Part shown: positions 1 through 64,000 of the stretch, in pieces
Numbering within the stretch: the stretch's first letter is position 1
Layout: each line of letters opens with the position of its first letter
Origin: Clostridiales bacterium Firm_14
Lineage (GTDB): Bacteria > Bacillota > Clostridia > Saccharofermentanales > Saccharofermentanaceae
DNA: 64,000 nucleotides
Direction of reading: 5' to 3'
Assembly (NCBI GenBank): GCA_001604135.1
Contig: LVAT01000008.1
Span: 1-64,000 of the forward strand
Notes under the pieces: generated by a model
Databases searched by the model: none
The model's input: only the letters and a program-made list of their open reading frames with translations
What the model was told of the DNA's origin: nothing
Made by a program: the position numbers and the translations under genes

Positions 1-57
1 CACTGGCGTCGACAATACTTGGCTGGCAACGGCCCGGGAAGATAGATTGCTGCCGGA
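1..57 (+). rRNA. rrf: 5S ribosomal RNA, 3' portion (truncated by window start)
   Basis: Sequence ...ATACTTGGCTGGCAACGGCCCGGGAAGATAGATTGCTGCCGG resembles the 3' half of clostridial 5S rRNA; a terminator hairpin follows. Confidence 0.75.
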
Positions 58-63
58 TTATAT

Positions 64-102
64 AAGTCCCTTCACGAGCAAACGTGGAGGGACTTTTCTT
101 TT
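64..102 (+). terminator. Intrinsic terminator after 5S rRNA
   Basis: AAGTCCC..CACG/CGTG..GGGACTT hairpin followed by TTTCTTTT. Confidence 0.75.
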
Positions 103-234
103 GGATTTTTGTAGTATTTCGCTGCCGTAAAAAAACCGATAAAAAAATGTAATATTACAATTTACATAAAAGCGATTATTGGTAAAATACAAATGTATCT
201 ATTGAATTTCCTAGTCCTATTGTGAGGTGTGAAT

Positions 235-948
235 ATGGCAAAAATCCTGATCATTGATGATGATAGAGCGGTAGTTGATTCGACAGCAGATATGCTTAAA
301 TCCTTTGAATTCAACGTTATTACCGCTACTGACGGCAAGAAGGGATTTGAGCTTGCTGACTTGGAGCGTCCGGATGTTATCATCCTCGACTGGATGATGC
401 CCGGATACAGCGGAATGCAGTTCATTAAGGATTATAGAGACCAGGGTTATAAGACACCCGTATTATTCCTTACCGGCAAGGGAGATCTGTCACAGTATCA
501 GGTAGAAGCTCTGCGTGCCGGTGCGGATGACTATGTAAGCAAGCCCTATGAACCGATGATCCTGGTAGAGAAGCTCAGAGCCATGATCAGACGTACCGAG
601 TACAGCAACAAGTCACATGGTGCTGAGGGCAACAGACATGAATATTGCGGCGGCGAGCTCATCATCGACGGCGATGTCATGCAGGCATTTAAGCATGAAG
701 AGTCTTGCGACCTTACAAACAGAGAGTTCCAGTTATTGCAGTATCTCGAGCAGAACATGGGCAGAGTATGCTCCAGATCTGAGTTACTTAAGCAGGTTTG
801 GAAGTTCGATTTCTTAGGTGACGAGAGAACAGTCGATGTAACGATCAAGCGTACACGTCAGAAGATCGAACCTGATCAGAAGAATTTCAAATATATCCTT
901 ACAAGAAGAGGTTTCGGTTATTTCTTCCCCAATGATTTGGAACAGTAA
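235..948 (+). CDS. OmpR-family response regulator (WalR/PhoP-like)
   Basis: Receiver motifs IIDDD, LDWMMPG, TGKGD, KPYEP plus C-terminal winged helix (RTVDVTIKRTRQKIEP...RGFGYFF). ATG at 235 preferred over upstream GTG. Confidence 0.93.
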   Translation: MAKILIIDDDRAVVDSTADMLKSFEFNVITATDGKKGFELADLERPDVIILDWMMPGYSGMQFIKDYRDQGYKTPVLFLTGKGDLSQYQVEALRAGADDYVSKPYEPMILVEKLRAMIRRTEYSNKSHGAEGNRHEYCGGELIIDGDVMQAFKHEESCDLTNREFQLLQYLEQNMGRVCSRSELLKQVWKFDFLGDERTVDVTIKRTRQKIEPDQKNFKYILTRRGFGYFFPNDLEQ

Positions 949-960
949 TTTGGATTTGTT

Positions 961-3054
961 TTGAGTAAACTATTTTCTTTCTCGGCATTAGAACAGGCAT
1001 TCCAGAACCCGGTCGTTATCGCGGTCCTTGCTGTCATATTGGTCCTTTTGGGGATCCTCATCGGATACCTGATAGGCAATACAACGCTGCAGTCGAAAGT
1101 ATCCGGCGATATGGACAGTCTCGAGCGCGACAAGATAATACAGAAAGCCGTGCTGGATACCGTTGGCCTTGGCATTGCAGTTTACGATTCGAAGGGTGCG
1201 CTCTTCTGTAATGAGACCATTTTCAGGCTTCCGGATTTCCTTAAGGGCGGACTTCCCAAGACGTTAAACAATTTCCTTGAGACCTTCGATAACGGAAACC
1301 AGCTTAAATCAAATTACATATTGAGCCTCGAGAACGGAGTTAACCTGATCAGAGTTAACTATATCAACAACCGCAGAATATATGAGATCAAGATAATCAG
1401 AAGACCGGCACAGCCGGATTCGAAGTTCTTCGGCAACGAGGAGCTTACGATCGTTATCGTTGATGACATTACCCAGATAAAGGACGATGAGAGACGTCAG
1501 AAGGATCTCGCGGCCAACGTTTCACACGAACTTAAGACTCCGCTTACATCGATCAAGAGTTCAGTATTCTCAATAAGAAGAGCATGTCAGGACGGCAACG
1601 GCCCTACCATGGACGAGCTCATCACGTGGAGCGGCAGGATCGAAGAGAATACCATAAGGATGCAGGACATCGTAAACGACTTCCTCGTTTTGTCCCAGTG
1701 CTCACATACGAGCCGGATGGAGATCTTCGATATCAGGGATGCGGTATCTGCGGCATATTCAAATATCCAGGATTATCCCGGTGCGAATAATGTCAAATTT
1801 ACTCTGCCTGAAGACGGAGTCTATCCGCTTCTTTACGGTAATTCCAAGCTAATCGTAAGGACCATTGTCAATCTTCTTACGAATGCGATCAAATACATCA
1901 ATTTCGAAGGCAAGACAGTGCCTAATCAGGTCCACATAAGCATCTCGGTAATCGATGACAGAGTAGCAGTACAGGTCGACGATAACGGAAGAGGGATCCC
2001 GGCTAAGGACATAGAGCATCTTTTCGAACGTTTCTACAGAGTGGATAACTCCGGAAACAGGGAAGTAGGCGGTTCGGGCATTGGCCTTGCGATCGCGAAA
2101 GAGATCGCCGACATGCATGACGGTGTTATCAGCGTTACTTCGACATACGGTCAGGGCGCGACATTCATCCTGAGCCTGCCTACGGGAAAGACTGTTTTCG
2201 ACGGCGCGTACAGCGATGCCAAGGCCGGCATCATTTCCGACAAGCCTCTCCACAGAGCTGCCGCATATTTCCTTGGACTTCAGGAGTGTGAGGCTGTAAG
2301 ATCTCTTGGGTACACGGATCTGGTAAGTGTTGTCGACGAGTATGAGATAATACCTGAGCCTGAAGTTGCCGCAAGGGATAAGGCACTCGCGAAGCTTCTC
2401 TCATCCTTCGGTGACAGCAGATTTGAAGAACTTAAGGAAGAACTCTTATATATTGAGGACTTTGAAGAAGAGGCTGACGGACCGGTAACGGGTCTTGAGA
2501 GTGAGATCGCCAGGGAGACGACGATCGGTGATGCGAATCCCGCGATGCCTCCGATGGCAGAGCAGCTCACGATACCGCTCGAGAAGATCATTCCTGCCGA
2601 AGTTCCTGCAATGCAGGCCGTCGAAGCCACCTATGAACAGGCACCCATGGTCCGTCAGGAACCTATCGTGCAGCCTGTTGTCCAGATCCGTCCGGGCGCT
2701 CAGCCTGAGACCGCACCGGTCGCAAATGAGATGCCCCCGGTACAGCCGGTAATAGATCCTGAGGCACTTGCGAGGGAAGAAGCCAGACTGCAGGCCAAGG
2801 AAGAGGCAAGAAAACTCTTGACACAGCCTGTTGTTCAGATAAGTGCCGAACAACGGAAGACAGTATCGCAAATAAATCGTGAATCTCGCGAAAAACGCGT
2901 AATTCACCCAATTGAGGCTCAGAAAAGGTATAATAGTAAGCGTGCTGTTTCGAAGGACACGGATGAGCGAACAGATCCGGTGTCTGATAAGAGTGATGTT
3001 GCGGTTAAGTCGTCATTGAAGAAGATCCTTGACGAGTCAGATCCGCATAAGTGA
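961..3054 (+). CDS. Sensor histidine kinase, single N-terminal TM, PAS-like region, long C-terminal low-complexity tail
   Basis: H-box NVSHELKTPLTSIKSS; N/G boxes NLLTNAIKYI, VDDNGRGIP, GGSGIGLAIAKEI; about 270-residue tail after the ATPase domain. Confidence 0.92.
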   Translation: MSKLFSFSALEQAFQNPVVIAVLAVILVLLGILIGYLIGNTTLQSKVSGDMDSLERDKIIQKAVLDTVGLGIAVYDSKGALFCNETIFRLPDFLKGGLPKTLNNFLETFDNGNQLKSNYILSLENGVNLIRVNYINNRRIYEIKIIRRPAQPDSKFFGNEELTIVIVDDITQIKDDERRQKDLAANVSHELKTPLTSIKSSVFSIRRACQDGNGPTMDELITWSGRIEENTIRMQDIVNDFLVLSQCSHTSRMEIFDIRDAVSAAYSNIQDYPGANNVKFTLPEDGVYPLLYGNSKLIVRTIVNLLTNAIKYINFEGKTVPNQVHISISVIDDRVAVQVDDNGRGIPAKDIEHLFERFYRVDNSGNREVGGSGIGLAIAKEIADMHDGVISVTSTYGQGATFILSLPTGKTVFDGAYSDAKAGIISDKPLHRAAAYFLGLQECEAVRSLGYTDLVSVVDEYEIIPEPEVAARDKALAKLLSSFGDSRFEELKEELLYIEDFEEEADGPVTGLESEIARETTIGDANPAMPPMAEQLTIPLEKIIPAEVPAMQAVEATYEQAPMVRQEPIVQPVVQIRPGAQPETAPVANEMPPVQPVIDPEALAREEARLQAKEEARKLLTQPVVQISAEQRKTVSQINRESREKRVIHPIEAQKRYNSKRAVSKDTDERTDPVSDKSDVAVKSSLKKILDESDPHK

Positions 3055-3066
3055 TTTGATGGAGTA

Positions 3067-4413
3067 TTGATGGAGCAAACTGATATTGGCGTAGGAAAAT
3101 CCTATGCTTATGAGATAAAGGGCGGAGTTCCGCTCAAAGGCGATATTGACATCAGCGGCAGTAAGAATGCCGCTCTTGGCGTCATAGCTGCTTCCATTAT
3201 GGTTGACGGTGTCTGTACACTGGAGAACGTCCCGGATATTCTGGACGTTCATGTTATGTTTGATCTTTTGAGATCACTCGGTGCCAGCATTGACGCCATT
3301 GATAATCACACATATAAGATCGATCCTACGACTATAAACACATATAAGGCATCAGGTCCGCTCGTATCGAGGATCCGTGCCTCTTATTATCTTATGGGAG
3401 CGCTTCTCGGCAGATGCGGCAAGGCATCCATAAGGCTTCCCGGCGGATGTAACTTCGGCCAGCGTCCTATTGACCTTCACCTCAAGGCTTTCCAGCTCAT
3501 GGGTGCGAAGGGCGCAAGGCCTTCTGATATCAACAGCGGTATCGTTAATCTTGAGGCAGATCCGTTACATGGTGCGAGGATCTATTTAGACATCGTAAGC
3601 GTTGGCGCGACGATCAACGCGATGCTCGCAGCATGTAAAGCACAGGGCCAGACAGAGATCATCAATGCAGCCAAGGAACCCCACATCGTTGACGTTGCAA
3701 ACTTCTTAAACTCGATGGGTGCGAGGATCAAGGGCGCAGGTACTGACATCATCAAGATCACAGGTGTTCCGGTTCTCCCCGGCAACTTCACATATTCCAT
3801 CATTCCTGACCAGATCGAGGCAGGCACATACATGATCGCAGCAGCCGTTACCGACGGCGACGTCACCATTCACAATCTCATCCCTACGCATATGGAGCCA
3901 TTGTCTGCAAAGATGCGCGAAATGGGATACGTGATCGAAGAAGGTGACGAATCCATAAGAGTATACAGACCCGATTACAGTGAGGAAGTTTATCCGACAA
4001 GCGTCAAGACTTCTCCTTATCCGGGATTCCCGACGGATCTCCAGCCACAGACTGTAGTCCTTCTCTGTTCAGCTGACGGCCAGAGCCGAATGCATGAGAA
4101 TGTTTGGCAGAACAGATTCCAGTATGTTCCGGAGCTTGCGAAAATGGGTGCCAACATTAATGTTTATGAGCGTATCGCCTGGGTCAACGGCAAGACTTCA
4201 TTCAGGGGAGCTACCGTTGAGGCAACGGACCTCCGAGCAGGCGCCGCACTGGTATGCGCTGCTTTGGAAGCTTCCGGCACGACATATATCATGAACGCAC
4301 AGAGGATCGACAGAGGTTATGAGCACATCGTTCAGAAGCTCACTGATCTCGGTGCAACAATCTGCCGTGTCAACCATACTCCCGAGTACGGCGAAGAGGA
4401 TACTGAAGCATGA
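3067..4413 (+). CDS. murA: UDP-N-acetylglucosamine 1-carboxyvinyltransferase
   Basis: GDIDISGSKNAAL, catalytic Cys loop PGGCNFGQRPIDLHL, full length 448 aa. Confidence 0.95.
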   Translation: MMEQTDIGVGKSYAYEIKGGVPLKGDIDISGSKNAALGVIAASIMVDGVCTLENVPDILDVHVMFDLLRSLGASIDAIDNHTYKIDPTTINTYKASGPLVSRIRASYYLMGALLGRCGKASIRLPGGCNFGQRPIDLHLKAFQLMGAKGARPSDINSGIVNLEADPLHGARIYLDIVSVGATINAMLAACKAQGQTEIINAAKEPHIVDVANFLNSMGARIKGAGTDIIKITGVPVLPGNFTYSIIPDQIEAGTYMIAAAVTDGDVTIHNLIPTHMEPLSAKMREMGYVIEEGDESIRVYRPDYSEEVYPTSVKTSPYPGFPTDLQPQTVVLLCSADGQSRMHENVWQNRFQYVPELAKMGANINVYERIAWVNGKTSFRGATVEATDLRAGAALVCAALEASGTTYIMNAQRIDRGYEHIVQKLTDLGATICRVNHTPEYGEEDTEA

Positions 4414-5204
4414 TGGGACCAGACAGAATCGTCCCACTTTATTCTTCCAGCAGCGGCAACTCGACACTTATTAAATCCCGTGGCACTTATATCCTGGTCG
4501 ATTGCGGAATGTCCTGCAAGATGATGACCAAAGCTCTTGTCGAGAGCGGTGTATATCCTGATGACATAAGCGCGATATTCCTTACGCACAGGCACACGGA
4601 TCATATTGGCGGAGTCGCAGTCTTTTCGAGAAAATATCACACACCGATCTATGGAACCAGGGCAACCCTGGCTGTTTTAGACGGCCTTAATTCTCCTGTT
4701 ACGGAGATCGAGGAAAACGGCATAGTGACACTCGAGAACGGACCGGAGGTCAGGGCTTTTCCCACTCCTCACGATGTTCCGGGCTCAGTCTGCTACCGTG
4801 TTATTAATCCTGATTCGGGAACTTCTTTTGCCGTGATGACCGACCTCGGAAGAGTTAATGACGGCATGAAGGGATTCGCGAGAGCATGCGATGTCATCTT
4901 ACTCGAATCAAATTACGATCCTTACATGCTTGAGCACGGACCTTATCCCTGGCCTCTTAAGAAGAGGATCTCAGGCGGCCACGGCCACATAAGCAATCCG
5001 GAATCGGCAGAGACAGCCGAATATTTCATAAACAACGGAACGAAGAAGTTCATCTTAGGGCACTTATCGCCCCATAACAACACGCCTGTCCTTGCAAAAG
5101 AGACATTCATTAACTCATTAAGTGACAGGGGCTTTGTCGAAGGGATCGATTACGAAGTCAGGATAGCGAAAAAAGATTGTCCGACAGAGGGTTACGTTAT
5201 ATGA
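4410..5204 (+). CDS. MBL-fold metallohydrolase (WalJ/YycJ-like)
   Basis: SSSSGNSTLI, LTHRHTDHIGG motif; sits between kinase/murA and rlmH. Confidence 0.88.
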   Translation: MMGPDRIVPLYSSSSGNSTLIKSRGTYILVDCGMSCKMMTKALVESGVYPDDISAIFLTHRHTDHIGGVAVFSRKYHTPIYGTRATLAVLDGLNSPVTEIEENGIVTLENGPEVRAFPTPHDVPGSVCYRVINPDSGTSFAVMTDLGRVNDGMKGFARACDVILLESNYDPYMLEHGPYPWPLKKRISGGHGHISNPESAETAEYFINNGTKKFILGHLSPHNNTPVLAKETFINSLSDRGFVEGIDYEVRIAKKDCPTEGYVI

Positions 5205-5665
5205 AGATAATCGTGGTATGCCCCGGAAAACTTAAGGACAAGTGGCTCAAAGACGGTATCGATGAGTATAAGAAGAGGCTGTCCAGATTTGCTGCGCTGG
5301 ATTTCATTGAAGTTGCTGACTGTCCTGATTCCGTTCCGACAAATGAAGCATTGAAGCGCGAAGGCGAACTCATCCTGTCGCATATCAAGCCCGGCGAAAT
5401 AGTCTGGGCAATGGACTTGGGCGGCGAGAATGTCACTTCCGAGAAACTCTCACAATACCTTACGTCCGATATCGAAAAAGGCGGCGGCACATTGAAGATC
5501 GTGATAGGCGGAAGCAACGGCATAAGCCCTGAAGTACGCGCACGTGCCGACAGAAGGATATGCTTCGGCAACATAACGCTCACCCATCTCATGACCAGGC
5601 TCGTTCTCGCAGAACAGCTCTACCGTGGTTTTAAGATCGCCAAAGGCGAGAAATACCATAAATAA
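5201..5665 (+). CDS. rlmH: 23S rRNA (pseudouridine1915-N3)-methyltransferase
   Basis: MKIIVVCPGKLKDKWL...IGGSNGIS...LTHLMTRLVLAEQLYRGFKIAKGEKYHK. Confidence 0.93.
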   Translation: MKIIVVCPGKLKDKWLKDGIDEYKKRLSRFAALDFIEVADCPDSVPTNEALKREGELILSHIKPGEIVWAMDLGGENVTSEKLSQYLTSDIEKGGGTLKIVIGGSNGISPEVRARADRRICFGNITLTHLMTRLVLAEQLYRGFKIAKGEKYHK

Positions 5666-5732
5666 GTTCCAGCATAAAACAGTCAGAAAAGATTATTAAA
5701 TAAGGCACTCTTTATTCGGGTAAAGAAAATGC

Positions 5733-5761
5733 TTGACATATGTTTAATGCACAATTATAAT
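5733..5761 (+). promoter_or_regulatory. SigA-type promoter of his operon
   Basis: TTGACA (5733-5738), 17-bp spacer, TATAAT (5756-5761). Confidence 0.85.
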
Positions 5762-5762
5762 C

Positions 5763-5778
5763 CTTTAGTCGACTAAAG
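5763..5778. promoter_or_regulatory. 16-bp perfect palindrome, candidate operator at his operon start
   Basis: CTTTAGTCGACTAAAG directly downstream of the -10 hexamer. Confidence 0.65.
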
Positions 5779-5864
5779 AAATGGCTAAATTGACACGCTA
5801 TCGTCATTTGCCCTTGATAGGTCTCACAAGTAAAATATGAGCATAATAGAATTGGAGAAACTAT

Positions 5865-7016
5865 ATGGGAAATAAGTATTACACACCGGACGGCTTTAAC
5901 GACCAGTTCCCGGGCATATGCGGATTTAAAAGAGAACTCGAGAGCAAGCTCCGCAATCTCTTCCTCTTAAACGGATATGAAGAGATCGAGACTCCCGGCG
6001 TCGAGTATTTCGATGTATATAAGGAATTCGTTCCCGAAGAAAGCCTTTTTAAGTTCACAGACAGCAAGGGAAGCCTTCTTTGCAACCGTTACGACGGAAC
6101 TATCCCTGCCGTAAGATTCTGCGCAGGAAGAAATGAGACTCTCCCTGCACGTTATTCATATATCGAGAACATGTACAGAGCAGGAAAGCAGGGCGGCGGC
6201 AAGCTCTCCGGCTTTACCCAGGGCGGCATCGAGCTCCTCGGAGCTAGCGGCGCCAAGTCCGATGCTGAAGTTCTCGCCATAGCCATCAAGTCAGCTCTTG
6301 AGATCGGAATCACTGATCTCCAGGTATCCATCGGCCAGGTTAAGTTCTATAAGGGACTTATGAAGCAACTCGGAATCGGCGAAGAAGAGCAGGCAAAGAT
6401 CAAGACCGCGATCGCTAACAGAGATACGGTTACTTTAGAAAAGCTCGACATCAGCAAGGAAGACAAAGAGACTTTGCAGATGCTCACCGAATCCGGCGGA
6501 ACATATGATGCGATCGAACAGATCGCTCCGAGGATCACTGACGAAGGCGCAAAGGAAGCGCTTGATAACCTTAAGGAGATCCTGGACATCATGGAAAGAT
6601 ACGGGTTCCTTAAGTATGTTTCAGTTGATCTTGGCCTCATCGAGAGCAGCGACTATTATACCGGCATGGTATTTAAGGGTTACACATATGAGGTAGGTTT
6701 CCCGATCCTTGCAGGCGGCAGATATGATGACGTTGCCAAGTCATTCGGCAAGGAGATCGAAGCAGTCGGCTTCTCCATCTCACTTACGCTTTCAATTACA
6801 GCTCTTATGAGACAGGAAAAATACATTCCGGCTAAGGCTGCAGCAGTCATCGTCGGAGGCGATTTCGAAGCTGCAACGGTCGCTGCCGAAGCGTTAAGAG
6901 CCGAAGGAACAGCAGCCATCATCGATACGACAGGCATGGATGAGGAAGCTCTCGAAAACTATGCGAAGGAAAAAGGAATAGAAACAGTTATGTACATGAA
7001 CGGAGGTAACGCCTGA
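5865..7016 (+). CDS. hisZ: ATP phosphoribosyltransferase regulatory subunit
   Basis: HisRS-like paralog ([16 protein letters not shown]) directly before short-form hisG. Confidence 0.9.
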
Positions 7017-7663
7017 TGCTTACTATCGCTTTACCCAAGGGCAGGCTTGCCGACCAGACTTTGGACCTTATGGAAAAGGCAGGATACGATGTATCCGCTG
7101 CAAGAGACAAGTCCAGAAAATTGATCCTCGAAGATAAAGATGCAGGATTGAGATTCATACTCTCAAAGCCTTCAGACGTTCCCACTTATGTCGAATACGG
7201 CGCGGCTGATATCGGCGTTGTAGGCAAGGACACATTGCTCGAAGAGGGAAGACAGCTCTATGAGGTATTGGACCTCGGACTCGGCAAGTGCAGAATGTGC
7301 GTTGCAGGTCCTGCAGAGCTTAAGGATAAGCTTGATGAGATCCCGAATAAGAGGGTCGGAACCAAGTATCCCAATATCACAAGAAGCTATTTCGAAGGAG
7401 TTAAGGGCGAGAGCGTTGAGATAATAAAGCTTAACGGTTCCGTAGAGTTAGCTCCCCTTACAGGTCTTGCCGAAGTGATCGTTGATATCGTCGAATCGGG
7501 AAGAACACTTTATGAGAACGGCCTTGACGTGCTGGAGACCGTTGCCCATATCAGCGCGAGACTCGTGGTAAACAGAGTCTCGATGAAGATGAAGGAAGAT
7601 GAGATCAAACCGATGATCGCAAAGATGAAGAAGATCCTGGCAGAAGAACAGGAAGAAGCGTAA
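7016..7663 (+). CDS. hisG: ATP phosphoribosyltransferase (short form)
   Basis: [11 protein letters not shown]...[14 protein letters not shown]; 215 aa. Confidence 0.95.
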
Positions 7664-7676
7664 AGGGGGATATAAC

Positions 7677-8975
7677 ATGCGCTGCAAATTAGTAGAAGGT
7701 ACAAAAGAGAACCTGAAAGCAACGGTTCAGAGCCTTGGCGTAAGAGGCAAGATGGACTTAAAGCCCGTTATCGCCACGGTTCAGGACGTAATCGATAACA
7801 TCAGAGAGAACGGTGACGAAGCGCTTTTGGCTTACACCGAGAAGTTCGACGGAGTAAAGCTTACTGCTGATCAGTTAAGAGTTACCCAGAAGGAGATAGA
7901 TGATGCAATAGCAGGTCTCGATCCCGAGCTTCTTACCGTAATGAAGAAAGCCGCTTCCAATATCAGAAGATTCCACGAGGAGCAGAAGGAGCACGGCTTC
8001 ATGATGGATGTAGGCAAGGGCGCCAAGATCGGTGTCAGAGTAAGGCCGATCTCCATTGCCGGCGTTTATGTTCCGGGCGGTACGGCACCTTTGCCGTCCA
8101 CAGTACTTATGGACGTTATCCCTGCATCTGTTGCAGGAGTTGAGAGGATCGTTTTTGCGACACCTCCGAGAAAAGACGGAACTATCGCACCCGTCATCCT
8201 CGCAGCTGCTTCCATTGCAGGCGCTACGGAGATCTACAGAATGGGCGGTTCACAGGCCATCGCAGCAATGGCTTACGGCACTGAGACGATCCCGAGAGTA
8301 GATAAGATCTGCGGCCCCGGCAACATCTACGTTAATACAGCTAAGCGCCTTGTCTACGGACAGGTCGACATCGACATGTTCGCAGGTCCTTCAGAGATTC
8401 TGATCATTGCAGATAAGACTGCTAATCCGGATTTCGTCGCTGCAGACATGCTCTCACAGGCAGAACACGACAAGATGGCTTCCGCTATCGTTCTTACCGA
8501 TTCAAGAGAACTTGCGGAGAAGGTGTTAGAGCTTGCTGACAAGCGTTCCGAGATGGCTGAGAGGAAAGATATCCTTGCCAAATCTATGGAAGATTACTGC
8601 GCCATCATCGTATGCGACAGTCTTGATACAGCGGTAAGCTTCTCCGAAGAGATCGCTCCCGAACACTTGGAGCTCTGCGTAGAGAACCCCGAGCTTCTCT
8701 CCAACAAGATCAAGAACTGCGGTGCGATGTTCCTTGGAAACTATTCACCCGAGCCTTTGGGAGATTATTTCGCAGGACCGAATCACACGCTTCCGACATC
8801 CGGAACGGCAAGGTTCTTCTCACCTCTTAACACAGGTGATTTCTATAAGAAGATGAGCGTCATCAACTACAACGAGGCGACACTCAAGGATGTTTATAAA
8901 GACGTAGCGGCATTTGCCGACAGCGAGGGATTAGGCTGTCACGCAGCTGCCGTCAGAGCCAGATTCGAGGACTGA
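7677..8975 (+). CDS. hisD: Histidinol dehydrogenase
   Basis: VYVPGGTAPLPSTVLM, GPGNIYVNTAKR, MFAGPSEILI, GPNHTLPTSG. Confidence 0.96.
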   Translation: MRCKLVEGTKENLKATVQSLGVRGKMDLKPVIATVQDVIDNIRENGDEALLAYTEKFDGVKLTADQLRVTQKEIDDAIAGLDPELLTVMKKAASNIRRFHEEQKEHGFMMDVGKGAKIGVRVRPISIAGVYVPGGTAPLPSTVLMDVIPASVAGVERIVFATPPRKDGTIAPVILAAASIAGATEIYRMGGSQAIAAMAYGTETIPRVDKICGPGNIYVNTAKRLVYGQVDIDMFAGPSEILIIADKTANPDFVAADMLSQAEHDKMASAIVLTDSRELAEKVLELADKRSEMAERKDILAKSMEDYCAIIVCDSLDTAVSFSEEIAPEHLELCVENPELLSNKIKNCGAMFLGNYSPEPLGDYFAGPNHTLPTSGTARFFSPLNTGDFYKKMSVINYNEATLKDVYKDVAAFADSEGLGCHAAAVRARFED

Positions 8976-8979
8976 TAAA

Positions 8980-10074
8980 TTGAGCAAATATTGGAACAGA
9001 TTAATTAATGACATAGAGCCTTACGTCGCAGGCGAGCAGCCGAAGCCGGGTCAGAAGGTGATAAAGCTCAACACAAATGAGAATCCTTATCCGCCTTCAC
9101 CCAAGGTAAAGGAAGCTTTGGACAGATTCAACCTTGCTGACTTAAGGCTCTATCCTGATACGAATTCAACAATCGTAATGAAGGCAGCCGCCAAGTTTGA
9201 CGGCGTAAGCGAGAAGAATATCTTCTGTGGCAACGGTTCTGATGAGGTCCTTGCCATCGCATTCCAGACATTCTTCGAAAAGAAGGCATTAACAGGACTT
9301 CCGGTCCTTATGCCGGATTACAGCTACAGTTTCTATCCGGTATTTTCGGAGTTCTACGATATCAGAAGAAAGACGATAGCTTTGAAGGAAGACTTCCGTC
9401 TCGATCCTGATGATTACATCGGAGTTCCGAACTGCGGTATCGTTTTCGCGAACCCAAATGCGCCTACTTCAAGAGCCATTGCGGTATCCGATATCGAGAA
9501 GATCGCGAAGGCAAATCCCGATTCAGTCGTAATCGTCGATGAGGCTTATGTCGCATTTGAAGAAAACTACGAATCCGCAGTATCGCTTATCGGAAAATAC
9601 GATAACGTCTGCGTCATAAGGACACTTTCCAAGGCATTCTCCCTTGCGGGAATAAGACTCGGATATGCGGTAGGTTCGGAGGAACTTATCGAAGGATTAA
9701 AGCGGGCAAGAGACTCATTTAACTCTTATCCCGTTGACCGCCTGGCACAGACCGTTGCAGAAGCTGCGCTCCTTGACGCCGATTACTATAATGAGACTCG
9801 CGCGAAAATAATCGCCACCAGAGAGCGTGCTGCAAAAGCGCTTAAGGAATTAGGCTTTACCATGCCGCCTTCATCTGCGAACTTTGTATATGCAAAACCG
9901 CCCATGGATTGCGGAACACTGTATCAAAATCTCCGCAATAAAGGTATACTTGTAAGATATTTCAATAAGCCCGTGCTTAACGAATACCTGAGAATAACGA
10001 TAGGTACTGATGAAGAGATGGAAGAGCTTATCAAAGCCATCAAAGAGGAGGTCCAAAATGCCGAGAACAGCTGA
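8980..10074 (+). CDS. hisC: Histidinol-phosphate aminotransferase
   Basis: PLP class I/II aminotransferase; NANPTxR-like, TLSKAFSLAGIRLGYAVG; his operon context. Confidence 0.94.
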   Translation: MSKYWNRLINDIEPYVAGEQPKPGQKVIKLNTNENPYPPSPKVKEALDRFNLADLRLYPDTNSTIVMKAAAKFDGVSEKNIFCGNGSDEVLAIAFQTFFEKKALTGLPVLMPDYSYSFYPVFSEFYDIRRKTIALKEDFRLDPDDYIGVPNCGIVFANPNAPTSRAIAVSDIEKIAKANPDSVVIVDEAYVAFEENYESAVSLIGKYDNVCVIRTLSKAFSLAGIRLGYAVGSEELIEGLKRARDSFNSYPVDRLAQTVAEAALLDADYYNETRAKIIATRERAAKALKELGFTMPPSSANFVYAKPPMDCGTLYQNLRNKGILVRYFNKPVLNEYLRITIGTDEEMEELIKAIKEEVQNAENS

Positions 10075-10648
10075 GATCGCAAGACAGACAAAAGAGACTG
10101 ACATCAAGGTCTATATCGATCTTGACGGCAAGGGCGAGAACAACATCGATACAGGCATCGGTTTCTTCGACCACATGCTCACTGCTCTTAGCAAGCACTC
10201 CGGAATCGACATGAATATCTCATGCAAGGGCGACCTTCAGGTTGATGCTCATCACTCGGTAGAGGATGTCGGCATTGTTCTTGGTCAGGCATTTGCCAAG
10301 GCTATCGGCGATAAGGTCGGAATCAGACGTTACGGATCCGCTTCCATTCCGATGGATGAGGCATTGGGAACATGCTCACTTGATATCTCAGGCAGGGCAT
10401 ATCTCGTATTCGACTGCAAGTTCGCAGACGAGTTTTGCGGAACGATGGATACACAGCTTTTCGAAGAGTTCTTCAGAAGCTTTGCTTTCAATGCCGGAAT
10501 CACGCTGCACATCGCATGCCCTTATGGCGCTAACGATCACCACAAGGCAGAGGCAATGTTCAAGGCACTCGCAAGAGCTTTGAGAGAAGCAACAGAGATT
10601 GACCCGAGATTTGCCGGTCAGGTCATCTCGACAAAAGGCGCATTATAA
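10058..10648 (+). CDS. hisB: Imidazoleglycerol-phosphate dehydratase
   Basis: IDTGIGFFDHMLTALSKHSG, DAHHSVEDVGI. Start at internal ATG (MPRTAEIARQ) preceded by AGAGGAGG. Confidence 0.95.
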   Translation: MPRTAEIARQTKETDIKVYIDLDGKGENNIDTGIGFFDHMLTALSKHSGIDMNISCKGDLQVDAHHSVEDVGIVLGQAFAKAIGDKVGIRRYGSASIPMDEALGTCSLDISGRAYLVFDCKFADEFCGTMDTQLFEEFFRSFAFNAGITLHIACPYGANDHHKAEAMFKALARALREATEIDPRFAGQVISTKGAL

Positions 10649-10666
10649 TTTTTGGAGGATACATAA

Positions 10667-11548
10667 ATGCTTATTAAGGATACTGATTTTATCGATCAGC
10701 CGATGCTCTCAAAGGGCAAGGTCAGAAACATCTACGATCTCGGTGATTCACTTCTCCTGGTCGTTACAGACAGGATCTCAGCTTTCGACGTAATCTTCGA
10801 CGAGCTGATCCCCAACAAGGGAAGAGTTCTCTCATCGATTTCCGAGTTCTGGTTTGATTTCACAAAGGACATCATCCCGAACCATGTCATCACGACTGAT
10901 GTTTCAAAGTATCCTATGGGCTTCGACAAGTATAAGGAAGAGCTCCAGGGAAGATCCATGCTCGTTAAGAAGGCACAGATGCTTCCTGCTGAGTGCATCG
11001 TAAGAGGCTATCTCGAAGGTTCTGCTCTTAAGGAATACAAGAAGTCCGGCACGGTAGGCGGCATCAAGATGCCTGAGGGCATGCTCCAGGGCGACAAGCT
11101 CCCTGAGCCTCTTTTCACACCTTCCACAAAGGCTGATGAGGGCCACGACATCAACATCACATACGAGCAGTTAGTTGATCTGATCGGCGAGGCTGACGCT
11201 TCCGCATTAAGAGACGCATCTCTTGCTCTCTATAAGAAAGTATCAGAGTTCGCACTTACAAAGGGCCTTATCCTTGCTGACACAAAGTTCGAGTTCGGTA
11301 AGATCGACGGCGTCCTCACAGTATGCGACGAGATGTTCACGCCTGACTCTTCAAGATTCTGGGATGCAGCTGAGTATGAGCCCGGCCACGCGCAGAAGAG
11401 CTTCGATAAGCAGTTCTTAAGAGAGTGGCTCGAGACCTTAGACTGGGATAAGACATATCCCGCACCTCACCTCCCTCAGGAGATCATCGACAAGACAGCT
11501 GAAAAGTACCGTGAGTGCTACTCACGTTTAACAGGAAAGGAAATCTGA
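10667..11548 (+). CDS. purC: Phosphoribosylaminoimidazole-succinocarboxamide synthase
   Basis: GKVRNIYD, TDRISAFDVIF, PAECIVRGYLEGSALKEY, LILADTKFEFG. Confidence 0.95.
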   Translation: MLIKDTDFIDQPMLSKGKVRNIYDLGDSLLLVVTDRISAFDVIFDELIPNKGRVLSSISEFWFDFTKDIIPNHVITTDVSKYPMGFDKYKEELQGRSMLVKKAQMLPAECIVRGYLEGSALKEYKKSGTVGGIKMPEGMLQGDKLPEPLFTPSTKADEGHDINITYEQLVDLIGEADASALRDASLALYKKVSEFALTKGLILADTKFEFGKIDGVLTVCDEMFTPDSSRFWDAAEYEPGHAQKSFDKQFLREWLETLDWDKTYPAPHLPQEIIDKTAEKYRECYSRLTGKEI

Positions 11549-11552
11549 TCCT

Positions 11553-12176
11553 TTGATAGCAATAGTAGATTACGGAATGGGCAACCTGGGCTCTGTCGAG
11601 AAAGCTTTAAAGCATATCGGCAGTGAATGTATCATTACTTCTGATGCCTCTGACCTTTATGACGCATCGGGAGTGATCCTTCCGGGCGTAGGAAGTTTTG
11701 CGCCTGCAATGGATGAACTCCAGGCAAGAGATCTTGTCATGCCCCTTATCGATATTGCCAATTCAGGCAAGCCTTTCCTCGGTATCTGCCTCGGAATGCA
11801 GCTCATGCTCGAAGGCTCTGAGGAAAACAGCCTCGAACGAAGAGAGACAAAGGGTGTCGTATCAGGCCTCGGTATCATCCCGGGCTTTGTCAGAAGGTTC
11901 CCTGATACCGGACTTAAGGTTCCCCAGATGGGCTGGAACCAGTTAGTCGACGTAAAGGGAAGACTTCTTACCGAAGGCGACTATGTTTACTTCGTCCACT
12001 CTTACTACTGCCAGCCTGGCGACGCGAATGACATCGCGGCACAGACCGAATACGGCATCAAGTATTGTGCATCTTTCGAGCGCGGCAACATCTTCGGAAT
12101 GCAGTTCCATCCCGAGAAGAGCGGCGAGGCAGGCCTCAATATCCTTAGAAAATTCGTTTCGGAGACAAAAGCATGA
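11553..12176 (+). CDS. hisH: Imidazole glycerol phosphate synthase glutaminase subunit
   Basis: VDYGMGNLGSVEKAL, GICLGMQLM, QFHPEKSG. Confidence 0.95.
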   Translation: MIAIVDYGMGNLGSVEKALKHIGSECIITSDASDLYDASGVILPGVGSFAPAMDELQARDLVMPLIDIANSGKPFLGICLGMQLMLEGSEENSLERRETKGVVSGLGIIPGFVRRFPDTGLKVPQMGWNQLVDVKGRLLTEGDYVYFVHSYYCQPGDANDIAAQTEYGIKYCASFERGNIFGMQFHPEKSGEAGLNILRKFVSETKA

Positions 12177-12886
12177 TCATATTACCCGCAATCGATCTTA
12201 TCGGCGGCAAGTGCGTAAGGCTCAGACAGGGCAGATACGATGACGTAACCATCTATAACGATTCACCGCTGGACCAGGCATTCATGTTCAAGGAAGCCGG
12301 AGCCACATGGATCCATGTCGTAGATCTTGATGCAGCGAAAAGCGGCACCCCTGAAAACCACGAGATCATCAAGGAGATCTCCGTTAAGACCGGTCTTAAG
12401 GTAGATACGGGCGGCGGTATCCGCAACATGGATACACTCGCAAAGTGGATCGAAGAATACGGCGTATCAAGAGCAGTTCTCGGTACGGCTGCAGTTAAGG
12501 ATCCCGAATTTACAAGAAAAGCCATTGAGAGATTCGGCGACAAGGTCGCGATCGGCATCGATGCACATGACGGCTTCGTATCCGTAGACGGATGGACGGC
12601 TGATTCCGAGCTCAAGGCGGTTGATTTCGCGCTGAAGTGCAAAGAGATCGGCGCAACAACAGTAGTATTTACTGATATCGCAAGAGACGGAATGCTTACA
12701 GGACCTGCAGTAGCCCAGACTAAGGAAATGGTCGAGGCAACAGGACTTAACGTTATCGCTTCAGGCGGTATCGGTTCCAATGAGGACGTCGAACTCATAA
12801 AGACTTCCGGCTGCGCCGGAGTCATCATCGGCAAAGCAATATACGAAGGAAAGGTGGACCTGGCTAAATGCTTACAAAACGTATAA
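12173..12886 (+). CDS. hisA: 1-(5-phosphoribosyl)-5-[(5-phosphoribosylamino)methylideneamino]imidazole-4-carboxamide isomerase
   Basis: [34 protein letters not shown]. Confidence 0.95.
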
Positions 12887-13641
12887 TCCCATGTCTGGAC
12901 GTTAAAGACGGCAGAGTCGTCAAGGGCGTCAACTTCGTATCTTTAAGAGATGCAGGCGATCCCGTCGAGTGCGCCAAGACATATAACCAGTCAGGCGCAG
13001 ATGAACTTGTATTCCTCGACATCACTGCTACCATCGAATCAAGAGGCACGACCGTCGAGATGGCAAGAAGCGTTGCCAATGAGGTCTTCATTCCGTTTAC
13101 GATCGGAGGCGGAATCAGGACTGTCGAAGACATAAGAGAACTTCTTAACGCCGGAGCAGACAAGGTATCCCTTAATTCCGCAGCCGTTAAGAATCCTGAC
13201 TTCATCAAGGAAGCTTCCGACATGTTTGGTTCACAGTGCATCGTCTGTGCGATCGATGTCAAGGCCAGGGAAGAAGGATTCCCGTCAGGTTATGAAGTAG
13301 TGATCGCAGGCGGCACAAAGCCTACCGGCATCGATGCCCTGGAGTGGGCAAAGAAAGCCGTTTCCCTTGGCGCCGGAGAGATCCTCTTGACATCCATGGA
13401 CAAGGATGGCACAAAGTCCGGTTACGATAACAAGATAACTTCACTTATCTCCGAGAATGTCGGAGTACCCGTGATCGCTTCAGGCGGAGCAGGCTCCATG
13501 AAGGATTTTGCGGACGCGATCAATGTCGGTAAGGCTGACGCTGTGCTCGCGGCAAGCCTTTTCCACTTCGGTGAGATCAAGATCTCAGACCTCAAGGATT
13601 ACCTTGAAGGTGCAGGCATCCCCGTAAGGAGAGTTTTATGA
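12868..13641 (+). CDS. hisF: Imidazole glycerol phosphate synthase cyclase subunit
   Basis: [39 protein letters not shown]. Confidence 0.96.
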
Positions 13642-14012
13642 GCGAAATGAGATTCGATCCCCATGAGATGTGGGCAAAGATGAAGAAGAATTCTGACGGA
13701 CTGGTTCCTGCCATCACACAGGATTACCAGAATAACCAGGTCCTCATGATGGCTTACATGAATGAAGAAGCATTCTGCCTTACATGCGAGACCGGCTACA
13801 TGTACTATTATTCCAGATCGAGGGACACTCTCTGGAAGAAGGGCGAGACATCAGGCCACGTCCAGAAAGTCGTTGAAGCTTATATCGACTGCGACAAAGA
13901 CACGCTCCTTTATAAGATCGACCAGACCGGAGCCGCATGCCACACGGGCAACAGGACATGTTTTTATACAGAAATTAAGAATTGGGACATAACTTTGAAC
14001 GAGGAGGAATAA
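13638..14012 (+). CDS. hisI: Phosphoribosyl-AMP cyclohydrolase
   Basis: [50 protein letters not shown]. Confidence 0.95.
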
Positions 14013-14015
14013 CAG

Positions 14016-14294
14016 ATGGATATTATGAGAGAGCTTTACAGCGTTATATTGGATCGTAAGGAACATCCCGTAGAGGGTTCTTATACTAATTACCTTTTCG
14101 AAAAGGGTACGGATAAGATCTCCAAGAAGCTCGGCGAAGAGGCAGTCGAGGTAGTAATCGCTGCTTCCCAGAGAGACAGAAAGGCAACGATCCAGGAGAT
14201 CGCAGATCTCGAATATCATCTTCTGGTCCTCATGGCTGACCGCGGCATCACATTGGACGATGTCGAGGCTGAGCTCAGATCGCGCAGAGGTTAA
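14016..14294 (+). CDS. hisE: Phosphoribosyl-ATP pyrophosphatase
   Basis: SYTNYLFEKGTDKISKKLGEEAVEVVIA. Confidence 0.94.
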   Translation: MDIMRELYSVILDRKEHPVEGSYTNYLFEKGTDKISKKLGEEAVEVVIAASQRDRKATIQEIADLEYHLLVLMADRGITLDDVEAELRSRRG

Positions 14295-14326
14295 GGCCTA
14301 AATTGCCCTAACTATCAATATTTTCG

Positions 14327-14356
14327 TTGACTTTATCCCCCGGTCTGTGATACAAT
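14327..14356 (+). promoter_or_regulatory. Candidate promoter for rpmG-secE-nusG
   Basis: TTGACT, 18-bp spacer, TACAAT. Confidence 0.5.
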
Positions 14357-14457
14357 CTTCGCGCTAGACCGTTCAGGTCTTGTTTTTAGTTGCGCGGAAA
14401 TCAGCGCTCGGGGACCCTGAAAAGCCCTGAAACACTACGTTTGGAGGTATTTGTACC

Positions 14458-14622
14458 ATGGCAAAGGCCGGAGCTCGCGATAAGCTTACTCTTGCATGCA
14501 CAGAGTGCAAGCAGAGAAACTATCAGACATACAAGAACAAGAAGAACAATACAGAGAGATTAGAGCTCAAGAAGTATTGCCCCTTCTGCCGTAAGCACAC
14601 AATTCACAGGGAATCCAAGTAA
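14458..14622 (+). CDS. rpmG: 50S ribosomal protein L33 (zinc-ribbon form)
   Basis: [62 protein letters not shown]; 54 aa, below the ORF-track cutoff. Confidence 0.92.
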
Positions 14623-14641
14623 TTCTTAAAAGGTAAGTAAG

Positions 14642-14956
14642 ATGGCTGATAACAAAGGTAATTTTTTCAAGCGCCTTGGCAAGAAGTTCTCTGATGTATT
14701 TGCAGAGTTAAAGCGCGTTACGTGGCCTACAGGCGAGAAGCTCGCCAAGACCGCAGCAGTCGTTTTGCTCGTAATCGTTTTCTTCGCTGTTTACCTTACA
14801 CTGATCGGTAACGGCGGCCGCTGGATCCTCGACAAGGTAGGCTTCTACGATATCGTTGAGACAACAGCAACAACGACGACTGAGCCTGCAGAGACAACAG
14901 CTGCTACCGAAGCATCTGAGAGCGCAACGGAGACTGAGTCTTCAGCAGAAGGCTGA
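14642..14956 (+). CDS. secE: Preprotein translocase subunit SecE with T/E-rich C-terminal tail
   Basis: FAELKRVTWPTGEKLAKT plus one TM; between rpmG and nusG. Confidence 0.93.
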   Translation: MADNKGNFFKRLGKKFSDVFAELKRVTWPTGEKLAKTAAVVLLVIVFFAVYLTLIGNGGRWILDKVGFYDIVETTATTTTEPAETTAATEASESATETESSAEG

Positions 14957-14977
14957 GCTTGATTTAGGAGTAAATAA

Positions 14978-15526
14978 ATGCCGGATAATAATGAAGCCAA
15001 GTGGTATATAATTCATACCTTCGGCGGATATGAGAAGAAAGTTAAGACTTCCATAGAGAATTATGCTAAGGCCCAGGATATGGAGAACATTATCCAGGAG
15101 GTCTATTTGCCGACGGATGTAGTTGTTGAGACTAAGAACGGCAAGCGTAAGGAAGTTGAGAAGCTGAGATTCCCCAACTATATCTTCTTGAAGCTCGTTT
15201 ACGGCAACAATGATAAGGTTGATAAGGATCTCTGGTACAAGATCCGTAATACCAACGGTGTTACGGGCTTCGTAGCACCTGACCCGAACAAGCCCACTCC
15301 GATGACGGAAGAAGACTTGGTCAAGATGGGTCTCATTATTCCTTCAACTGTTGAAGTTGATTATCGCATCGGCGATCTTATCATCATCACAGACGGACCC
15401 TTCAAGGATAGCAAGGCTATCGTTAAGGACATCAATGAAGAGAAGCAGCAGGTTACTGTTACGGTATCCATGTTCGGCCGTGAGACACCTGTAACGCTCG
15501 ACTTCATTAAGGTAAGAAAAGTTTAA
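14978..15526 (+). CDS. nusG: Transcription termination/antitermination factor NusG
   Basis: KWYIIHTFGGYEKKVK, FPNYIFLK, GPFKDSKAIVKDIN (KOW). Confidence 0.95.
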   Translation: MPDNNEAKWYIIHTFGGYEKKVKTSIENYAKAQDMENIIQEVYLPTDVVVETKNGKRKEVEKLRFPNYIFLKLVYGNNDKVDKDLWYKIRNTNGVTGFVAPDPNKPTPMTEEDLVKMGLIIPSTVEVDYRIGDLIIITDGPFKDSKAIVKDINEEKQQVTVTVSMFGRETPVTLDFIKVRKV

Positions 15527-15589
15527 TTAACGTTTATTAAAGACCGTTAGGTCTCTGATAATAAAAATTATATTTGGGAGGTGGCCAGA

Positions 15590-16018
15590 ATGGCTAAAAA
15601 AGTCACAGGTTATGTAAAGCTTCAGATACCTGCAGGCAAAGCAACACCCGCGCCGCCGGTCGGACCAGCTCTTGGACAGCACGGTATTAATATCGCAGGC
15701 TTCGTCAAAGAGTTTAACGAGAGAACAGCTAAGGACGCAGGTCTTATCATTCCTGTAATCATTACAGTATATGCAGACCGTTCCTTCACGTTCATCACGA
15801 AGACTCCGCCGGTACCGGTACTTCTTAAGAAGACCGCTAAGATCGAGAAGGCTTCGGGTAGACCTAACACAGAGAAGGTTGCAACAGTTACATGGGAAGA
15901 CTGCTTGAAGATCGCTGAGATCAAGATGCCCGACGTTAACGCTGCTGATGTAGAAGCATGCGCAAGAATGGTTGCAGGCACAGCACGTTCCATGGGAATC
16001 GTTGTAAAGAAAGACTAA
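15590..16018 (+). CDS. rplK: 50S ribosomal protein L11
   Basis: [39 protein letters not shown] at 15590 after GGGAGGTGG. Confidence 0.96.
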
Positions 16019-16034
16019 GAAAGGAGAATAGAGC

Positions 16035-16727
16035 ATGAAGACAGGTAAGAGATATGCTGAGCTCGTAAAGCTCGTTGACAAGTCCACACTCTATGATCCT
16101 TCTGAGGCAGCTAAGCTTGTCTGCGAGACAGGTAAGGCTAAGTTCGATGAGACTGTAGAGCTTCATGTAAGACTCGGTGTTGACTCCAGACACGCTGACC
16201 AGCAGGTTAGAGGTGCTGTAGTTCTTCCTCATGGTACAGGCCGCACAAAGAGAGTTTTGGTTCTCGCTAAGGGCCCCAAGGCTGATGAGGCTAAGGAAGC
16301 AGGCGCTGAGTTCGTTGGTGATGACGATCTGATCGAGAAGATCCAGAAAGAGAACTGGTTCGACTTCGATGTTATCATCGCTACACCTGACATGATGGGT
16401 AAGCTTGGTAGATTGGGTAAGGTTTTGGGTCCTAAGGGATTGATGCCTAACCCTAAGGCAGGCACAGTTACAATGGACGTTACAAAGGCTGTTAACGAAG
16501 TTAAGGCCGGTAAGATCGAGTACAGACTCGACAAGTCCAACATCATTCACTGCCCCGTCGGCAAGGTTTCTTTCGGTCCTGAGAAGATCGAGGAGAACGT
16601 TAAGGCATTGATGGAAGCTATCATCAAGGCTAAGCCGGCAGCAGCTAAGGGTCAGTACATTAAGAGCTGCTCACTCGCAGCTACAATGGGCCCCGGAATC
16701 AAGGTTAACGCTACAAAGTTCGCCTGA
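16035..16727 (+). CDS. rplA: 50S ribosomal protein L1
   Basis: [22 protein letters not shown]...[15 protein letters not shown]. Confidence 0.96.
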
Positions 16728-16744
16728 TTCTGATTACTTAACAA

Positions 16745-16905
16745 TTAAATACCTTTCCTGCCAAAGACAGCAGGCGCGGTCATTGCAATATGATCTCTGA
16801 AATGTCCGTTAAACGGGCGGCCGGCCGAGGAAGGAACTTGTTAATTCAAAAGGATTAATTCGTCCCCCTTGGTTTCCCTGTCAGGTGACCCAGGGGGGTT
16901 TTTAA
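16745..16905 (+). ncRNA. L10 (rplJL) ribosomal protein leader plus intrinsic terminator/attenuator
   Basis: CTGCCAAAGACAGCAGGCGC...GGCCGGCCGAGGAAGG typical of L10 leaders, then CCCCCTTGG...CCCAGGGGGGTTTTT hairpin before rplJ. Confidence 0.75.
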
Positions 16906-16935
16906 TGAAAATATAACAAGGAGGAAAAAACCAAT

Positions 16936-17553
16936 ATGCCCAGTGAAAAGATTCTGGCAGCTAAGCAGCAGCGTGTTGAAGATCTTACTTCAGAGCTCAA
17001 GGGCGCTACAACATATGTATTCGTAGCTACCCGCGGACTTACTGTTGCTCAGGACACAGAGATGCGTTCAGAGCTCCGTAAGAACGGCGTTAAGTTCGAA
17101 GTTATCAAGAACACTGTTCTTAGACGCGTTTTCGCAGAGCTCGGTTTTGAAGGACTTGATGATGTATTCAAGGGACCTACAGCAGTAGGTTACTCTAACG
17201 ATATCATCGCTCCTGCAAAGATTCTTGCTAAGTACAGCAAGGACATCGAGCCCATGGAGATCAAGGGCGGAATCATCGATGGCAAGGTAGCTTCACTTGA
17301 TGAGGTTATGGCTTTGTCTCAGGTACCGGATCCGACAACACTCCAGACACAGGTTGCATATTCTTTGCTCTTCCCTTTCACGAAGCTTGCTATGCTCGTA
17401 AAGGCTGTTGCAGAGAAGAAGCAGGAAGAAGGCGGTGAGGCAGTTGCAGCACCCGCAGCAGAAGAAGTAAAGGCAGAAGCAGAAGCTCCCGCAGCTGAAG
17501 CAGAAGCACCCGCAGCAGTAGAGGCTGCACCCGCGGAGACACCCGCAGAGTAA
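16936..17553 (+). CDS. rplJ: 50S ribosomal protein L10
   Basis: Family N-terminus, VIKNTVLRRVF, GPTAVGYS; Ala/Glu-rich C-terminus. Confidence 0.94.
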   Translation: MPSEKILAAKQQRVEDLTSELKGATTYVFVATRGLTVAQDTEMRSELRKNGVKFEVIKNTVLRRVFAELGFEGLDDVFKGPTAVGYSNDIIAPAKILAKYSKDIEPMEIKGGIIDGKVASLDEVMALSQVPDPTTLQTQVAYSLLFPFTKLAMLVKAVAEKKQEEGGEAVAAPAAEEVKAEAEAPAAEAEAPAAVEAAPAETPAE

Positions 17554-17584
17554 TTAGCTAAATTTTCATAGGAGGAAACTTAAA

Positions 17585-17962
17585 ATGGCTAGTGAGAAAG
17601 TTACAAGCATTCTTGAAGAAATTAAGGGTCTCTCAGTTATCGAGCTTTTCGATCTTGAGAAGGCTATTGAAGAGGAATTCGGCGTATCCGCAGCAGCAGT
17701 AGCAGTATCTGCAGGTGCTGGTGCAGGCGCTGGCGCAGCAGCTGCTGAGCAGACAGAGTTCACAGTTATGCTCAAGAGCTTCGGCGATTCCAAGATGGGC
17801 GTTATCAAGGCAGTTAAGGATGTTCTTGGTATGGGCCTTAAGGAAGCAAAGGAACTCGTTGAGAAGGCACCTGTTGCCCTCAAGGAGAACGTTTCTAAGG
17901 AAGAGGCTGATGACCTCATGAAGAAGCTTGATGGTTGCGGCGCTGAGCTCGAGCTCAAGTAA
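17585..17962 (+). CDS. rplL: 50S ribosomal protein L7/L12
   Basis: EEKTEFTVML-like hinge, [24 protein letters not shown]. Confidence 0.96.
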
Positions 17963-17989
17963 TTCTCAATCACTTTAGAATTAACTTTC

Positions 17990-18022
17990 CAAGGGTTGTC
18001 TCAAACGAGGCAACCCTTTTTC
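17990..18022 (+). terminator. Terminator after rplL
   Basis: AGGGTTG...CAACCCTTTTTC. Confidence 0.8.
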
Positions 18023-18073
18023 TTTACTGTTTTTTAACTCGTAATAAAATCAAGATTTTGTTATCATTCTTCT

Positions 18074-18508
18074 ATGAGACTCGAAAACGATGCAGATTTC
18101 AATTTCCTGTATAACGAGGAGTGCGAGAAGATCCCGTTTCTCTTCAAGTACAACAGAACGCGCTTCAAGGTCGCGCTTATTATCATGCTCGTCTCATTTG
18201 TCGCAATGCTTGTCCTTTTTACGCTCTTCTACAACACGCAGACAACTGAATTGATGCCTGCAGTCATACCGCAATCGACGGTTGGAGCTTACCAGTATGT
18301 GAGCAATTACGAATACGGCTATATGGTGGCGACATTGATCGCCGGATTAGTTGTCGCACTTATGGGCGGCTGGATCACGATCGCCAAATTATTGGATAAC
18401 CGTGCATTTAAGAAAGCATCACGGCTGTCAAACATGATATTTCTTAACGAACGCCACAGAATGGAAGTAGAGTGGCAGAATTGGAAAATGAATAACAGGG
18501 ATTATTGA
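18074..18508 (+). CDS. Hypothetical membrane protein (two predicted TMs)
   Basis: ORF with two hydrophobic segments (ALIIMLVSFVAMLVLFTLFY; MVATLIAGLVVALMGGWITIA). Confidence 0.65.
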   Translation: MRLENDADFNFLYNEECEKIPFLFKYNRTRFKVALIIMLVSFVAMLVLFTLFYNTQTTELMPAVIPQSTVGAYQYVSNYEYGYMVATLIAGLVVALMGGWITIAKLLDNRAFKKASRLSNMIFLNERHRMEVEWQNWKMNNRDY

Positions 18509-18585
18509 TCTCTGTATACAAAACAGATGAATCGGCTATAACTCAAAATAAGTAAAAACTATATCTTCTTTTCTTCTTATTTCTA

Positions 18586-18614
18586 TTGACTTTGAAACCA
18601 TGCGTGGTTATAAT
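18586..18614 (+). promoter_or_regulatory. Promoter of tRNA cluster
   Basis: TTGACT, 17-bp spacer, TATAAT, 18 bp upstream of tRNA-Met. Confidence 0.8.
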
Positions 18615-18631
18615 TTCAAAGCAACTTTTAT

Positions 18632-18708
18632 GGCGGCATAGCTCAGTTGGCCAGAGCGTCCGGTTCATACCCGGCAGGTCGTAGGTTCGAATCCCACTGC
18701 CGCTACCA
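18632..18708 (+). tRNA. tRNA-Met (CAT)
   Basis: Cloverleaf elements GGCGGCA, GGTTCGAATCC, encoded ACCA; anticodon loop TTCATAC. Confidence 0.93.
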
Positions 18709-18713
18709 TAAAA

Positions 18714-18788
18714 GGCCCGTTGGTCAACCGGCTAAGACGTCGCCCTTTCACGGCGGAGTAACGAGTTCAACTCTCGTACGGGTCACCA
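18714..18788 (+). tRNA. tRNA-Glu (TTC)
   Basis: GGCCCGT...ACGGGTC acceptor, anticodon loop CTTTCAC, encoded ACCA. Confidence 0.93.
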
Positions 18789-18790
18789 AT

Positions 18791-18864
18791 GGTACCATAG
18801 CCAAGTGGTAAGGCATGGGTCTGCAAAACCCTGATCCCCAGTTCAAATCTGGGTGGTACCTCCA
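18791..18864 (+). tRNA. tRNA-Cys (GCA)
   Basis: GGTACCA...TGGTACC acceptor, anticodon loop TCTGCAAAA, encoded TCCA. Confidence 0.93.
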
Positions 18865-18899
18865 AAGCGTCGCTTTTCTTACAAAGCGACGCTTTTTTT
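18864..18899 (+). terminator. Terminator of tRNA cluster
   Basis: Perfect 13-bp stem AAAGCGTCGCTTT/AAAGCGACGCTTT with T-tract. Confidence 0.9.
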
Positions 18900-18965
18900 A
18901 CACAAATAATCAGAGTAGAATAATCGAGTTAAGATTATCAGGAATAACCGGAAGATGAGGTTTAC

Positions 18966-19919
18966 ATGAGAGACGATATTAAAGATTTACTTAAAAGATA
19001 TGATGAGATCGGCGCTTTGATCCTTGAGCAGAAGTTAGACGAATTCGGCGACCAGTTAGACCAGAAGCCTGAAGGCGTCGACGATGCGACATACGAAGAA
19101 TACATCCAGCGTCTGGCCAAGGAAGAGACCGACATGGCTACGACCAAGCTCGAGAATGAGCCTGACGAGAAGCTCGGCGGAAAGTCTATGAGAGAGCTTT
19201 TCGACGAACTGGACTTCGAAGAGAAGACAGAAGCTCTTGAATACGCAGCTCTTAACCTCGACAGAGGCGTGCCGCAGTCTCTGGTTGCAAGCATCGCAAC
19301 TGAGCCTGCCGATATGGTAAGAGATTACTGCGGCAAGATAATCGGCGAATGCGCATGGACAGAAGACGAGCTTACTGACGAGAATGTTCTTTTCGAGATG
19401 CAGTTCCAGAAGGCCATCGCATGCTTTGACGTCCTCACGGTAATGAAGGAACCCTGCTTCATCCAGGCAGTCCTCGACCGTTATTTAAGCTATGGCCAGA
19501 CACGTGAATTCGTAGCAGAGTCCATTGCCGGATATGTTGAGGCATTCCCTGAAGTATCTGAGCCTTTCCTTATCAGCATCCTTGAGAGCAATGTCGAAGA
19601 CGGCCTGGAAGGCCCTTATGAAGACGTAGTCATCATGCTCACCGAGATCGGCAAAGAGCATAAGACCGAAGAGATCTACCAGACCTTAAGACACGCTTTC
19701 AGATACATGACCAATAAGATCTATGCGGTCATCTGCCTCGCTGATTACGGCGATGACAGGGCTGTAGCGATGTTCAAGAATTACATCAACAGAAATCAGA
19801 AGACTATCGAGAGAGACTTGTTCTATGAAATGATGTCCGCGATCCAGCACTTAGGCGGCGACATCTCGGATATCCAGGATCCGTTCGGCGATTTTCAGAA
19901 GAAACAGGGCAAGAAATAA
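18966..19919 (+). CDS. Hypothetical helical-repeat (HEAT-like) protein
   Basis: Long ORF, alpha-helical repeat-like composition, no signal peptide; abuts next CDS. Confidence 0.6.
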   Translation: MRDDIKDLLKRYDEIGALILEQKLDEFGDQLDQKPEGVDDATYEEYIQRLAKEETDMATTKLENEPDEKLGGKSMRELFDELDFEEKTEALEYAALNLDRGVPQSLVASIATEPADMVRDYCGKIIGECAWTEDELTDENVLFEMQFQKAIACFDVLTVMKEPCFIQAVLDRYLSYGQTREFVAESIAGYVEAFPEVSEPFLISILESNVEDGLEGPYEDVVIMLTEIGKEHKTEEIYQTLRHAFRYMTNKIYAVICLADYGDDRAVAMFKNYINRNQKTIERDLFYEMMSAIQHLGGDISDIQDPFGDFQKKQGKK

Positions 19920-21023
19920 ATGACAGCAAAATACAGAAGATCAGATAAGCTCGAGAGCCTCTTGGGCATATTAAGAGACTTCTCGGATAGCGACAGGATA
20001 ATGTTCGGCCAGCAGAACTGCGGCCACATCGGCGTGTCCATCAGCGTAAATGACGGCACTGAATCAGACTGCAAGAATCTGACTGGCAGCCACCCCGCAG
20101 TCGCAGGCATCGACACACTCAGCTTTTTGGGTTATGAGGGCAAGATGAGCGACCTCGTCACGGTCGTAAAGAACTTAAGGCGTCAGGGCCTCATCATCAC
20201 GCTCTCTTCGCACATGCCGAACTTCACGCTTGGCGGCGACGAGTTCTACGATTACTCGCCCAACTATACCGACGGCGACTGCGGCAGGAGAATATTGCCC
20301 GGCGGCGACTTGAACGACAAGTACAAGAGGTTCCTTGACATGATCGCTGAGTTCGCATCACTGTGCATCGACGTCGAAGGCGAAAAGATCCCCATGGTCT
20401 TCCGCCCCTTCCACGAATGCAACGGCGACTGGTTCTGGTGGGGCAAGAGTTTCCTGACAGACGAAGAATTCATCGAACTCTTCAGATATACGGTCGATTA
20501 TCTCCTGGGCGACAAGGGCGTCGACAACCTCGCGATCTGCTATTCACCCAACGGCTTCATCAATAACGAAGACGAATACCTCGCTAGATATCCCGGCGAC
20601 GAATATATCGACATTATGGGCCTCGATCTTTATAACGACAAGCCTCACAAGGGCGACGGATTCTTCCATAAGATGTCCTCATCAATTGATGTGGTCTACA
20701 AGATCTCGAAAGAGAGAGGCAAGATAACAGCGCTCACGGAGATCGGCTACCGCTCCCTTGAGACCGAGAACGGCTATTTCGAAGGCCTTGCACCCTTGGA
20801 CAACACGATCCCTGACTGGTTCACCGAACTCCTCGACGCAGTCACATCCACGGAGGGCGGCAGGCGCCTCTCATACATGCTTACCTGGGCGAACTTCTCA
20901 GATACCCAGTTCTGGATCCCGTTCGTCACAGAAGACTTCAGACACGAGATGGCTGACAACTTCATAAAGTTCGCCGAAGACCACCGCATCAAGATGGCTC
21001 CAGTGTTTGATTTCAATGATTAG
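19920..21023 (+). CDS. Glycoside hydrolase family 26 (beta-mannanase-like)
   Basis: FRPFHECNGDWFWWG acid/base motif, ITALTEIGYRS nucleophile region; no signal peptide. Confidence 0.85.
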   Translation: MTAKYRRSDKLESLLGILRDFSDSDRIMFGQQNCGHIGVSISVNDGTESDCKNLTGSHPAVAGIDTLSFLGYEGKMSDLVTVVKNLRRQGLIITLSSHMPNFTLGGDEFYDYSPNYTDGDCGRRILPGGDLNDKYKRFLDMIAEFASLCIDVEGEKIPMVFRPFHECNGDWFWWGKSFLTDEEFIELFRYTVDYLLGDKGVDNLAICYSPNGFINNEDEYLARYPGDEYIDIMGLDLYNDKPHKGDGFFHKMSSSIDVVYKISKERGKITALTEIGYRSLETENGYFEGLAPLDNTIPDWFTELLDAVTSTEGGRRLSYMLTWANFSDTQFWIPFVTEDFRHEMADNFIKFAEDHRIKMAPVFDFND

Positions 21024-21055
21024 GTCTGATAAGATTTCTTTGTTTTAAGACCTTT

Positions 21056-21131
<76 letters not shown>

Positions 21132-21139
21132 GCATAACT

Positions 21140-21175
21140 GATCCCTTTCCGAGTTACAGGAAAGGGATCTTTTTT
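21140..21175 (+). terminator. Terminator after tRNA-Gly
   Basis: GATCCCTTTCC/GGAAAGGGATC perfect 11-bp stem plus TTTTTT. Confidence 0.88.
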
Positions 21176-21427
21176 GTCCTTTTAACCTCATCCGAACCGA
21201 CAAGTTCTACATCAAAATCGACAGGATTGCCGGCATGCTTTGCCCAAAAACTCTCTCCCAAACCTTCAAAGCAATACAAATACCTGCAAAAGCCTGCAAA
21301 ACCCGACAAGGAAAACTCCGAAAACCGCTGAATCAGCAGACAAGAAAATATACACCTGAAACTGATATTAAAACCCGCAAAAGATATGTAAAATCAATTT
21401 ATAACCTAATCCAAGGAGGATAAATTT

Positions 21428-21586
21428 ATGCAGAAATATGTTTGCGCATTATGCGGATACGAATATGACCCTGAGATCGGTGATCCCGACAGCGGAATTG
21501 CACCCGGCACAGCGTTCGAGGATATCCCTGAGGATTGGGTATGCCCTGTTTGCGGTGTAGGCAAGGAGAATTTCCAGCCCGCATAA
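21428..21586 (+). CDS. Rubredoxin
   Basis: [52 protein letters not shown]; two CxxC motifs; RBS AAGGAGG. Confidence 0.95.
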
Positions 21587-21673
21587 TCGATAAGATCAAT
21601 CTGCGGGTCCGTGTAAGGCTTAAGATAAGAGGCTATAGCACGGGCCCGCTTATTTTTGAAAGCAGGATTAACC

Positions 21674-22804
21674 ATGGCAGAGCAGACTAAAACGATCAAC
21701 AGAGAGAAAACGATAGTCAGGACGGGTATCATAGGGATAATAGCCAATGTTTTTCTGGCATCCTTCAAGGCCCTTATCGGCGTTGCCGTACATTCAACGG
21801 CGATGGTGCTTGATGCCGTCAACAACTTCAGTGACGTCTTATCTTCCGTGGTTGCGATCATAGGCACCAAGATAGCTTCCAAGAAGCCGGATTATAAGCA
21901 TCCGCTGGGCCACGGGCGTGTCGAGTATCTGGCACAGATGATCATTGCCGCCCTGATCCTTTATGCAGGTATTACGGCTCTCTGGGAATCTGTTCAGAAG
22001 ATCATCCATCCTGTGGCGGCAGACCACAGTGCGCTTTCTCTTACGGTCATATCTGTGGCGATCGCAGTTAAGATCGTTCTTGGATTATTCGTTAAGGGAC
22101 AGGGAAAGAAAGTCAAATCAGATCTTCTTATCTCATCCGGAACGGATGCGCTTTTCGACGCAATACTTTCCACTGCAGTCCTTATATCCGCGGTAATACT
22201 TTTGATCTTCAAGTTCAATATCGAAGCTTATGTCAGTGTCATCATTTCACTGTTTATCCTTAAGGCTGGTTTCGAGATCATAAAAGAGGCCGTCGATGAC
22301 ATGGTAGGACACAGAGTGGAAGCCGAATATACGAAGAAGGTAAAAGAGAGCGTGCTGTCTTTTAGCGAAGTCTATGGCGCTTACGATATTGTCCTTCACA
22401 ACTACGGTCCTGACAAATATCTCGGTTCGCTTCATATCGAAGTCGATGACACGATGACCGCTGATAAGATCGATGCGCTCACAAGATGCATCACGGCCAA
22501 GGTCTATCAGGATACCGGGATCTTTATCACAGCGATAGGTCTTTATTCAAGGAACTCCTCTAACGAGAAGCTCATGCACATGAGAGATGAGATCGAGAAG
22601 CTTGTCGTAGATCACAAGCATATCAAGCAGATCCACGGTTTCTATGTCGATGAGGAGAATAAAAGGATCACTTTCGACGTTGTCGTTGATTTCGATGAGA
22701 AAGACAGGGCAGGCCTTGTAGCTCATATCACTGATGATGTTAAGAAAGCGCTGCCAGAATATGAGGTTGCTGTTGCGCTCGACAGTGATATAAGCGACCA
22801 GTAA
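21674..22804 (+). CDS. Cation diffusion facilitator family transporter
   Basis: STAMVLDAVNNFSDVLSSVVAIIG, DYKHPLGHGRVEYLAQM, C-terminal cytoplasmic domain. Confidence 0.93.
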   Translation: MAEQTKTINREKTIVRTGIIGIIANVFLASFKALIGVAVHSTAMVLDAVNNFSDVLSSVVAIIGTKIASKKPDYKHPLGHGRVEYLAQMIIAALILYAGITALWESVQKIIHPVAADHSALSLTVISVAIAVKIVLGLFVKGQGKKVKSDLLISSGTDALFDAILSTAVLISAVILLIFKFNIEAYVSVIISLFILKAGFEIIKEAVDDMVGHRVEAEYTKKVKESVLSFSEVYGAYDIVLHNYGPDKYLGSLHIEVDDTMTADKIDALTRCITAKVYQDTGIFITAIGLYSRNSSNEKLMHMRDEIEKLVVDHKHIKQIHGFYVDEENKRITFDVVVDFDEKDRAGLVAHITDDVKKALPEYEVAVALDSDISDQ

Positions 22805-22934
22805 AAGGCAATTCCGTCCACACACCCATTAAACTGCATAAAAAGTAAGGCTTTTCCCGTGCAAACAGTGCGATTGCTTGATTATGCCTAGTCGTATGAT
22901 ATTATCTTTTTGATTAATAATTAGAAAAGCGATT

Positions 22935-25232
22935 TTGCAGGAGATAATCGGAACTTTGGATACTTCAGTGAAATTAAAGAAGAATAATGGCTTGCTTAAA
23001 TGCACCATTATCGGTTTTATTACCGCATGTCTTACTTTCATCTTTTTTGTCATTAAGAACGGCGGGATCTTAACGATCTGCGATGACTTCAATTCACAAC
23101 AGCTGACATTTGCCCAGGCTCTGTGGAATGCCGTTCATTACGGCAACGGCGGCGAGTGGACCTGGAATCTCGATCTCGGTTCATCAGTCCTGAACGGTTT
23201 TGCTTTCTATAATCTCGGAAGCCCGTTCTATTGGATATTCTTAGCGCTCCCCAAAGGCGTTTTCCCTTATCTTGTAGCGCCCCTTTATATCCTGAAATAT
23301 ACCGTTGCGACTGTTACCGCATATATTTATCTGCGTCTGTTCACCAAGAATGAAGAGGGCAGGAAGGATAATTTCGCCATCGTCGGCGCGCTCCTTTATG
23401 CGTTTTCAGGCTTCCAGGCAGTAAATCTCATGTTCTTCCACTTCCATGATGTAGTGGCATTTTTCCCGCTGCTGCTCTGGGGCGTCGAGACGATTGATGA
23501 CAAAAAGAGGAGACCGCTATTCGTTCTCGCGATCTTCATTAACTGCACAGTAAACTATTTCTTCTTCATCCAGGAAGTAATATTCATGGTCATCTATTTC
23601 CTCTTCAGATACTGGAAGCAGCCTGTTAAGGAAATACTGAAGAAGATGGTCACATGCATCCTCTGCGGCATTCTCGGTGTCGGCATGGCTGCCGCCATCT
23701 TCGTGCCCAGTGTCCTTTACATCAAGGGCAACACAAGAAGTGAGATGGCTCTTTACCTGAAGAACTTTGTATTCGATTCGAAGTCACTCCTGCACCTGAT
23801 CAAGGGCACGCTCCTTCCGGGTGACGTCATGCCTGCAAACAGCGCAGTCATCTATCAGAACTGGGATTCGCCTTCATGCTATCTGCCTTTGTTCGGCATC
23901 TCACTTGTTATCGCATTCATCGGCAAGGACAGAAGCTGGCTGCAAAAGCTCCTGTTATTCCTTTTCGCCTGCTCGATATTCCCGTTTATGTCATCAGGCT
24001 TCCTGCTCTTCACGGCCGTATACCAGCGCTGGTGGTATATGTTCGTGCTCGTAATGGCACTTGCTACGGTCAAGGTCCTCGAAGACCCCAAGGAATATTT
24101 CATGTCCAAGGGCCTTTTGCTTTACGTTCTGGCAACAACGGTATTCTTCCTTGCCATAAAGTTCGTGGACTGGAACATTAACAAAGAGCAGATCGTATTC
24201 TATGAAGACAGATTTACGTATTTCTATATAATCGCGGTCTCAGGCCCTGTGATCCTCGATATACTTCACAGGACGAACAAGCTTAAGTTTAACGTCGTTC
24301 TCGCATTGACGATGGCTTTCTGCGCATTCACGACCGGTCTTACGCTTTACTACTACAAAGACGATGACACATCCGAATACATCGCGAAATACGAAGCTTC
24401 GCTTAACCTTAAGACGTTGAACGACCAGTACAGATATCATACGAGAGACAATGTCTTCGCGTTGGTCGGAGGCGGAAGCAGCATCGGATGCTTCAGTTCC
24501 ACTATCGAAAACTCCGCGCATGAGTTCAATACTCTCCTTGAGGTCGATACCAACAACTCCAGCCAGGGAAGGATCAATGTACCCGGTCTGGGACAGCTCC
24601 TGGGCGGCAGATACATGATCACCGGCGATGCAGCTGCTGAGAATATCGTCGATACCGTAAGCTATAAGGGCAAGACTTTGTATGTGACCGAGCAGGAAGC
24701 ATTCCCGATCGGATTTGCCATGGACAAGTACATGTATGCAAACGAACTGGCAAAGACTTCTTTCGACAAGCGCGGAATCGCATTGATGAATGCAGCGGTC
24801 ATAATGCCCGGTGTAGAGTCAGAGGTTACTTCCTGCATGACTCACATCGATGTAAGCAGCATCGACTACAATGCATCGACAGATGACATGGCCAGGGCTG
24901 CGCAGCAGAACGCGGTCGGGGATTTCTCCAGAGACTATCACGGATTTAAGTGCACAACAGATTACGGCAAAGAGACGATGGTCTATTTCTCCGTTCCGAA
25001 CGACAAGGGCTGGACGGTAACGATAGACGGTCAGAAGACATCTGTCACAGACTCATGCGGAATGATGCTGCTTAAGGTTCCTGCAGGACATCACGCAATA
25101 GAATTTACTTATCACACCGTGGGGCTTAAGGCGGGCATAGCGCTTGCTATAGTCTCCTGGGTTGCTTTTGCAGGTCTTTGCGTTTACCTGAAGATAAATG
25201 GAAAGAAGTCCGGAAAGGGGGCAAAAGCATGA
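22935..25232 (+). CDS. YfhO-family (GT-C-like) polytopic membrane protein
   Basis: Multi-TM, FCDDFNSQQLTFAQALWNAV, GNGGEWTWNLDLGSSVLNGFAFYNLGSPF, C-terminal extracytoplasmic region. True start may be TTG at 22956. Confidence 0.8.
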   Translation: MQEIIGTLDTSVKLKKNNGLLKCTIIGFITACLTFIFFVIKNGGILTICDDFNSQQLTFAQALWNAVHYGNGGEWTWNLDLGSSVLNGFAFYNLGSPFYWIFLALPKGVFPYLVAPLYILKYTVATVTAYIYLRLFTKNEEGRKDNFAIVGALLYAFSGFQAVNLMFFHFHDVVAFFPLLLWGVETIDDKKRRPLFVLAIFINCTVNYFFFIQEVIFMVIYFLFRYWKQPVKEILKKMVTCILCGILGVGMAAAIFVPSVLYIKGNTRSEMALYLKNFVFDSKSLLHLIKGTLLPGDVMPANSAVIYQNWDSPSCYLPLFGISLVIAFIGKDRSWLQKLLLFLFACSIFPFMSSGFLLFTAVYQRWWYMFVLVMALATVKVLEDPKEYFMSKGLLLYVLATTVFFLAIKFVDWNINKEQIVFYEDRFTYFYIIAVSGPVILDILHRTNKLKFNVVLALTMAFCAFTTGLTLYYYKDDDTSEYIAKYEASLNLKTLNDQYRYHTRDNVFALVGGGSSIGCFSSTIENSAHEFNTLLEVDTNNSSQGRINVPGLGQLLGGRYMITGDAAAENIVDTVSYKGKTLYVTEQEAFPIGFAMDKYMYANELAKTSFDKRGIALMNAAVIMPGVESEVTSCMTHIDVSSIDYNASTDDMARAAQQNAVGDFSRDYHGFKCTTDYGKETMVYFSVPNDKGWTVTIDGQKTSVTDSCGMMLLKVPAGHHAIEFTYHTVGLKAGIALAIVSWVAFAGLCVYLKINGKKSGKGAKA

Positions 25233-25771
25233 GTAATAAACTTTTCGAGAAAAAGAATATAAGATCACTTGTAATCTGCCTGGAGATCATTTTCCTCGCA
25301 GCTCTCGCGGTGCTGGCAGTCTTTACTTACAGAAACAGCAGGCCGGTTGCTTTTAAGACTTCCGGAATGACGGTCGTATCACAGGGAGATGGTCAGGGCG
25401 TTGACTTTAAACTCGACGGTATCGAGAAGTCTACGGACGGCGGCAAGGAATACATAACCGTCAAGGGCTGGGTATTGCAGCAGGGCATAGAGTCCAAGAC
25501 ATCCGATACGATCAAGGTCGTCCTCATGGACATCAATACCGGCAGATGCTACAGCATCCCGACGGAAAGAACGTCCAAGATCAGCCTGACCAGGCAGTAT
25601 TATGACGGAACCACATATGATGATTCCGGCTTTGAGGGCAAGATCGGCCTCGGCAAGGAGATCAATTCTTCCAGCGAATACCAGGTGCTTATCTATCTGA
25701 AGAATTCAGAAGGAAAGAAGCTCGTTGACACCCAGACCGGAGTCTTCGGGTGGATCAATGCGCACGCCTGA
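25229..25771 (+). CDS. Hypothetical membrane-anchored extracytoplasmic protein
   Basis: ATG overlaps YfhO stop (ATGA); single N-terminal TM then soluble domain. Confidence 0.75.
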   Translation: MSNKLFEKKNIRSLVICLEIIFLAALAVLAVFTYRNSRPVAFKTSGMTVVSQGDGQGVDFKLDGIEKSTDGGKEYITVKGWVLQQGIESKTSDTIKVVLMDINTGRCYSIPTERTSKISLTRQYYDGTTYDDSGFEGKIGLGKEINSSSEYQVLIYLKNSEGKKLVDTQTGVFGWINAHA

Positions 25772-25816
25772 AATCGAGGCACTTTTTAAGACTGATTATT
25801 TATTGAAAAAAACTTG

Positions 25817-25845
25817 TTGACAAAAACAAGGCTCGACCATATAAT
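25817..25845 (+). promoter_or_regulatory. Promoter of tRNA-Gly
   Basis: TTGACA, 17-bp spacer, TATAAT. Confidence 0.88.
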
Positions 25846-25855
25846 AATCAGGCAC

Positions 25856-25930
25856 GCGGGATTAACTCAGTGGTAGAGTGTCACCTTGCCAAGGTGAAAG
25901 TCGCGAGTCCGAATCTCGTATCCCGCTCCA
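25856..25930 (+). tRNA. tRNA-Gly (GCC)
   Basis: GCGGGAT...ATCCCGC acceptor, anticodon loop TTGCCAA, encoded TCCA. Confidence 0.93.
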
Positions 25931-25934
25931 CTAA

Positions 25935-25968
25935 GATCAAGGTTGCTTCATCGAAGCAACCTTTTTTT
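25935..25968 (+). terminator. Terminator after tRNA-Gly
   Basis: AAGGTTGCTTCATCGAAGCAACCTTTTTTT. Confidence 0.88.
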
Positions 25969-26053
25969 ATTGCCCCGAATCAGGCCATACAAAAAGGGGC
26001 CCTTTACAGGACCCGCTTTCCGTAATATCCAAACAGAACGATAGTTATAAGAT

Positions 26054-27337
26054 TTAAGCCGGCTTTGCTTCCTTCTTTTTGAACAAGAGCTTTTGCAGGA
26101 GCTTTGTAAGTTCCTGCTCACCGACACCGAGAAGGACGGATGCTGCTATTACGGCGAGCGCATATCCAAAGAACAAGGGACTGTTTGCCTTTACAGGCGT
26201 ATTTGTCTGCAGCATGAACCTGAACGCAGTGAGGGCTGCAAGGTTCATGAGGTACGTGTGGAGCGAATATTTGCCGAAGAAACGCGATACCGGATTGCTT
26301 ACGTGGTATTTCATCATGAAGATGATGACCGCAAGACCGAGGACCAGGAACAAAGGTACCTGACAGAAATATGTCTTCATCTTTTCTTCAATTCCGGGGC
26401 CGTTGCCGGACCACTCCGTCCAGTACTGGAACTTCATCTGTCCGAATGAAGACAGCTTGAAGCAGATCATGGTTATGATAAGGAGCACGGTCAGCTTAAG
26501 GACATAGAGCTTCTTGAAGAATGCCGTGATCGCCTTTTCGTAATTCGCGAAAATAAGGCCCGTAAAGAATGCGGGAGCCGAATTGACCCACCATTCGCCG
26601 CTGAACCACAGGGCCTTTTGTGCCTGCCACCAAAGAGCCTTTGAGGAAAGGGAGGGGTTAAGCCACCAGTTCTTGGCGCCATACCACCATGCGAAATGGC
26701 CGTTGTAGCAGAAACCGATTCCAAGTCCGATGATAAATACCAGAATAACCGCAAAGCATACCGGACGGTTCTTGATAAAGCGGAAGCAGAGGAAGAATAC
26801 GAGATAGAGCAGCGCGAGGACAATGGGGAACCAGGCATATTCATTCATCATGGTAAGGCCAAGGAAATTGAATATCCAGCGTTCCCTGGGAAGCTTGACG
26901 CCCGTGGCCAGCATGAGGATACCGTAGACTATAACGTTCACATAAAAGGGAAGGACTATTGCCTTAACGATCCTGTTCCTTATAAAGCCCTTGAGATAAT
27001 CCTTCTTAGTGTCAAGGCTCTTGATAAGTCCGTAGCCTGAGCAGAAAAAGAAGATCGCAACAAAATATGCGCCTGCATTTACGAAGGGTGACAGGACCTG
27101 CTTGTTCTGAAAGAGCTCTTCCTGGGATATATGGTGAAGCAGGACGCCGATGGCAGCAAAACCTCTGAGGGACTTCATCGCATCAAGGCTCGTGAAATCG
27201 TCGTTGAACTCAAGCTTTCTGCCGAACTTGTTGGTCCCTCCCCAGATGAAGAGGATCACACAGGCATAGAGCACGATCTGATCTAAGGCCGGAATGCTGA
27301 TCAGGCTTTTGAAAAACTCACTCATAATGTACCTCAC
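26054..27337 (-). CDS. Acyltransferase-3 family membrane protein
   Basis: LDAMKSLRGFAAIGVLLHHISQ, multiple TMs. Confidence 0.85.
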   Translation of the reverse strand: MRYIMSEFFKSLISIPALDQIVLYACVILFIWGGTNKFGRKLEFNDDFTSLDAMKSLRGFAAIGVLLHHISQEELFQNKQVLSPFVNAGAYFVAIFFFCSGYGLIKSLDTKKDYLKGFIRNRIVKAIVLPFYVNVIVYGILMLATGVKLPRERWIFNFLGLTMMNEYAWFPIVLALLYLVFFLCFRFIKNRPVCFAVILVFIIGLGIGFCYNGHFAWWYGAKNWWLNPSLSSKALWWQAQKALWFSGEWWVNSAPAFFTGLIFANYEKAITAFFKKLYVLKLTVLLIITMICFKLSSFGQMKFQYWTEWSGNGPGIEEKMKTYFCQVPLFLVLGLAVIIFMMKYHVSNPVSRFFGKYSLHTYLMNLAALTAFRFMLQTNTPVKANSPLFFGYALAVIAASVLLGVGEQELTKLLQKLLFKKKEAKPA

Positions 27338-27422
27338 ACGGATTCATAACAATGCGTTTATTATCGCATTACGGAAAATGCGATTAAACCCGACAAATTT
27401 CATTTCTTTAAATGATGAAAAT

Positions 27423-27450
27423 TAAAAAGACAGCCCGGCAGGACAGTCTT
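27423..27450 (-). terminator. Terminator of downstream acyltransferase gene
   Basis: Minus strand AAAGACTGTCCTGCCGGGCTGTCTTTTTAA. Confidence 0.6.
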
Positions 27451-27456
27451 TGTTGG

Positions 27457-28935
27457 TTATTTCTTCGATTTCTTCTTTTTCTTCTTCGGTTTTTCCTTTA
27501 AGGAAGTCTCTTCGACAGTCTCGTAAGCCGATACGGATTCGGCAGCAGAAAGTCCTAATTCCGCTTCTTTCCTGAACATAGACATCTTTCTGGCGTACTT
27601 GTCATCTGCATCGTCGAGCAGTGAGATCCTCGTAACGGGTTCCTCTACGGCTTTCCTGCCGCCGAAGAGCAACTCCTGTACACGGGTCGTGATCTTATAT
27701 TCCATTACACCGAATGCGACGGTGAAGATTATTACGCCGACCGCAAAAACAAAGAGGTTGTTGTATCTGCCTCCCATATAGAAGGGCGATCCTTCGAAGT
27801 TGAACTCAAGGAATCTGAGCAGCGTGATCGCTGCGAGGTTCATGAGGTAAGTATGAAGCGAGTACTTGCCGAAGAAACGGCTTATCGGGTTGCTTACGTG
27901 ATACTTCATGAGGAAGATGAAGATCGTGACGGGCAGGATCAGGAACAAAGGAACCTGGCAGAAATACGTAGCGATCTTATTGCCGATCTCGGGCCCCTTC
28001 AGATTGAATTCCGTCCAGTAACCGAACTTTGACTGACCGAAGTCGGAGAGGGCAAAGCACAATTCCGTTATGAGAACGAGGAGGAAGAAACGCTTCCAGT
28101 AATTCTGCTTGAAGAAGGCAACGATCTTTTCCTCGTAATGTGCGAAAACAATACCAGTAAGGAATGCCGGAGCTGAGTTGACCCACCATTCGCCGTGGAA
28201 CCAGAAAACCTTCTCCTTCATCCACCATGTGGCTTCATTCGTGAAGTAGTATTCGCTGCACCACCAGTTGTTGGGACCTGTCCACCAAGCACAGTGGCCT
28301 TCGATCATACAGCCTATTCCCATGAGGATTATGAATGCAAAGATAACTGCAAAGCGTGTCTTGGGGAGCTTGAAGAGACGGAAAGTAACGAAGAACAGGA
28401 GATAAAGAATAGCCAGCACAATGGGGAACCATGCATACTGGTTCATCATCGTAAATCCCGTGAGATTGAAGATCCACTGCTCTTTTTCCATGGGGAGTCT
28501 TACGAGCGCAATGAACAGCCCGTAGATCAGGACGTCAACATAAAAGGGAACGATGATCGACTTAACGATCCTCTTCTTGATAAAGCCTTTAAGATAATCG
28601 GGCTTTGAATTAAAACTCTTCAAAAGACCGAAGCCTGAAGCAAAGAAGAAGATGGATACAAAATAAGCACCTGCATTAACAAAGGGAAGAAGGATGCCTT
28701 CCTGCTGGAAGACCTGTTCCTGAGATATGTGGTGGAGGATTACGCCGATGGCGGCAAAACCTCTTAAGGACTTCATCGCGTCGAGACTTAAGAAGTCGTC
28801 ATTGAATTCATTTTTCTTGAATAACTTATTCGATCTGCCCCAAACGAATATATAAACAAAAGCGATCGCAACGATGAAATCTGCTATATTCCACCAATGG
28901 ATCTCGTTTGTATGACCAAACAAAAAGCTGAGCAT
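27457..28935 (-). CDS. Acyltransferase-3 family membrane protein (paralog of 26054-27337)
   Basis: LDAMKSLRGFAAIGVILHHISQEQVFQ; parallel organisation; Lys-rich C-terminus. Confidence 0.85.
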   Translation of the reverse strand: MLSFLFGHTNEIHWWNIADFIVAIAFVYIFVWGRSNKLFKKNEFNDDFLSLDAMKSLRGFAAIGVILHHISQEQVFQQEGILLPFVNAGAYFVSIFFFASGFGLLKSFNSKPDYLKGFIKKRIVKSIIVPFYVDVLIYGLFIALVRLPMEKEQWIFNLTGFTMMNQYAWFPIVLAILYLLFFVTFRLFKLPKTRFAVIFAFIILMGIGCMIEGHCAWWTGPNNWWCSEYYFTNEATWWMKEKVFWFHGEWWVNSAPAFLTGIVFAHYEEKIVAFFKQNYWKRFFLLVLITELCFALSDFGQSKFGYWTEFNLKGPEIGNKIATYFCQVPLFLILPVTIFIFLMKYHVSNPISRFFGKYSLHTYLMNLAAITLLRFLEFNFEGSPFYMGGRYNNLFVFAVGVIIFTVAFGVMEYKITTRVQELLFGGRKAVEEPVTRISLLDDADDKYARKMSMFRKEAELGLSAAESVSAYETVEETSLKEKPKKKKKKSKK

Positions 28936-29037
28936 GGTTTACTTTCACCCCCAAAATCAATGTTCATATTGTCGCACAACGGAGTAATATTGTATATTTA
29001 TATTATCAACAGTTTTTTAATAACTTGGGGGTGCAAT

Positions 29038-29904
29038 ATGAAAGGAATCATTTTGGCGGCAGGCAAGGGTACACGTCTCTATCCTATTACGAAGCCCGTA
29101 TGTAAGCCGTTACTTCCTGTTTACGACAAGCCTATGATCTACTATCCGCTTTCTGTTCTCATGGAAGCCGGAATCAAGGATATTCTCGTTATTACTCCGC
29201 CGGACGACACAAAGCCGTTCGTTGACCTCTTGGGTGACGGATCCCAGCTCGGCATTTCGATCAAGTACATGGAGCAGGATGTTCCGAGAGGAATCGCAGA
29301 TGCTTTCATCATCGCTAAGGACTTCATCGGAACCGATTCAGTCTGCCTCGCTTTGGGCGATAACATCTTCTACGGTCCTTTCTTCAGAAGAAAGCTCAGG
29401 ACAGCTGGAAGAAATGAAGAGGGCGCAGTTATCTTCGGTTACTATGTTTCAGACCCCAGAGCTTTCGGCGTAGTTGAATTTGATGCAGACGGCAAGGCCG
29501 TATCCATCGAAGAGAAGCCTAGACACCCCAAGTCAAATTACATCGTTCCGGGCCTTTATTTCTACGATAATCAGGTCGTCGACATCGCTTCAAAGATCCA
29601 GCCTTCCGCAAGAGGCGAGCTCGAGATCACTTCCGTAAATGAGGAATACCTGAGAAGAGGTCAGCTCCACGTTATCCCGTTAGGCAAGGAATTCTCATGG
29701 TTCGATGCAGGCAACCCGGACAGCCTTTATGAAGCGGCCGGTTCCATCAGGGCAGCTCAGAGATCCGGAAGAATGATCGGATGCTTGGAAGAAATCTCAT
29801 GGCACAACAGATGGATCGAGAAGGATCAGTTCCTTGAGATCGCTCATTCCATGTCCAAGACAAATTACGGCCAGTATCTTGAGTCTTTGGGCGAGGAGAT
29901 CTGA
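29038..29904 (+). CDS. rfbA: Glucose-1-phosphate thymidylyltransferase-like nucleotidyltransferase
   Basis: MKGIILAAGKGTRLYPITKPVCKPLLPVYDKPMIYYPLSVLMEAGI. Confidence 0.9.
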   Translation: MKGIILAAGKGTRLYPITKPVCKPLLPVYDKPMIYYPLSVLMEAGIKDILVITPPDDTKPFVDLLGDGSQLGISIKYMEQDVPRGIADAFIIAKDFIGTDSVCLALGDNIFYGPFFRRKLRTAGRNEEGAVIFGYYVSDPRAFGVVEFDADGKAVSIEEKPRHPKSNYIVPGLYFYDNQVVDIASKIQPSARGELEITSVNEEYLRRGQLHVIPLGKEFSWFDAGNPDSLYEAAGSIRAAQRSGRMIGCLEEISWHNRWIEKDQFLEIAHSMSKTNYGQYLESLGEEI

Positions 29905-29950
29905 TATAGGATCCTCCTATTCGATTTTCCCGGTATAGAATGTTATAATT

Positions 29951-29984
29951 GACATATGTCGTTTTCACGGCATATGTCTTTTTG
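29951..29984 (+). terminator. Terminator after rfbA-like gene
   Basis: GACATATGTCG/CGGCATATGTC stem followed by TTTTTG. Confidence 0.7.
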
Positions 29985-30000
29985 TTAGGAGTTGCTGATA

Positions 30001-30354
30001 ATGCCAAGGCCGGTAAGAGTCAGAAGAGTTTGTGAGGAGCCTAAATACACGAGATTTGTGCCTACGGGCGCGGATCAGATCGACGCTCAAGTCTTAACCA
30101 TCGAAGAGTATGAAGTCATCCGTCACGTGGATTATCAGAAAATGACGCACGAGGAGTGCGCACGGCAGATGGCTATTTCCAGAACGACCGTAACGGAGAT
30201 CTATGAGACGGCGAGATTTAAGATCGCCGATTCCCTGATCAACGGAAAGACATTATGTATCGAGGGCGGCAATTACAGAGTTTGCGAAGGCCACGAGTGC
30301 TGTAACGCAAAGGGCAGTCCCTGCAGTAACGAAGACTGCAGACATGATGAATAA
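30001..30354 (+). CDS. DUF134/UPF0251 family DNA-binding protein
   Basis: MPRPVRVRRVCEEPKYTRFVP..., HTH (THEECARQMAISRTTVTEIYETAR), Cys-rich C-terminus. Confidence 0.85.
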   Translation: MPRPVRVRRVCEEPKYTRFVPTGADQIDAQVLTIEEYEVIRHVDYQKMTHEECARQMAISRTTVTEIYETARFKIADSLINGKTLCIEGGNYRVCEGHECCNAKGSPCSNEDCRHDE

Positions 30355-30366
30355 AGGAGAAAAGAC

Positions 30367-30687
30367 ATGGCTGAGATTATCTTAGATGACAGCAATTTTG
30401 AAGCAGAGGTATTGAACAGTGACCTCCCCGTACTCGTTGATTTCTGGGCTCCCTGGTGCGGTCCCTGCAAGATGTTAGGTCCCGTCATCGCAGCTATTGC
30501 CGAGAAGTACGACGGTAAGATCAAGGTAGGTAAGTACAATGTTGATGATTCAACAGAATATGCTGAGAAATACTATGTTGAGAGCATTCCTGCGGTTAAG
30601 ATCTTCAAGGGCGGCGAGATCGTAAACGAATCAATGGGTTTTGTTCCCCAGCCCAAGATAGAGGCTCTTATCGAAGAGATACTCTGA
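30367..30687 (+). CDS. trxA: Thioredoxin
   Basis: VDFWAPWCGPCKMLGPVI; 106 aa. Confidence 0.95.
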   Translation: MAEIILDDSNFEAEVLNSDLPVLVDFWAPWCGPCKMLGPVIAAIAEKYDGKIKVGKYNVDDSTEYAEKYYVESIPAVKIFKGGEIVNESMGFVPQPKIEALIEEIL

Positions 30688-30723
30688 CAGGCTGACCAAA
30701 AGTTGAAAAACAGGATCCCGGCT

Positions 30724-31614
30724 TCACACATTGAAGTCCGGGATCATTTCATTTCCGGACGATTCATATTCCTGTATAAAGGCATTTGTCTGGCCCTTTG
30801 AAGCGAGATAATCTGCCAGAGTGTCGCACATCCTTTTCGAAGGCTTGCCTGCGAGCTTTCCGGTGCAGGAAGGCATCGGCGTGTACTGGCTCATAAGGCT
30901 TATGAAGATCCTGTTTCCGTATCTGGATGTCAGGTAATCTATCACGTGCTTGGAATCGAAAAGTCCGCCCGGCAGTATCAGGTGTCTTACGATGACGCCT
31001 TTTTTGAGCAGTCCGTCTGAGCCCATAACGATGTCTCCGGTCTGTCTTACCATCTCGTCAATCGCGCTGCAGCATACGCTGAAGTAGTCAGGAGCGTGCG
31101 AGTATTCCGAAGAGAACTTGGATGAGAAATATTTCATGTCGGGCATGTAGATGTCTACGAGCCCGTCGAAAAGCCTTAACGCCGACACGAGATTATAGCC
31201 GGAACAGTTGACCGCGACGGGAATATTGAGACCAGATGCCTTTGCGAGCGATATCGATTCTGCAACAACCGGTGCGAAGTGCATGGGAGTTACGAGATTG
31301 ATGTTATTGGCGCCCTGATCCTGAAGCTTCAGGTAAGCGTCAGAGAGTTTATCAGCATCCATCTTCATGCCGAAGCCCGTGGGGCCTCTCGAGATGGTAT
31401 AGTTCTGGCAGAATACGCAGCCTAAGCTGCAGCCTTCGAAGAAAACCGTGCCGCTGCCTTTTGTTCCAGATATTACCGGTTCCTCGCCGTAGTGGAGCTT
31501 GATAAGGTTGACCACCGGGTATCCGGGCATTCTGCAGAAGCCGGTCTTGCCGGTTGTTCTGTCGGCGCCGCAGCGCCTCGGGCACAGATTGCAGTTCTCA
31601 AACAGGTTTTTCAT
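30724..31614 (-). CDS. Radical SAM protein (PflA/COG1313-like)
   Basis: CNLCPRRCGADR..., GCSLGCVFCQNYTISRG (CxxxCxxC). Confidence 0.88.
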   Translation of the reverse strand: MKNLFENCNLCPRRCGADRTTGKTGFCRMPGYPVVNLIKLHYGEEPVISGTKGSGTVFFEGCSLGCVFCQNYTISRGPTGFGMKMDADKLSDAYLKLQDQGANNINLVTPMHFAPVVAESISLAKASGLNIPVAVNCSGYNLVSALRLFDGLVDIYMPDMKYFSSKFSSEYSHAPDYFSVCCSAIDEMVRQTGDIVMGSDGLLKKGVIVRHLILPGGLFDSKHVIDYLTSRYGNRIFISLMSQYTPMPSCTGKLAGKPSKRMCDTLADYLASKGQTNAFIQEYESSGNEMIPDFNV

Positions 31615-31739
31615 AACTTTAATATTCTACTACCAACTGAAGTTTCCGTTGTTATAGCCAACTAAAGACATGAACATGTCATTAAAATACAGACATTTTA
31701 CCGCATATCTGTATACAAGTCTGATGATAAAATCTATGC

Positions 31740-33095
31740 ATGGCCATACATGAAGAATGCGGAATATTCGGAATTCACGGGAGTAAGTACTCTGCCAGTG
31801 ATGTTTATTACGGACTTTTCAGTCTCCAGCACAGGGGACAGGAGAGCTGTGGTATTGCTACAAATGATGATGCCTCCATTGAGTGCGTCAAGGGAATGGG
31901 ACTTGTCAGTGATGTATTGAGCAGCGACAAGATCAGTAATCTCAAAGGCGATATCGCAATAGGTCACGTAAGGTATTCCACAGCAGGCGGAAGCGTTCCG
32001 GAGAACGCACAGCCTATCGTTACCCAGTATTCAAAGGGAACACTTTCCATCGCACATAACGGAAATCTTACCAATGCGAACGAGCTTAAAAGAGAGCTTG
32101 AGGACAAAGGTGCTATCTTCCATACGACCACCGATTCGGAGGTCATCGCATATCTCATTGCACAGAAGAGATCTTCTAATCCTTCGGTTGAAGAAGCCGT
32201 CAAGGAAGTAATGGGTATCATCAAAGGCGGATATGCTCTTCTTGTCATGAGCCCCAGAAAGCTTATAGCGGCAAGAGATCCCTTCGGCTTAAAACCTCTC
32301 GTTATGGGTAAATTGGATGACGCGGTCATCTTCTGTTCCGAGACATGCGCATTAGAAGCCGTCGGTGCGAGATACTTAAGAGACATTGAACCCGGCGAGA
32401 TCGTCATCGTGGAGAACGGTGAGGTCAGATCCATTGATTCCGGATTAAAGCGTCCCATGAAGAAATGTGTTTTCGAGTATATCTATTTCGCCAGACCGGA
32501 TTCTGTAATTGACGGTATCTCTGTTGCAGCCGCAAGAAGAGAAGCGGGCAGGATCCTTGCAAGGAAGCATCCTTGCGAGTGCGATATAGTAATCGGTGTG
32601 CCCGAATCGGGGATCGATGCCGCATTAGGTTTTGCGGCAGAGTCGGGCATTACTTATGAGAAGGGATTCGTTAAGAATTCCTATGTAGGAAGAACGTTCA
32701 TCAAGCCATCCCAGGAACAGCGTAAACAGGCGGTTAAGATCAAGCTTAACCCTATCTCGGCTGTCGTTAACGGCAAGAGAGTAGTAATTATCGACGATTC
32801 GATCGTCAGAGGAAATACGATCGCTAACCAGGTCAATATGTTAAGAAATGCGGGAGCCACTGAGGTTCACGTAAGGATCAGTTCACCGCCGTTTATGCAT
32901 CCCTGTTATTACGGAACGGATGTGCCGGACGAGGACTATCTGATCGCATGCCAGCACACGATCCCTGAGATCTGTGAGATAATCGGTGCTGATTCTTTGG
33001 GCTATCTGAAGCCTGAGGATCTGAACGATATGCTTGGCGGTGACGATTTCAGATATTGTGACGCCTGCTTCACAGGGGATTATCCGGAGAGATAA
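31740..33095 (+). CDS. purF: Amidophosphoribosyltransferase
   Basis: EECGIFGIHG, LFSLQHRGQESCGIA, VIIDDSIVRGNT. Confidence 0.95.
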   Translation: MAIHEECGIFGIHGSKYSASDVYYGLFSLQHRGQESCGIATNDDASIECVKGMGLVSDVLSSDKISNLKGDIAIGHVRYSTAGGSVPENAQPIVTQYSKGTLSIAHNGNLTNANELKRELEDKGAIFHTTTDSEVIAYLIAQKRSSNPSVEEAVKEVMGIIKGGYALLVMSPRKLIAARDPFGLKPLVMGKLDDAVIFCSETCALEAVGARYLRDIEPGEIVIVENGEVRSIDSGLKRPMKKCVFEYIYFARPDSVIDGISVAAARREAGRILARKHPCECDIVIGVPESGIDAALGFAAESGITYEKGFVKNSYVGRTFIKPSQEQRKQAVKIKLNPISAVVNGKRVVIIDDSIVRGNTIANQVNMLRNAGATEVHVRISSPPFMHPCYYGTDVPDEDYLIACQHTIPEICEIIGADSLGYLKPEDLNDMLGGDDFRYCDACFTGDYPER

Positions 33096-33107
33096 GAGGG
33101 CCGAAAG

Positions 33108-35168
33108 ATGCCAGATAACAGGGGACAAAGACATCCGAATGTCAGATCAGCTGATTCTGCAGTCGTTAAGGCTGTAGAGCATCAGGCTGCTCTTGAGCGC
33201 CAGGCTCAGCAGAGGCAGGAACAGGCCCGCCTTGCAAGGAACCAGGCGATGCCCCAGCGCATGCCCAGACCTGCGAATGTAACAAGACCCACATATCAGC
33301 GTCCGGCCCAGGCTATGCCCCAGAGACAGGCACAGCCCATGCAGCGTCAGCAGCAGCCCATGAATGTCAGGCAGCCTATGCCCCAGCAGCGTCCGGTTCA
33401 GGCAATGCCTCAGAGACAGGCGCAGCCCATGCCGCAGCGTCAGGCCAGACCTGCAGCAGGTCAGACTCAGGGCCAGGCTGTCCTCCGCCGTGAGGCTCAG
33501 CCCTATGTGCAGCCGGTCATGCAGCCTGTACCCCAGCGCCTGCAGATCCCTCAGCAGCAAAGGCCCGCAAACCAGGAAATGCCTGTTCTTCATACATCAA
33601 CACAGCAGCTTAATACAAGGATGCCTGTTCCACATCTTCCGGTACAGTCACCCAATGCAAATATGCCGGTAGTGCGTTCTGTACCCCAGAACGCTGCCAT
33701 GCCCCGTCATCTTTCGAATCCCAAGGAAGAAAAGAAGTCTCTCGAACCTTTAATGAGAGAGGTTCAGTATGAGGAGACTGATGAAGACGGCATCGTTGAA
33801 GTTGATTCCGAGTTTGAGGAATTTGACGACGATGAAGAAGAGGAAGTTGTAGAGAAAAAGCACCGCAAGGCACGTGAACCGAAGCAGAGAAAGCACAGAT
33901 ATCTACCTTATCTTATAATCCTCTTTCTCGAGATCATTTTCGCCGGTGCGGCAGTATGGGCCATTACGGTATTCAACGAGGATACAGATCTCATCGTTAC
34001 CCAGAACACGATCGAAGCAGGATCTTCTGCCGATCTCTCAATGTTCCTTACGGGCAATGCTAGATTCCCTGAGTATGTATCCTGCAATCTGGATTTTTCG
34101 ACAGTTAATTACGTTCTTCCGCAGACGATCAGATTTACGATCAGAATGTATGGCGTGAATTTCCCCTGCGTTCTCGAGATCGTTGATACGACACCGCCTA
34201 CAGCAGAAGCAGTGCCTCACGAGATGTTCTCGATCGATGCGATTCCGCCTGTAGAAGAGTGTGTTAAGAACGTTTATGACCTTAACGACGTAACGGTAAA
34301 GTGGAAGGAAGTTCCTGACATTTCCGGCGGCGGAAACATTATTGCAAAAGCATCCGTTACGGATTCATCCGGCAACGAGACCATTGTCGATGTTCCTTTC
34401 AATGTAACTAAGGACTCTGTTGCTCCTGTCATCGAAGGAACAAAGGACATCGAAGCATTTGTCGGTGATGCAATCACATACAGAAATGAAGTAACGGTAA
34501 CAGATGACCTTGATCCCAACCCCAAGCTTGAGATAGATACGAGCAAGGTTAACTCGAAAGAGGCCGGAACTTACGAAGTTATTTACAGAGCAACGGACTT
34601 CACGGGCAACACTACCGAAGTCACGATCAAGCTCAAGCTCGAGAAGAAGCCTAAGACTTATGTCGATCCGTCGACGGTAGAAAACGAGGCCAAGAAGATC
34701 CTTAATAAGATCACAAAACCCGGCATGAGCGACATGGAGAAGGCTCTCCAGATCACATGGTGGGTAAGATATAACATAAATTACGTACAAAGGGCCGATA
34801 ACTCTTCCTGGACGAGAGCAGCATATGACGGACTCGTTAAGAGACAGGGCAACTGCTACAACTTTGCTATGACTGCAAAGGCGCTTTTCGATGCCGCAGG
34901 AATCGAGAACATGATCATCACGAGAGAGCCGTTTATCTACCACGGTCACTATTGGAATTACATCAACATTGACGGCGAGTGGTATCACTGCGACTCCACA
35001 CCGAGAAAGAAATATAACAGCTACTTCTTCATGTATACGACAAAGGAATTGAAAAACTTTTGGCATAACGGCTGGAATGGGTATAATTTTAAAGAGGAGA
35101 AGTACCCTAAGTCGGCTACCAAGTCGGTACAAAGCAAGATCAATTACGGGGCTCACAAACTAAAGTAG
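33108..35168 (+). CDS. Membrane-anchored transglutaminase-like protein 1 (Q/P-rich cytoplasmic N-terminus, TM, Ig-like modules, TG core)
   Basis: TM LPYLIILFLEIIFAGAAVWAITVF; triad regions RQGNCYNFA, HGHYWNYINIDGEWYHCDST. Confidence 0.88.
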   Translation: MPDNRGQRHPNVRSADSAVVKAVEHQAALERQAQQRQEQARLARNQAMPQRMPRPANVTRPTYQRPAQAMPQRQAQPMQRQQQPMNVRQPMPQQRPVQAMPQRQAQPMPQRQARPAAGQTQGQAVLRREAQPYVQPVMQPVPQRLQIPQQQRPANQEMPVLHTSTQQLNTRMPVPHLPVQSPNANMPVVRSVPQNAAMPRHLSNPKEEKKSLEPLMREVQYEETDEDGIVEVDSEFEEFDDDEEEEVVEKKHRKAREPKQRKHRYLPYLIILFLEIIFAGAAVWAITVFNEDTDLIVTQNTIEAGSSADLSMFLTGNARFPEYVSCNLDFSTVNYVLPQTIRFTIRMYGVNFPCVLEIVDTTPPTAEAVPHEMFSIDAIPPVEECVKNVYDLNDVTVKWKEVPDISGGGNIIAKASVTDSSGNETIVDVPFNVTKDSVAPVIEGTKDIEAFVGDAITYRNEVTVTDDLDPNPKLEIDTSKVNSKEAGTYEVIYRATDFTGNTTEVTIKLKLEKKPKTYVDPSTVENEAKKILNKITKPGMSDMEKALQITWWVRYNINYVQRADNSSWTRAAYDGLVKRQGNCYNFAMTAKALFDAAGIENMIITREPFIYHGHYWNYINIDGEWYHCDSTPRKKYNSYFFMYTTKELKNFWHNGWNGYNFKEEKYPKSATKSVQSKINYGAHKLK

Positions 35169-35172
35169 CAGC

Positions 35173-36837
35173 ATGAAGAAGACAGGTGACGGCAATAATC
35201 AGAAGCCAGTAAAGCGGGATCCGTATAATTCCGCGGCAAGGCGCTCCGTCAGCCCGGTCAGCAATTCAGCAAAAGCTCCCTCAAATGCCGCAAAACCTCA
35301 GGTAAAAAGACACCTGGCCCAAAGACCGGTTCAAAACCAGGCTCAGCGAACAGCAAATCCCGCAGTCAGAAATCAGGGGCAGAAACCCGTTCAGAGAACT
35401 ATTCAGAGACCTGCTTCAGGCCAGCCTCAGAGACAGGTTCAGAGATCACCTCAAAAGCAGGTTCAGCGTCCTGTTCAGAAGCCGGCACAAAGGCCTGTTC
35501 AGAAGCAGGTCCGGAGATCTGAAAAAAGAACTTCACAGGCTGATGTAAAGCCGTTCAATTTTGTCCCTCTTCTCATTGTTGCAGCGGTGATCCTTCTGGG
35601 AGTATTGGGCTATTGCAGCGTTACGAATTTTCTCGAAAAAGAATATGCACTCGTTAGTCAGGAGATGACGATCGAAGCAGGATCTAATAAGCCCGACCTC
35701 GGTATGTATATAAAGGGCGAGCCGGCTTTGCCTAAGTTTGTATCATGCAACCTTAATTTTGACGAAGTTAATACTGCTCTTCCACAGACGATAAGATTTA
35801 CGATAACGATGTACGGCAGGAATTTTCCGTGCGTCCTTACGATCGTTGATACGGTCGCGCCGACAGGCGAAGGCATCCCTCAGAGCATCTTTGCATGCCA
35901 GGAGCTGCCTGATGCATTAAGCTGCGTCACGAATATTCAGGACGTGACCGATGTTACAGCCGAATGGTATGACGTTCCGGATATGACGCGGGGCGGACGA
36001 TATAACACTTATGTCCTGCTTACAGACGCTGTGGGGAACCAGACTTACGTAGGAGTTCCTTTTGATGTCACATTGGATTCGACTCCTCCTGTGATCAAGG
36101 GATATCAGGATCTTCAGGTCTATATCGGCGATTCGGTAGCATATAAGAAGAGCATTATCGTAACCGATGATTACGATAATGCCCCGGCACTTGATGTCGA
36201 TGTCTCGAAAGTGGATCTGAATACGCCGGGCAAATACGATGTAACTTATACCGCCAGAGATTTCTCGGGGAACGAGACATCGGTATCGGTTAAGCTTAAG
36301 GTCTCCAAAAAGCCCAAGGGATATATCGAGCCTGACGTGGTCTATGCGGAGGCAAAGAAGATCTTAGATGAGATAACCAAACCCGGAATGACGGAAGAAG
36401 AGATCGCTCTCCAGATCGTCTGGTGGTGCAGATATAACATCAGATTCAACTTAAGGACACAGAACAGTTCTTGGACTGAAGCAGCCTATAACGCATACAA
36501 GACGAGGGTGGGCAACTGCTATTCGACGGTATATGCCGTCAAAGTCCTGCTGGATGTAGCCGGAATCGAGAACATGATCATCGAGCGCTATCCTTACCAG
36601 ACGGCCACCCATTTCTGGAATTACGTTAAGCTGAACGGCCAGTGGTATCACTGCGACTCAACGTGGCGCCAGGGTTACGACAGCTATTTCTTCATGTATA
36701 CGACCAAGGAACTCCTGAACTTCTGGCAGGGAGGATGGAACGGATTCCAGTTCAAACAGAAGGCATATCCTGAAAGTGCGTCCGAATCAGTCCAGAAGAA
36801 GATCGATTATAAGAACCACAAGATTATAGCGGAATGA
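35173..36837 (+). CDS. Membrane-anchored transglutaminase-like protein 2 (PVQ-repeat N-terminus)
   Basis: TM FVPLLIVAAVILLGVLGYCSV; RVGNCYSTV, ATHFWNYVKLNGQWYHCDSTW. Confidence 0.88.
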   Translation: MKKTGDGNNQKPVKRDPYNSAARRSVSPVSNSAKAPSNAAKPQVKRHLAQRPVQNQAQRTANPAVRNQGQKPVQRTIQRPASGQPQRQVQRSPQKQVQRPVQKPAQRPVQKQVRRSEKRTSQADVKPFNFVPLLIVAAVILLGVLGYCSVTNFLEKEYALVSQEMTIEAGSNKPDLGMYIKGEPALPKFVSCNLNFDEVNTALPQTIRFTITMYGRNFPCVLTIVDTVAPTGEGIPQSIFACQELPDALSCVTNIQDVTDVTAEWYDVPDMTRGGRYNTYVLLTDAVGNQTYVGVPFDVTLDSTPPVIKGYQDLQVYIGDSVAYKKSIIVTDDYDNAPALDVDVSKVDLNTPGKYDVTYTARDFSGNETSVSVKLKVSKKPKGYIEPDVVYAEAKKILDEITKPGMTEEEIALQIVWWCRYNIRFNLRTQNSSWTEAAYNAYKTRVGNCYSTVYAVKVLLDVAGIENMIIERYPYQTATHFWNYVKLNGQWYHCDSTWRQGYDSYFFMYTTKELLNFWQGGWNGFQFKQKAYPESASESVQKKIDYKNHKIIAE

Positions 36838-36882
36838 TTTATGCTATAATTCTTCAAAGAATAAGAAAAACAGGAGCTTACG

Positions 36883-37839
36883 ATGACGCCGGTACTATAT
36901 CTTGTAATCCCATGCTATAACGAGGAGCAGGTTCTTCCGCTTACGAGCGGCAAGTTTAAGGCCAAATTGGAAGAGCTTATTGAAGCAGGCAAGATCAGCG
37001 AGGACAGCCGCGTTATGTTTGTAAACGACGGCAGTAAAGATACGACATGGGACATCCTTTCATCCCTTTGTGAAGAAGATAAGAAGTATTGCGCAATCTC
37101 CCTGGCACACAACAGAGGCCACCAGAATGCCCTGATCGCAGGACTCATGGAAGCAAAGAAGTTTGCTGACATTACGATCTCTATGGACTGCGACGGTCAG
37201 GACGACATCAACGCGATCACCCAGATGGTCGATGAATATGCCAAGGGAAACGAGATCGTTTTCGGTGTCAGAAATGACAGATCGACTGACTCCTGGTTCA
37301 AGAGAACGACCGCACAGTCTTATTACAAGTTCCTCCGCGGCATGGGTGTTGACATCATTCCGGATCACGCGGATTACAGACTCATGAGCGCCAGAGTCCT
37401 TAATGCTCTGGAAGGCTATGGCGAAGTAAATCTCTTCTTGAGAGGAATCATTCCCCAACTGGGATTCAAGCAGTCAGTCGTTTATTATTCCAGAGCAGAG
37501 AGAGAAGCGGGAACCACGCATTATCCTCTGTCCAAGATGATGTCTCTTGCGATCGACGGCGTTACGTCTTTCTCGATCAGACCCTTAAGACTTATCACGG
37601 TCTTGGGAATCATAGTTGCTCTCTTGAGTTTTGTCGGTATCATATATGTTCTGGTATCGGTTATCTCAGGCTATTACGTTGACGGCTGGGCTTCCACAAC
37701 ATGTATCCTCTGCTTTGTTTCAGGAATACAGATGATAAGCCTTGGCGTTATCGGTGAATACATCGGCAGGATATATCTCGAGACAAAGAAGCGCCCGCGT
37801 TACTTTGTTGCCGAGAGGAAAAATATAACGGAGGAGTAA
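36883..37839 (+). CDS. GT2 glycosyltransferase, GtrB/CsbB/DPM1-like with two C-terminal TMs
   Basis: VIPCYNEEQVLP, FVNDGSKDTTW, SMDCDGQDD, two C-terminal TMs, LGVIGEYIGRIYLETKKRPRYF. Confidence 0.92.
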   Translation: MTPVLYLVIPCYNEEQVLPLTSGKFKAKLEELIEAGKISEDSRVMFVNDGSKDTTWDILSSLCEEDKKYCAISLAHNRGHQNALIAGLMEAKKFADITISMDCDGQDDINAITQMVDEYAKGNEIVFGVRNDRSTDSWFKRTTAQSYYKFLRGMGVDIIPDHADYRLMSARVLNALEGYGEVNLFLRGIIPQLGFKQSVVYYSRAEREAGTTHYPLSKMMSLAIDGVTSFSIRPLRLITVLGIIVALLSFVGIIYVLVSVISGYYVDGWASTTCILCFVSGIQMISLGVIGEYIGRIYLETKKRPRYFVAERKNITEE

Positions 37840-37842
37840 ACC

Positions 37843-38547
37843 ATGGATATTTTGTATGTTGTAATGCCCGCATATAACGAAGAGGACAATATTCTCGACG
37901 TAGTTACTTCATGGTATCCGATTCTTGAGGGCAAGGATCCCGCTTCAAGGCTCGTTATTGCAGACAGCGGAAGCCAGGACCGCACGCATGAACTTCTTGA
38001 GAACTTCCAGAAGGATCATCCCCAGCTCGTTATCCTGTCAGATACAGGCAAGCAGCACGGCCCCAAGGTCATTGCTCTTTACGATTATTCGATCAAGCAG
38101 GGCGCTGATTTCATTTTCCAGACAGACTCAGACGGACAGACACTCCCCGAGGAGTTCGACGCTTTCTGGCAGATGCGCCACGGCTATAAGGGAATCTTCG
38201 GCCACAGAGTCGTAAGAGGCGACGGTAAGGACAGAGCCTTCGTTGAGAAGGTCGTATGCTTCCTCTTGAAGCTCTATTTCAAGGTAAAGGTACCGGACGC
38301 AAATGCTCCTTTCCGTCTCATGGATGCAAAGACAGTCGCTAAGTACCTTCCCAAGCTCGACAAGGATTACAACCTCCCGAACATCATGATGACAACATAT
38401 TTTGTTCACTATGGTGAGGAGCACACTTTCCGTGAAGTAACGTTCAGACCCCGTCAGGGCGGTACGAACTCCATTAATATTAAGAAGATCGTTAAGATCG
38501 GCTGGAAGGCTTTAGGTGACTTCCGCCGCCTTAAGAAGGCTATGTAA
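37843..38547 (+). CDS. GT2-family glycosyltransferase
   Basis: VVMPAYNEEDNILDV, ADSGSQDRT, QTDSDGQTLPEEF; 234 aa, no TM. Confidence 0.87.
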   Translation: MDILYVVMPAYNEEDNILDVVTSWYPILEGKDPASRLVIADSGSQDRTHELLENFQKDHPQLVILSDTGKQHGPKVIALYDYSIKQGADFIFQTDSDGQTLPEEFDAFWQMRHGYKGIFGHRVVRGDGKDRAFVEKVVCFLLKLYFKVKVPDANAPFRLMDAKTVAKYLPKLDKDYNLPNIMMTTYFVHYGEEHTFREVTFRPRQGGTNSINIKKIVKIGWKALGDFRRLKKAM

Positions 38548-39641
38548 TGGCAAGATCCGAAAAGACAAAACTTAAAAAGATCATAACGGCGCTGGTTTTA
38601 CTGGCGCTTACTATTGGAATCCTGTGGTTTGTCCAGAGGCTCCTTATGAAAAAGTACCAGGTCGGAGTTATCGAGGGTTCTTTTACTGAAGAGTACTACA
38701 AGGAAAAAGTCCCTCATGACGTCCTCATGTTCGGTGACTGCGATATGTATGAGAATTTCTCGCCCATCAAGATGTACGAAGATTACGGAGTTTCATCCTA
38801 TATCAGAGGTTCCGGCGAGCAGTATATGTGGCAGTCTTATTATCTTCTCAGGGATTCCTTAAGGATCGAGACACCGAAGGTCGTCGTTCTGTCCATCCAC
38901 AATCTGCAGCACGAGTATCCGAAGCGTCAGGAAGTATACAACAGAATGACTCTGGACGGCATGAGATGGTCCAAGGACAAGGTTGACGCAATTAATGTCT
39001 CCATGACTGAAGAAGAAACTTTTGTATCCTATGTTTTCCCAATCCTGAGATTCCATTACAGATGGAACGAACTTACCGAGACTGATTTCCGTCATGTATT
39101 CTCGAAAGATGTTGCTTCCCATAACGGCTACTACATGCGCTGTGATGTGAAGGGCGTTAAAGAATCCTGGCCAACACCGGGCAGGACATCTTATAAATTC
39201 GATGAGACTTCAATGTATTATCTCGACCAGATAAGACAGCTATGCGCCGAGAAGGGCATTGAGCTTCTGCTCGTACGTGCTCCGATCGAACACGGATGGC
39301 ATGAGCAGTGGGATGAGAACATCAGGAAATATGCTGCGCAGTACGGGCTCACATATATAAATCTCTGCGATTACGCTGATGAGATGGGTATCGACATGAC
39401 ACAGGACACTTACGATCAGGGTGCCCACCTCAACATATATGGGGCAGAGAAGGTGAGTGTATTCTTCGGAAAATACCTTATAGATAATTATGACCTGACC
39501 GATTACAGAACAGTACCTGCCGTAGCCAAAGAATATGAGAAAGACATCGAGTTCTATAATTTTGTGAGAGACGATCAGTTAAGTGAACTTAAGGAATACG
39601 GCAAGCTCATACATTACGGTCCTTTTGCAGTCGGTCAATAA
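38547..39641 (+). CDS. Membrane-anchored SGNH/DltD-like protein
   Basis: N-terminal TM; LMFGDCDMYENFSP block I, C-terminal DQGAHLNIYGAEK (DxxH). Confidence 0.6.
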   Translation: MARSEKTKLKKIITALVLLALTIGILWFVQRLLMKKYQVGVIEGSFTEEYYKEKVPHDVLMFGDCDMYENFSPIKMYEDYGVSSYIRGSGEQYMWQSYYLLRDSLRIETPKVVVLSIHNLQHEYPKRQEVYNRMTLDGMRWSKDKVDAINVSMTEEETFVSYVFPILRFHYRWNELTETDFRHVFSKDVASHNGYYMRCDVKGVKESWPTPGRTSYKFDETSMYYLDQIRQLCAEKGIELLLVRAPIEHGWHEQWDENIRKYAAQYGLTYINLCDYADEMGIDMTQDTYDQGAHLNIYGAEKVSVFFGKYLIDNYDLTDYRTVPAVAKEYEKDIEFYNFVRDDQLSELKEYGKLIHYGPFAVGQ

Positions 39642-39779
39642 CAAATTTTATTTATAATTAGTCATTTTAACTGTAAAAATGCTACGGTTTTCCCTTATTT
39701 TTGGCATTTGAAAGTAATTTCCATAGTGTATTATTAGTGAAGTGTTTACAAAGAACCAAATATGGGAGGATTTTTTGAC

Positions 39780-40367
39780 ATGAAGTTAGTTAAGACAGCA
39801 GCTCTTATCATGAGCCTTAGCATAGCAGGTGCCGTACTTTGTGCTTGTAACAACCAGCCTGAGCCGGTATCTTCTGACATTAACGTTATTGCTACACAGA
39901 GCCAGAACAGCAACGTTGGCAACACTGATGAGACCAGCGGAAGCGTTGCCGGAAGCACTACAGCTTATAAGTTCACATATAAGGGTGTAGATTTTGCCAT
40001 TAATCAGGAAGTAGATCTTTCTAAGTTTGTAGACGGTACAGACTATGAGTTGATCGAGAGCATGAGCTGTGCAAACGCTGCCGGCGAATTGGGCTGGGAG
40101 ATCAGATTCACAGGCGGTTCTGTTGAAGTCAGAACAACACCTGAGGACGGCAAACAGCTGATCCAGAATATTATCGTTTACGATGATACAGTAGCAACTC
40201 CTGAGGGAGTCAGTGTCGGCAGCACAGTTGACCAGGTTAAGGCTGTTTACGGTGAGCCCACAGATACAACTGAGGAAGCTCTGATCTATGAGATCACAGA
40301 GGATTCCTGCCTCGAGTTCCTGGTTAAGAATGATGCAGTTTGGCAGATCCAGTACTTAATGCAGTAA
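39780..40367 (+). CDS. Small lipoprotein A (SmpA-like C-terminal motif)
   Basis: Lipobox-like GAVLCAC; YKFTYKGVDFA; GVSVGSTVDQVKAVYGEP; RBS GGGAGGA. Confidence 0.75.
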   Translation: MKLVKTAALIMSLSIAGAVLCACNNQPEPVSSDINVIATQSQNSNVGNTDETSGSVAGSTTAYKFTYKGVDFAINQEVDLSKFVDGTDYELIESMSCANAAGELGWEIRFTGGSVEVRTTPEDGKQLIQNIIVYDDTVATPEGVSVGSTVDQVKAVYGEPTDTTEEALIYEITEDSCLEFLVKNDAVWQIQYLMQ

Positions 40368-40382
40368 TCAGTTATATTACCG

Positions 40383-41744
40383 ATGACTCGCCAGGCTAAG
40401 AAAAAGAAATTCAGTATTACAAGGCTGTTGGGATTGGGGATACTTCCTCCAATCGCAGGAGCCTTGTTAGGCGTTGCGGGCTGTTATTATTTCTACAACC
40501 AGACAATTGACAGCATTGATAACAGAGTTCTTCAGGAAGTAAGCATCGAGTATGGTCATCCGATCACACTGGACAGCTTCTTCACTGAGATCCCGCCGAA
40601 CACCAAGTTTATAACTGCCGTAGACCAGATCGATACAGGCCTTTTGCAGACCTACGATATAGCGATCGACTGCGGCGGTCATGTCGTTCATTCGGTCCTT
40701 AACGTAGTTGACCGTACGGCTCCCACGGGAACGGCAGTTCCTTTTAAGATGTATGCAGGCAAGGCTCCGGATCCGAATCTCCTTATCAAGGATATCTTCG
40801 ATCTGACGGCCGTATCACTCTCTTATGACAAGGGAGAACCTGATCTCACCAAGGGCGGCGACTTTATGATCGGCGTAAGGCTTACGGATTCCAACGGCAA
40901 CTATTCCGTTGTTGACGTTCCTTTCCGCGTCATTAAGGATACCGAACCTCCGAAGATCTTAGGCGCCGGCGATTTCGACGTTGTCGTAGGAAAAGGCGAC
41001 GGCATGACATATGACGACAACATCATCGTTACTGATGACTATGCCGTAAAACCCAAGTTGGAAATCGATGATTCAAAGGTAGATCTCACACAGGTCGGTG
41101 ATTACGATCTGATCTACAGAGCTACTGATGATGTCGGCAATGTATCCGAAGTCACTGTTCAGGTACACGTTGTAATCACAGGCAGAGGCGGTTTGTCATC
41201 TGCTGAGATCCGTGCTTATGAAGAGAAGGCTTACGGCATGGCAAGGGATATCAACAAGAAGATCCTTAAGTCCGGCGATACTGATGTCGTTAAGGCAATG
41301 AAGATCTTCTACTGGGTACACAATAACATCAGATTCGTATTGCGTACTCCCCAGTACGATAACTGGGCAGTTGCCGCTATCAATACATTCTCCAAGAGAT
41401 ATTCTTCCTGCTACGGAACATGGGCTGTCTGCAAGGCGATGCTCGATGTCGAAGGAATAGAAAATCTCTGCGTAGTAAGAAAAGTATCGAGGGCGCATCC
41501 GAACTACCACTATTGGGCACTGGTAAAGCTCAACGGTGAATGGTATCACTGCGACGCACAGAAGTATTTTGACGGTACTTCCAAAAAGTACTTCACGTTC
41601 ATGATGACGGACAAGGAGATCTATGCGGCTCCTTCCGACCATACTTTCGACAAGTCCAAATATCCGGAACGATCGACCAAGTCGGTACAAAAATATGTAG
41701 ACGTTTATAACGGGAAGATCAAATCAGGTTTCCCGTATAAATAA
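40383..41744 (+). CDS. Membrane-anchored transglutaminase-like protein 3
   Basis: TM near N-terminus; SSCYGTWAVCKAML, HYWALVKLNGEWYHCDAQ. Confidence 0.86.
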   Translation: MTRQAKKKKFSITRLLGLGILPPIAGALLGVAGCYYFYNQTIDSIDNRVLQEVSIEYGHPITLDSFFTEIPPNTKFITAVDQIDTGLLQTYDIAIDCGGHVVHSVLNVVDRTAPTGTAVPFKMYAGKAPDPNLLIKDIFDLTAVSLSYDKGEPDLTKGGDFMIGVRLTDSNGNYSVVDVPFRVIKDTEPPKILGAGDFDVVVGKGDGMTYDDNIIVTDDYAVKPKLEIDDSKVDLTQVGDYDLIYRATDDVGNVSEVTVQVHVVITGRGGLSSAEIRAYEEKAYGMARDINKKILKSGDTDVVKAMKIFYWVHNNIRFVLRTPQYDNWAVAAINTFSKRYSSCYGTWAVCKAMLDVEGIENLCVVRKVSRAHPNYHYWALVKLNGEWYHCDAQKYFDGTSKKYFTFMMTDKEIYAAPSDHTFDKSKYPERSTKSVQKYVDVYNGKIKSGFPYK

Positions 41745-41798
41745 AGGCGACGGCTGACTCCGTCCCTGGGGATTTTAAATTATTAATGGGAATTGGTA

Positions 41799-43343
41799 AT
41801 GGGAATGAAGAGACGAGTTCTAAGCATAGTGGTTTTAATCCTGGCAGTGTTATCGATTGCCTTGATCGCCGCATGCGACACGCTTAACGATCTCAAGACT
41901 GATGTAACTATCGAGGTAGGTTCGCCTATCTCGATAGATGCATTTTTTGAGAACGTACCGGAAGGTGCACAGTTCCTGACTGACGTGTCGGGAATCAACA
42001 CCAATGAGCCCGGAGTCTATCAGCTTAAGATCGGCTGCGGCAAGAAGAGTGCAGATGTCATCCTTAGGATCGAAGATCACACGCCTCCTACGGGAGAAGC
42101 TGTTCCGCAGACGGTCTATCTCAACTGGAAGATGCCGGAAGCTACTGAAGTAATCGCCAACCTTTTTGACTTTTCGGGAGTTGCCCTGGTCGAGTACCAG
42201 GACGGCGTTCCGAGCTTTACGGATGGCGGTGAATACCAGGTTCCTGTCGTTGTTACAGACGTATACGGAAACAGCGGCGTCATCATGGTCCCGTTTACGG
42301 TTATCAATGATACGACAGCCCCTGTCATCAGCGGCGTTCATGAGCTTGAACTGGAGGGAAATCCTGACCAGCTCGACTTCTATGAGGGCGTAACGGTCGT
42401 TGACGATTACGATCCCGAGCCGATCATTTCCGTAGATGAGACCGAAGTCGATTATACGAAGGCCGGCAAATATAACCTCACTTACAGAGCCGTCGATAAG
42501 GCAGGCAACATCGCTACGGTTACGACTACCATTACGGTAAAGATCGCTGATGCGAATGCAAAGAATAAGAAAAGCGGCGGAGATCCCGGAACCTATTATG
42601 TAGGCGACGGTGATCCTTATGCTCTTGCCAGAAAGATCATGTCAGGTCTCTACAGGAAAAATGATGTTGAGACTGCAAGAGCAATCTTTAACTGGGTACA
42701 CGACAACCTCTGGTTCAGACTTCTTTCCGGAACCAGGAACTATGAGCATGCCGCATACAGAGGATTTACAAAGCGAAGCGGTGACTGCTACGTTTACTAT
42801 TCATGCTGCAAGATGCTCCTGGACATTGCCGGCATCGAGAATATGAGAGTTGACCGTTCACCCAAGCTTAACGGCAAGATTCATTTCTGGCTTCTCGTAA
42901 AGCTCAACGGCGAATGGTATCACTGCGATGCTACAGAGGGTTACAACGATCATCCCGGCGTCTGGTTCATGTGCACCGATGCCCAGATCAATGACAGATA
43001 TCACAAGTTCAACGGAGCTTTGTATCCTCCGAGAGCAGGCGGTTCCAAGGAATTCGCTTCGCCTACACCGCTTCCTACTGAAGAACCGTCGGTAACACCT
43101 TCTCCTTCGGTATCTCCTTCGGTAACGCCTACGGTGCAGCCGTCAGAGGGTCCTACGCCGACACCATCAGAGAGTAATCAGACACCTACGCCGACACCTG
43201 TCACGGAAACGCCGACTCCAACAGGCGCTGCCGAGCCGACAGCTACGCCGGTGCCGACTCCGACTGATGCTCCGGAGGACACACCGACAACTGTTCCTCA
43301 GCCGACAAAAGATACAAGCAGTGAATCTTCTGACGGTGAATAG
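41799..43343 (+). CDS. Transglutaminase-like protein 4, putative lipoprotein, Thr/Pro-rich C-terminal tail
   Basis: LSIALIAACDT lipobox-like; GDCYVYYSC, KIHFWLLVKLNGEWYHCDAT; TPTPTP tail after PPRAGGS. Confidence 0.86.
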   Translation: MGMKRRVLSIVVLILAVLSIALIAACDTLNDLKTDVTIEVGSPISIDAFFENVPEGAQFLTDVSGINTNEPGVYQLKIGCGKKSADVILRIEDHTPPTGEAVPQTVYLNWKMPEATEVIANLFDFSGVALVEYQDGVPSFTDGGEYQVPVVVTDVYGNSGVIMVPFTVINDTTAPVISGVHELELEGNPDQLDFYEGVTVVDDYDPEPIISVDETEVDYTKAGKYNLTYRAVDKAGNIATVTTTITVKIADANAKNKKSGGDPGTYYVGDGDPYALARKIMSGLYRKNDVETARAIFNWVHDNLWFRLLSGTRNYEHAAYRGFTKRSGDCYVYYSCCKMLLDIAGIENMRVDRSPKLNGKIHFWLLVKLNGEWYHCDATEGYNDHPGVWFMCTDAQINDRYHKFNGALYPPRAGGSKEFASPTPLPTEEPSVTPSPSVSPSVTPTVQPSEGPTPTPSESNQTPTPTPVTETPTPTGAAEPTATPVPTPTDAPEDTPTTVPQPTKDTSSESSDGE

Positions 43344-43394
43344 TTGTTATAAATAATTCTTGATATTTTTCTCTGACTTTAAAATAATAAAGGC

Positions 43395-45020
43395 ATGTAT
43401 AAGACCATCGGAAAAATCGGAGCGTTTTTATACTGCGCCACTATAGTCGTGATGATCGTGGTATTCACCATCCGTGATGCCAACAGAAATCTCATAAGTG
43501 ACGTAGTTATTGAAGCGGGTTCAAATATAAAGATCGAAGACTTCTTTAAGACCTGTCCGGAAGATGCCAGGTTTATTTCCGATGTTTCAACAATAAATAC
43601 CAACGAACCAGCCGTATATCAGCTTAAGGTCTTCTATGACGAAGTATTCGAAAAGGATGTCGTCTTGAGGATCGAAGATCATACGGCGCCCAGGGGCATT
43701 GCTCTGCCCAAGATGCTTTACACAACGTGGAACGCTCCTGCTGCAGCTGACTGCGTCGGATACCTTTATGACCTTTCCGGCATAGCCAAGGTCGAGTACA
43801 AAGAAAAGCCCGTGTTCAAAGAAGGCGGAGAATTTGACATTCCCGTACTTGTAACTGATGTTTACGGAAATACGGCAACGATTGATGTTCCTTTCACGGT
43901 GATCGATGACCATACAGGTCCAGTGATCAAGGGTATTCATAACCTGGAGACAGTGACAAACGTTGAACCCGATTTTTTCGACGGCGTTACAGCGACCGAT
44001 GATTACGATGATGATCCTGTTATCAGGATCGACGATTCAAAGGTCGATTATGAGACTCCCGGAACATATGTAGTCAAATATCTGGCAATTGATAAGGCCA
44101 ATAATTTCACCACCGGAACAGCTGAAGTTAAGATCACTAAAGGAACTGGCAATGCTGATGCAGCAAGTGGCAGCGAGTATGACGTAAGCGGATCCGAATC
44201 CGGCGGAAGCGGCGGCGGCGGCGGAAGCGGCAGAATGTCTGACGCCAAGAGACTGGCATCAAGAGTACTGTCAGGCCTTTGGAGAAGCAATGACGTAGAT
44301 ACGGCCAGAGCGATCTTCAAATGGGTACATGACCACATATATTATTCTCAGTGCGGCAGCCTCAGTTATGCGTCGGCTGCTTACAGAGGATTCTCCAAGC
44401 GTTCAGGTGACTGCTACGTTTATTATTCATGCTGCAAGATGCTCCTTGACCTTGCGGGAATCCCGAACATGATGGTCAAGAGATTTCCGGTAACAGGCAG
44501 CAACCACTACTGGAATCTCGTTAAGCTCAACGGCCAGTGGTATCACTGCGATTCAACCAGGTTCAAGCATCGCAGCTCTATCTACTTCATGTGTACTGAT
44601 GAGCAGATTAATGATAAGTACCACCGCTTTAACGGAAAGCTCTATCCGGCACGCGCAGGCGGTTCGACGGATTTCCTGCCGTCTGATACGCCGACGCCTA
44701 CGGAAACACCGACTCCGGAGGTATCTGAGACACCTACGCCGACACCGGAAATCTCAACAACGGACGGGCCTACACCGACAGGTTCAATCGAGCCTACGGT
44801 TACCGGTGCAGATACGCCCACGCCTACGCCGGAGACAACACAGGGTGCTACGGTAACGCCTACTCCGGGTGTATCGGATCAGCCGGCTCCTACGGTTTCA
44901 CCGACACCGCCGCCGACGAATACGCCGACTGATGTGCCGCCTCCTCCGCCGCCACCGCCGACGGAAGAAACGACCAAACCGACAGAAACCAAACCGACAG
45001 CTGATGATGGGGATCAATAG
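43395..45020 (+). CDS. Membrane-anchored transglutaminase-like protein 5, Gly/Ser linker and Thr/Pro-rich tail
   Basis: GDCYVYYSC, SNHYWNLVKLNGQWYHCDST; GSESGGSGGGGGSGR linker; TP-rich tail after PARAGGS. Confidence 0.86.
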   Translation: MYKTIGKIGAFLYCATIVVMIVVFTIRDANRNLISDVVIEAGSNIKIEDFFKTCPEDARFISDVSTINTNEPAVYQLKVFYDEVFEKDVVLRIEDHTAPRGIALPKMLYTTWNAPAAADCVGYLYDLSGIAKVEYKEKPVFKEGGEFDIPVLVTDVYGNTATIDVPFTVIDDHTGPVIKGIHNLETVTNVEPDFFDGVTATDDYDDDPVIRIDDSKVDYETPGTYVVKYLAIDKANNFTTGTAEVKITKGTGNADAASGSEYDVSGSESGGSGGGGGSGRMSDAKRLASRVLSGLWRSNDVDTARAIFKWVHDHIYYSQCGSLSYASAAYRGFSKRSGDCYVYYSCCKMLLDLAGIPNMMVKRFPVTGSNHYWNLVKLNGQWYHCDSTRFKHRSSIYFMCTDEQINDKYHRFNGKLYPARAGGSTDFLPSDTPTPTETPTPEVSETPTPTPEISTTDGPTPTGSIEPTVTGADTPTPTPETTQGATVTPTPGVSDQPAPTVSPTPPPTNTPTDVPPPPPPPPTEETTKPTETKPTADDGDQ

Positions 45021-45078
45021 GGCTTAAGGGAATACGGAATCAGGGATATCTGGTAAAGAAGTGTAAGACAGTAAAGTT

Positions 45079-46362
45079 ATGTATAAACTTATTGCGAGAA
45101 TAGGATCAATAGCATATGTTGCCTTTATCGTAGTGGCAACGATCGCCTTTACGATTAGGGACGCCAACAGAAACCTCGTAAGAGAGGTCATGATAGAGGC
45201 AGGTTCCGAGATAAACATCGCGGACTTTTTCAAGTCCTGTCCTGATGATGCCGAGTTTGTAACGGACGTGTCAGGGATCGATACGGACATTCCGGCCATA
45301 TATCAGCTTACTGTCCGTTATGATGAATTCTTCAAGAAAGATGTTACTTTGAAGATCGAAGACCACACGGCGCCTAAGGGGATCGCGATTCCGCATGACC
45401 AGTATGCGAGCCTGGAATGGCCTGAAGCTACGGAATGCGTAGGCTATCTTTATGATCTTTCCGGCATTGCCAAGATCGAATACAGAGATGGGACCCCCGC
45501 ATATCAGTTTACCGGTGATTATATGGTTCCGGTCGTCGTTACTGACTGGTATGACAATTCAACTGTCATAGATGTTCCTTTCCATGTAACGGATGACCAT
45601 AATGCGCCGCTGTTCTACGGCATTCACGATATCTATGTCGATGATTCCGAAGATGCACAGATCGACTATTTTGAAGGAGTAACCTATGTCGACGATTATG
45701 ACGAGGCGCCAAGGGTTGTTGTTGACAATTCAAAGGTCGTAATAGGCCAGGAAGGCACATACGAGATAACTTACAAGGCGATGGATGAAGCGCGCAACAT
45801 CCGTTCGCAGACAGCTTACGTTCATGTCGTCAGGCAGCGTGCTACAAACGGAACGTCAGGTGCCGGCGGAGGCTGGGATTCAAGCCATCACAATGATGTC
45901 TATAAAACGGCAAGGGCCCTTGCAAAGAAACTCAAGGGCAAGAACACCACAGAAACGGTAAAGAACATCATCTCGTATGTCCATACGCATGTATGGTATA
46001 CGACAGTCCGCGGCAACCAGACTTTCGAAGATGCCGTATATCAGGCATTCACAAAACATAGTGCAGATTGCTACGGATATTACTGCACGACCAAGATTCT
46101 TTTGGACTGTGCAGGCATCCCCAACATGATGGTAAAGCGGTATCCTGTAAAGGATGTCGGGCACTACTGGAACCTCGTAAAGTTCGGAGACTCGTGGTAT
46201 CATTGTGACTCGACAGTGTACCGTTACCATCACAGCAGCTTTTTCAAACTGACTGACAAGAAGATAGGCGACAGTCACCACCGCTTTGTCGGCAACATAT
46301 TGCCGGTAAGGGCGGGCGGTACACCGCAATATAAAAAAGACCTGGAAAACAACCAAAAATAA
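45079..46362 (+). CDS. Membrane-anchored transglutaminase-like protein 6
   Basis: N-terminus similar to protein 5; ADCYGYYCT, VGHYWNLVKFGDSWYHCDST; ends shortly after PVRAGGT. Confidence 0.86.
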   Translation: MYKLIARIGSIAYVAFIVVATIAFTIRDANRNLVREVMIEAGSEINIADFFKSCPDDAEFVTDVSGIDTDIPAIYQLTVRYDEFFKKDVTLKIEDHTAPKGIAIPHDQYASLEWPEATECVGYLYDLSGIAKIEYRDGTPAYQFTGDYMVPVVVTDWYDNSTVIDVPFHVTDDHNAPLFYGIHDIYVDDSEDAQIDYFEGVTYVDDYDEAPRVVVDNSKVVIGQEGTYEITYKAMDEARNIRSQTAYVHVVRQRATNGTSGAGGGWDSSHHNDVYKTARALAKKLKGKNTTETVKNIISYVHTHVWYTTVRGNQTFEDAVYQAFTKHSADCYGYYCTTKILLDCAGIPNMMVKRYPVKDVGHYWNLVKFGDSWYHCDSTVYRYHHSSFFKLTDKKIGDSHHRFVGNILPVRAGGTPQYKKDLENNQK

Positions 46363-46383
46363 AGATAATAGGAGAAAAAAGAA

Positions 46384-46956
46384 ATGAAAAAGACAAGATT
46401 ACTTACAACAGCTGTTCTTTTGTGCTTTGCTGCTTCGCTTTTCACGGGATGCAACACTTCTACAGATGAATCAGCAGTAGTTTCCCGTATCGACGGCGGA
46501 CAGACACAGATCTCAGTCGATCCTTCCGGAGCCGGCAACCAGACATCATCCAATTATAAGTTCAGCTACAAGGGCTGCGATATTGCCCCCCGTGTTGCGG
46601 CTAAGCCTGTCCTGGATGTGCTTGGCGATCCCGTGTCATTTGATCCCCAGTCTGCAGGTTGCGGCGGACAGGGCTTATATGCAACATATTACTATCCCAG
46701 CTTCTACATCCAGACTTATGAAGAGAACGACGGCGAGATCATTTATTCTGTCGTAATCACTGATGGTCTTGTTGACTGCGGCGGAGTCCGTGTCGGTGAT
46801 ACTGTGGACGCTGTTAAGCAGGTATATGGCACACCGGCTGAAGAAGACGAGTACGGTCTTACATATCATTCAGAATATGTGGATTTCCGTTTCATTACTG
46901 ACGGCGTCAATACGATTACTGAGATCCAGTACTTCGACAGTGATCAAGTCGGTTGA
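46384..46956 (+). CDS. Small lipoprotein B (paralog of lipoprotein A)
   Basis: Lipobox SLFTGC; YKFSYKGCDIA; GVRVGDTVDAVKQVYGTP. Confidence 0.75.
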   Translation: MKKTRLLTTAVLLCFAASLFTGCNTSTDESAVVSRIDGGQTQISVDPSGAGNQTSSNYKFSYKGCDIAPRVAAKPVLDVLGDPVSFDPQSAGCGGQGLYATYYYPSFYIQTYEENDGEIIYSVVITDGLVDCGGVRVGDTVDAVKQVYGTPAEEDEYGLTYHSEYVDFRFITDGVNTITEIQYFDSDQVG

Positions 46957-47027
46957 TCGAATAAACGTGAAAAAAGGCGAATTTTGACGATTTTAAGAGA
47001 ATTCTTGAAATTTTTTGAAGAAAATTG

Positions 47028-47056
47028 TTGACATAACAGTTTATCGCGGTTATTAT
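47028..47056 (+). promoter_or_regulatory. Promoter of rplM-rpsI
   Basis: TTGACA, 17-bp spacer, TATTAT. Confidence 0.8.
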
Positions 47057-47060
47057 ATGC

Positions 47061-47092
47061 AGGCTTGCTCAAGGAGCAGGCCTGTATTTTTT
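47061..47092 (+). promoter_or_regulatory. Promoter-proximal hairpin/U-tract, candidate L13 leader or attenuator
   Basis: AGGCTTGCTC AAG GAGCAGGCCT then GTATTTTTT, starting about 5 nt after the -10. Confidence 0.55.
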
Positions 47093-47149
47093 GCTTATAT
47101 TAGGCATTGGAAATATAAGAAGACTCAATGAATTTAAGGAGAAAGACAC

Positions 47150-47578
47150 ATGGCTACATATGTTGCAACCAAGGATTCAATAGAAAGGAAATGGCTCGTA
47201 ATCGACGCTGAGGGCATGGTTCTCGGTCGTTTGGCTACAGAGGTTGCTAAGCTCTTAAGAGGTAAGCACAAGCCCACATACACTCCTTTCCTTGATACCG
47301 GTGATAATGTAATCGTAATCAACGCATCCAAGATCGTTCTTACAGGTAAGAAGCTCGACGATAAGCTTTATCGTCATCACTCCGGTTTTCCGGGTGGACT
47401 TAAGGAAATCGACTATCGTACTTTGATGGCTAAGAACCCTGAGAAGGCTTTAGAGCTCGCAGTTAAGGGCATGCTCCCTAAGAACTCTTTAGGCCGTCAG
47501 ATGTTCAGAAAGCTTCACGTTTATGCTGGTCCTGAGCACGAGCAGACAGCACAGAAGCCTGAAGTTTACACATTCTAA
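47150..47578 (+). CDS. rplM: 50S ribosomal protein L13
   Basis: [40 protein letters not shown]-like motif. Confidence 0.96.
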
Positions 47579-47596
47579 TCGGAGGACTAAGTAATA

Positions 47597-48010
47597 ATGG
47601 CAGCAAAGAAGACAAGCAACAAAGTATATTACTACGGCACAGGCCGTCGTAAGGACGCAGTAGCAGCCGTTCGTTTGGTTCCCGGTAAGGGCAATATCAC
47701 AATCAACGGCAAGGACATCGATGACTACTTTGGTCTTGATACACTTAAGCTCATCGTTCGTCAGCCCCTCGCAGCTACACAGACAGAAGATAAGTTCGAC
47801 GTAATCGTTAAGGCTATCGGCGGCGGTATCTCCGGTCAGGCTGGTGCAATCCGTCACGGTATTGCAAGAGCTTTGGTTGAAGCTGATGAAGAGAGCTACA
47901 AGGCAGTTCTCAAGGAGAGCGGATTCCTCACACGTGACGCACGTATGAAGGAAAGAAAGAAGCCGGGTCTCAAGAAGGCAAGAAAGGCATCCCAGTTCTC
48001 AAAGCGTTAA
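47597..48010 (+). CDS. rpsI: 30S ribosomal protein S9
   Basis: [16 protein letters not shown]...[25 protein letters not shown]. Confidence 0.97.
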
Positions 48011-48039
48011 TCGTTATTTCGATTTTACAAAGAACTTCG

Positions 48040-48072
48040 AAGGTCGTCTCGGAAGAGACGGCCTTTTTCTTT
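48040..48072 (+). terminator. Terminator after rpsI
   Basis: AAGGTCGTCTC GGAA GAGACGGCCTTTTTC. Confidence 0.8.
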
Positions 48073-48128
48073 GCTATTTCCCTTCCTTGAATGTACAATT
48101 ATCACGCAAACAAAAAGGCAGGACATTA

Positions 48129-48605
48129 ATGATCAGGTTTAAGACTACATCACCCGAACAGACGGAGAGCTTTGGCTATGAACTGGCCAAATCACTCTGC
48201 GGCGGCGACGTTATCGCATTAACAGGCGATCTCGGCGCAGGGAAGACATGCCTTACGAGAGGCATCGCAAGAGGATTGGGATCGACATCCCATGTATCCA
48301 GTCCTACCTTTACCATCGTCAATGAATATGACGGCGGAAGGCTCATGCTGTTCCACTTTGACACCTACAGGCTCTCGGGTCCTGATGATTTTCTCATGAG
48401 CGGACTTGATGAATACTTCTACAGGGAAGGCGTCTGCGTCATAGAGTGGAGCGACATAATAGAAGAGCTATTGCCTCAGGATACGATTAAGATGACAATA
48501 ACAGGTGACGGCAACTTGAGATCGTTCGAGTGTGAGTGTTCCGAGAAGCATCAGAAGTATCTGGAGGGCGCAGCTGCCAAGGCGGGAGCAACCATTGAAG
48601 CATGA
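48129..48605 (+). CDS. tsaE: tRNA t6A biosynthesis ATPase TsaE
   Basis: ALTGDLGAGKTCLTRGIARGLG; SPTFTIVNEY; start MIRFKTTSPEQ. Confidence 0.94.
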   Translation: MIRFKTTSPEQTESFGYELAKSLCGGDVIALTGDLGAGKTCLTRGIARGLGSTSHVSSPTFTIVNEYDGGRLMLFHFDTYRLSGPDDFLMSGLDEYFYREGVCVIEWSDIIEELLPQDTIKMTITGDGNLRSFECECSEKHQKYLEGAAAKAGATIEA

Positions 48606-49318
48606 AATTACTGGTTTGTGATACATCGAATACGAACTGCAGTGCCGGCGTTTTCGAAGACGGCAAAGAACTCTGCTATGAACTCTCGTTTGAGACAAAG
48701 ACTCATTCCGAGACATTCATGCCGCTGGTCCACAGCGTAATGGAGAAGGCAAAGGTTAAGCACGAAGACTTGGACGGCTATGCGGTAACCGTAGGTCCGG
48801 GTTCTTTTACGGGTATCAGGATCGGAGTAGCTGCCGTAAAGGGCATGGCTCTTGCAGCCGGAAAGAAGTGCATCGCGGTATCTTCGACTGAAGCGCTCGC
48901 GAGATCCTGCGAGAATGCGACGATGACGCCAAAGAGCGAGACTCTGATCGTGCCTGCCATAGACGCGAGAAACAACAGGGTTTTCGCGCAGGCTGCAGAA
49001 GACGATACATTAAGATCCCTGATCCCCGAAGATGCTTACGATGCTGATGATCTCGCGGAGAAGATCTCGAAGATACCTGAGGTGATCTACGGCAAGAGAC
49101 GTCAGATCCTGGTTGTCGGAAGCGGCGCGAACGTGCTGAAGAAAGCTTTCGAGAAGGCAGGCTATGGACTTAATATCTACTATGCGCCCGGAGCGGCAAT
49201 TATGCCCAAGGGTGTTGCAAGGGCAGCTTTTGCTGACAAGGAGCTTATCGACGCGAGGGATCTCAAGGCGTCCTATTGTGCAGTATCCCAGGCTGAGAGG
49301 CTTAAGAAGAATGAATGA
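48602..49318 (+). CDS. tsaB: tRNA t6A biosynthesis protein TsaB
   Basis: LVCDTSNTNCSAGV, VTVGPGSFTGIRIGVAAVKGMA. Confidence 0.94.
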   Translation: MKLLVCDTSNTNCSAGVFEDGKELCYELSFETKTHSETFMPLVHSVMEKAKVKHEDLDGYAVTVGPGSFTGIRIGVAAVKGMALAAGKKCIAVSSTEALARSCENATMTPKSETLIVPAIDARNNRVFAQAAEDDTLRSLIPEDAYDADDLAEKISKIPEVIYGKRRQILVVGSGANVLKKAFEKAGYGLNIYYAPGAAIMPKGVARAAFADKELIDARDLKASYCAVSQAERLKKNE

Positions 49319-49757
49319 TCCTGATTTGGTGATCAGATCCGGCGATCTGTCCGATATCAAATACATCATGGAGCTGGAACAGGGATCCATTGTCCATCCC
49401 TGGGACAGCAAGGCCATTGAGAGCCTGATCGTCGATCCCAATAAGAAATGCCTGGTTGCAGATCTTCATGGCGAAGTCGTCGGCTATGTCGGCGCCGAGA
49501 CCGTTCTGGACGAGTGCAACATCGGAAATATCGTTACCCATAAGGATTACAGGGGCAGGGGATTTGCATCCGTAATGATGGAGAACCTGTTGTCCGTACT
49601 TAAGGACATGGGCATCAATAAGTTATTTTTGGAAGTCGAGCACGATAACGGACCTGCGATCGCGCTTTATGAGAAATTCGGTTTTGTCAGATACGGCTTA
49701 AGACGCGATTATTACGGTCAGGGTAAGGACGCGATCCTTATGAGCCTCGATCTTTGA
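49311..49757 (+). CDS. rimI: Ribosomal protein alanine N-acetyltransferase RimI-like (GNAT)
   Basis: GNIVTHKDYRGRGFASVMMENLL; follows tsaB with overlapping start. Confidence 0.9.
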   Translation: MNDPDLVIRSGDLSDIKYIMELEQGSIVHPWDSKAIESLIVDPNKKCLVADLHGEVVGYVGAETVLDECNIGNIVTHKDYRGRGFASVMMENLLSVLKDMGINKLFLEVEHDNGPAIALYEKFGFVRYGLRRDYYGQGKDAILMSLDL

Positions 49758-49904
49758 TTGATAAATTTAACAAAAGGATTTCTTAAATCCCACTCATTTG
49801 GGTTAAATAGTCGAAATTGGACAGAACGGCTCGATTTTGGTTGATTTTAAAGAAAGTCAAAAATATACTTATCCTGTTAATTTATGAGGGGATGTACCTG
49901 TACT

Positions 49905-50171
49905 ATGACTAAAGAAAAGATTGTTTTTGATTGTGAAGATGCTTTGCAGATGAAGGCCGTAGCGGTCATGATCCAGAAGGCTTCCCAGTACCACAGCACA
50001 ATCTACATTGTCCGCAGCGGCAGAAGAGCTAATGCGAAGAGCCTTTTGGGTGTTATGTCCCTCGGAATCGAGAACGGCGCCGAGATCGAGATCGAAGCAA
50101 ACGGCGACGATGAGAAGGAAGCTTGCGAAGCGCTTCTCGCTCACCTCAAGAATCCTAAGATCGCTGTGTAA
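49905..50171 (+). CDS. HPr-family protein, Crh-like (Gln at position 15, Ser at 46)
   Basis: DALQMKAVAVMIQKASQY and NAKSLLGVMSLGIENGAEIEIEA align with HPr/Crh. Confidence 0.88.
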   Translation: MTKEKIVFDCEDALQMKAVAVMIQKASQYHSTIYIVRSGRRANAKSLLGVMSLGIENGAEIEIEANGDDEKEACEALLAHLKNPKIAV

Positions 50172-52033
50172 TGCCCGCCGGTAAATTCGACGCCAGGCTG
50201 GACACAGTCCCTTTAAGCCCCGGAGTGTACCTTATGAAGGACTCTTCGGGCTGTGTTATTTATGTAGGAAAAGCAAAGAAACTCCGCAACAGACTGAAGA
50301 GCTATTTCGGAGGCGGAGTGATCTCTTCGCCGAAGGTCAGGGCAATGGTATCCCATGTCGCTGACTTCGAATATACGGTCGTAGGTTCCGAACCTGAGGC
50401 TTTGCTTCTCGAAAACAATCTCATCAAGAGATACCAGCCCAAATACAATATCCTTCTCCGTGACGACAAGGGATATCCTTATATCTGCATCACTTTGAAC
50501 GAAGCATACCCCAGAGTGTTTAAGGCGTTCAGGCCTGATCCTGAAGCCAGGAAAAACGGTGCGAAATACTACGGACCTTACATGGGTTCTGACTGCTTTG
50601 AAGTACTTAATGCAATAAATGACATTTTCCCGTTAAAGCGCTGCAAGAAGGTCTTCCCCCGTGATATCGGCAAGGAGCGCCCCTGCCTCAATTACCACAT
50701 CGGCAAGTGCATGGCGCCGTGCCTCGGAACCGTAAAACAGGAAGACTACAGAGCGATGGTTGACCAGATCGTACAGTTCTTCGAAGGCAAATACGACGGC
50801 ATCGAGAAGGACATCAAGGCGCAGATGGAAACGTGCTCCGCTAACCTCGAATTCGAGAAGGCCGGAGCCTTAAGAGACAGGCTTTATGCCCTCCGCAGCA
50901 TCCGCCAGAACCAGAGAGTTTATCTTGATATCGAGCGTGACGTTGACGCTATCGGTCTCTATTCGGACTGCGGCGAGACGTGCGTAAGAAAGCTCGAATT
51001 AAGACAGGGCAGAATAGTAGGTTCTTCCACGTATTTCTTCACCGGCGAAGAGGATGAGAAGGAAGACATCCTGAAGAATTTCATTATGCAGTATTACGAG
51101 GATGCGCCGTTCATTCCGCCGCTTATCCTTGTTCCTTTTAAGATGGAAGAAGACGATCTCGAAGTGATCGAGAAAACGCTTACGGAGAAGCTCGGCAAGA
51201 ACTGCAAACTCCATGTCGCAGAGCGCGGCGAGCTCCGTGAGTTATCTGACCTCGCGAAGAACAACGCACGTGAGATGATGGTCCGCAGGATCTTAAGAGG
51301 CGGCAATGCGAATGCCGATCCTTCGGTTCCTCTGCGCTATCTCGAAGAACTTCTTGGCGCACCCGAAGGCAGGATCTCCAGAGCCGAATCTTTCGATATC
51401 AGTAACCTCGGCAACGACGATATCTGCGCAGGCATGGTCGTCTTCAAAGACGGCAAAGCCGACAAGCAGTCCTACAGATTATTCAAGATGAAGCGCGTTG
51501 AGACTCAGGACGACTACATGTCCATGAGAGAGACTCTTGAGCGCAGATTCTCACATAACGAAGACGACGGATTTAAGTATCCCGACATCATCCTTGTCGA
51601 CGGCGGCAAAGGCCAGCTCGATGCGGTCGCATCAGTCGTAAGATCGATGGAAGGAACAAAGGATATCTACCTGGCAGGCATGGTAAAGAATGACAGGCAC
51701 AAGACGTCGGGGATCGTTTTCGAAGACGGACGCGAGATAAGACTTGAAGGAAGGACATTGACTGACAGTGAGATGGGACTTTTAAGATTCCTTACGACTG
51801 TCCAGAATGAAGTCCACAGATTCGCGATCTCTTATCAGCATAAGCTTGCCGGCAAGCGCAATATCAAATATAAGCTTGAGAACATCGAAGGCATCGGCCC
51901 CTCGAAGCGCAAGAATCTGCTCGCGCATTTTGGTACAATAAAGGCCGTGGAAAACGCTTCTGTTGAGGAGCTTAAGGAAGCAAAGGGCATTTCCGAGAAG
52001 GATGCCAAGGCAATATACAACTATTTCCACTAG
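50171..52033 (+). CDS. uvrC: Excinuclease ABC subunit C
   Basis: PLSPGVYLMKDSSGCVIYVGKAKKLRNRLKSYF (GIY-YIG), UVR motif, RNase H-like and HhH C-terminus. Confidence 0.96.
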   Translation: MPAGKFDARLDTVPLSPGVYLMKDSSGCVIYVGKAKKLRNRLKSYFGGGVISSPKVRAMVSHVADFEYTVVGSEPEALLLENNLIKRYQPKYNILLRDDKGYPYICITLNEAYPRVFKAFRPDPEARKNGAKYYGPYMGSDCFEVLNAINDIFPLKRCKKVFPRDIGKERPCLNYHIGKCMAPCLGTVKQEDYRAMVDQIVQFFEGKYDGIEKDIKAQMETCSANLEFEKAGALRDRLYALRSIRQNQRVYLDIERDVDAIGLYSDCGETCVRKLELRQGRIVGSSTYFFTGEEDEKEDILKNFIMQYYEDAPFIPPLILVPFKMEEDDLEVIEKTLTEKLGKNCKLHVAERGELRELSDLAKNNAREMMVRRILRGGNANADPSVPLRYLEELLGAPEGRISRAESFDISNLGNDDICAGMVVFKDGKADKQSYRLFKMKRVETQDDYMSMRETLERRFSHNEDDGFKYPDIILVDGGKGQLDAVASVVRSMEGTKDIYLAGMVKNDRHKTSGIVFEDGREIRLEGRTLTDSEMGLLRFLTTVQNEVHRFAISYQHKLAGKRNIKYKLENIEGIGPSKRKNLLAHFGTIKAVENASVEELKEAKGISEKDAKAIYNYFH

Positions 52034-52044
52034 AGGGAGTCTTA

Positions 52045-52761
52045 ATGGCAATCTACGCCCTTGCGGATCTGCATCTGTGTCTAAGCAATCCCGACAAATC
52101 CATGGCGATCTGTTGGAGCACTTGGACTGACTATGTCGAGAGGATCAAAGAGAACTGGGAGAACACCGTAACCGCTGAAGATACGGTGCTCGTGTCAGGC
52201 GATATTTCCTGGGCTACCTATGTCGATAAGGCCGAAGAGGATTTCCGCTATTTATCAGAGCTTCCCGGCCGCAAGCTCTTATCCCGCGGCAACCACGATT
52301 ACTGGTGGACCACGATGAAGAAGATGGAAGAATATTTCGCTTCCCAAGGCTTCAATAACCTTGAATTCGTAAGGACAAATGTCCTCGAAGCAGAGGGTTG
52401 CCTTATCACCGGCACGAGAGGCTGGATGATAGAGACCAAGGATGCGATCGAAGGCTCTGACAACAGGAAGATCTACGAGCGCGAGAAGCTCCGCATCAAG
52501 ATGTGCATTGATGTCATTAGCGAAGCTGATCCGGACCACTCGAAAAAGCACATCCTCATGATCCACTATCCTCCCATAACCGCCAAGCAGGAGTTCACGG
52601 AGTTTGCCGAGATGATCGCTTCAGGCGGCATCGACATCTGCGTTTACGGGCACCTTCATGGCAAGGCTCACAAGAAAGCTTTCGAGGGCGATTTCGGAGG
52701 GTGCAAGTTCATCTGCACGTCGGCAGATTTTGTCGGCTTCAAGCCGGTCAGGATAGTCTGA
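52045..52761 (+). CDS. Metallophosphoesterase
   Basis: YALADLHL, VSGDISW, LSRGNHDYWW, YGHLHGKAH. Confidence 0.9.
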   Translation: MAIYALADLHLCLSNPDKSMAICWSTWTDYVERIKENWENTVTAEDTVLVSGDISWATYVDKAEEDFRYLSELPGRKLLSRGNHDYWWTTMKKMEEYFASQGFNNLEFVRTNVLEAEGCLITGTRGWMIETKDAIEGSDNRKIYEREKLRIKMCIDVISEADPDHSKKHILMIHYPPITAKQEFTEFAEMIASGGIDICVYGHLHGKAHKKAFEGDFGGCKFICTSADFVGFKPVRIV

Positions 52762-53030
52762 TTCTTCGCTGGATACGCGCCTGTAAAATTCCAGACAAAA
52801 GTCCGACTATATCGGAATAAAATCCGGAATTTTCCGGTTTGTGAGTGATAATCCCGAAAAAGTTCCGGCCATGCCGGACTTTTATCCGGAAATTCCGGGG
52901 TGAAGAGCACGCCCGCAAAACACACGGTGAAAATTTTTTCGCGCCCGCAAACGCAATAAATAAAGGCATTAGCGGGACACATAAAATTAATTTGATAGAC
53001 AGCTAAAGTATTATAATATATAATAATTTC

Positions 53031-53075
53031 GAGCCGAAGCATCGGGATAATCCCGCATGCGGCGGCTCTTTTTTG
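53031..53075 (+). terminator. Intrinsic terminator / attenuator-like hairpin upstream of yicC
   Basis: GAGCCG...CGGCTC with inner GCATCGGGATAATCCCGCATGC, followed by six T. Confidence 0.65.
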
Positions 53076-53101
53076 TCTATATCTTCAGTAGAGGTAATCA
53101 C

Positions 53102-53989
53102 ATGGCATACTCGATGACAGGCTTCGGCCGCGGCGAGAAGGTTTTCGACACCAGGAAATACAGTATTGAGATCAAGTCGGTCAATTCCAGATTCTGCGAT
53201 ATTTCGATCAGAATGCCCAGGATCTTTAACTATTTGGACGGCGATATCAGAAGAGTTATCACCGACAGGCTCCTGAGAGGAAAGATCGACGTTTTCGTTA
53301 ATTATGAGGATCAGGGTGAGGCAGGACAGACGGTTACCGTCAACGCAGGCCTTGCCAAAGAGTATTCCGAGGCTGCCAAGGCAATTGCGGCTCTTACGGG
53401 ACGCGAGGATGATTTCGGAGTTGCAAGACTTGCGACAATGCAGGATGTCCTGAGCGTTACTCAGAACGAGATCAATGAAGAGCAGGCAGCGACAGAGCTC
53501 ATGGAGGCGCTTAATCTTGCAATAGACGGCATGCTCGCCATGAGAAAGAGAGAGGGCGAGAACTTAGTTGCCACGATCCTTACTAAGGTACAGACACTCG
53601 AAGGCATCAGGGAGGAAGTCGTAACGAGATCACCTGAAGTTGTTGAAGCATATAAGCAGAAGTTGGCAGCAAGGATCAATGAGATCTTAACAAGTGAGCA
53701 GAGAGAATTCTACGATGACAACAGGCTTGCTGCAGAAGTTGCGATCTTTGCCGACAAATGCGCGATCGATGAGGAGATGGCAAGACTTTCTTCCCACTTC
53801 TCACAGGCAAGAAAGATATTGGCCGAAGACGGTTCTGTCGGTAAGAAGATGGATTTCCTCGTTCAGGAGATCAACCGCGAAGTCAATACGACAGGCAGCA
53901 AAGCAAATGACATCGAGATCACTTCCAGAGTTCTTTCAATGAAGAACCTTGTCGAAGAGATCAGAGAACAGATACAGAATCTTGTATAA
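53102..53989 (+). CDS. yicC: YicC family endoribonuclease
   Basis: MAYSMTGFGRGEKVFDTRKYSIEIKSVNSRFCDISIRMPR; start at ATG 53102. Confidence 0.93.
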   Translation: MAYSMTGFGRGEKVFDTRKYSIEIKSVNSRFCDISIRMPRIFNYLDGDIRRVITDRLLRGKIDVFVNYEDQGEAGQTVTVNAGLAKEYSEAAKAIAALTGREDDFGVARLATMQDVLSVTQNEINEEQAATELMEALNLAIDGMLAMRKREGENLVATILTKVQTLEGIREEVVTRSPEVVEAYKQKLAARINEILTSEQREFYDDNRLAAEVAIFADKCAIDEEMARLSSHFSQARKILAEDGSVGKKMDFLVQEINREVNTTGSKANDIEITSRVLSMKNLVEEIREQIQNLV

Positions 53990-54003
53990 GGGAAGGGCAG
54001 TAA

Positions 54004-54240
54004 ATGGCATCTGAATTTATAGACATCGGATTCGGAAACATAGCACAGGCATCACGCATTATCTGCGTTGCCGCTGCAGAGTCTTCTCCGGTAAGACGCA
54101 TGATGCAGGATTCCAAGGACAGAGGAACTCTTGTAGACTGCTGCGCCGGCAAGAAGTGCAAATCTGTAATCGTTACGGACAGCGGACTCGTTCTTACATC
54201 AGCGCTTTCCACATCAGAGATAAAGGAGATGCTGGGATGA
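54004..54240 (+). CDS. DUF370/RemA-like regulatory protein
   Basis: FIDIGFGNIAQASRIICVAAAESSPVRRMMQDSKDRGTLVDCCAGKKCKSVIVTDSG; between yicC and gmk. Confidence 0.88.
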   Translation: MASEFIDIGFGNIAQASRIICVAAAESSPVRRMMQDSKDRGTLVDCCAGKKCKSVIVTDSGLVLTSALSTSEIKEMLG

Positions 54241-54860
54241 ATGATTTCAGAGGATTGATCGTTGCAGTATCCGGTCCTTCGGGTGTAGGAAAAGGAACCG
54301 TGCTCGCGAGAGTCGAAGAGCTCTTGGAGCAGGCAAATCCCGGCAGCGTGGGTCATTCGATCTCAGTCACGACGAGAGCTCCGAGAGGACAGGAAAAAGA
54401 CGGCGTCGAGTACTACTTCAGAACGACAGAGCAGTTTGAACAGATGATAAAGGACGGCAAGATCGTAGAGTACGACAAATATGTTGATAATTACTACGGC
54501 ACACCTTCGGATCCTTTGGACGAGATGCTCAGCAAAGGACAGGACGTTCTTTTCGATATCACAATAGAAGGAAGCCTGGCACTTAACCGTAAGTTTGACG
54601 TCGACACGGTAACGATATTCATCCTGCCGCCGTCGATGGAAGAACTCGAGAACAGATTAAGAGGCAGAGGCACGGAGACTGAAGAGAAGATCGCAAAGAG
54701 ACTTGCCCAGTCAAGAGAAGAGATCAAGCGTGCCGGAGAATTCGAATACATCATTACGAACGATGATGTGGACAGGGCAGCAAGAGACATTCTTGCAATT
54801 ATCACCGCTGAAAAGCTTAAAGCTTCGAAGAATATACGTACAGCAAAAGAACTTGAATAA
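54237..54860 (+). CDS. gmk: Guanylate kinase
   Basis: GLIVAVSGPSGVGKGTVL, SVTTRAPRGQEKDGVEYYF; start ATG overlapping previous stop. Confidence 0.95.
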   Translation: MNDFRGLIVAVSGPSGVGKGTVLARVEELLEQANPGSVGHSISVTTRAPRGQEKDGVEYYFRTTEQFEQMIKDGKIVEYDKYVDNYYGTPSDPLDEMLSKGQDVLFDITIEGSLALNRKFDVDTVTIFILPPSMEELENRLRGRGTETEEKIAKRLAQSREEIKRAGEFEYIITNDDVDRAARDILAIITAEKLKASKNIRTAKELE

Positions 54861-54881
54861 AAGGAGAAGAGAGGTAAAAAG

Positions 54882-55319
54882 ATGTTAACAGATCCTTCAA
54901 TCGAGAAACTCAAAGAGAAGTCAGCAAGCCCTTACGACCTTACGGTACTCGTAAGCAAGCGTGCAAGAGAACTGACAGACGGCGCTCAGCCCATGATCGA
55001 TGCTGACGGTGCAGCAAATGTTGTATCTTTGGCATGCCGTGAGGTTGCAGCTGACAAGGTCGTTGCAGTCAAGGGTGATGTAGAGGATGAAGCAGTCATC
55101 CCGATCACAAGAGAAGAGAAGATCAGAAGAAGAGAAGAAGCTGAGAACAGAAGAAAGATGCTCGAAGAAGAAAGAGCAGAGAGAATGTCTGTTGCAGGCG
55201 GCTTGAACTCCAAGGGTTTGGATGATCTTATTGATGCTTTGGCAGGCGGCAGCTCTGAAGAAGAGGAAGTCGTTTACGAAGGTGAAGGCGAAGACGAGCC
55301 TTCTGATGATGAAGAATAA
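54882..55319 (+). CDS. rpoZ: DNA-directed RNA polymerase omega subunit with acidic C-terminal extension
   Basis: SPYDLTVLVSKRARELTDGAQPM; position after gmk. Confidence 0.85.
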   Translation: MLTDPSIEKLKEKSASPYDLTVLVSKRARELTDGAQPMIDADGAANVVSLACREVAADKVVAVKGDVEDEAVIPITREEKIRRREEAENRRKMLEEERAERMSVAGGLNSKGLDDLIDALAGGSSEEEEVVYEGEGEDEPSDDEE

Positions 55320-55340
55320 TCCAAAGGGAGTTTAAGTAAT

Positions 55341-56756
55341 ATGGCAGTAGAAAAAACAATGGATAAGATAGTCTCACTTGCAAAGGTAAGAGGCTTCGTA
55401 TATCCGGGTTCTGACATCTACGGTGGTCTTGCAAATTCATGGGACTACGGCCCGTTAGGTGTTCAGCTTAAGAATAACGTTAAGGCAGCATGGTGGAAGA
55501 AGTTCGTCCAGGAGAGCCCTTACAATGTAGGACTTGATGCTGCGATCATCATGAACCCCAAGACATGGGTCGCTTCAGGCCACGTCGGCGGATTCTCCGA
55601 TCCTCTCATCGACTGCAAGCAGTGCAAGGCACGTCAGAGAGCAGATAACCTCGTTGAGGATTGGAACAAGGAGAACGGTATTGAGAACGTTCCCGTAGAG
55701 GGCATGAGCCCTGAAGAAATGGTTGCTTACATCAGAGAGAACAACATTCCCTGCCCTGTATGCGGCGGCCACAACTTCACAGACATCCGTAAGTTCAACC
55801 TCATGTTCAAGACATTCATCGGTGTTACCGAGGATGCCACATCAGAAGTTTATTTGAGACCTGAGACAGCTCAGGGTATCTTCGTTAACTTTGCTAACGT
55901 TCAGCGTTCCGCAAGAAAGAAGCTTCCTTTCGGTATCTGCCAGATCGGTAAGTCTTTCCGTAACGAGATCACACCCGGCAACTTCATCTTCCGTACAAGA
56001 GAGTTCGAGCAGATGGAGTTAGAGTTCTTCTGCGAACCCGGCACTGACCTTGAGTGGTTTGATTACTGGAAGACATTCTGCCATGACTGGCTGATCGGTC
56101 TTGGCATCAAGGAAGAAGAGCTCCGTACAAGAGACCACGCTAAGGAAGAGCTCGCTTTCTATTCCAGAGCCACGACAGACTTCGAGTTTGCTTTCCCTTT
56201 CACAGACTGGGGCGAACTCTGGGGCATCGCTGACCGTACAGATTACGATCTTAAGCAGCACATGGAATTCTCCAAGCAGGATCTCACATATTTCGATCCC
56301 GCAAAGAACGAGAAGTACATTCCTTACGTTATCGAGCCTTCGCTCGGTGCTGACCGTGTAACACTCGCATTCCTCTGCTCCGCTTATGATGAGGAAGAGC
56401 TCGAGGGCGGCGACGTAAGAACAGTAATGCATTTCCACCCGTTCCTTGCTCCTATCAAGATCGGTGTGCTTCCTCTTTCCGCGAAACTTACGGATAAGGC
56501 TCAGCCTATTTTCGAGAAGCTCTCAAAGAAGTACATGTGCGAGCTCGACGACCGTCAGTCCATCGGTAAGCGCTACAGAAGACAGGACGAGATCGGTACT
56601 CCTTACTGCGTAGTTTACGACTTCGACTCTGAGAATGACGGCTGCGTAACTATCAGAGAAAGAGACTCAATGAAGAACGTCGAGTACGAGCCCGGAAACA
56701 TCAGATTCCCGATCGAAAAACTTGAAGAATTTTTTGCAGATAAGTTCGATTTTTAA
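55341..56756 (+). CDS. glyS: Glycyl-tRNA synthetase (dimeric type)
   Basis: [79 protein letters not shown]. Confidence 0.96.
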
Positions 56757-56856
56757 GACTATATTCTGTTAAAATAAACTGATAAGTTTTTAGCAGGCTA
56801 AAATGCCAATAGAGAAACAAAAAACTGAATCCAATAAATGAAAGGCGGATAAAAGA

Positions 56857-59487
56857 ATGACAAAGTACGTTTACCTGTTCACCGAAGGCAACGGAAACAT
56901 GCGCGAACTCCTTGGTGGTAAGGGCGCTAACCTTGCTGAGATGACAAACATCGGACTCCCTGTACCTCAGGGTTTCACGATCAGCACAGAGGCATGCACC
57001 AAGTATTATGAGGATGGCCGTCAGATCAATGACGAGATCATGGCTCAGGTAATGGAGTATATCGTTAAGCTTGAGGAGATCACAGGCAAGAAGTTCGGTG
57101 ATCTCGAGAACCCGCTCCTTGTTTCCGTAAGATCCGGTGCAAGAGCTTCCATGCCGGGCATGATGGACACTATCCTTAACCTCGGTTTGAATGAGCAGGT
57201 TGTAGATGTTATCGCTACAAAGTCCGGAAATCCCAGATGGGCTTGGGACTGCTACAGAAGATTCATCCAGATGTATTCTGACGTTGTTATGGAAGTAGGT
57301 AAGAAGTACTTCGAAGAGCTCATCGACAAGATGAAGGCTGACAGAGGCGTTACACAGGACGTTGACCTTACAGCTGACGACCTCAAGGAACTCGCTTCAC
57401 AGTTCAAGGCTGAGTACAAGGCTAAGATCGGTACAGACTTCCCTACAGATCCTAAGGAGCAGCTCGTTGGCGCTATCAAGGCTGTATTCAGAAGCTGGGA
57501 CAACCCGAGAGCTAATGTTTACAGAAGAGACAATGATATCCCTTATTCATGGGGTACAGCAGTTAACGTTCAATCCATGGCATTCGGTAACATGGGTGAC
57601 GACTGCGGCACAGGCGTTGCTTTCACACGTGACCCTGCTACAGGCGAGAAGGGCCTCTTCGGTGAGTTCCTTACAAACGCACAGGGCGAAGACGTTGTTG
57701 CAGGCGTTCGTACTCCTATGAAGATCGCTGAGATGGAGCAGAAGTTCCCTGAAGCATTCGCTCAGTTCACACAGGTTTGCGAGACACTCGAAAAGCACTA
57801 CAGAGATATGCAGGACATGGAGTTCACAGTTGAGCACGGTAAGCTCTACATGCTCCAGACAAGAAACGGTAAGAGAACAGCTCAGGCTGCTATGAAGATC
57901 GCTTGTGACTTGGTTGACGAGGGCATGAGAACACCTGAAGAAGCAGTTGCAATGATCGATCCTAGAAACCTCGACACACTTCTTCACCCTCAGTTCGATC
58001 CCGCTGCTCTTAAGGCTGCAGAAGCAATCGGTAAGGGTCTTGGTGCTTCCCCTGGAGCTGCTTGCGGTAAGATCGTATTCACAGCTGACGATGCAGTTGC
58101 TTGGCACGACAGAGGAGAAAAGGTAGTCCTCGTAAGACTCGAGACATCTCCTGAAGATATCACAGGTATGAAGGCTGCTGAGGGTATCCTCACAGTACGT
58201 GGCGGTATGACATCACACGCTGCAGTTGTTGCACGTGGTATGGGTGAGTGCTGCGTATCCGGTTGCGGCGACATCGCTATGGACGAAGCTAACAAGAAGT
58301 TCACTCTTGCAGGCAAGACATTCCAGGAAGGTGACATCATCTCCCTCGACGGTTCCACAGGTAAGATCTATGACGGCGCTATCGCTCAGGTTGATGCTGA
58401 TCCTAACAACGGTTATTTCGGCCGCATCATGAAGTGGGCTGACGAGTTCAAGAGACTCGAAGTACGTACAAACGCTGATACACCTAACGATGCTAAGAAG
58501 GCTCGTGAGCTCGGTGCTGAAGGTATCGGTCTCTGCCGTACAGAGCACATGTTCTTCGGTGAAGGCAGAATCGATGCATTCCGTGAGATGATCTGCTCCG
58601 ATACAGTTGAGGAGCGTGAGGCTGCTCTCGAAGTAATCCTTCCTATGCAGCAGTCCGACTTCGAAGCTCTCTATGAGGCTCTCGAGGGACATCCCGTTAC
58701 TATCAGATTCTTAGACCCCCCGCTTCACGAATTCGTTCCTACAGAAGAAGCTGACATCAAGGCTCTCGCTGACAAGAAGGGCAAGTCTGTTGAAGACATC
58801 AAGACACTTATCTCTTCTCTCCACGAGTTCAACCCCATGATGGGTCACAGAGGATGCCGTCTCGCTGTTACATATCCTGAGATCGCTAAGATGCAGACAA
58901 GAGCAGTTATCCGCGCTGCTATCAACGTCAACGCTAAGCATCCCGACTGGAACGTAACACCTGAGATCATGATCCCTCTCGTTTGCGAGATCAAGGAGCT
59001 CATTAACGTTAAGAAGGTCGTAGTTGCAGTTGCTGACGAAGAGATCAAGGCTGCAGGCGTCAACATGAACTACAAGGTTGGTACAATGATCGAGATCCCG
59101 AGAGCTGCTCTTACAGCTGACGAGATCGCTAAGGAAGCTGAGTTCTTCTGCTTCGGTACAAACGACCTTACACAGATGACATTCGGTTTCTCAAGAGACG
59201 ACGCAGGCAAGTTCCTCACAGCTTACTATGAGTCCAAGATCTTCGAGTCTGATCCGTTCGCTCGTCTTGACCAGAACGGTGTTGGTAAGCTCATGAAGAT
59301 GGCTATCGAGAACGGTAAGGCAGTTCGTCCTGACCTCCACCTCGGTATCTGCGGTGAGCACGGCGGCGACCCGACATCCGTAGAGTTCTGCGATGAGATC
59401 GGCCTCGACTACGTATCCTGCTCACCTTTCCGTGTACCGATCGCACGTCTTGCTGCTGCACAGGCTGCAATCAAGCACAAGGGCTGA
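56857..59487 (+). CDS. ppdK: Pyruvate, phosphate dikinase
   Basis: LLGGKGANLAEMTNIGLPVPQGFTIST, GGMTSHAAVVARGMGECCVSGC, SFGTNDLTQMTFGFSRDD-type motif. Confidence 0.97.
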   Translation: MTKYVYLFTEGNGNMRELLGGKGANLAEMTNIGLPVPQGFTISTEACTKYYEDGRQINDEIMAQVMEYIVKLEEITGKKFGDLENPLLVSVRSGARASMPGMMDTILNLGLNEQVVDVIATKSGNPRWAWDCYRRFIQMYSDVVMEVGKKYFEELIDKMKADRGVTQDVDLTADDLKELASQFKAEYKAKIGTDFPTDPKEQLVGAIKAVFRSWDNPRANVYRRDNDIPYSWGTAVNVQSMAFGNMGDDCGTGVAFTRDPATGEKGLFGEFLTNAQGEDVVAGVRTPMKIAEMEQKFPEAFAQFTQVCETLEKHYRDMQDMEFTVEHGKLYMLQTRNGKRTAQAAMKIACDLVDEGMRTPEEAVAMIDPRNLDTLLHPQFDPAALKAAEAIGKGLGASPGAACGKIVFTADDAVAWHDRGEKVVLVRLETSPEDITGMKAAEGILTVRGGMTSHAAVVARGMGECCVSGCGDIAMDEANKKFTLAGKTFQEGDIISLDGSTGKIYDGAIAQVDADPNNGYFGRIMKWADEFKRLEVRTNADTPNDAKKARELGAEGIGLCRTEHMFFGEGRIDAFREMICSDTVEEREAALEVILPMQQSDFEALYEALEGHPVTIRFLDPPLHEFVPTEEADIKALADKKGKSVEDIKTLISSLHEFNPMMGHRGCRLAVTYPEIAKMQTRAVIRAAINVNAKHPDWNVTPEIMIPLVCEIKELINVKKVVVAVADEEIKAAGVNMNYKVGTMIEIPRAALTADEIAKEAEFFCFGTNDLTQMTFGFSRDDAGKFLTAYYESKIFESDPFARLDQNGVGKLMKMAIENGKAVRPDLHLGICGEHGGDPTSVEFCDEIGLDYVSCSPFRVPIARLAAAQAAIKHKG

Positions 59488-59514
59488 TACAGCTCATATA
59501 ACTTGAATTAAAAG

Positions 59515-59545
59515 ACCGGAGGAGTTGATCCTCCGGTTTTTTATT
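59515..59545 (+). terminator. Terminator after ppdK
   Basis: ACCGGAGGA GTTGA TCCTCCGGT TTTTT. Confidence 0.9.
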
Positions 59546-59599
59546 GACATGCATTCTTAAAGCATTATTCCATACAATGCATATATCGTGTTGAATCAA

Positions 59600-59642
59600 A
59601 AAAATTAAACGGCGGTACCTCAAAAATGAGGCATCGCCGTTT
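59600..59642 (-). terminator. Terminator of anti-sigma operon
   Basis: AAACGGCG...CGCCGTTT stem with inner CCTC/GAGG; T-tract on minus strand. Confidence 0.65.
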
Positions 59643-59677
59643 GTCATAAATTGTTTAGGATAAAGCCTTTCGGGGCA

Positions 59678-60760
59678 TCAGATCTCTATATCAACGGTTT
59701 TGCCTGAATTGTTATCAAAATCAGGGCAGATCATTATAGATTTAACTTTTTCCGGATCAATGGCTCTTACGAAGAAACAGTTTGAATAAGCTTTTTTCCC
59801 GTCTTTGCTTTGATGCAGGTCATCTCCTATTCCCAAGAGCGTTCCGTCCTTAAGCTTAACGCCGGAAAACATTGGGATTGAAGCATTCGACGATCCGTCT
59901 TTGCTTGAGAAATTCATCCTAATAGATATAGGAGAGATGTCGATGCTGTCCAAAGTGTATGGCGAATCGGGAATCGGCTTGCCGATCTCCTTATGCACGG
60001 ATGAGCTTTCTTTAGGCATTTCAAGAGTGAAAGTCCACTCCTTTCCTGTAGATTTGAGCATTTCGCACTTGTACATTTCACCGAGATTAACCAGTCTTAC
60101 ATAGATCGTTTTTCCGAGCATATTGTAATCAACGCTGTGCCCGCTGACTTTGTACATGCAATAGAGACTGCCTTCGCTATCATAATAACGAAGTATAGGC
60201 ATGCCTCTTGAGTCGAACTTAACGGGGGTGCCGTCTTCGTATACGGAGCTTCCGTCAGCAAGCTCGTTTATGCCGTTATAGAAACTACCGCCGTCGCAGT
60301 CGAGTTCTTTTTGCATTGATTCATCTTCATAAACAAATATCTGATCGAACCAGGGCTCGTTTATCGTGTCGTCAAATGTGAAGCCGGTAACTTTAAAAGA
60401 TATGAAGGCGCATCTTTCATCAGCTACTACTGATACCGGAAAGACATTTACATTTGAATAGTCCACTGCATTTGTTGTTGCTTCTGTTTCGGAAGTGCTT
60501 TCGCTTGTATAGGTGATCGCAGCACCGGTTTCGATCAAGGACTGCTGTTGGCTTTCATCGATCTGAAGCTCATTCATACCTCGTCCGAGCAGGCTCTTCA
60601 CAGCGGCCGCACTTGATATTCCGGCCAGACCGACCACGGCACATACCAGGATAATGAATGATTTGTTGGTATGCTTTGCTTTAACGATCTTCTCATCCAT
60701 CTCTTCTATGAATTCAGGAGAGATATCCGAGATCGCTTTGAAAATATCTTCTCTTTTCAT
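59678..60760 (-). CDS. Putative anti-sigma factor (DUF4179-like), single TM
   Basis: TM SFIILVCAVVGLAGISSAAAV; overlaps ECF sigma gene (ATGA). Confidence 0.7.
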   Translation of the reverse strand: MKREDIFKAISDISPEFIEEMDEKIVKAKHTNKSFIILVCAVVGLAGISSAAAVKSLLGRGMNELQIDESQQQSLIETGAAITYTSESTSETEATTNAVDYSNVNVFPVSVVADERCAFISFKVTGFTFDDTINEPWFDQIFVYEDESMQKELDCDGGSFYNGINELADGSSVYEDGTPVKFDSRGMPILRYYDSEGSLYCMYKVSGHSVDYNMLGKTIYVRLVNLGEMYKCEMLKSTGKEWTFTLEMPKESSSVHKEIGKPIPDSPYTLDSIDISPISIRMNFSSKDGSSNASIPMFSGVKLKDGTLLGIGDDLHQSKDGKKAYSNCFFVRAIDPEKVKSIMICPDFDNNSGKTVDIEI

Positions 60761-61332
60761 AATTCGTATCCTTTCTTATCAAGAAACTCCCTCAAGCTCT
60801 TCCTCAGCTTATGCATCTTCTGCGCCGCCTTATTCTCATTGACGCCAAGCAGTTTTGCTATTTCTGACAGCGGTTCACACTTGTAGTACCGCCTGAGGAA
60901 AATTATCCGGTCGGGCCTGTCCAGGCTATTTAGCCAGTTGTTGATGAGTTCAGTCAGGAGTTTGCAGTTGGCTGTCTCTTCAGCATTGCTTTCTGCCGGA
61001 ATGCACTCTTCCAGCTCATCCAAAACAACATCTAAGCTATTGCGCCTTTTTCCTGCGTGATGCGATCTGTATCTTCCAAGTGCCAGATTGCGGATTATCT
61101 TCCCCATATACGCCTTCAAAGACACCGGCACAGTAGGAGGGATAGTATTCCACAAAACATTAAGGGTATCATTCACACACTCCTCTGAATCCTGCGGATT
61201 AGTCAAGATGTTATTAGCAATGCTGTAACAGTATTGTCCGTACTTATCCTGAGCAGCTTTTAATGCTTCTTCGTTCCGCTCCAGAAAGTGTGTGATTATT
61301 CTTCTGTCTTCCACGATTATCTCCTTTCGCAA
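60757..61332 (-). CDS. ECF-type RNA polymerase sigma factor
   Basis: Sigma-70 region 2 (SEECVNDTLNVLWN) and region 4 (RPDRIIFLRRYYKCEPLSEIAKLLGVNENKAAQKMHKLRKSLREFL). Confidence 0.9.
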   Translation of the reverse strand: MRKEIIVEDRRIITHFLERNEEALKAAQDKYGQYCYSIANNILTNPQDSEECVNDTLNVLWNTIPPTVPVSLKAYMGKIIRNLALGRYRSHHAGKRRNSLDVVLDELEECIPAESNAEETANCKLLTELINNWLNSLDRPDRIIFLRRYYKCEPLSEIAKLLGVNENKAAQKMHKLRKSLREFLDKKGYEL

Positions 61333-61462
61333 ATTGAAGCTTCTACTTATACAGATGCATTTTTTGCGAAGATATTTATGTGTTTGCGAAAAAATATCCT
61401 ATTAATACGAATCCCGTTTAATTATATATAATCAACGAGGTTTCTTGTGCTTTTTTACCGGC

Positions 61463-61492
61463 GAAAAAAAGCGGGACCGCAACCGATCCCGC
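61463..61492 (-). terminator. Terminator of LRR lipoprotein gene
   Basis: Minus strand GCGGGATCGGTTGCGGTCCCGCTTTTTTT. Confidence 0.85.
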
Positions 61493-61499
61493 TCTCACA

Positions 61500-62765
61500 T
61501 CATTTAATAAATTCAGTTTTCTCATCAAAGTTGATCGCGGCCTTGCCATCTTTGTCACGGCATATGAGGTAACCTTCCTTGGACACTTGATAGCCGGTCG
61601 TCTTAAGGAGATTGATCAGTTTGGGGCACATGCTGATATCAACGGATGTCAGGTCGTTTTTATAGCAATAGAGACCGTTCAAATTCGTGCACCCGGTAAG
61701 ATCAAGAGCAGAAAGCTTGTTTTCCGCGCAGTAAAGATGATATAAATTGCTGCAGCCTGTGACGTTCAGGCTTGTGAGACCACAATCCCAGCACGATACC
61801 GATCCTATATCGGGACAACAGGTGACATCTAATTCATTCAAAGAATTGCCGCCGCACATGAGTTCCTTCAGCTTGGGGGTGGAACTGAGATCCAGTGACG
61901 TCAGACCGCACTCGACGCAATCGAGTTCTGTCAGTTCAGGACAGGGACTTAAGTCAAGCTCAGTGATTTTGTTATATGAGCACCATAATTCCGTAAGCTT
62001 AGGAAAAGCGGATAGATCCAACGAAGTCAGATTATAGTTTTTATAGCACCTGAATGTCTCGATGTTCCCGCAGCCGCTGTAATTGAGATCAGCCAGAACA
62101 TTTTCTGAGCAATCGAAGTCCTTTAGCTTGGGGCAGTTGCTGACATTTAGTGTGCTGAGGACCTTATTAGCGGTGCAATTAAGTTTGGTAAGCTCCGGGA
62201 AATCGCGAAAATCCAATTCCGTCAAATAATCATTGGTCTCAAAACTGATACGCTCAAGTCCCTTATAACTGTTGAGATCTATGCCTTTCAGCTTCGAGTT
62301 GCAAAGTGTGAATTTCTTAAGCGGAGCGCCTTCCGGCAGTACCAGTTCCTGAAGATCATTGATGTCGATATAGATATTCTCGAGCTTAGTGTTACCGCTG
62401 AGATCTATACGGTTCGCTCCCTGGGTGGCATCGATGGTAAGAGTCCTGAGATTAGTAAAATGTTTGAAATCATACTGCAGGATCTCACCATTTCTGATAC
62501 AAAGAGTCTCAATGTTTGTAAATACTTCTAATCCCGTCAGATCATGCGGCCAATAAAGATCAATAGAAGTCGCGCTCTCGATCTCTGACTGGCTTAATTT
62601 ATTATCGCCATCAAGATCTACACTTTTGGCGGCACTTAATAAGGAATAACCAGGGAATGTCTTTTCATCGATTTTTACATATTTCTCTTTTTCCTTGCAG
62701 CCTGCCAATGCAAACGATGTAAGCAAAGCAGCTGACAACATTATTACTGTTCCAATCCTCTTCAT
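61500..62765 (-). CDS. Leucine-rich-repeat lipoprotein with EF-hand-like loop
   Basis: MKRIGTVIMLSAALLTSFALAGCKEKEK lipobox; DLDGDNKLSQSE; repeats LxCxxNxLxxLDLSxCPxL. Confidence 0.85.
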   Translation of the reverse strand: MKRIGTVIMLSAALLTSFALAGCKEKEKYVKIDEKTFPGYSLLSAAKSVDLDGDNKLSQSEIESATSIDLYWPHDLTGLEVFTNIETLCIRNGEILQYDFKHFTNLRTLTIDATQGANRIDLSGNTKLENIYIDINDLQELVLPEGAPLKKFTLCNSKLKGIDLNSYKGLERISFETNDYLTELDFRDFPELTKLNCTANKVLSTLNVSNCPKLKDFDCSENVLADLNYSGCGNIETFRCYKNYNLTSLDLSAFPKLTELWCSYNKITELDLSPCPELTELDCVECGLTSLDLSSTPKLKELMCGGNSLNELDVTCCPDIGSVSCWDCGLTSLNVTGCSNLYHLYCAENKLSALDLTGCTNLNGLYCYKNDLTSVDISMCPKLINLLKTTGYQVSKEGYLICRDKDGKAAINFDEKTEFIK

Positions 62766-62769
62766 ATCC

Positions 62770-63531
62770 TCACCTCTCAATATACTTATAAAGCCTTGCA
62801 GGTTTTCCCTTTGATGTAATCGTCTTATTGAGCTCGACGACTTTGCCGGTCGCGACATATTCACGAAGGAACGTTTTGCGGAAGTTCGGAAGGTCCAGAG
62901 TGCGGTTCTTGATCGTCTCGTGGATCCTCTTTAATTCCGAGATGGTGAACTCGTTCCTGTCTTTTAAGAGGTTAAAGGCATCATCTTCGTAATCTATCCT
63001 ATTCCTCAAACGGGTGATGGCCATCTTAATGATCTCGGCGTGATCGAACGCGAGATCGCTCTCGAAAATCACCTTATTCTCATTTGTGAAGATGATGCCG
63101 TTAACGTCATATTTAATAGAGAAAAGTTTTGCTTCCTTGGCGTCATCACCGGCCCTGATGTTGAGTTTATGCTTCGGAACAAGTGCAGTGTAGGCAACTG
63201 AAAGTACTGTCGTTCTCGGATCTCTTCCAAGGTCTCCGAAAGTATAGAGCTGCTTGAGATAGACATTGTCGATGTTAGTTTCAGTCTTAAGTTCTCTTGC
63301 TGCAGCCTCGTCGATAGACTCTTTGCCCGCCTCAAGGAATCCGCCCGGGATTGCCCAGTGGTCCTTGTAAGGGAACCCTCCGCGCTTGATCAGAAGGATG
63401 TTAAGTTCGTCGGAGTCGTCTAATGTGAAGATAACGATATCCGCAGTAACAGACGGGCGTTTGAACTTGGTAACGTCGTATTGCTCAAGAAATTCCTTCT
63501 CTTCTTTGGATATGCGGTTGCTCTTTTTCAT
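62770..63531 (-). CDS. NUDIX-domain / winged-helix protein (NrtR-like regulator)
   Basis: GGFPYKDHWAIPGGFLEAGKESIDEAAARELKTETN plus C-terminal wHTH-like region; start MKKSNRISK after GGAGG. Confidence 0.82.
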   Translation of the reverse strand: MKKSNRISKEEKEFLEQYDVTKFKRPSVTADIVIFTLDDSDELNILLIKRGGFPYKDHWAIPGGFLEAGKESIDEAAARELKTETNIDNVYLKQLYTFGDLGRDPRTTVLSVAYTALVPKHKLNIRAGDDAKEAKLFSIKYDVNGIIFTNENKVIFESDLAFDHAEIIKMAITRLRNRIDYEDDAFNLLKDRNEFTISELKRIHETIKNRTLDLPNFRKTFLREYVATGKVVELNKTITSKGKPARLYKYIER

Positions 63532-63544
63532 GTTCTCCTCCGTG

Positions 63545-63585
63545 ATGGTAACTCGTACCATTTATATTATGGTACACAATACCGT
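63545..63585. promoter_or_regulatory. Two tandem 17-bp inverted-repeat operator candidates
   Basis: ATGGTA-N5-TACCAT-N7-ATGGTA-N5-TACCGT upstream of the NrtR-like gene. Confidence 0.7.
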
Positions 63586-63699
63586 AATCATCAAGAGGGA
63601 GATTGTTAACAAACTGCAACATCTATCTACATTAATCGGTAAATATAGTATCCTGATGCAAATGGAACGGGTTAAGATCAAGAAAAGAGGTAAGGGGCC

Positions 63700-64000
63700 A
63701 TGAGTAAGAAGATAGCGTGTATTGCGGTGGTTTTGGCTTTGTTGGTATCTGTTTTCGGATGCTCGAAAAAAACGATGGAGCTGGATCCGCAACTGGAAGC
63801 CAACCTCAAAGGCATAGTAAAAATGGGCGTCTGCAACGAAGTCTATACAAAATACGGACTTGAGCCCGGCGTATCTGTCGACAAGATCGACGCCCGCGAT
63901 GCTTCGGTTAAAGATTATTACAAGCTTTTGTTTACAGCCACAGGTTCTTATACGGTCGTCGCCGATAAGGGTGAGTTATACACCGGCACTTTTACGATCG
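63700..64000 (+). CDS. Lipoprotein, truncated at window end
   Basis: MSKKIACIAVVLALLVSVFGCSKKTMELDPQLEANL...; RBS AGGGG; frame open to 64000. Confidence 0.75.
   Translation, partial: MSKKIACIAVVLALLVSVFGCSKKTMELDPQLEANLKGIVKMGVCNEVYTKYGLEPGVSVDKIDARDASVKDYYKLLFTATGSYTVVADKGELYTGTFTI

Follow-up and report, generated by a model that had tools for sequence, protein, structure and literature searches.

A conserved tandem palindromic operator on the promoter of a clostridial NrtR-family regulator

Among the closest described systems, the NrtR of Streptococcus (S. suis and S. sobrinus; nadR-pnuC-nrtR cluster) joins a Nudix domain with an impaired Nudix box to a winged helix, targets pnuC, nadR and pncB, and has its binding relieved by ADP-ribose (PMC12735969, PMC6800001). 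NrtR1, the clostridial regulator considered here, and its paralog NrtR2 resemble it in their Nudix and winged-helix make-up, their impaired Nudix box, their predicted repressor function and the presence of pnuC and nadR among the predicted targets. The streptococcal operator is different, however (ATA-N-TTTA-N3-TAAAA-N2-ATA) (PMC6800001), whereas our regulators have ATGGTA-N5-TACCAT in tandem on the nrtR promoter itself, and two paralogs share one genome. The NrtR of Mycobacterium smegmatis (MsNrtR) is likewise an auto-repressor with a palindromic site on its own promoter (PMC6800001), but that site is a single 23-bp palindrome, GTTTTCGA-N7-TCGAAAAC, between nrtR and nadABC. SoNrtR, from Shewanella oneidensis, shares its fold, its winged helix and most of its ADP-ribose contacts with NrtR1, although identity is about 27% and two pocket positions differ; the comparison with SoNrtR concerns the proteins.

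For operator geometry, the match lies in Bacteroides AraR (BtAraR), an NrtR-family protein of the same fold as NrtR1, for which tandem 21-bp sites with centres 24 bp apart have already been reported (PMC4666351). There, a dimer covers 25 bp, and the two sites, separated by 3 bp, give two shifted bands that were interpreted as one and two bound dimers (PMC4666351). BtAraR differs in that it senses arabinose, controls arabinose genes, recognizes a half-site containing GTGT and has other pocket residues. We regard the paired site described here as real and conserved, a double operator for NrtR autoregulation of a kind already known.

The regulator, its operator and its promoter

We analysed a 64,000-nucleotide stretch (the window) of the genome of Clostridiales bacterium Firm_14, a bacterium of gut or rumen type; in this stretch nrtR1 occupies positions 62770 to 63531 of the minus strand and encodes 253 amino acids. 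NrtR1 belongs to the NrtR family, as originally predicted: both its N-terminal Nudix domain (PF00293, 61 bits against a cut-off of 21.1) and its C-terminal NrtR winged-helix domain (NrtR_WHD; PF21906, 41.7 bits against 27) exceed the Pfam cut-offs. A structure search with its AF2 model (pLDDT 89.8) returns AraR, SoNrtR with DNA (3gz6) and NadQ, the best solved relatives being 2fml, SoNrtR and BtAraR. Against NCBIfam NF050029, the equivalog of ADPR-responsive repressors, NrtR1 reaches 139 bits where the cut-off is 400, and it is therefore a relative within the family rather than that equivalog. Assignment to the arabinose branch was rejected, since PF19368 (AraR_C) gives 15.2 bits against a cut-off of 23.8 and AraR-type pocket substitutions are absent. 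The Nudix motif is indeed degenerate, reading R79-E-L-K-T-E-T (RELKTET), with Thr where the EE pair should open with Glu, and carrying an extra residue in GX5E; despite this altered box, E71, E80 and E84 are retained and are invariant in 17 orthologs, so that the protein may still be catalytically active.

Upstream of nrtR1 stand two 17-bp palindromes, at 63545-63561 and 63569-63585, which lie 24 bp apart from centre to centre as from start to start and are joined by the linker TTATATT in a 17-7-17 layout. The sequence reads as first reported and the position 5′ of the regulator's ATG holds, but the gap to that ATG (63531) is 13 bp and not 14. Neither operator is assigned to a strand; the proximal one, ATGGTA-N5-TACCAT, is ATGGTAACTCGTACCAT, and the distal one is ATGGTACACAATACCGT, which on the minus strand reads ACGGTA-N5-TACCAT. 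Arm pairing is 6/6 in the proximal and 5/6 in the distal palindrome, and the arms are identical at 11 of 12 positions. This arrangement is the only one of its kind in the window and exceeds chance: when the window was dinucleotide-shuffled 100 times, an equally good tandem palindrome at spacings of 18-45 never arose. A weight matrix built from the sites of the paralog and of other genomes, leaving out the nrtR1 clade, scores the nrtR1 site at 43 bits; restricted to the arms, the score is 32.6 bits, and shuffled sequence reached at most 16.8.

Both palindromes overlie the promoter that reads towards nrtR1 on the minus strand, a sigma-70-type TTGATG-17-CATAAT. Its -35 hexamer, TTGATG (63589-63594), is TTGAC in nearly all relatives, and its -10 hexamer, CATAAT (63566-63571), is invariant in 11 sequences. 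The distal palindrome occupies the 17-bp spacer between the two and runs into the -10 with one arm, its final CAT forming the opening bases of that hexamer; the proximal palindrome starts 4 bp past the -10 and, from this spacing, should cover the transcription start and the 5′ leader. A TTGACA-17-CATAAT promoter likewise overlaps the operators. Within the 13-bp gap, also on the minus strand, a Shine-Dalgarno sequence, GGAGGAG (63535-63541), serves the ATG at 63531. The start at 63561 that would lengthen the open reading frame lies within the operator and lacks conservation.

Given that the proximal palindrome can fold in the predicted 5′ end of the transcript, the repeats might instead work as RNA structure, either a 5′ hairpin or an attenuator. 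We consider this highly improbable: the distal palindrome lies 5′ of the -10 and would stay untranscribed, in the window the leader folds no more stably than shuffled sequence (z 0.39), the region contains no Rfam family match and no terminator, and the half-sites are common to both copies and drift jointly across species, as protein sites do.

The operator was also proposed to control the divergent lipoprotein gene on the plus strand, which starts at 63700, runs to the end of the window at 64000 and continues to about 64524. In favour of this proposal, a possible divergent -35 (63606, a weak match) lies 21 bp from the operator, the gene start is about 115 bp away, and the two genes stay divergently paired in G000 (the genome studied here), G020 and G033. 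Operator and gene are nevertheless separable in relatives. L019 and L030 have the operator next to other neighbours, and in G005 a deletion of about 347 bp took the operator together with the first ~91 codons of nrtR1, yet the lipoprotein gene and about 100 bp upstream of it remain 92% identical to those of G020. Promoter-like matches in the region are also no more frequent than in shuffles. Control of this gene is thus quite unlikely and we do not count it as a target, though steric effects of the operator on it are possible. The G005 locus itself (L029, about 1500-1657) contains an nrtR1 fragment of codons ~92-149 with one TGA beside an intact divergent lipoprotein gene.

Conservation, covariation and the paralog

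Conservation upstream of orthologs, whose absence the original prediction had named as one refutation, was looked for and found. The tandem layout is kept in close orthologs, and loci L030-L032 (83-90% identity; public genomes) retain the site, L032 also carrying the same nadR-pnuC operon. Orthologs of 54-63% identity from Lachnospiraceae, other Clostridia and Selenomonas (L034, L037, L038 and L039) hold the 24-bp spacing too, and their regulators head operons in which pncA and pncB are often joined by nadE, and in L037 by nadD. With the spacing left free between 18 and 45 bp, 13 of 18 orthologs had their best palindrome pair at precisely 24 bp; one palindrome of the pair is partly degraded in L019, L021, L030 and L031, and a clear pair was not found in L035, L036 and L040. 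This conservation and the placement of the operator on the nrtR promoter support the predicted autoregulatory site.

A family-wide 24-bp rule was rejected, as a significant 24-bp pair occurs only in L084 among about 100 more distant NrtR loci, the remainder having spacings of 25, 27, 28 or 35 bp, or no pair. L084 is a gammaproteobacterial locus with AGTGTA-type tandem palindromes (about 3190-3235) 5′ of a distant NrtR (45% identity). Individual loci show further arrangements: upstream of 3968 in L038 (Selenomonas ruminantium strain WCT3), three NrtR-type palindromes follow in consecutive 24-bp steps, and the upstream region of L152 (G197), with NFRR and ATGGTC half-sites, has tandem sites 35 bp apart, equal to 24 plus about one helical turn.

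Across orthologs the half-site drifts from ATGGTA through ATAGTA to ATAGTC, tracking Lys or Arg in the recognition helix, so that position 6 is A with NFRK and C with NFRR (L038, L039, L040, L152 and several others). Among palindromes lying near 100 regulators that are perfect in the 6-5-6 form and carry T at position 5, hand counting gave 14 K/A, 7 R/C, 1 R/A and 2 K/T combinations, the A/C part of this table having a p of about 5e-5 before correction for relatedness. Such covariation of helix residue and base is evidence that the NrtR regulator reads this DNA, and it constitutes a candidate specificity rule. In BtAraR, K184, the equivalent of the helix lysine in the register that we assigned, contacts the position-5 base (PMC4666351).

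The suggested genome scan for ATGGTA-N5-TACCAT, run over 3.12 Mb in 45 contigs, placed tandem sites at two promoters, that of nrtR1 and that of an nrtR2-NMNAT-pnuC operon. With at most one mismatch the motif occurs at 13 places, against 3 for a reversed control, and the only non-coding ones are the nrtR1 pair and the nrtR2 site. At the latter (C45:68604) a second palindrome, GTGGTTAAGATAACCAT, lies 24 bp away in the same 17-7-17 layout and with the same promoter overlay, and a whole-genome search identified it as the only other tandem site. The NrtR2 protein is 78% identical to NrtR1, and its gene heads an operon that also encodes a NadR-type, NMN-adenylyltransferase-like protein as well as PnuC. 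PnuC is a nicotinamide riboside transporter, and the presence of the same operator on this operon supports the link to NAD genes that had been raised. Other NAD genes of this genome (nicotinate phosphoribosyltransferase-like, nadE-like and nadD-like) have no site on them, and the tandem pattern was not found in viral contigs. A single-palindrome regulon beyond the two promoters was rejected, the other one-mismatch or RTGGT-N7-ACCAY places being coding or at the 3′ end of a gene.

A 52-bp sequence model searched against whole genomes gave a consistent picture. It returned just two strong tandem sites in G000 (nrtR1 and nrtR2). G005, G016, G017, G020, G025, G033 and G061 yielded a single strong site apiece, in all cases at an nrtR promoter, and all tested relatives that carry NrtR had the site (E 1e-12 to 1e-15); in five relatives without an NrtR match the best score was E 0.16 and no strong site appeared. 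As the model contains most of these sequences, the negatives and the site count are its informative part. One further single site in G020 was rejected as a regulon member, since it falls in an open reading frame. In a tree, NrtR1 and NrtR2 separate into two clades with moderate support (94/95 and 88/94), and within the genus pnuC is found only where an nrtR2-type operon exists. Because NrtR1 and NrtR2 share the recognition helix LDLPNFRKTFLR and have near-identical operators, each should repress both promoters, including that of the nrtR2-NMN adenylyltransferase-pnuC salvage operon.

Proposed mechanism and inducer

The paired palindromes are, with high probability, an NrtR-family autorepression site composed of two adjacent dimer sites. 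In the ligand-free state, a pair of NrtR dimers would occupy neighbouring stretches, the first dimer the -35/-10 spacer together with the -10 and the second the start site, and would exclude RNA polymerase from the nrtR promoter. By analogy to BtAraR, their edges would meet at the 24-bp step, and together they would span the DNA from -35 to about +20. A step of 24 bp corresponds to ~2.3 helical turns, which would put the dimers on different faces; from the fixed spacing, cooperativity between them is plausible.

The likely inducer is ADP-ribose, which arises from NAD breakdown, since NrtR1 keeps most of the SoNrtR contacts. In the list of six contacts given for SoNrtR (PMC4666351), four are conserved in NrtR1 (Y18, F23, R50 and R106) and two are changed (N43 to G52 and K76 to E84). 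On joining the Nudix domain, ADP-ribose would turn the winged helices and release the DNA, much as the ligand of BtAraR rotates its winged helices off DNA (PMC4666351). The two altered contacts leave a lesser chance that the ligand is another NAD-pathway molecule or a sugar, all the more as family relatives respond to NAD (NdnR) or arabinose (AraR) (PMC4666351). Against this alternative, NrtR1 lacks substitutions of the arabinose type (Gly at R106, Phe at G52 and Leu at E84) and keeps the R106 contact; the operon partners, in the paralog as in distant orthologs, are NAD genes.

The nrtR1 operon and its significance

Only 4 nt past the nrtR1 stop, on the same minus strand, lies an LRR lipoprotein gene (61500-62765), which is probably the second gene of the nrtR1 operon; the 4-nt junction recurs in G020 and L030. 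The lipoprotein has an EF-hand-like stretch, DLDGDNKLSQSE, and stands behind nrtR1 in three genomes (window 61500-62765; L018; L030 4767-5768). This operon is without an NAD gene, and nrtR1 no longer adjoins NAD genes. Together with the pseudogene fragment that is left of nrtR1 in G005, this absence could indicate that NrtR1 is a duplicate in decay and its operator a remnant, regulation having passed to NrtR2. We regard such decay as unlikely, since elsewhere NrtR1 is intact and 90-99% conserved with its operator kept (full length in G020, G025 and L030; 98% for the portion that G033 has), and since G020 and G033 both carry nrtR1 while nrtR2 and pnuC were not detected in either. In these two genomes, either NrtR1 regulates only itself and the LRR lipoprotein, or it has single sites unseen here.

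Tentatively, and at rather low probability, NrtR1 may be a repurposed duplicate that lost its NAD operon, kept its NAD/ADP-ribose sensor and two-dimer operator, and now drives a surface LRR lipoprotein. If true, NAD status would set a cell-surface protein in genomes such as G020 that lack the nadR-pnuC operon. The nrtR1-LRR lipoprotein arrangement is the one part of this work that could be new.

In the literature searched, whose coverage is partial, we found no described NrtR operator in Clostridia; earlier reports are possible for these sites, as they are for the covariation. With the present analysis, clostridial NrtR has a motif, a two-promoter regulon and a predicted two-dimer architecture, with added value from the constant spacing, the two paralogs and the covariation of residue and base. 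The fixed 24-bp spacing recurs in Bacteroides AraR and at one gammaproteobacterial locus, which suggests that NrtR-family dimers repeatedly bind next to one another.
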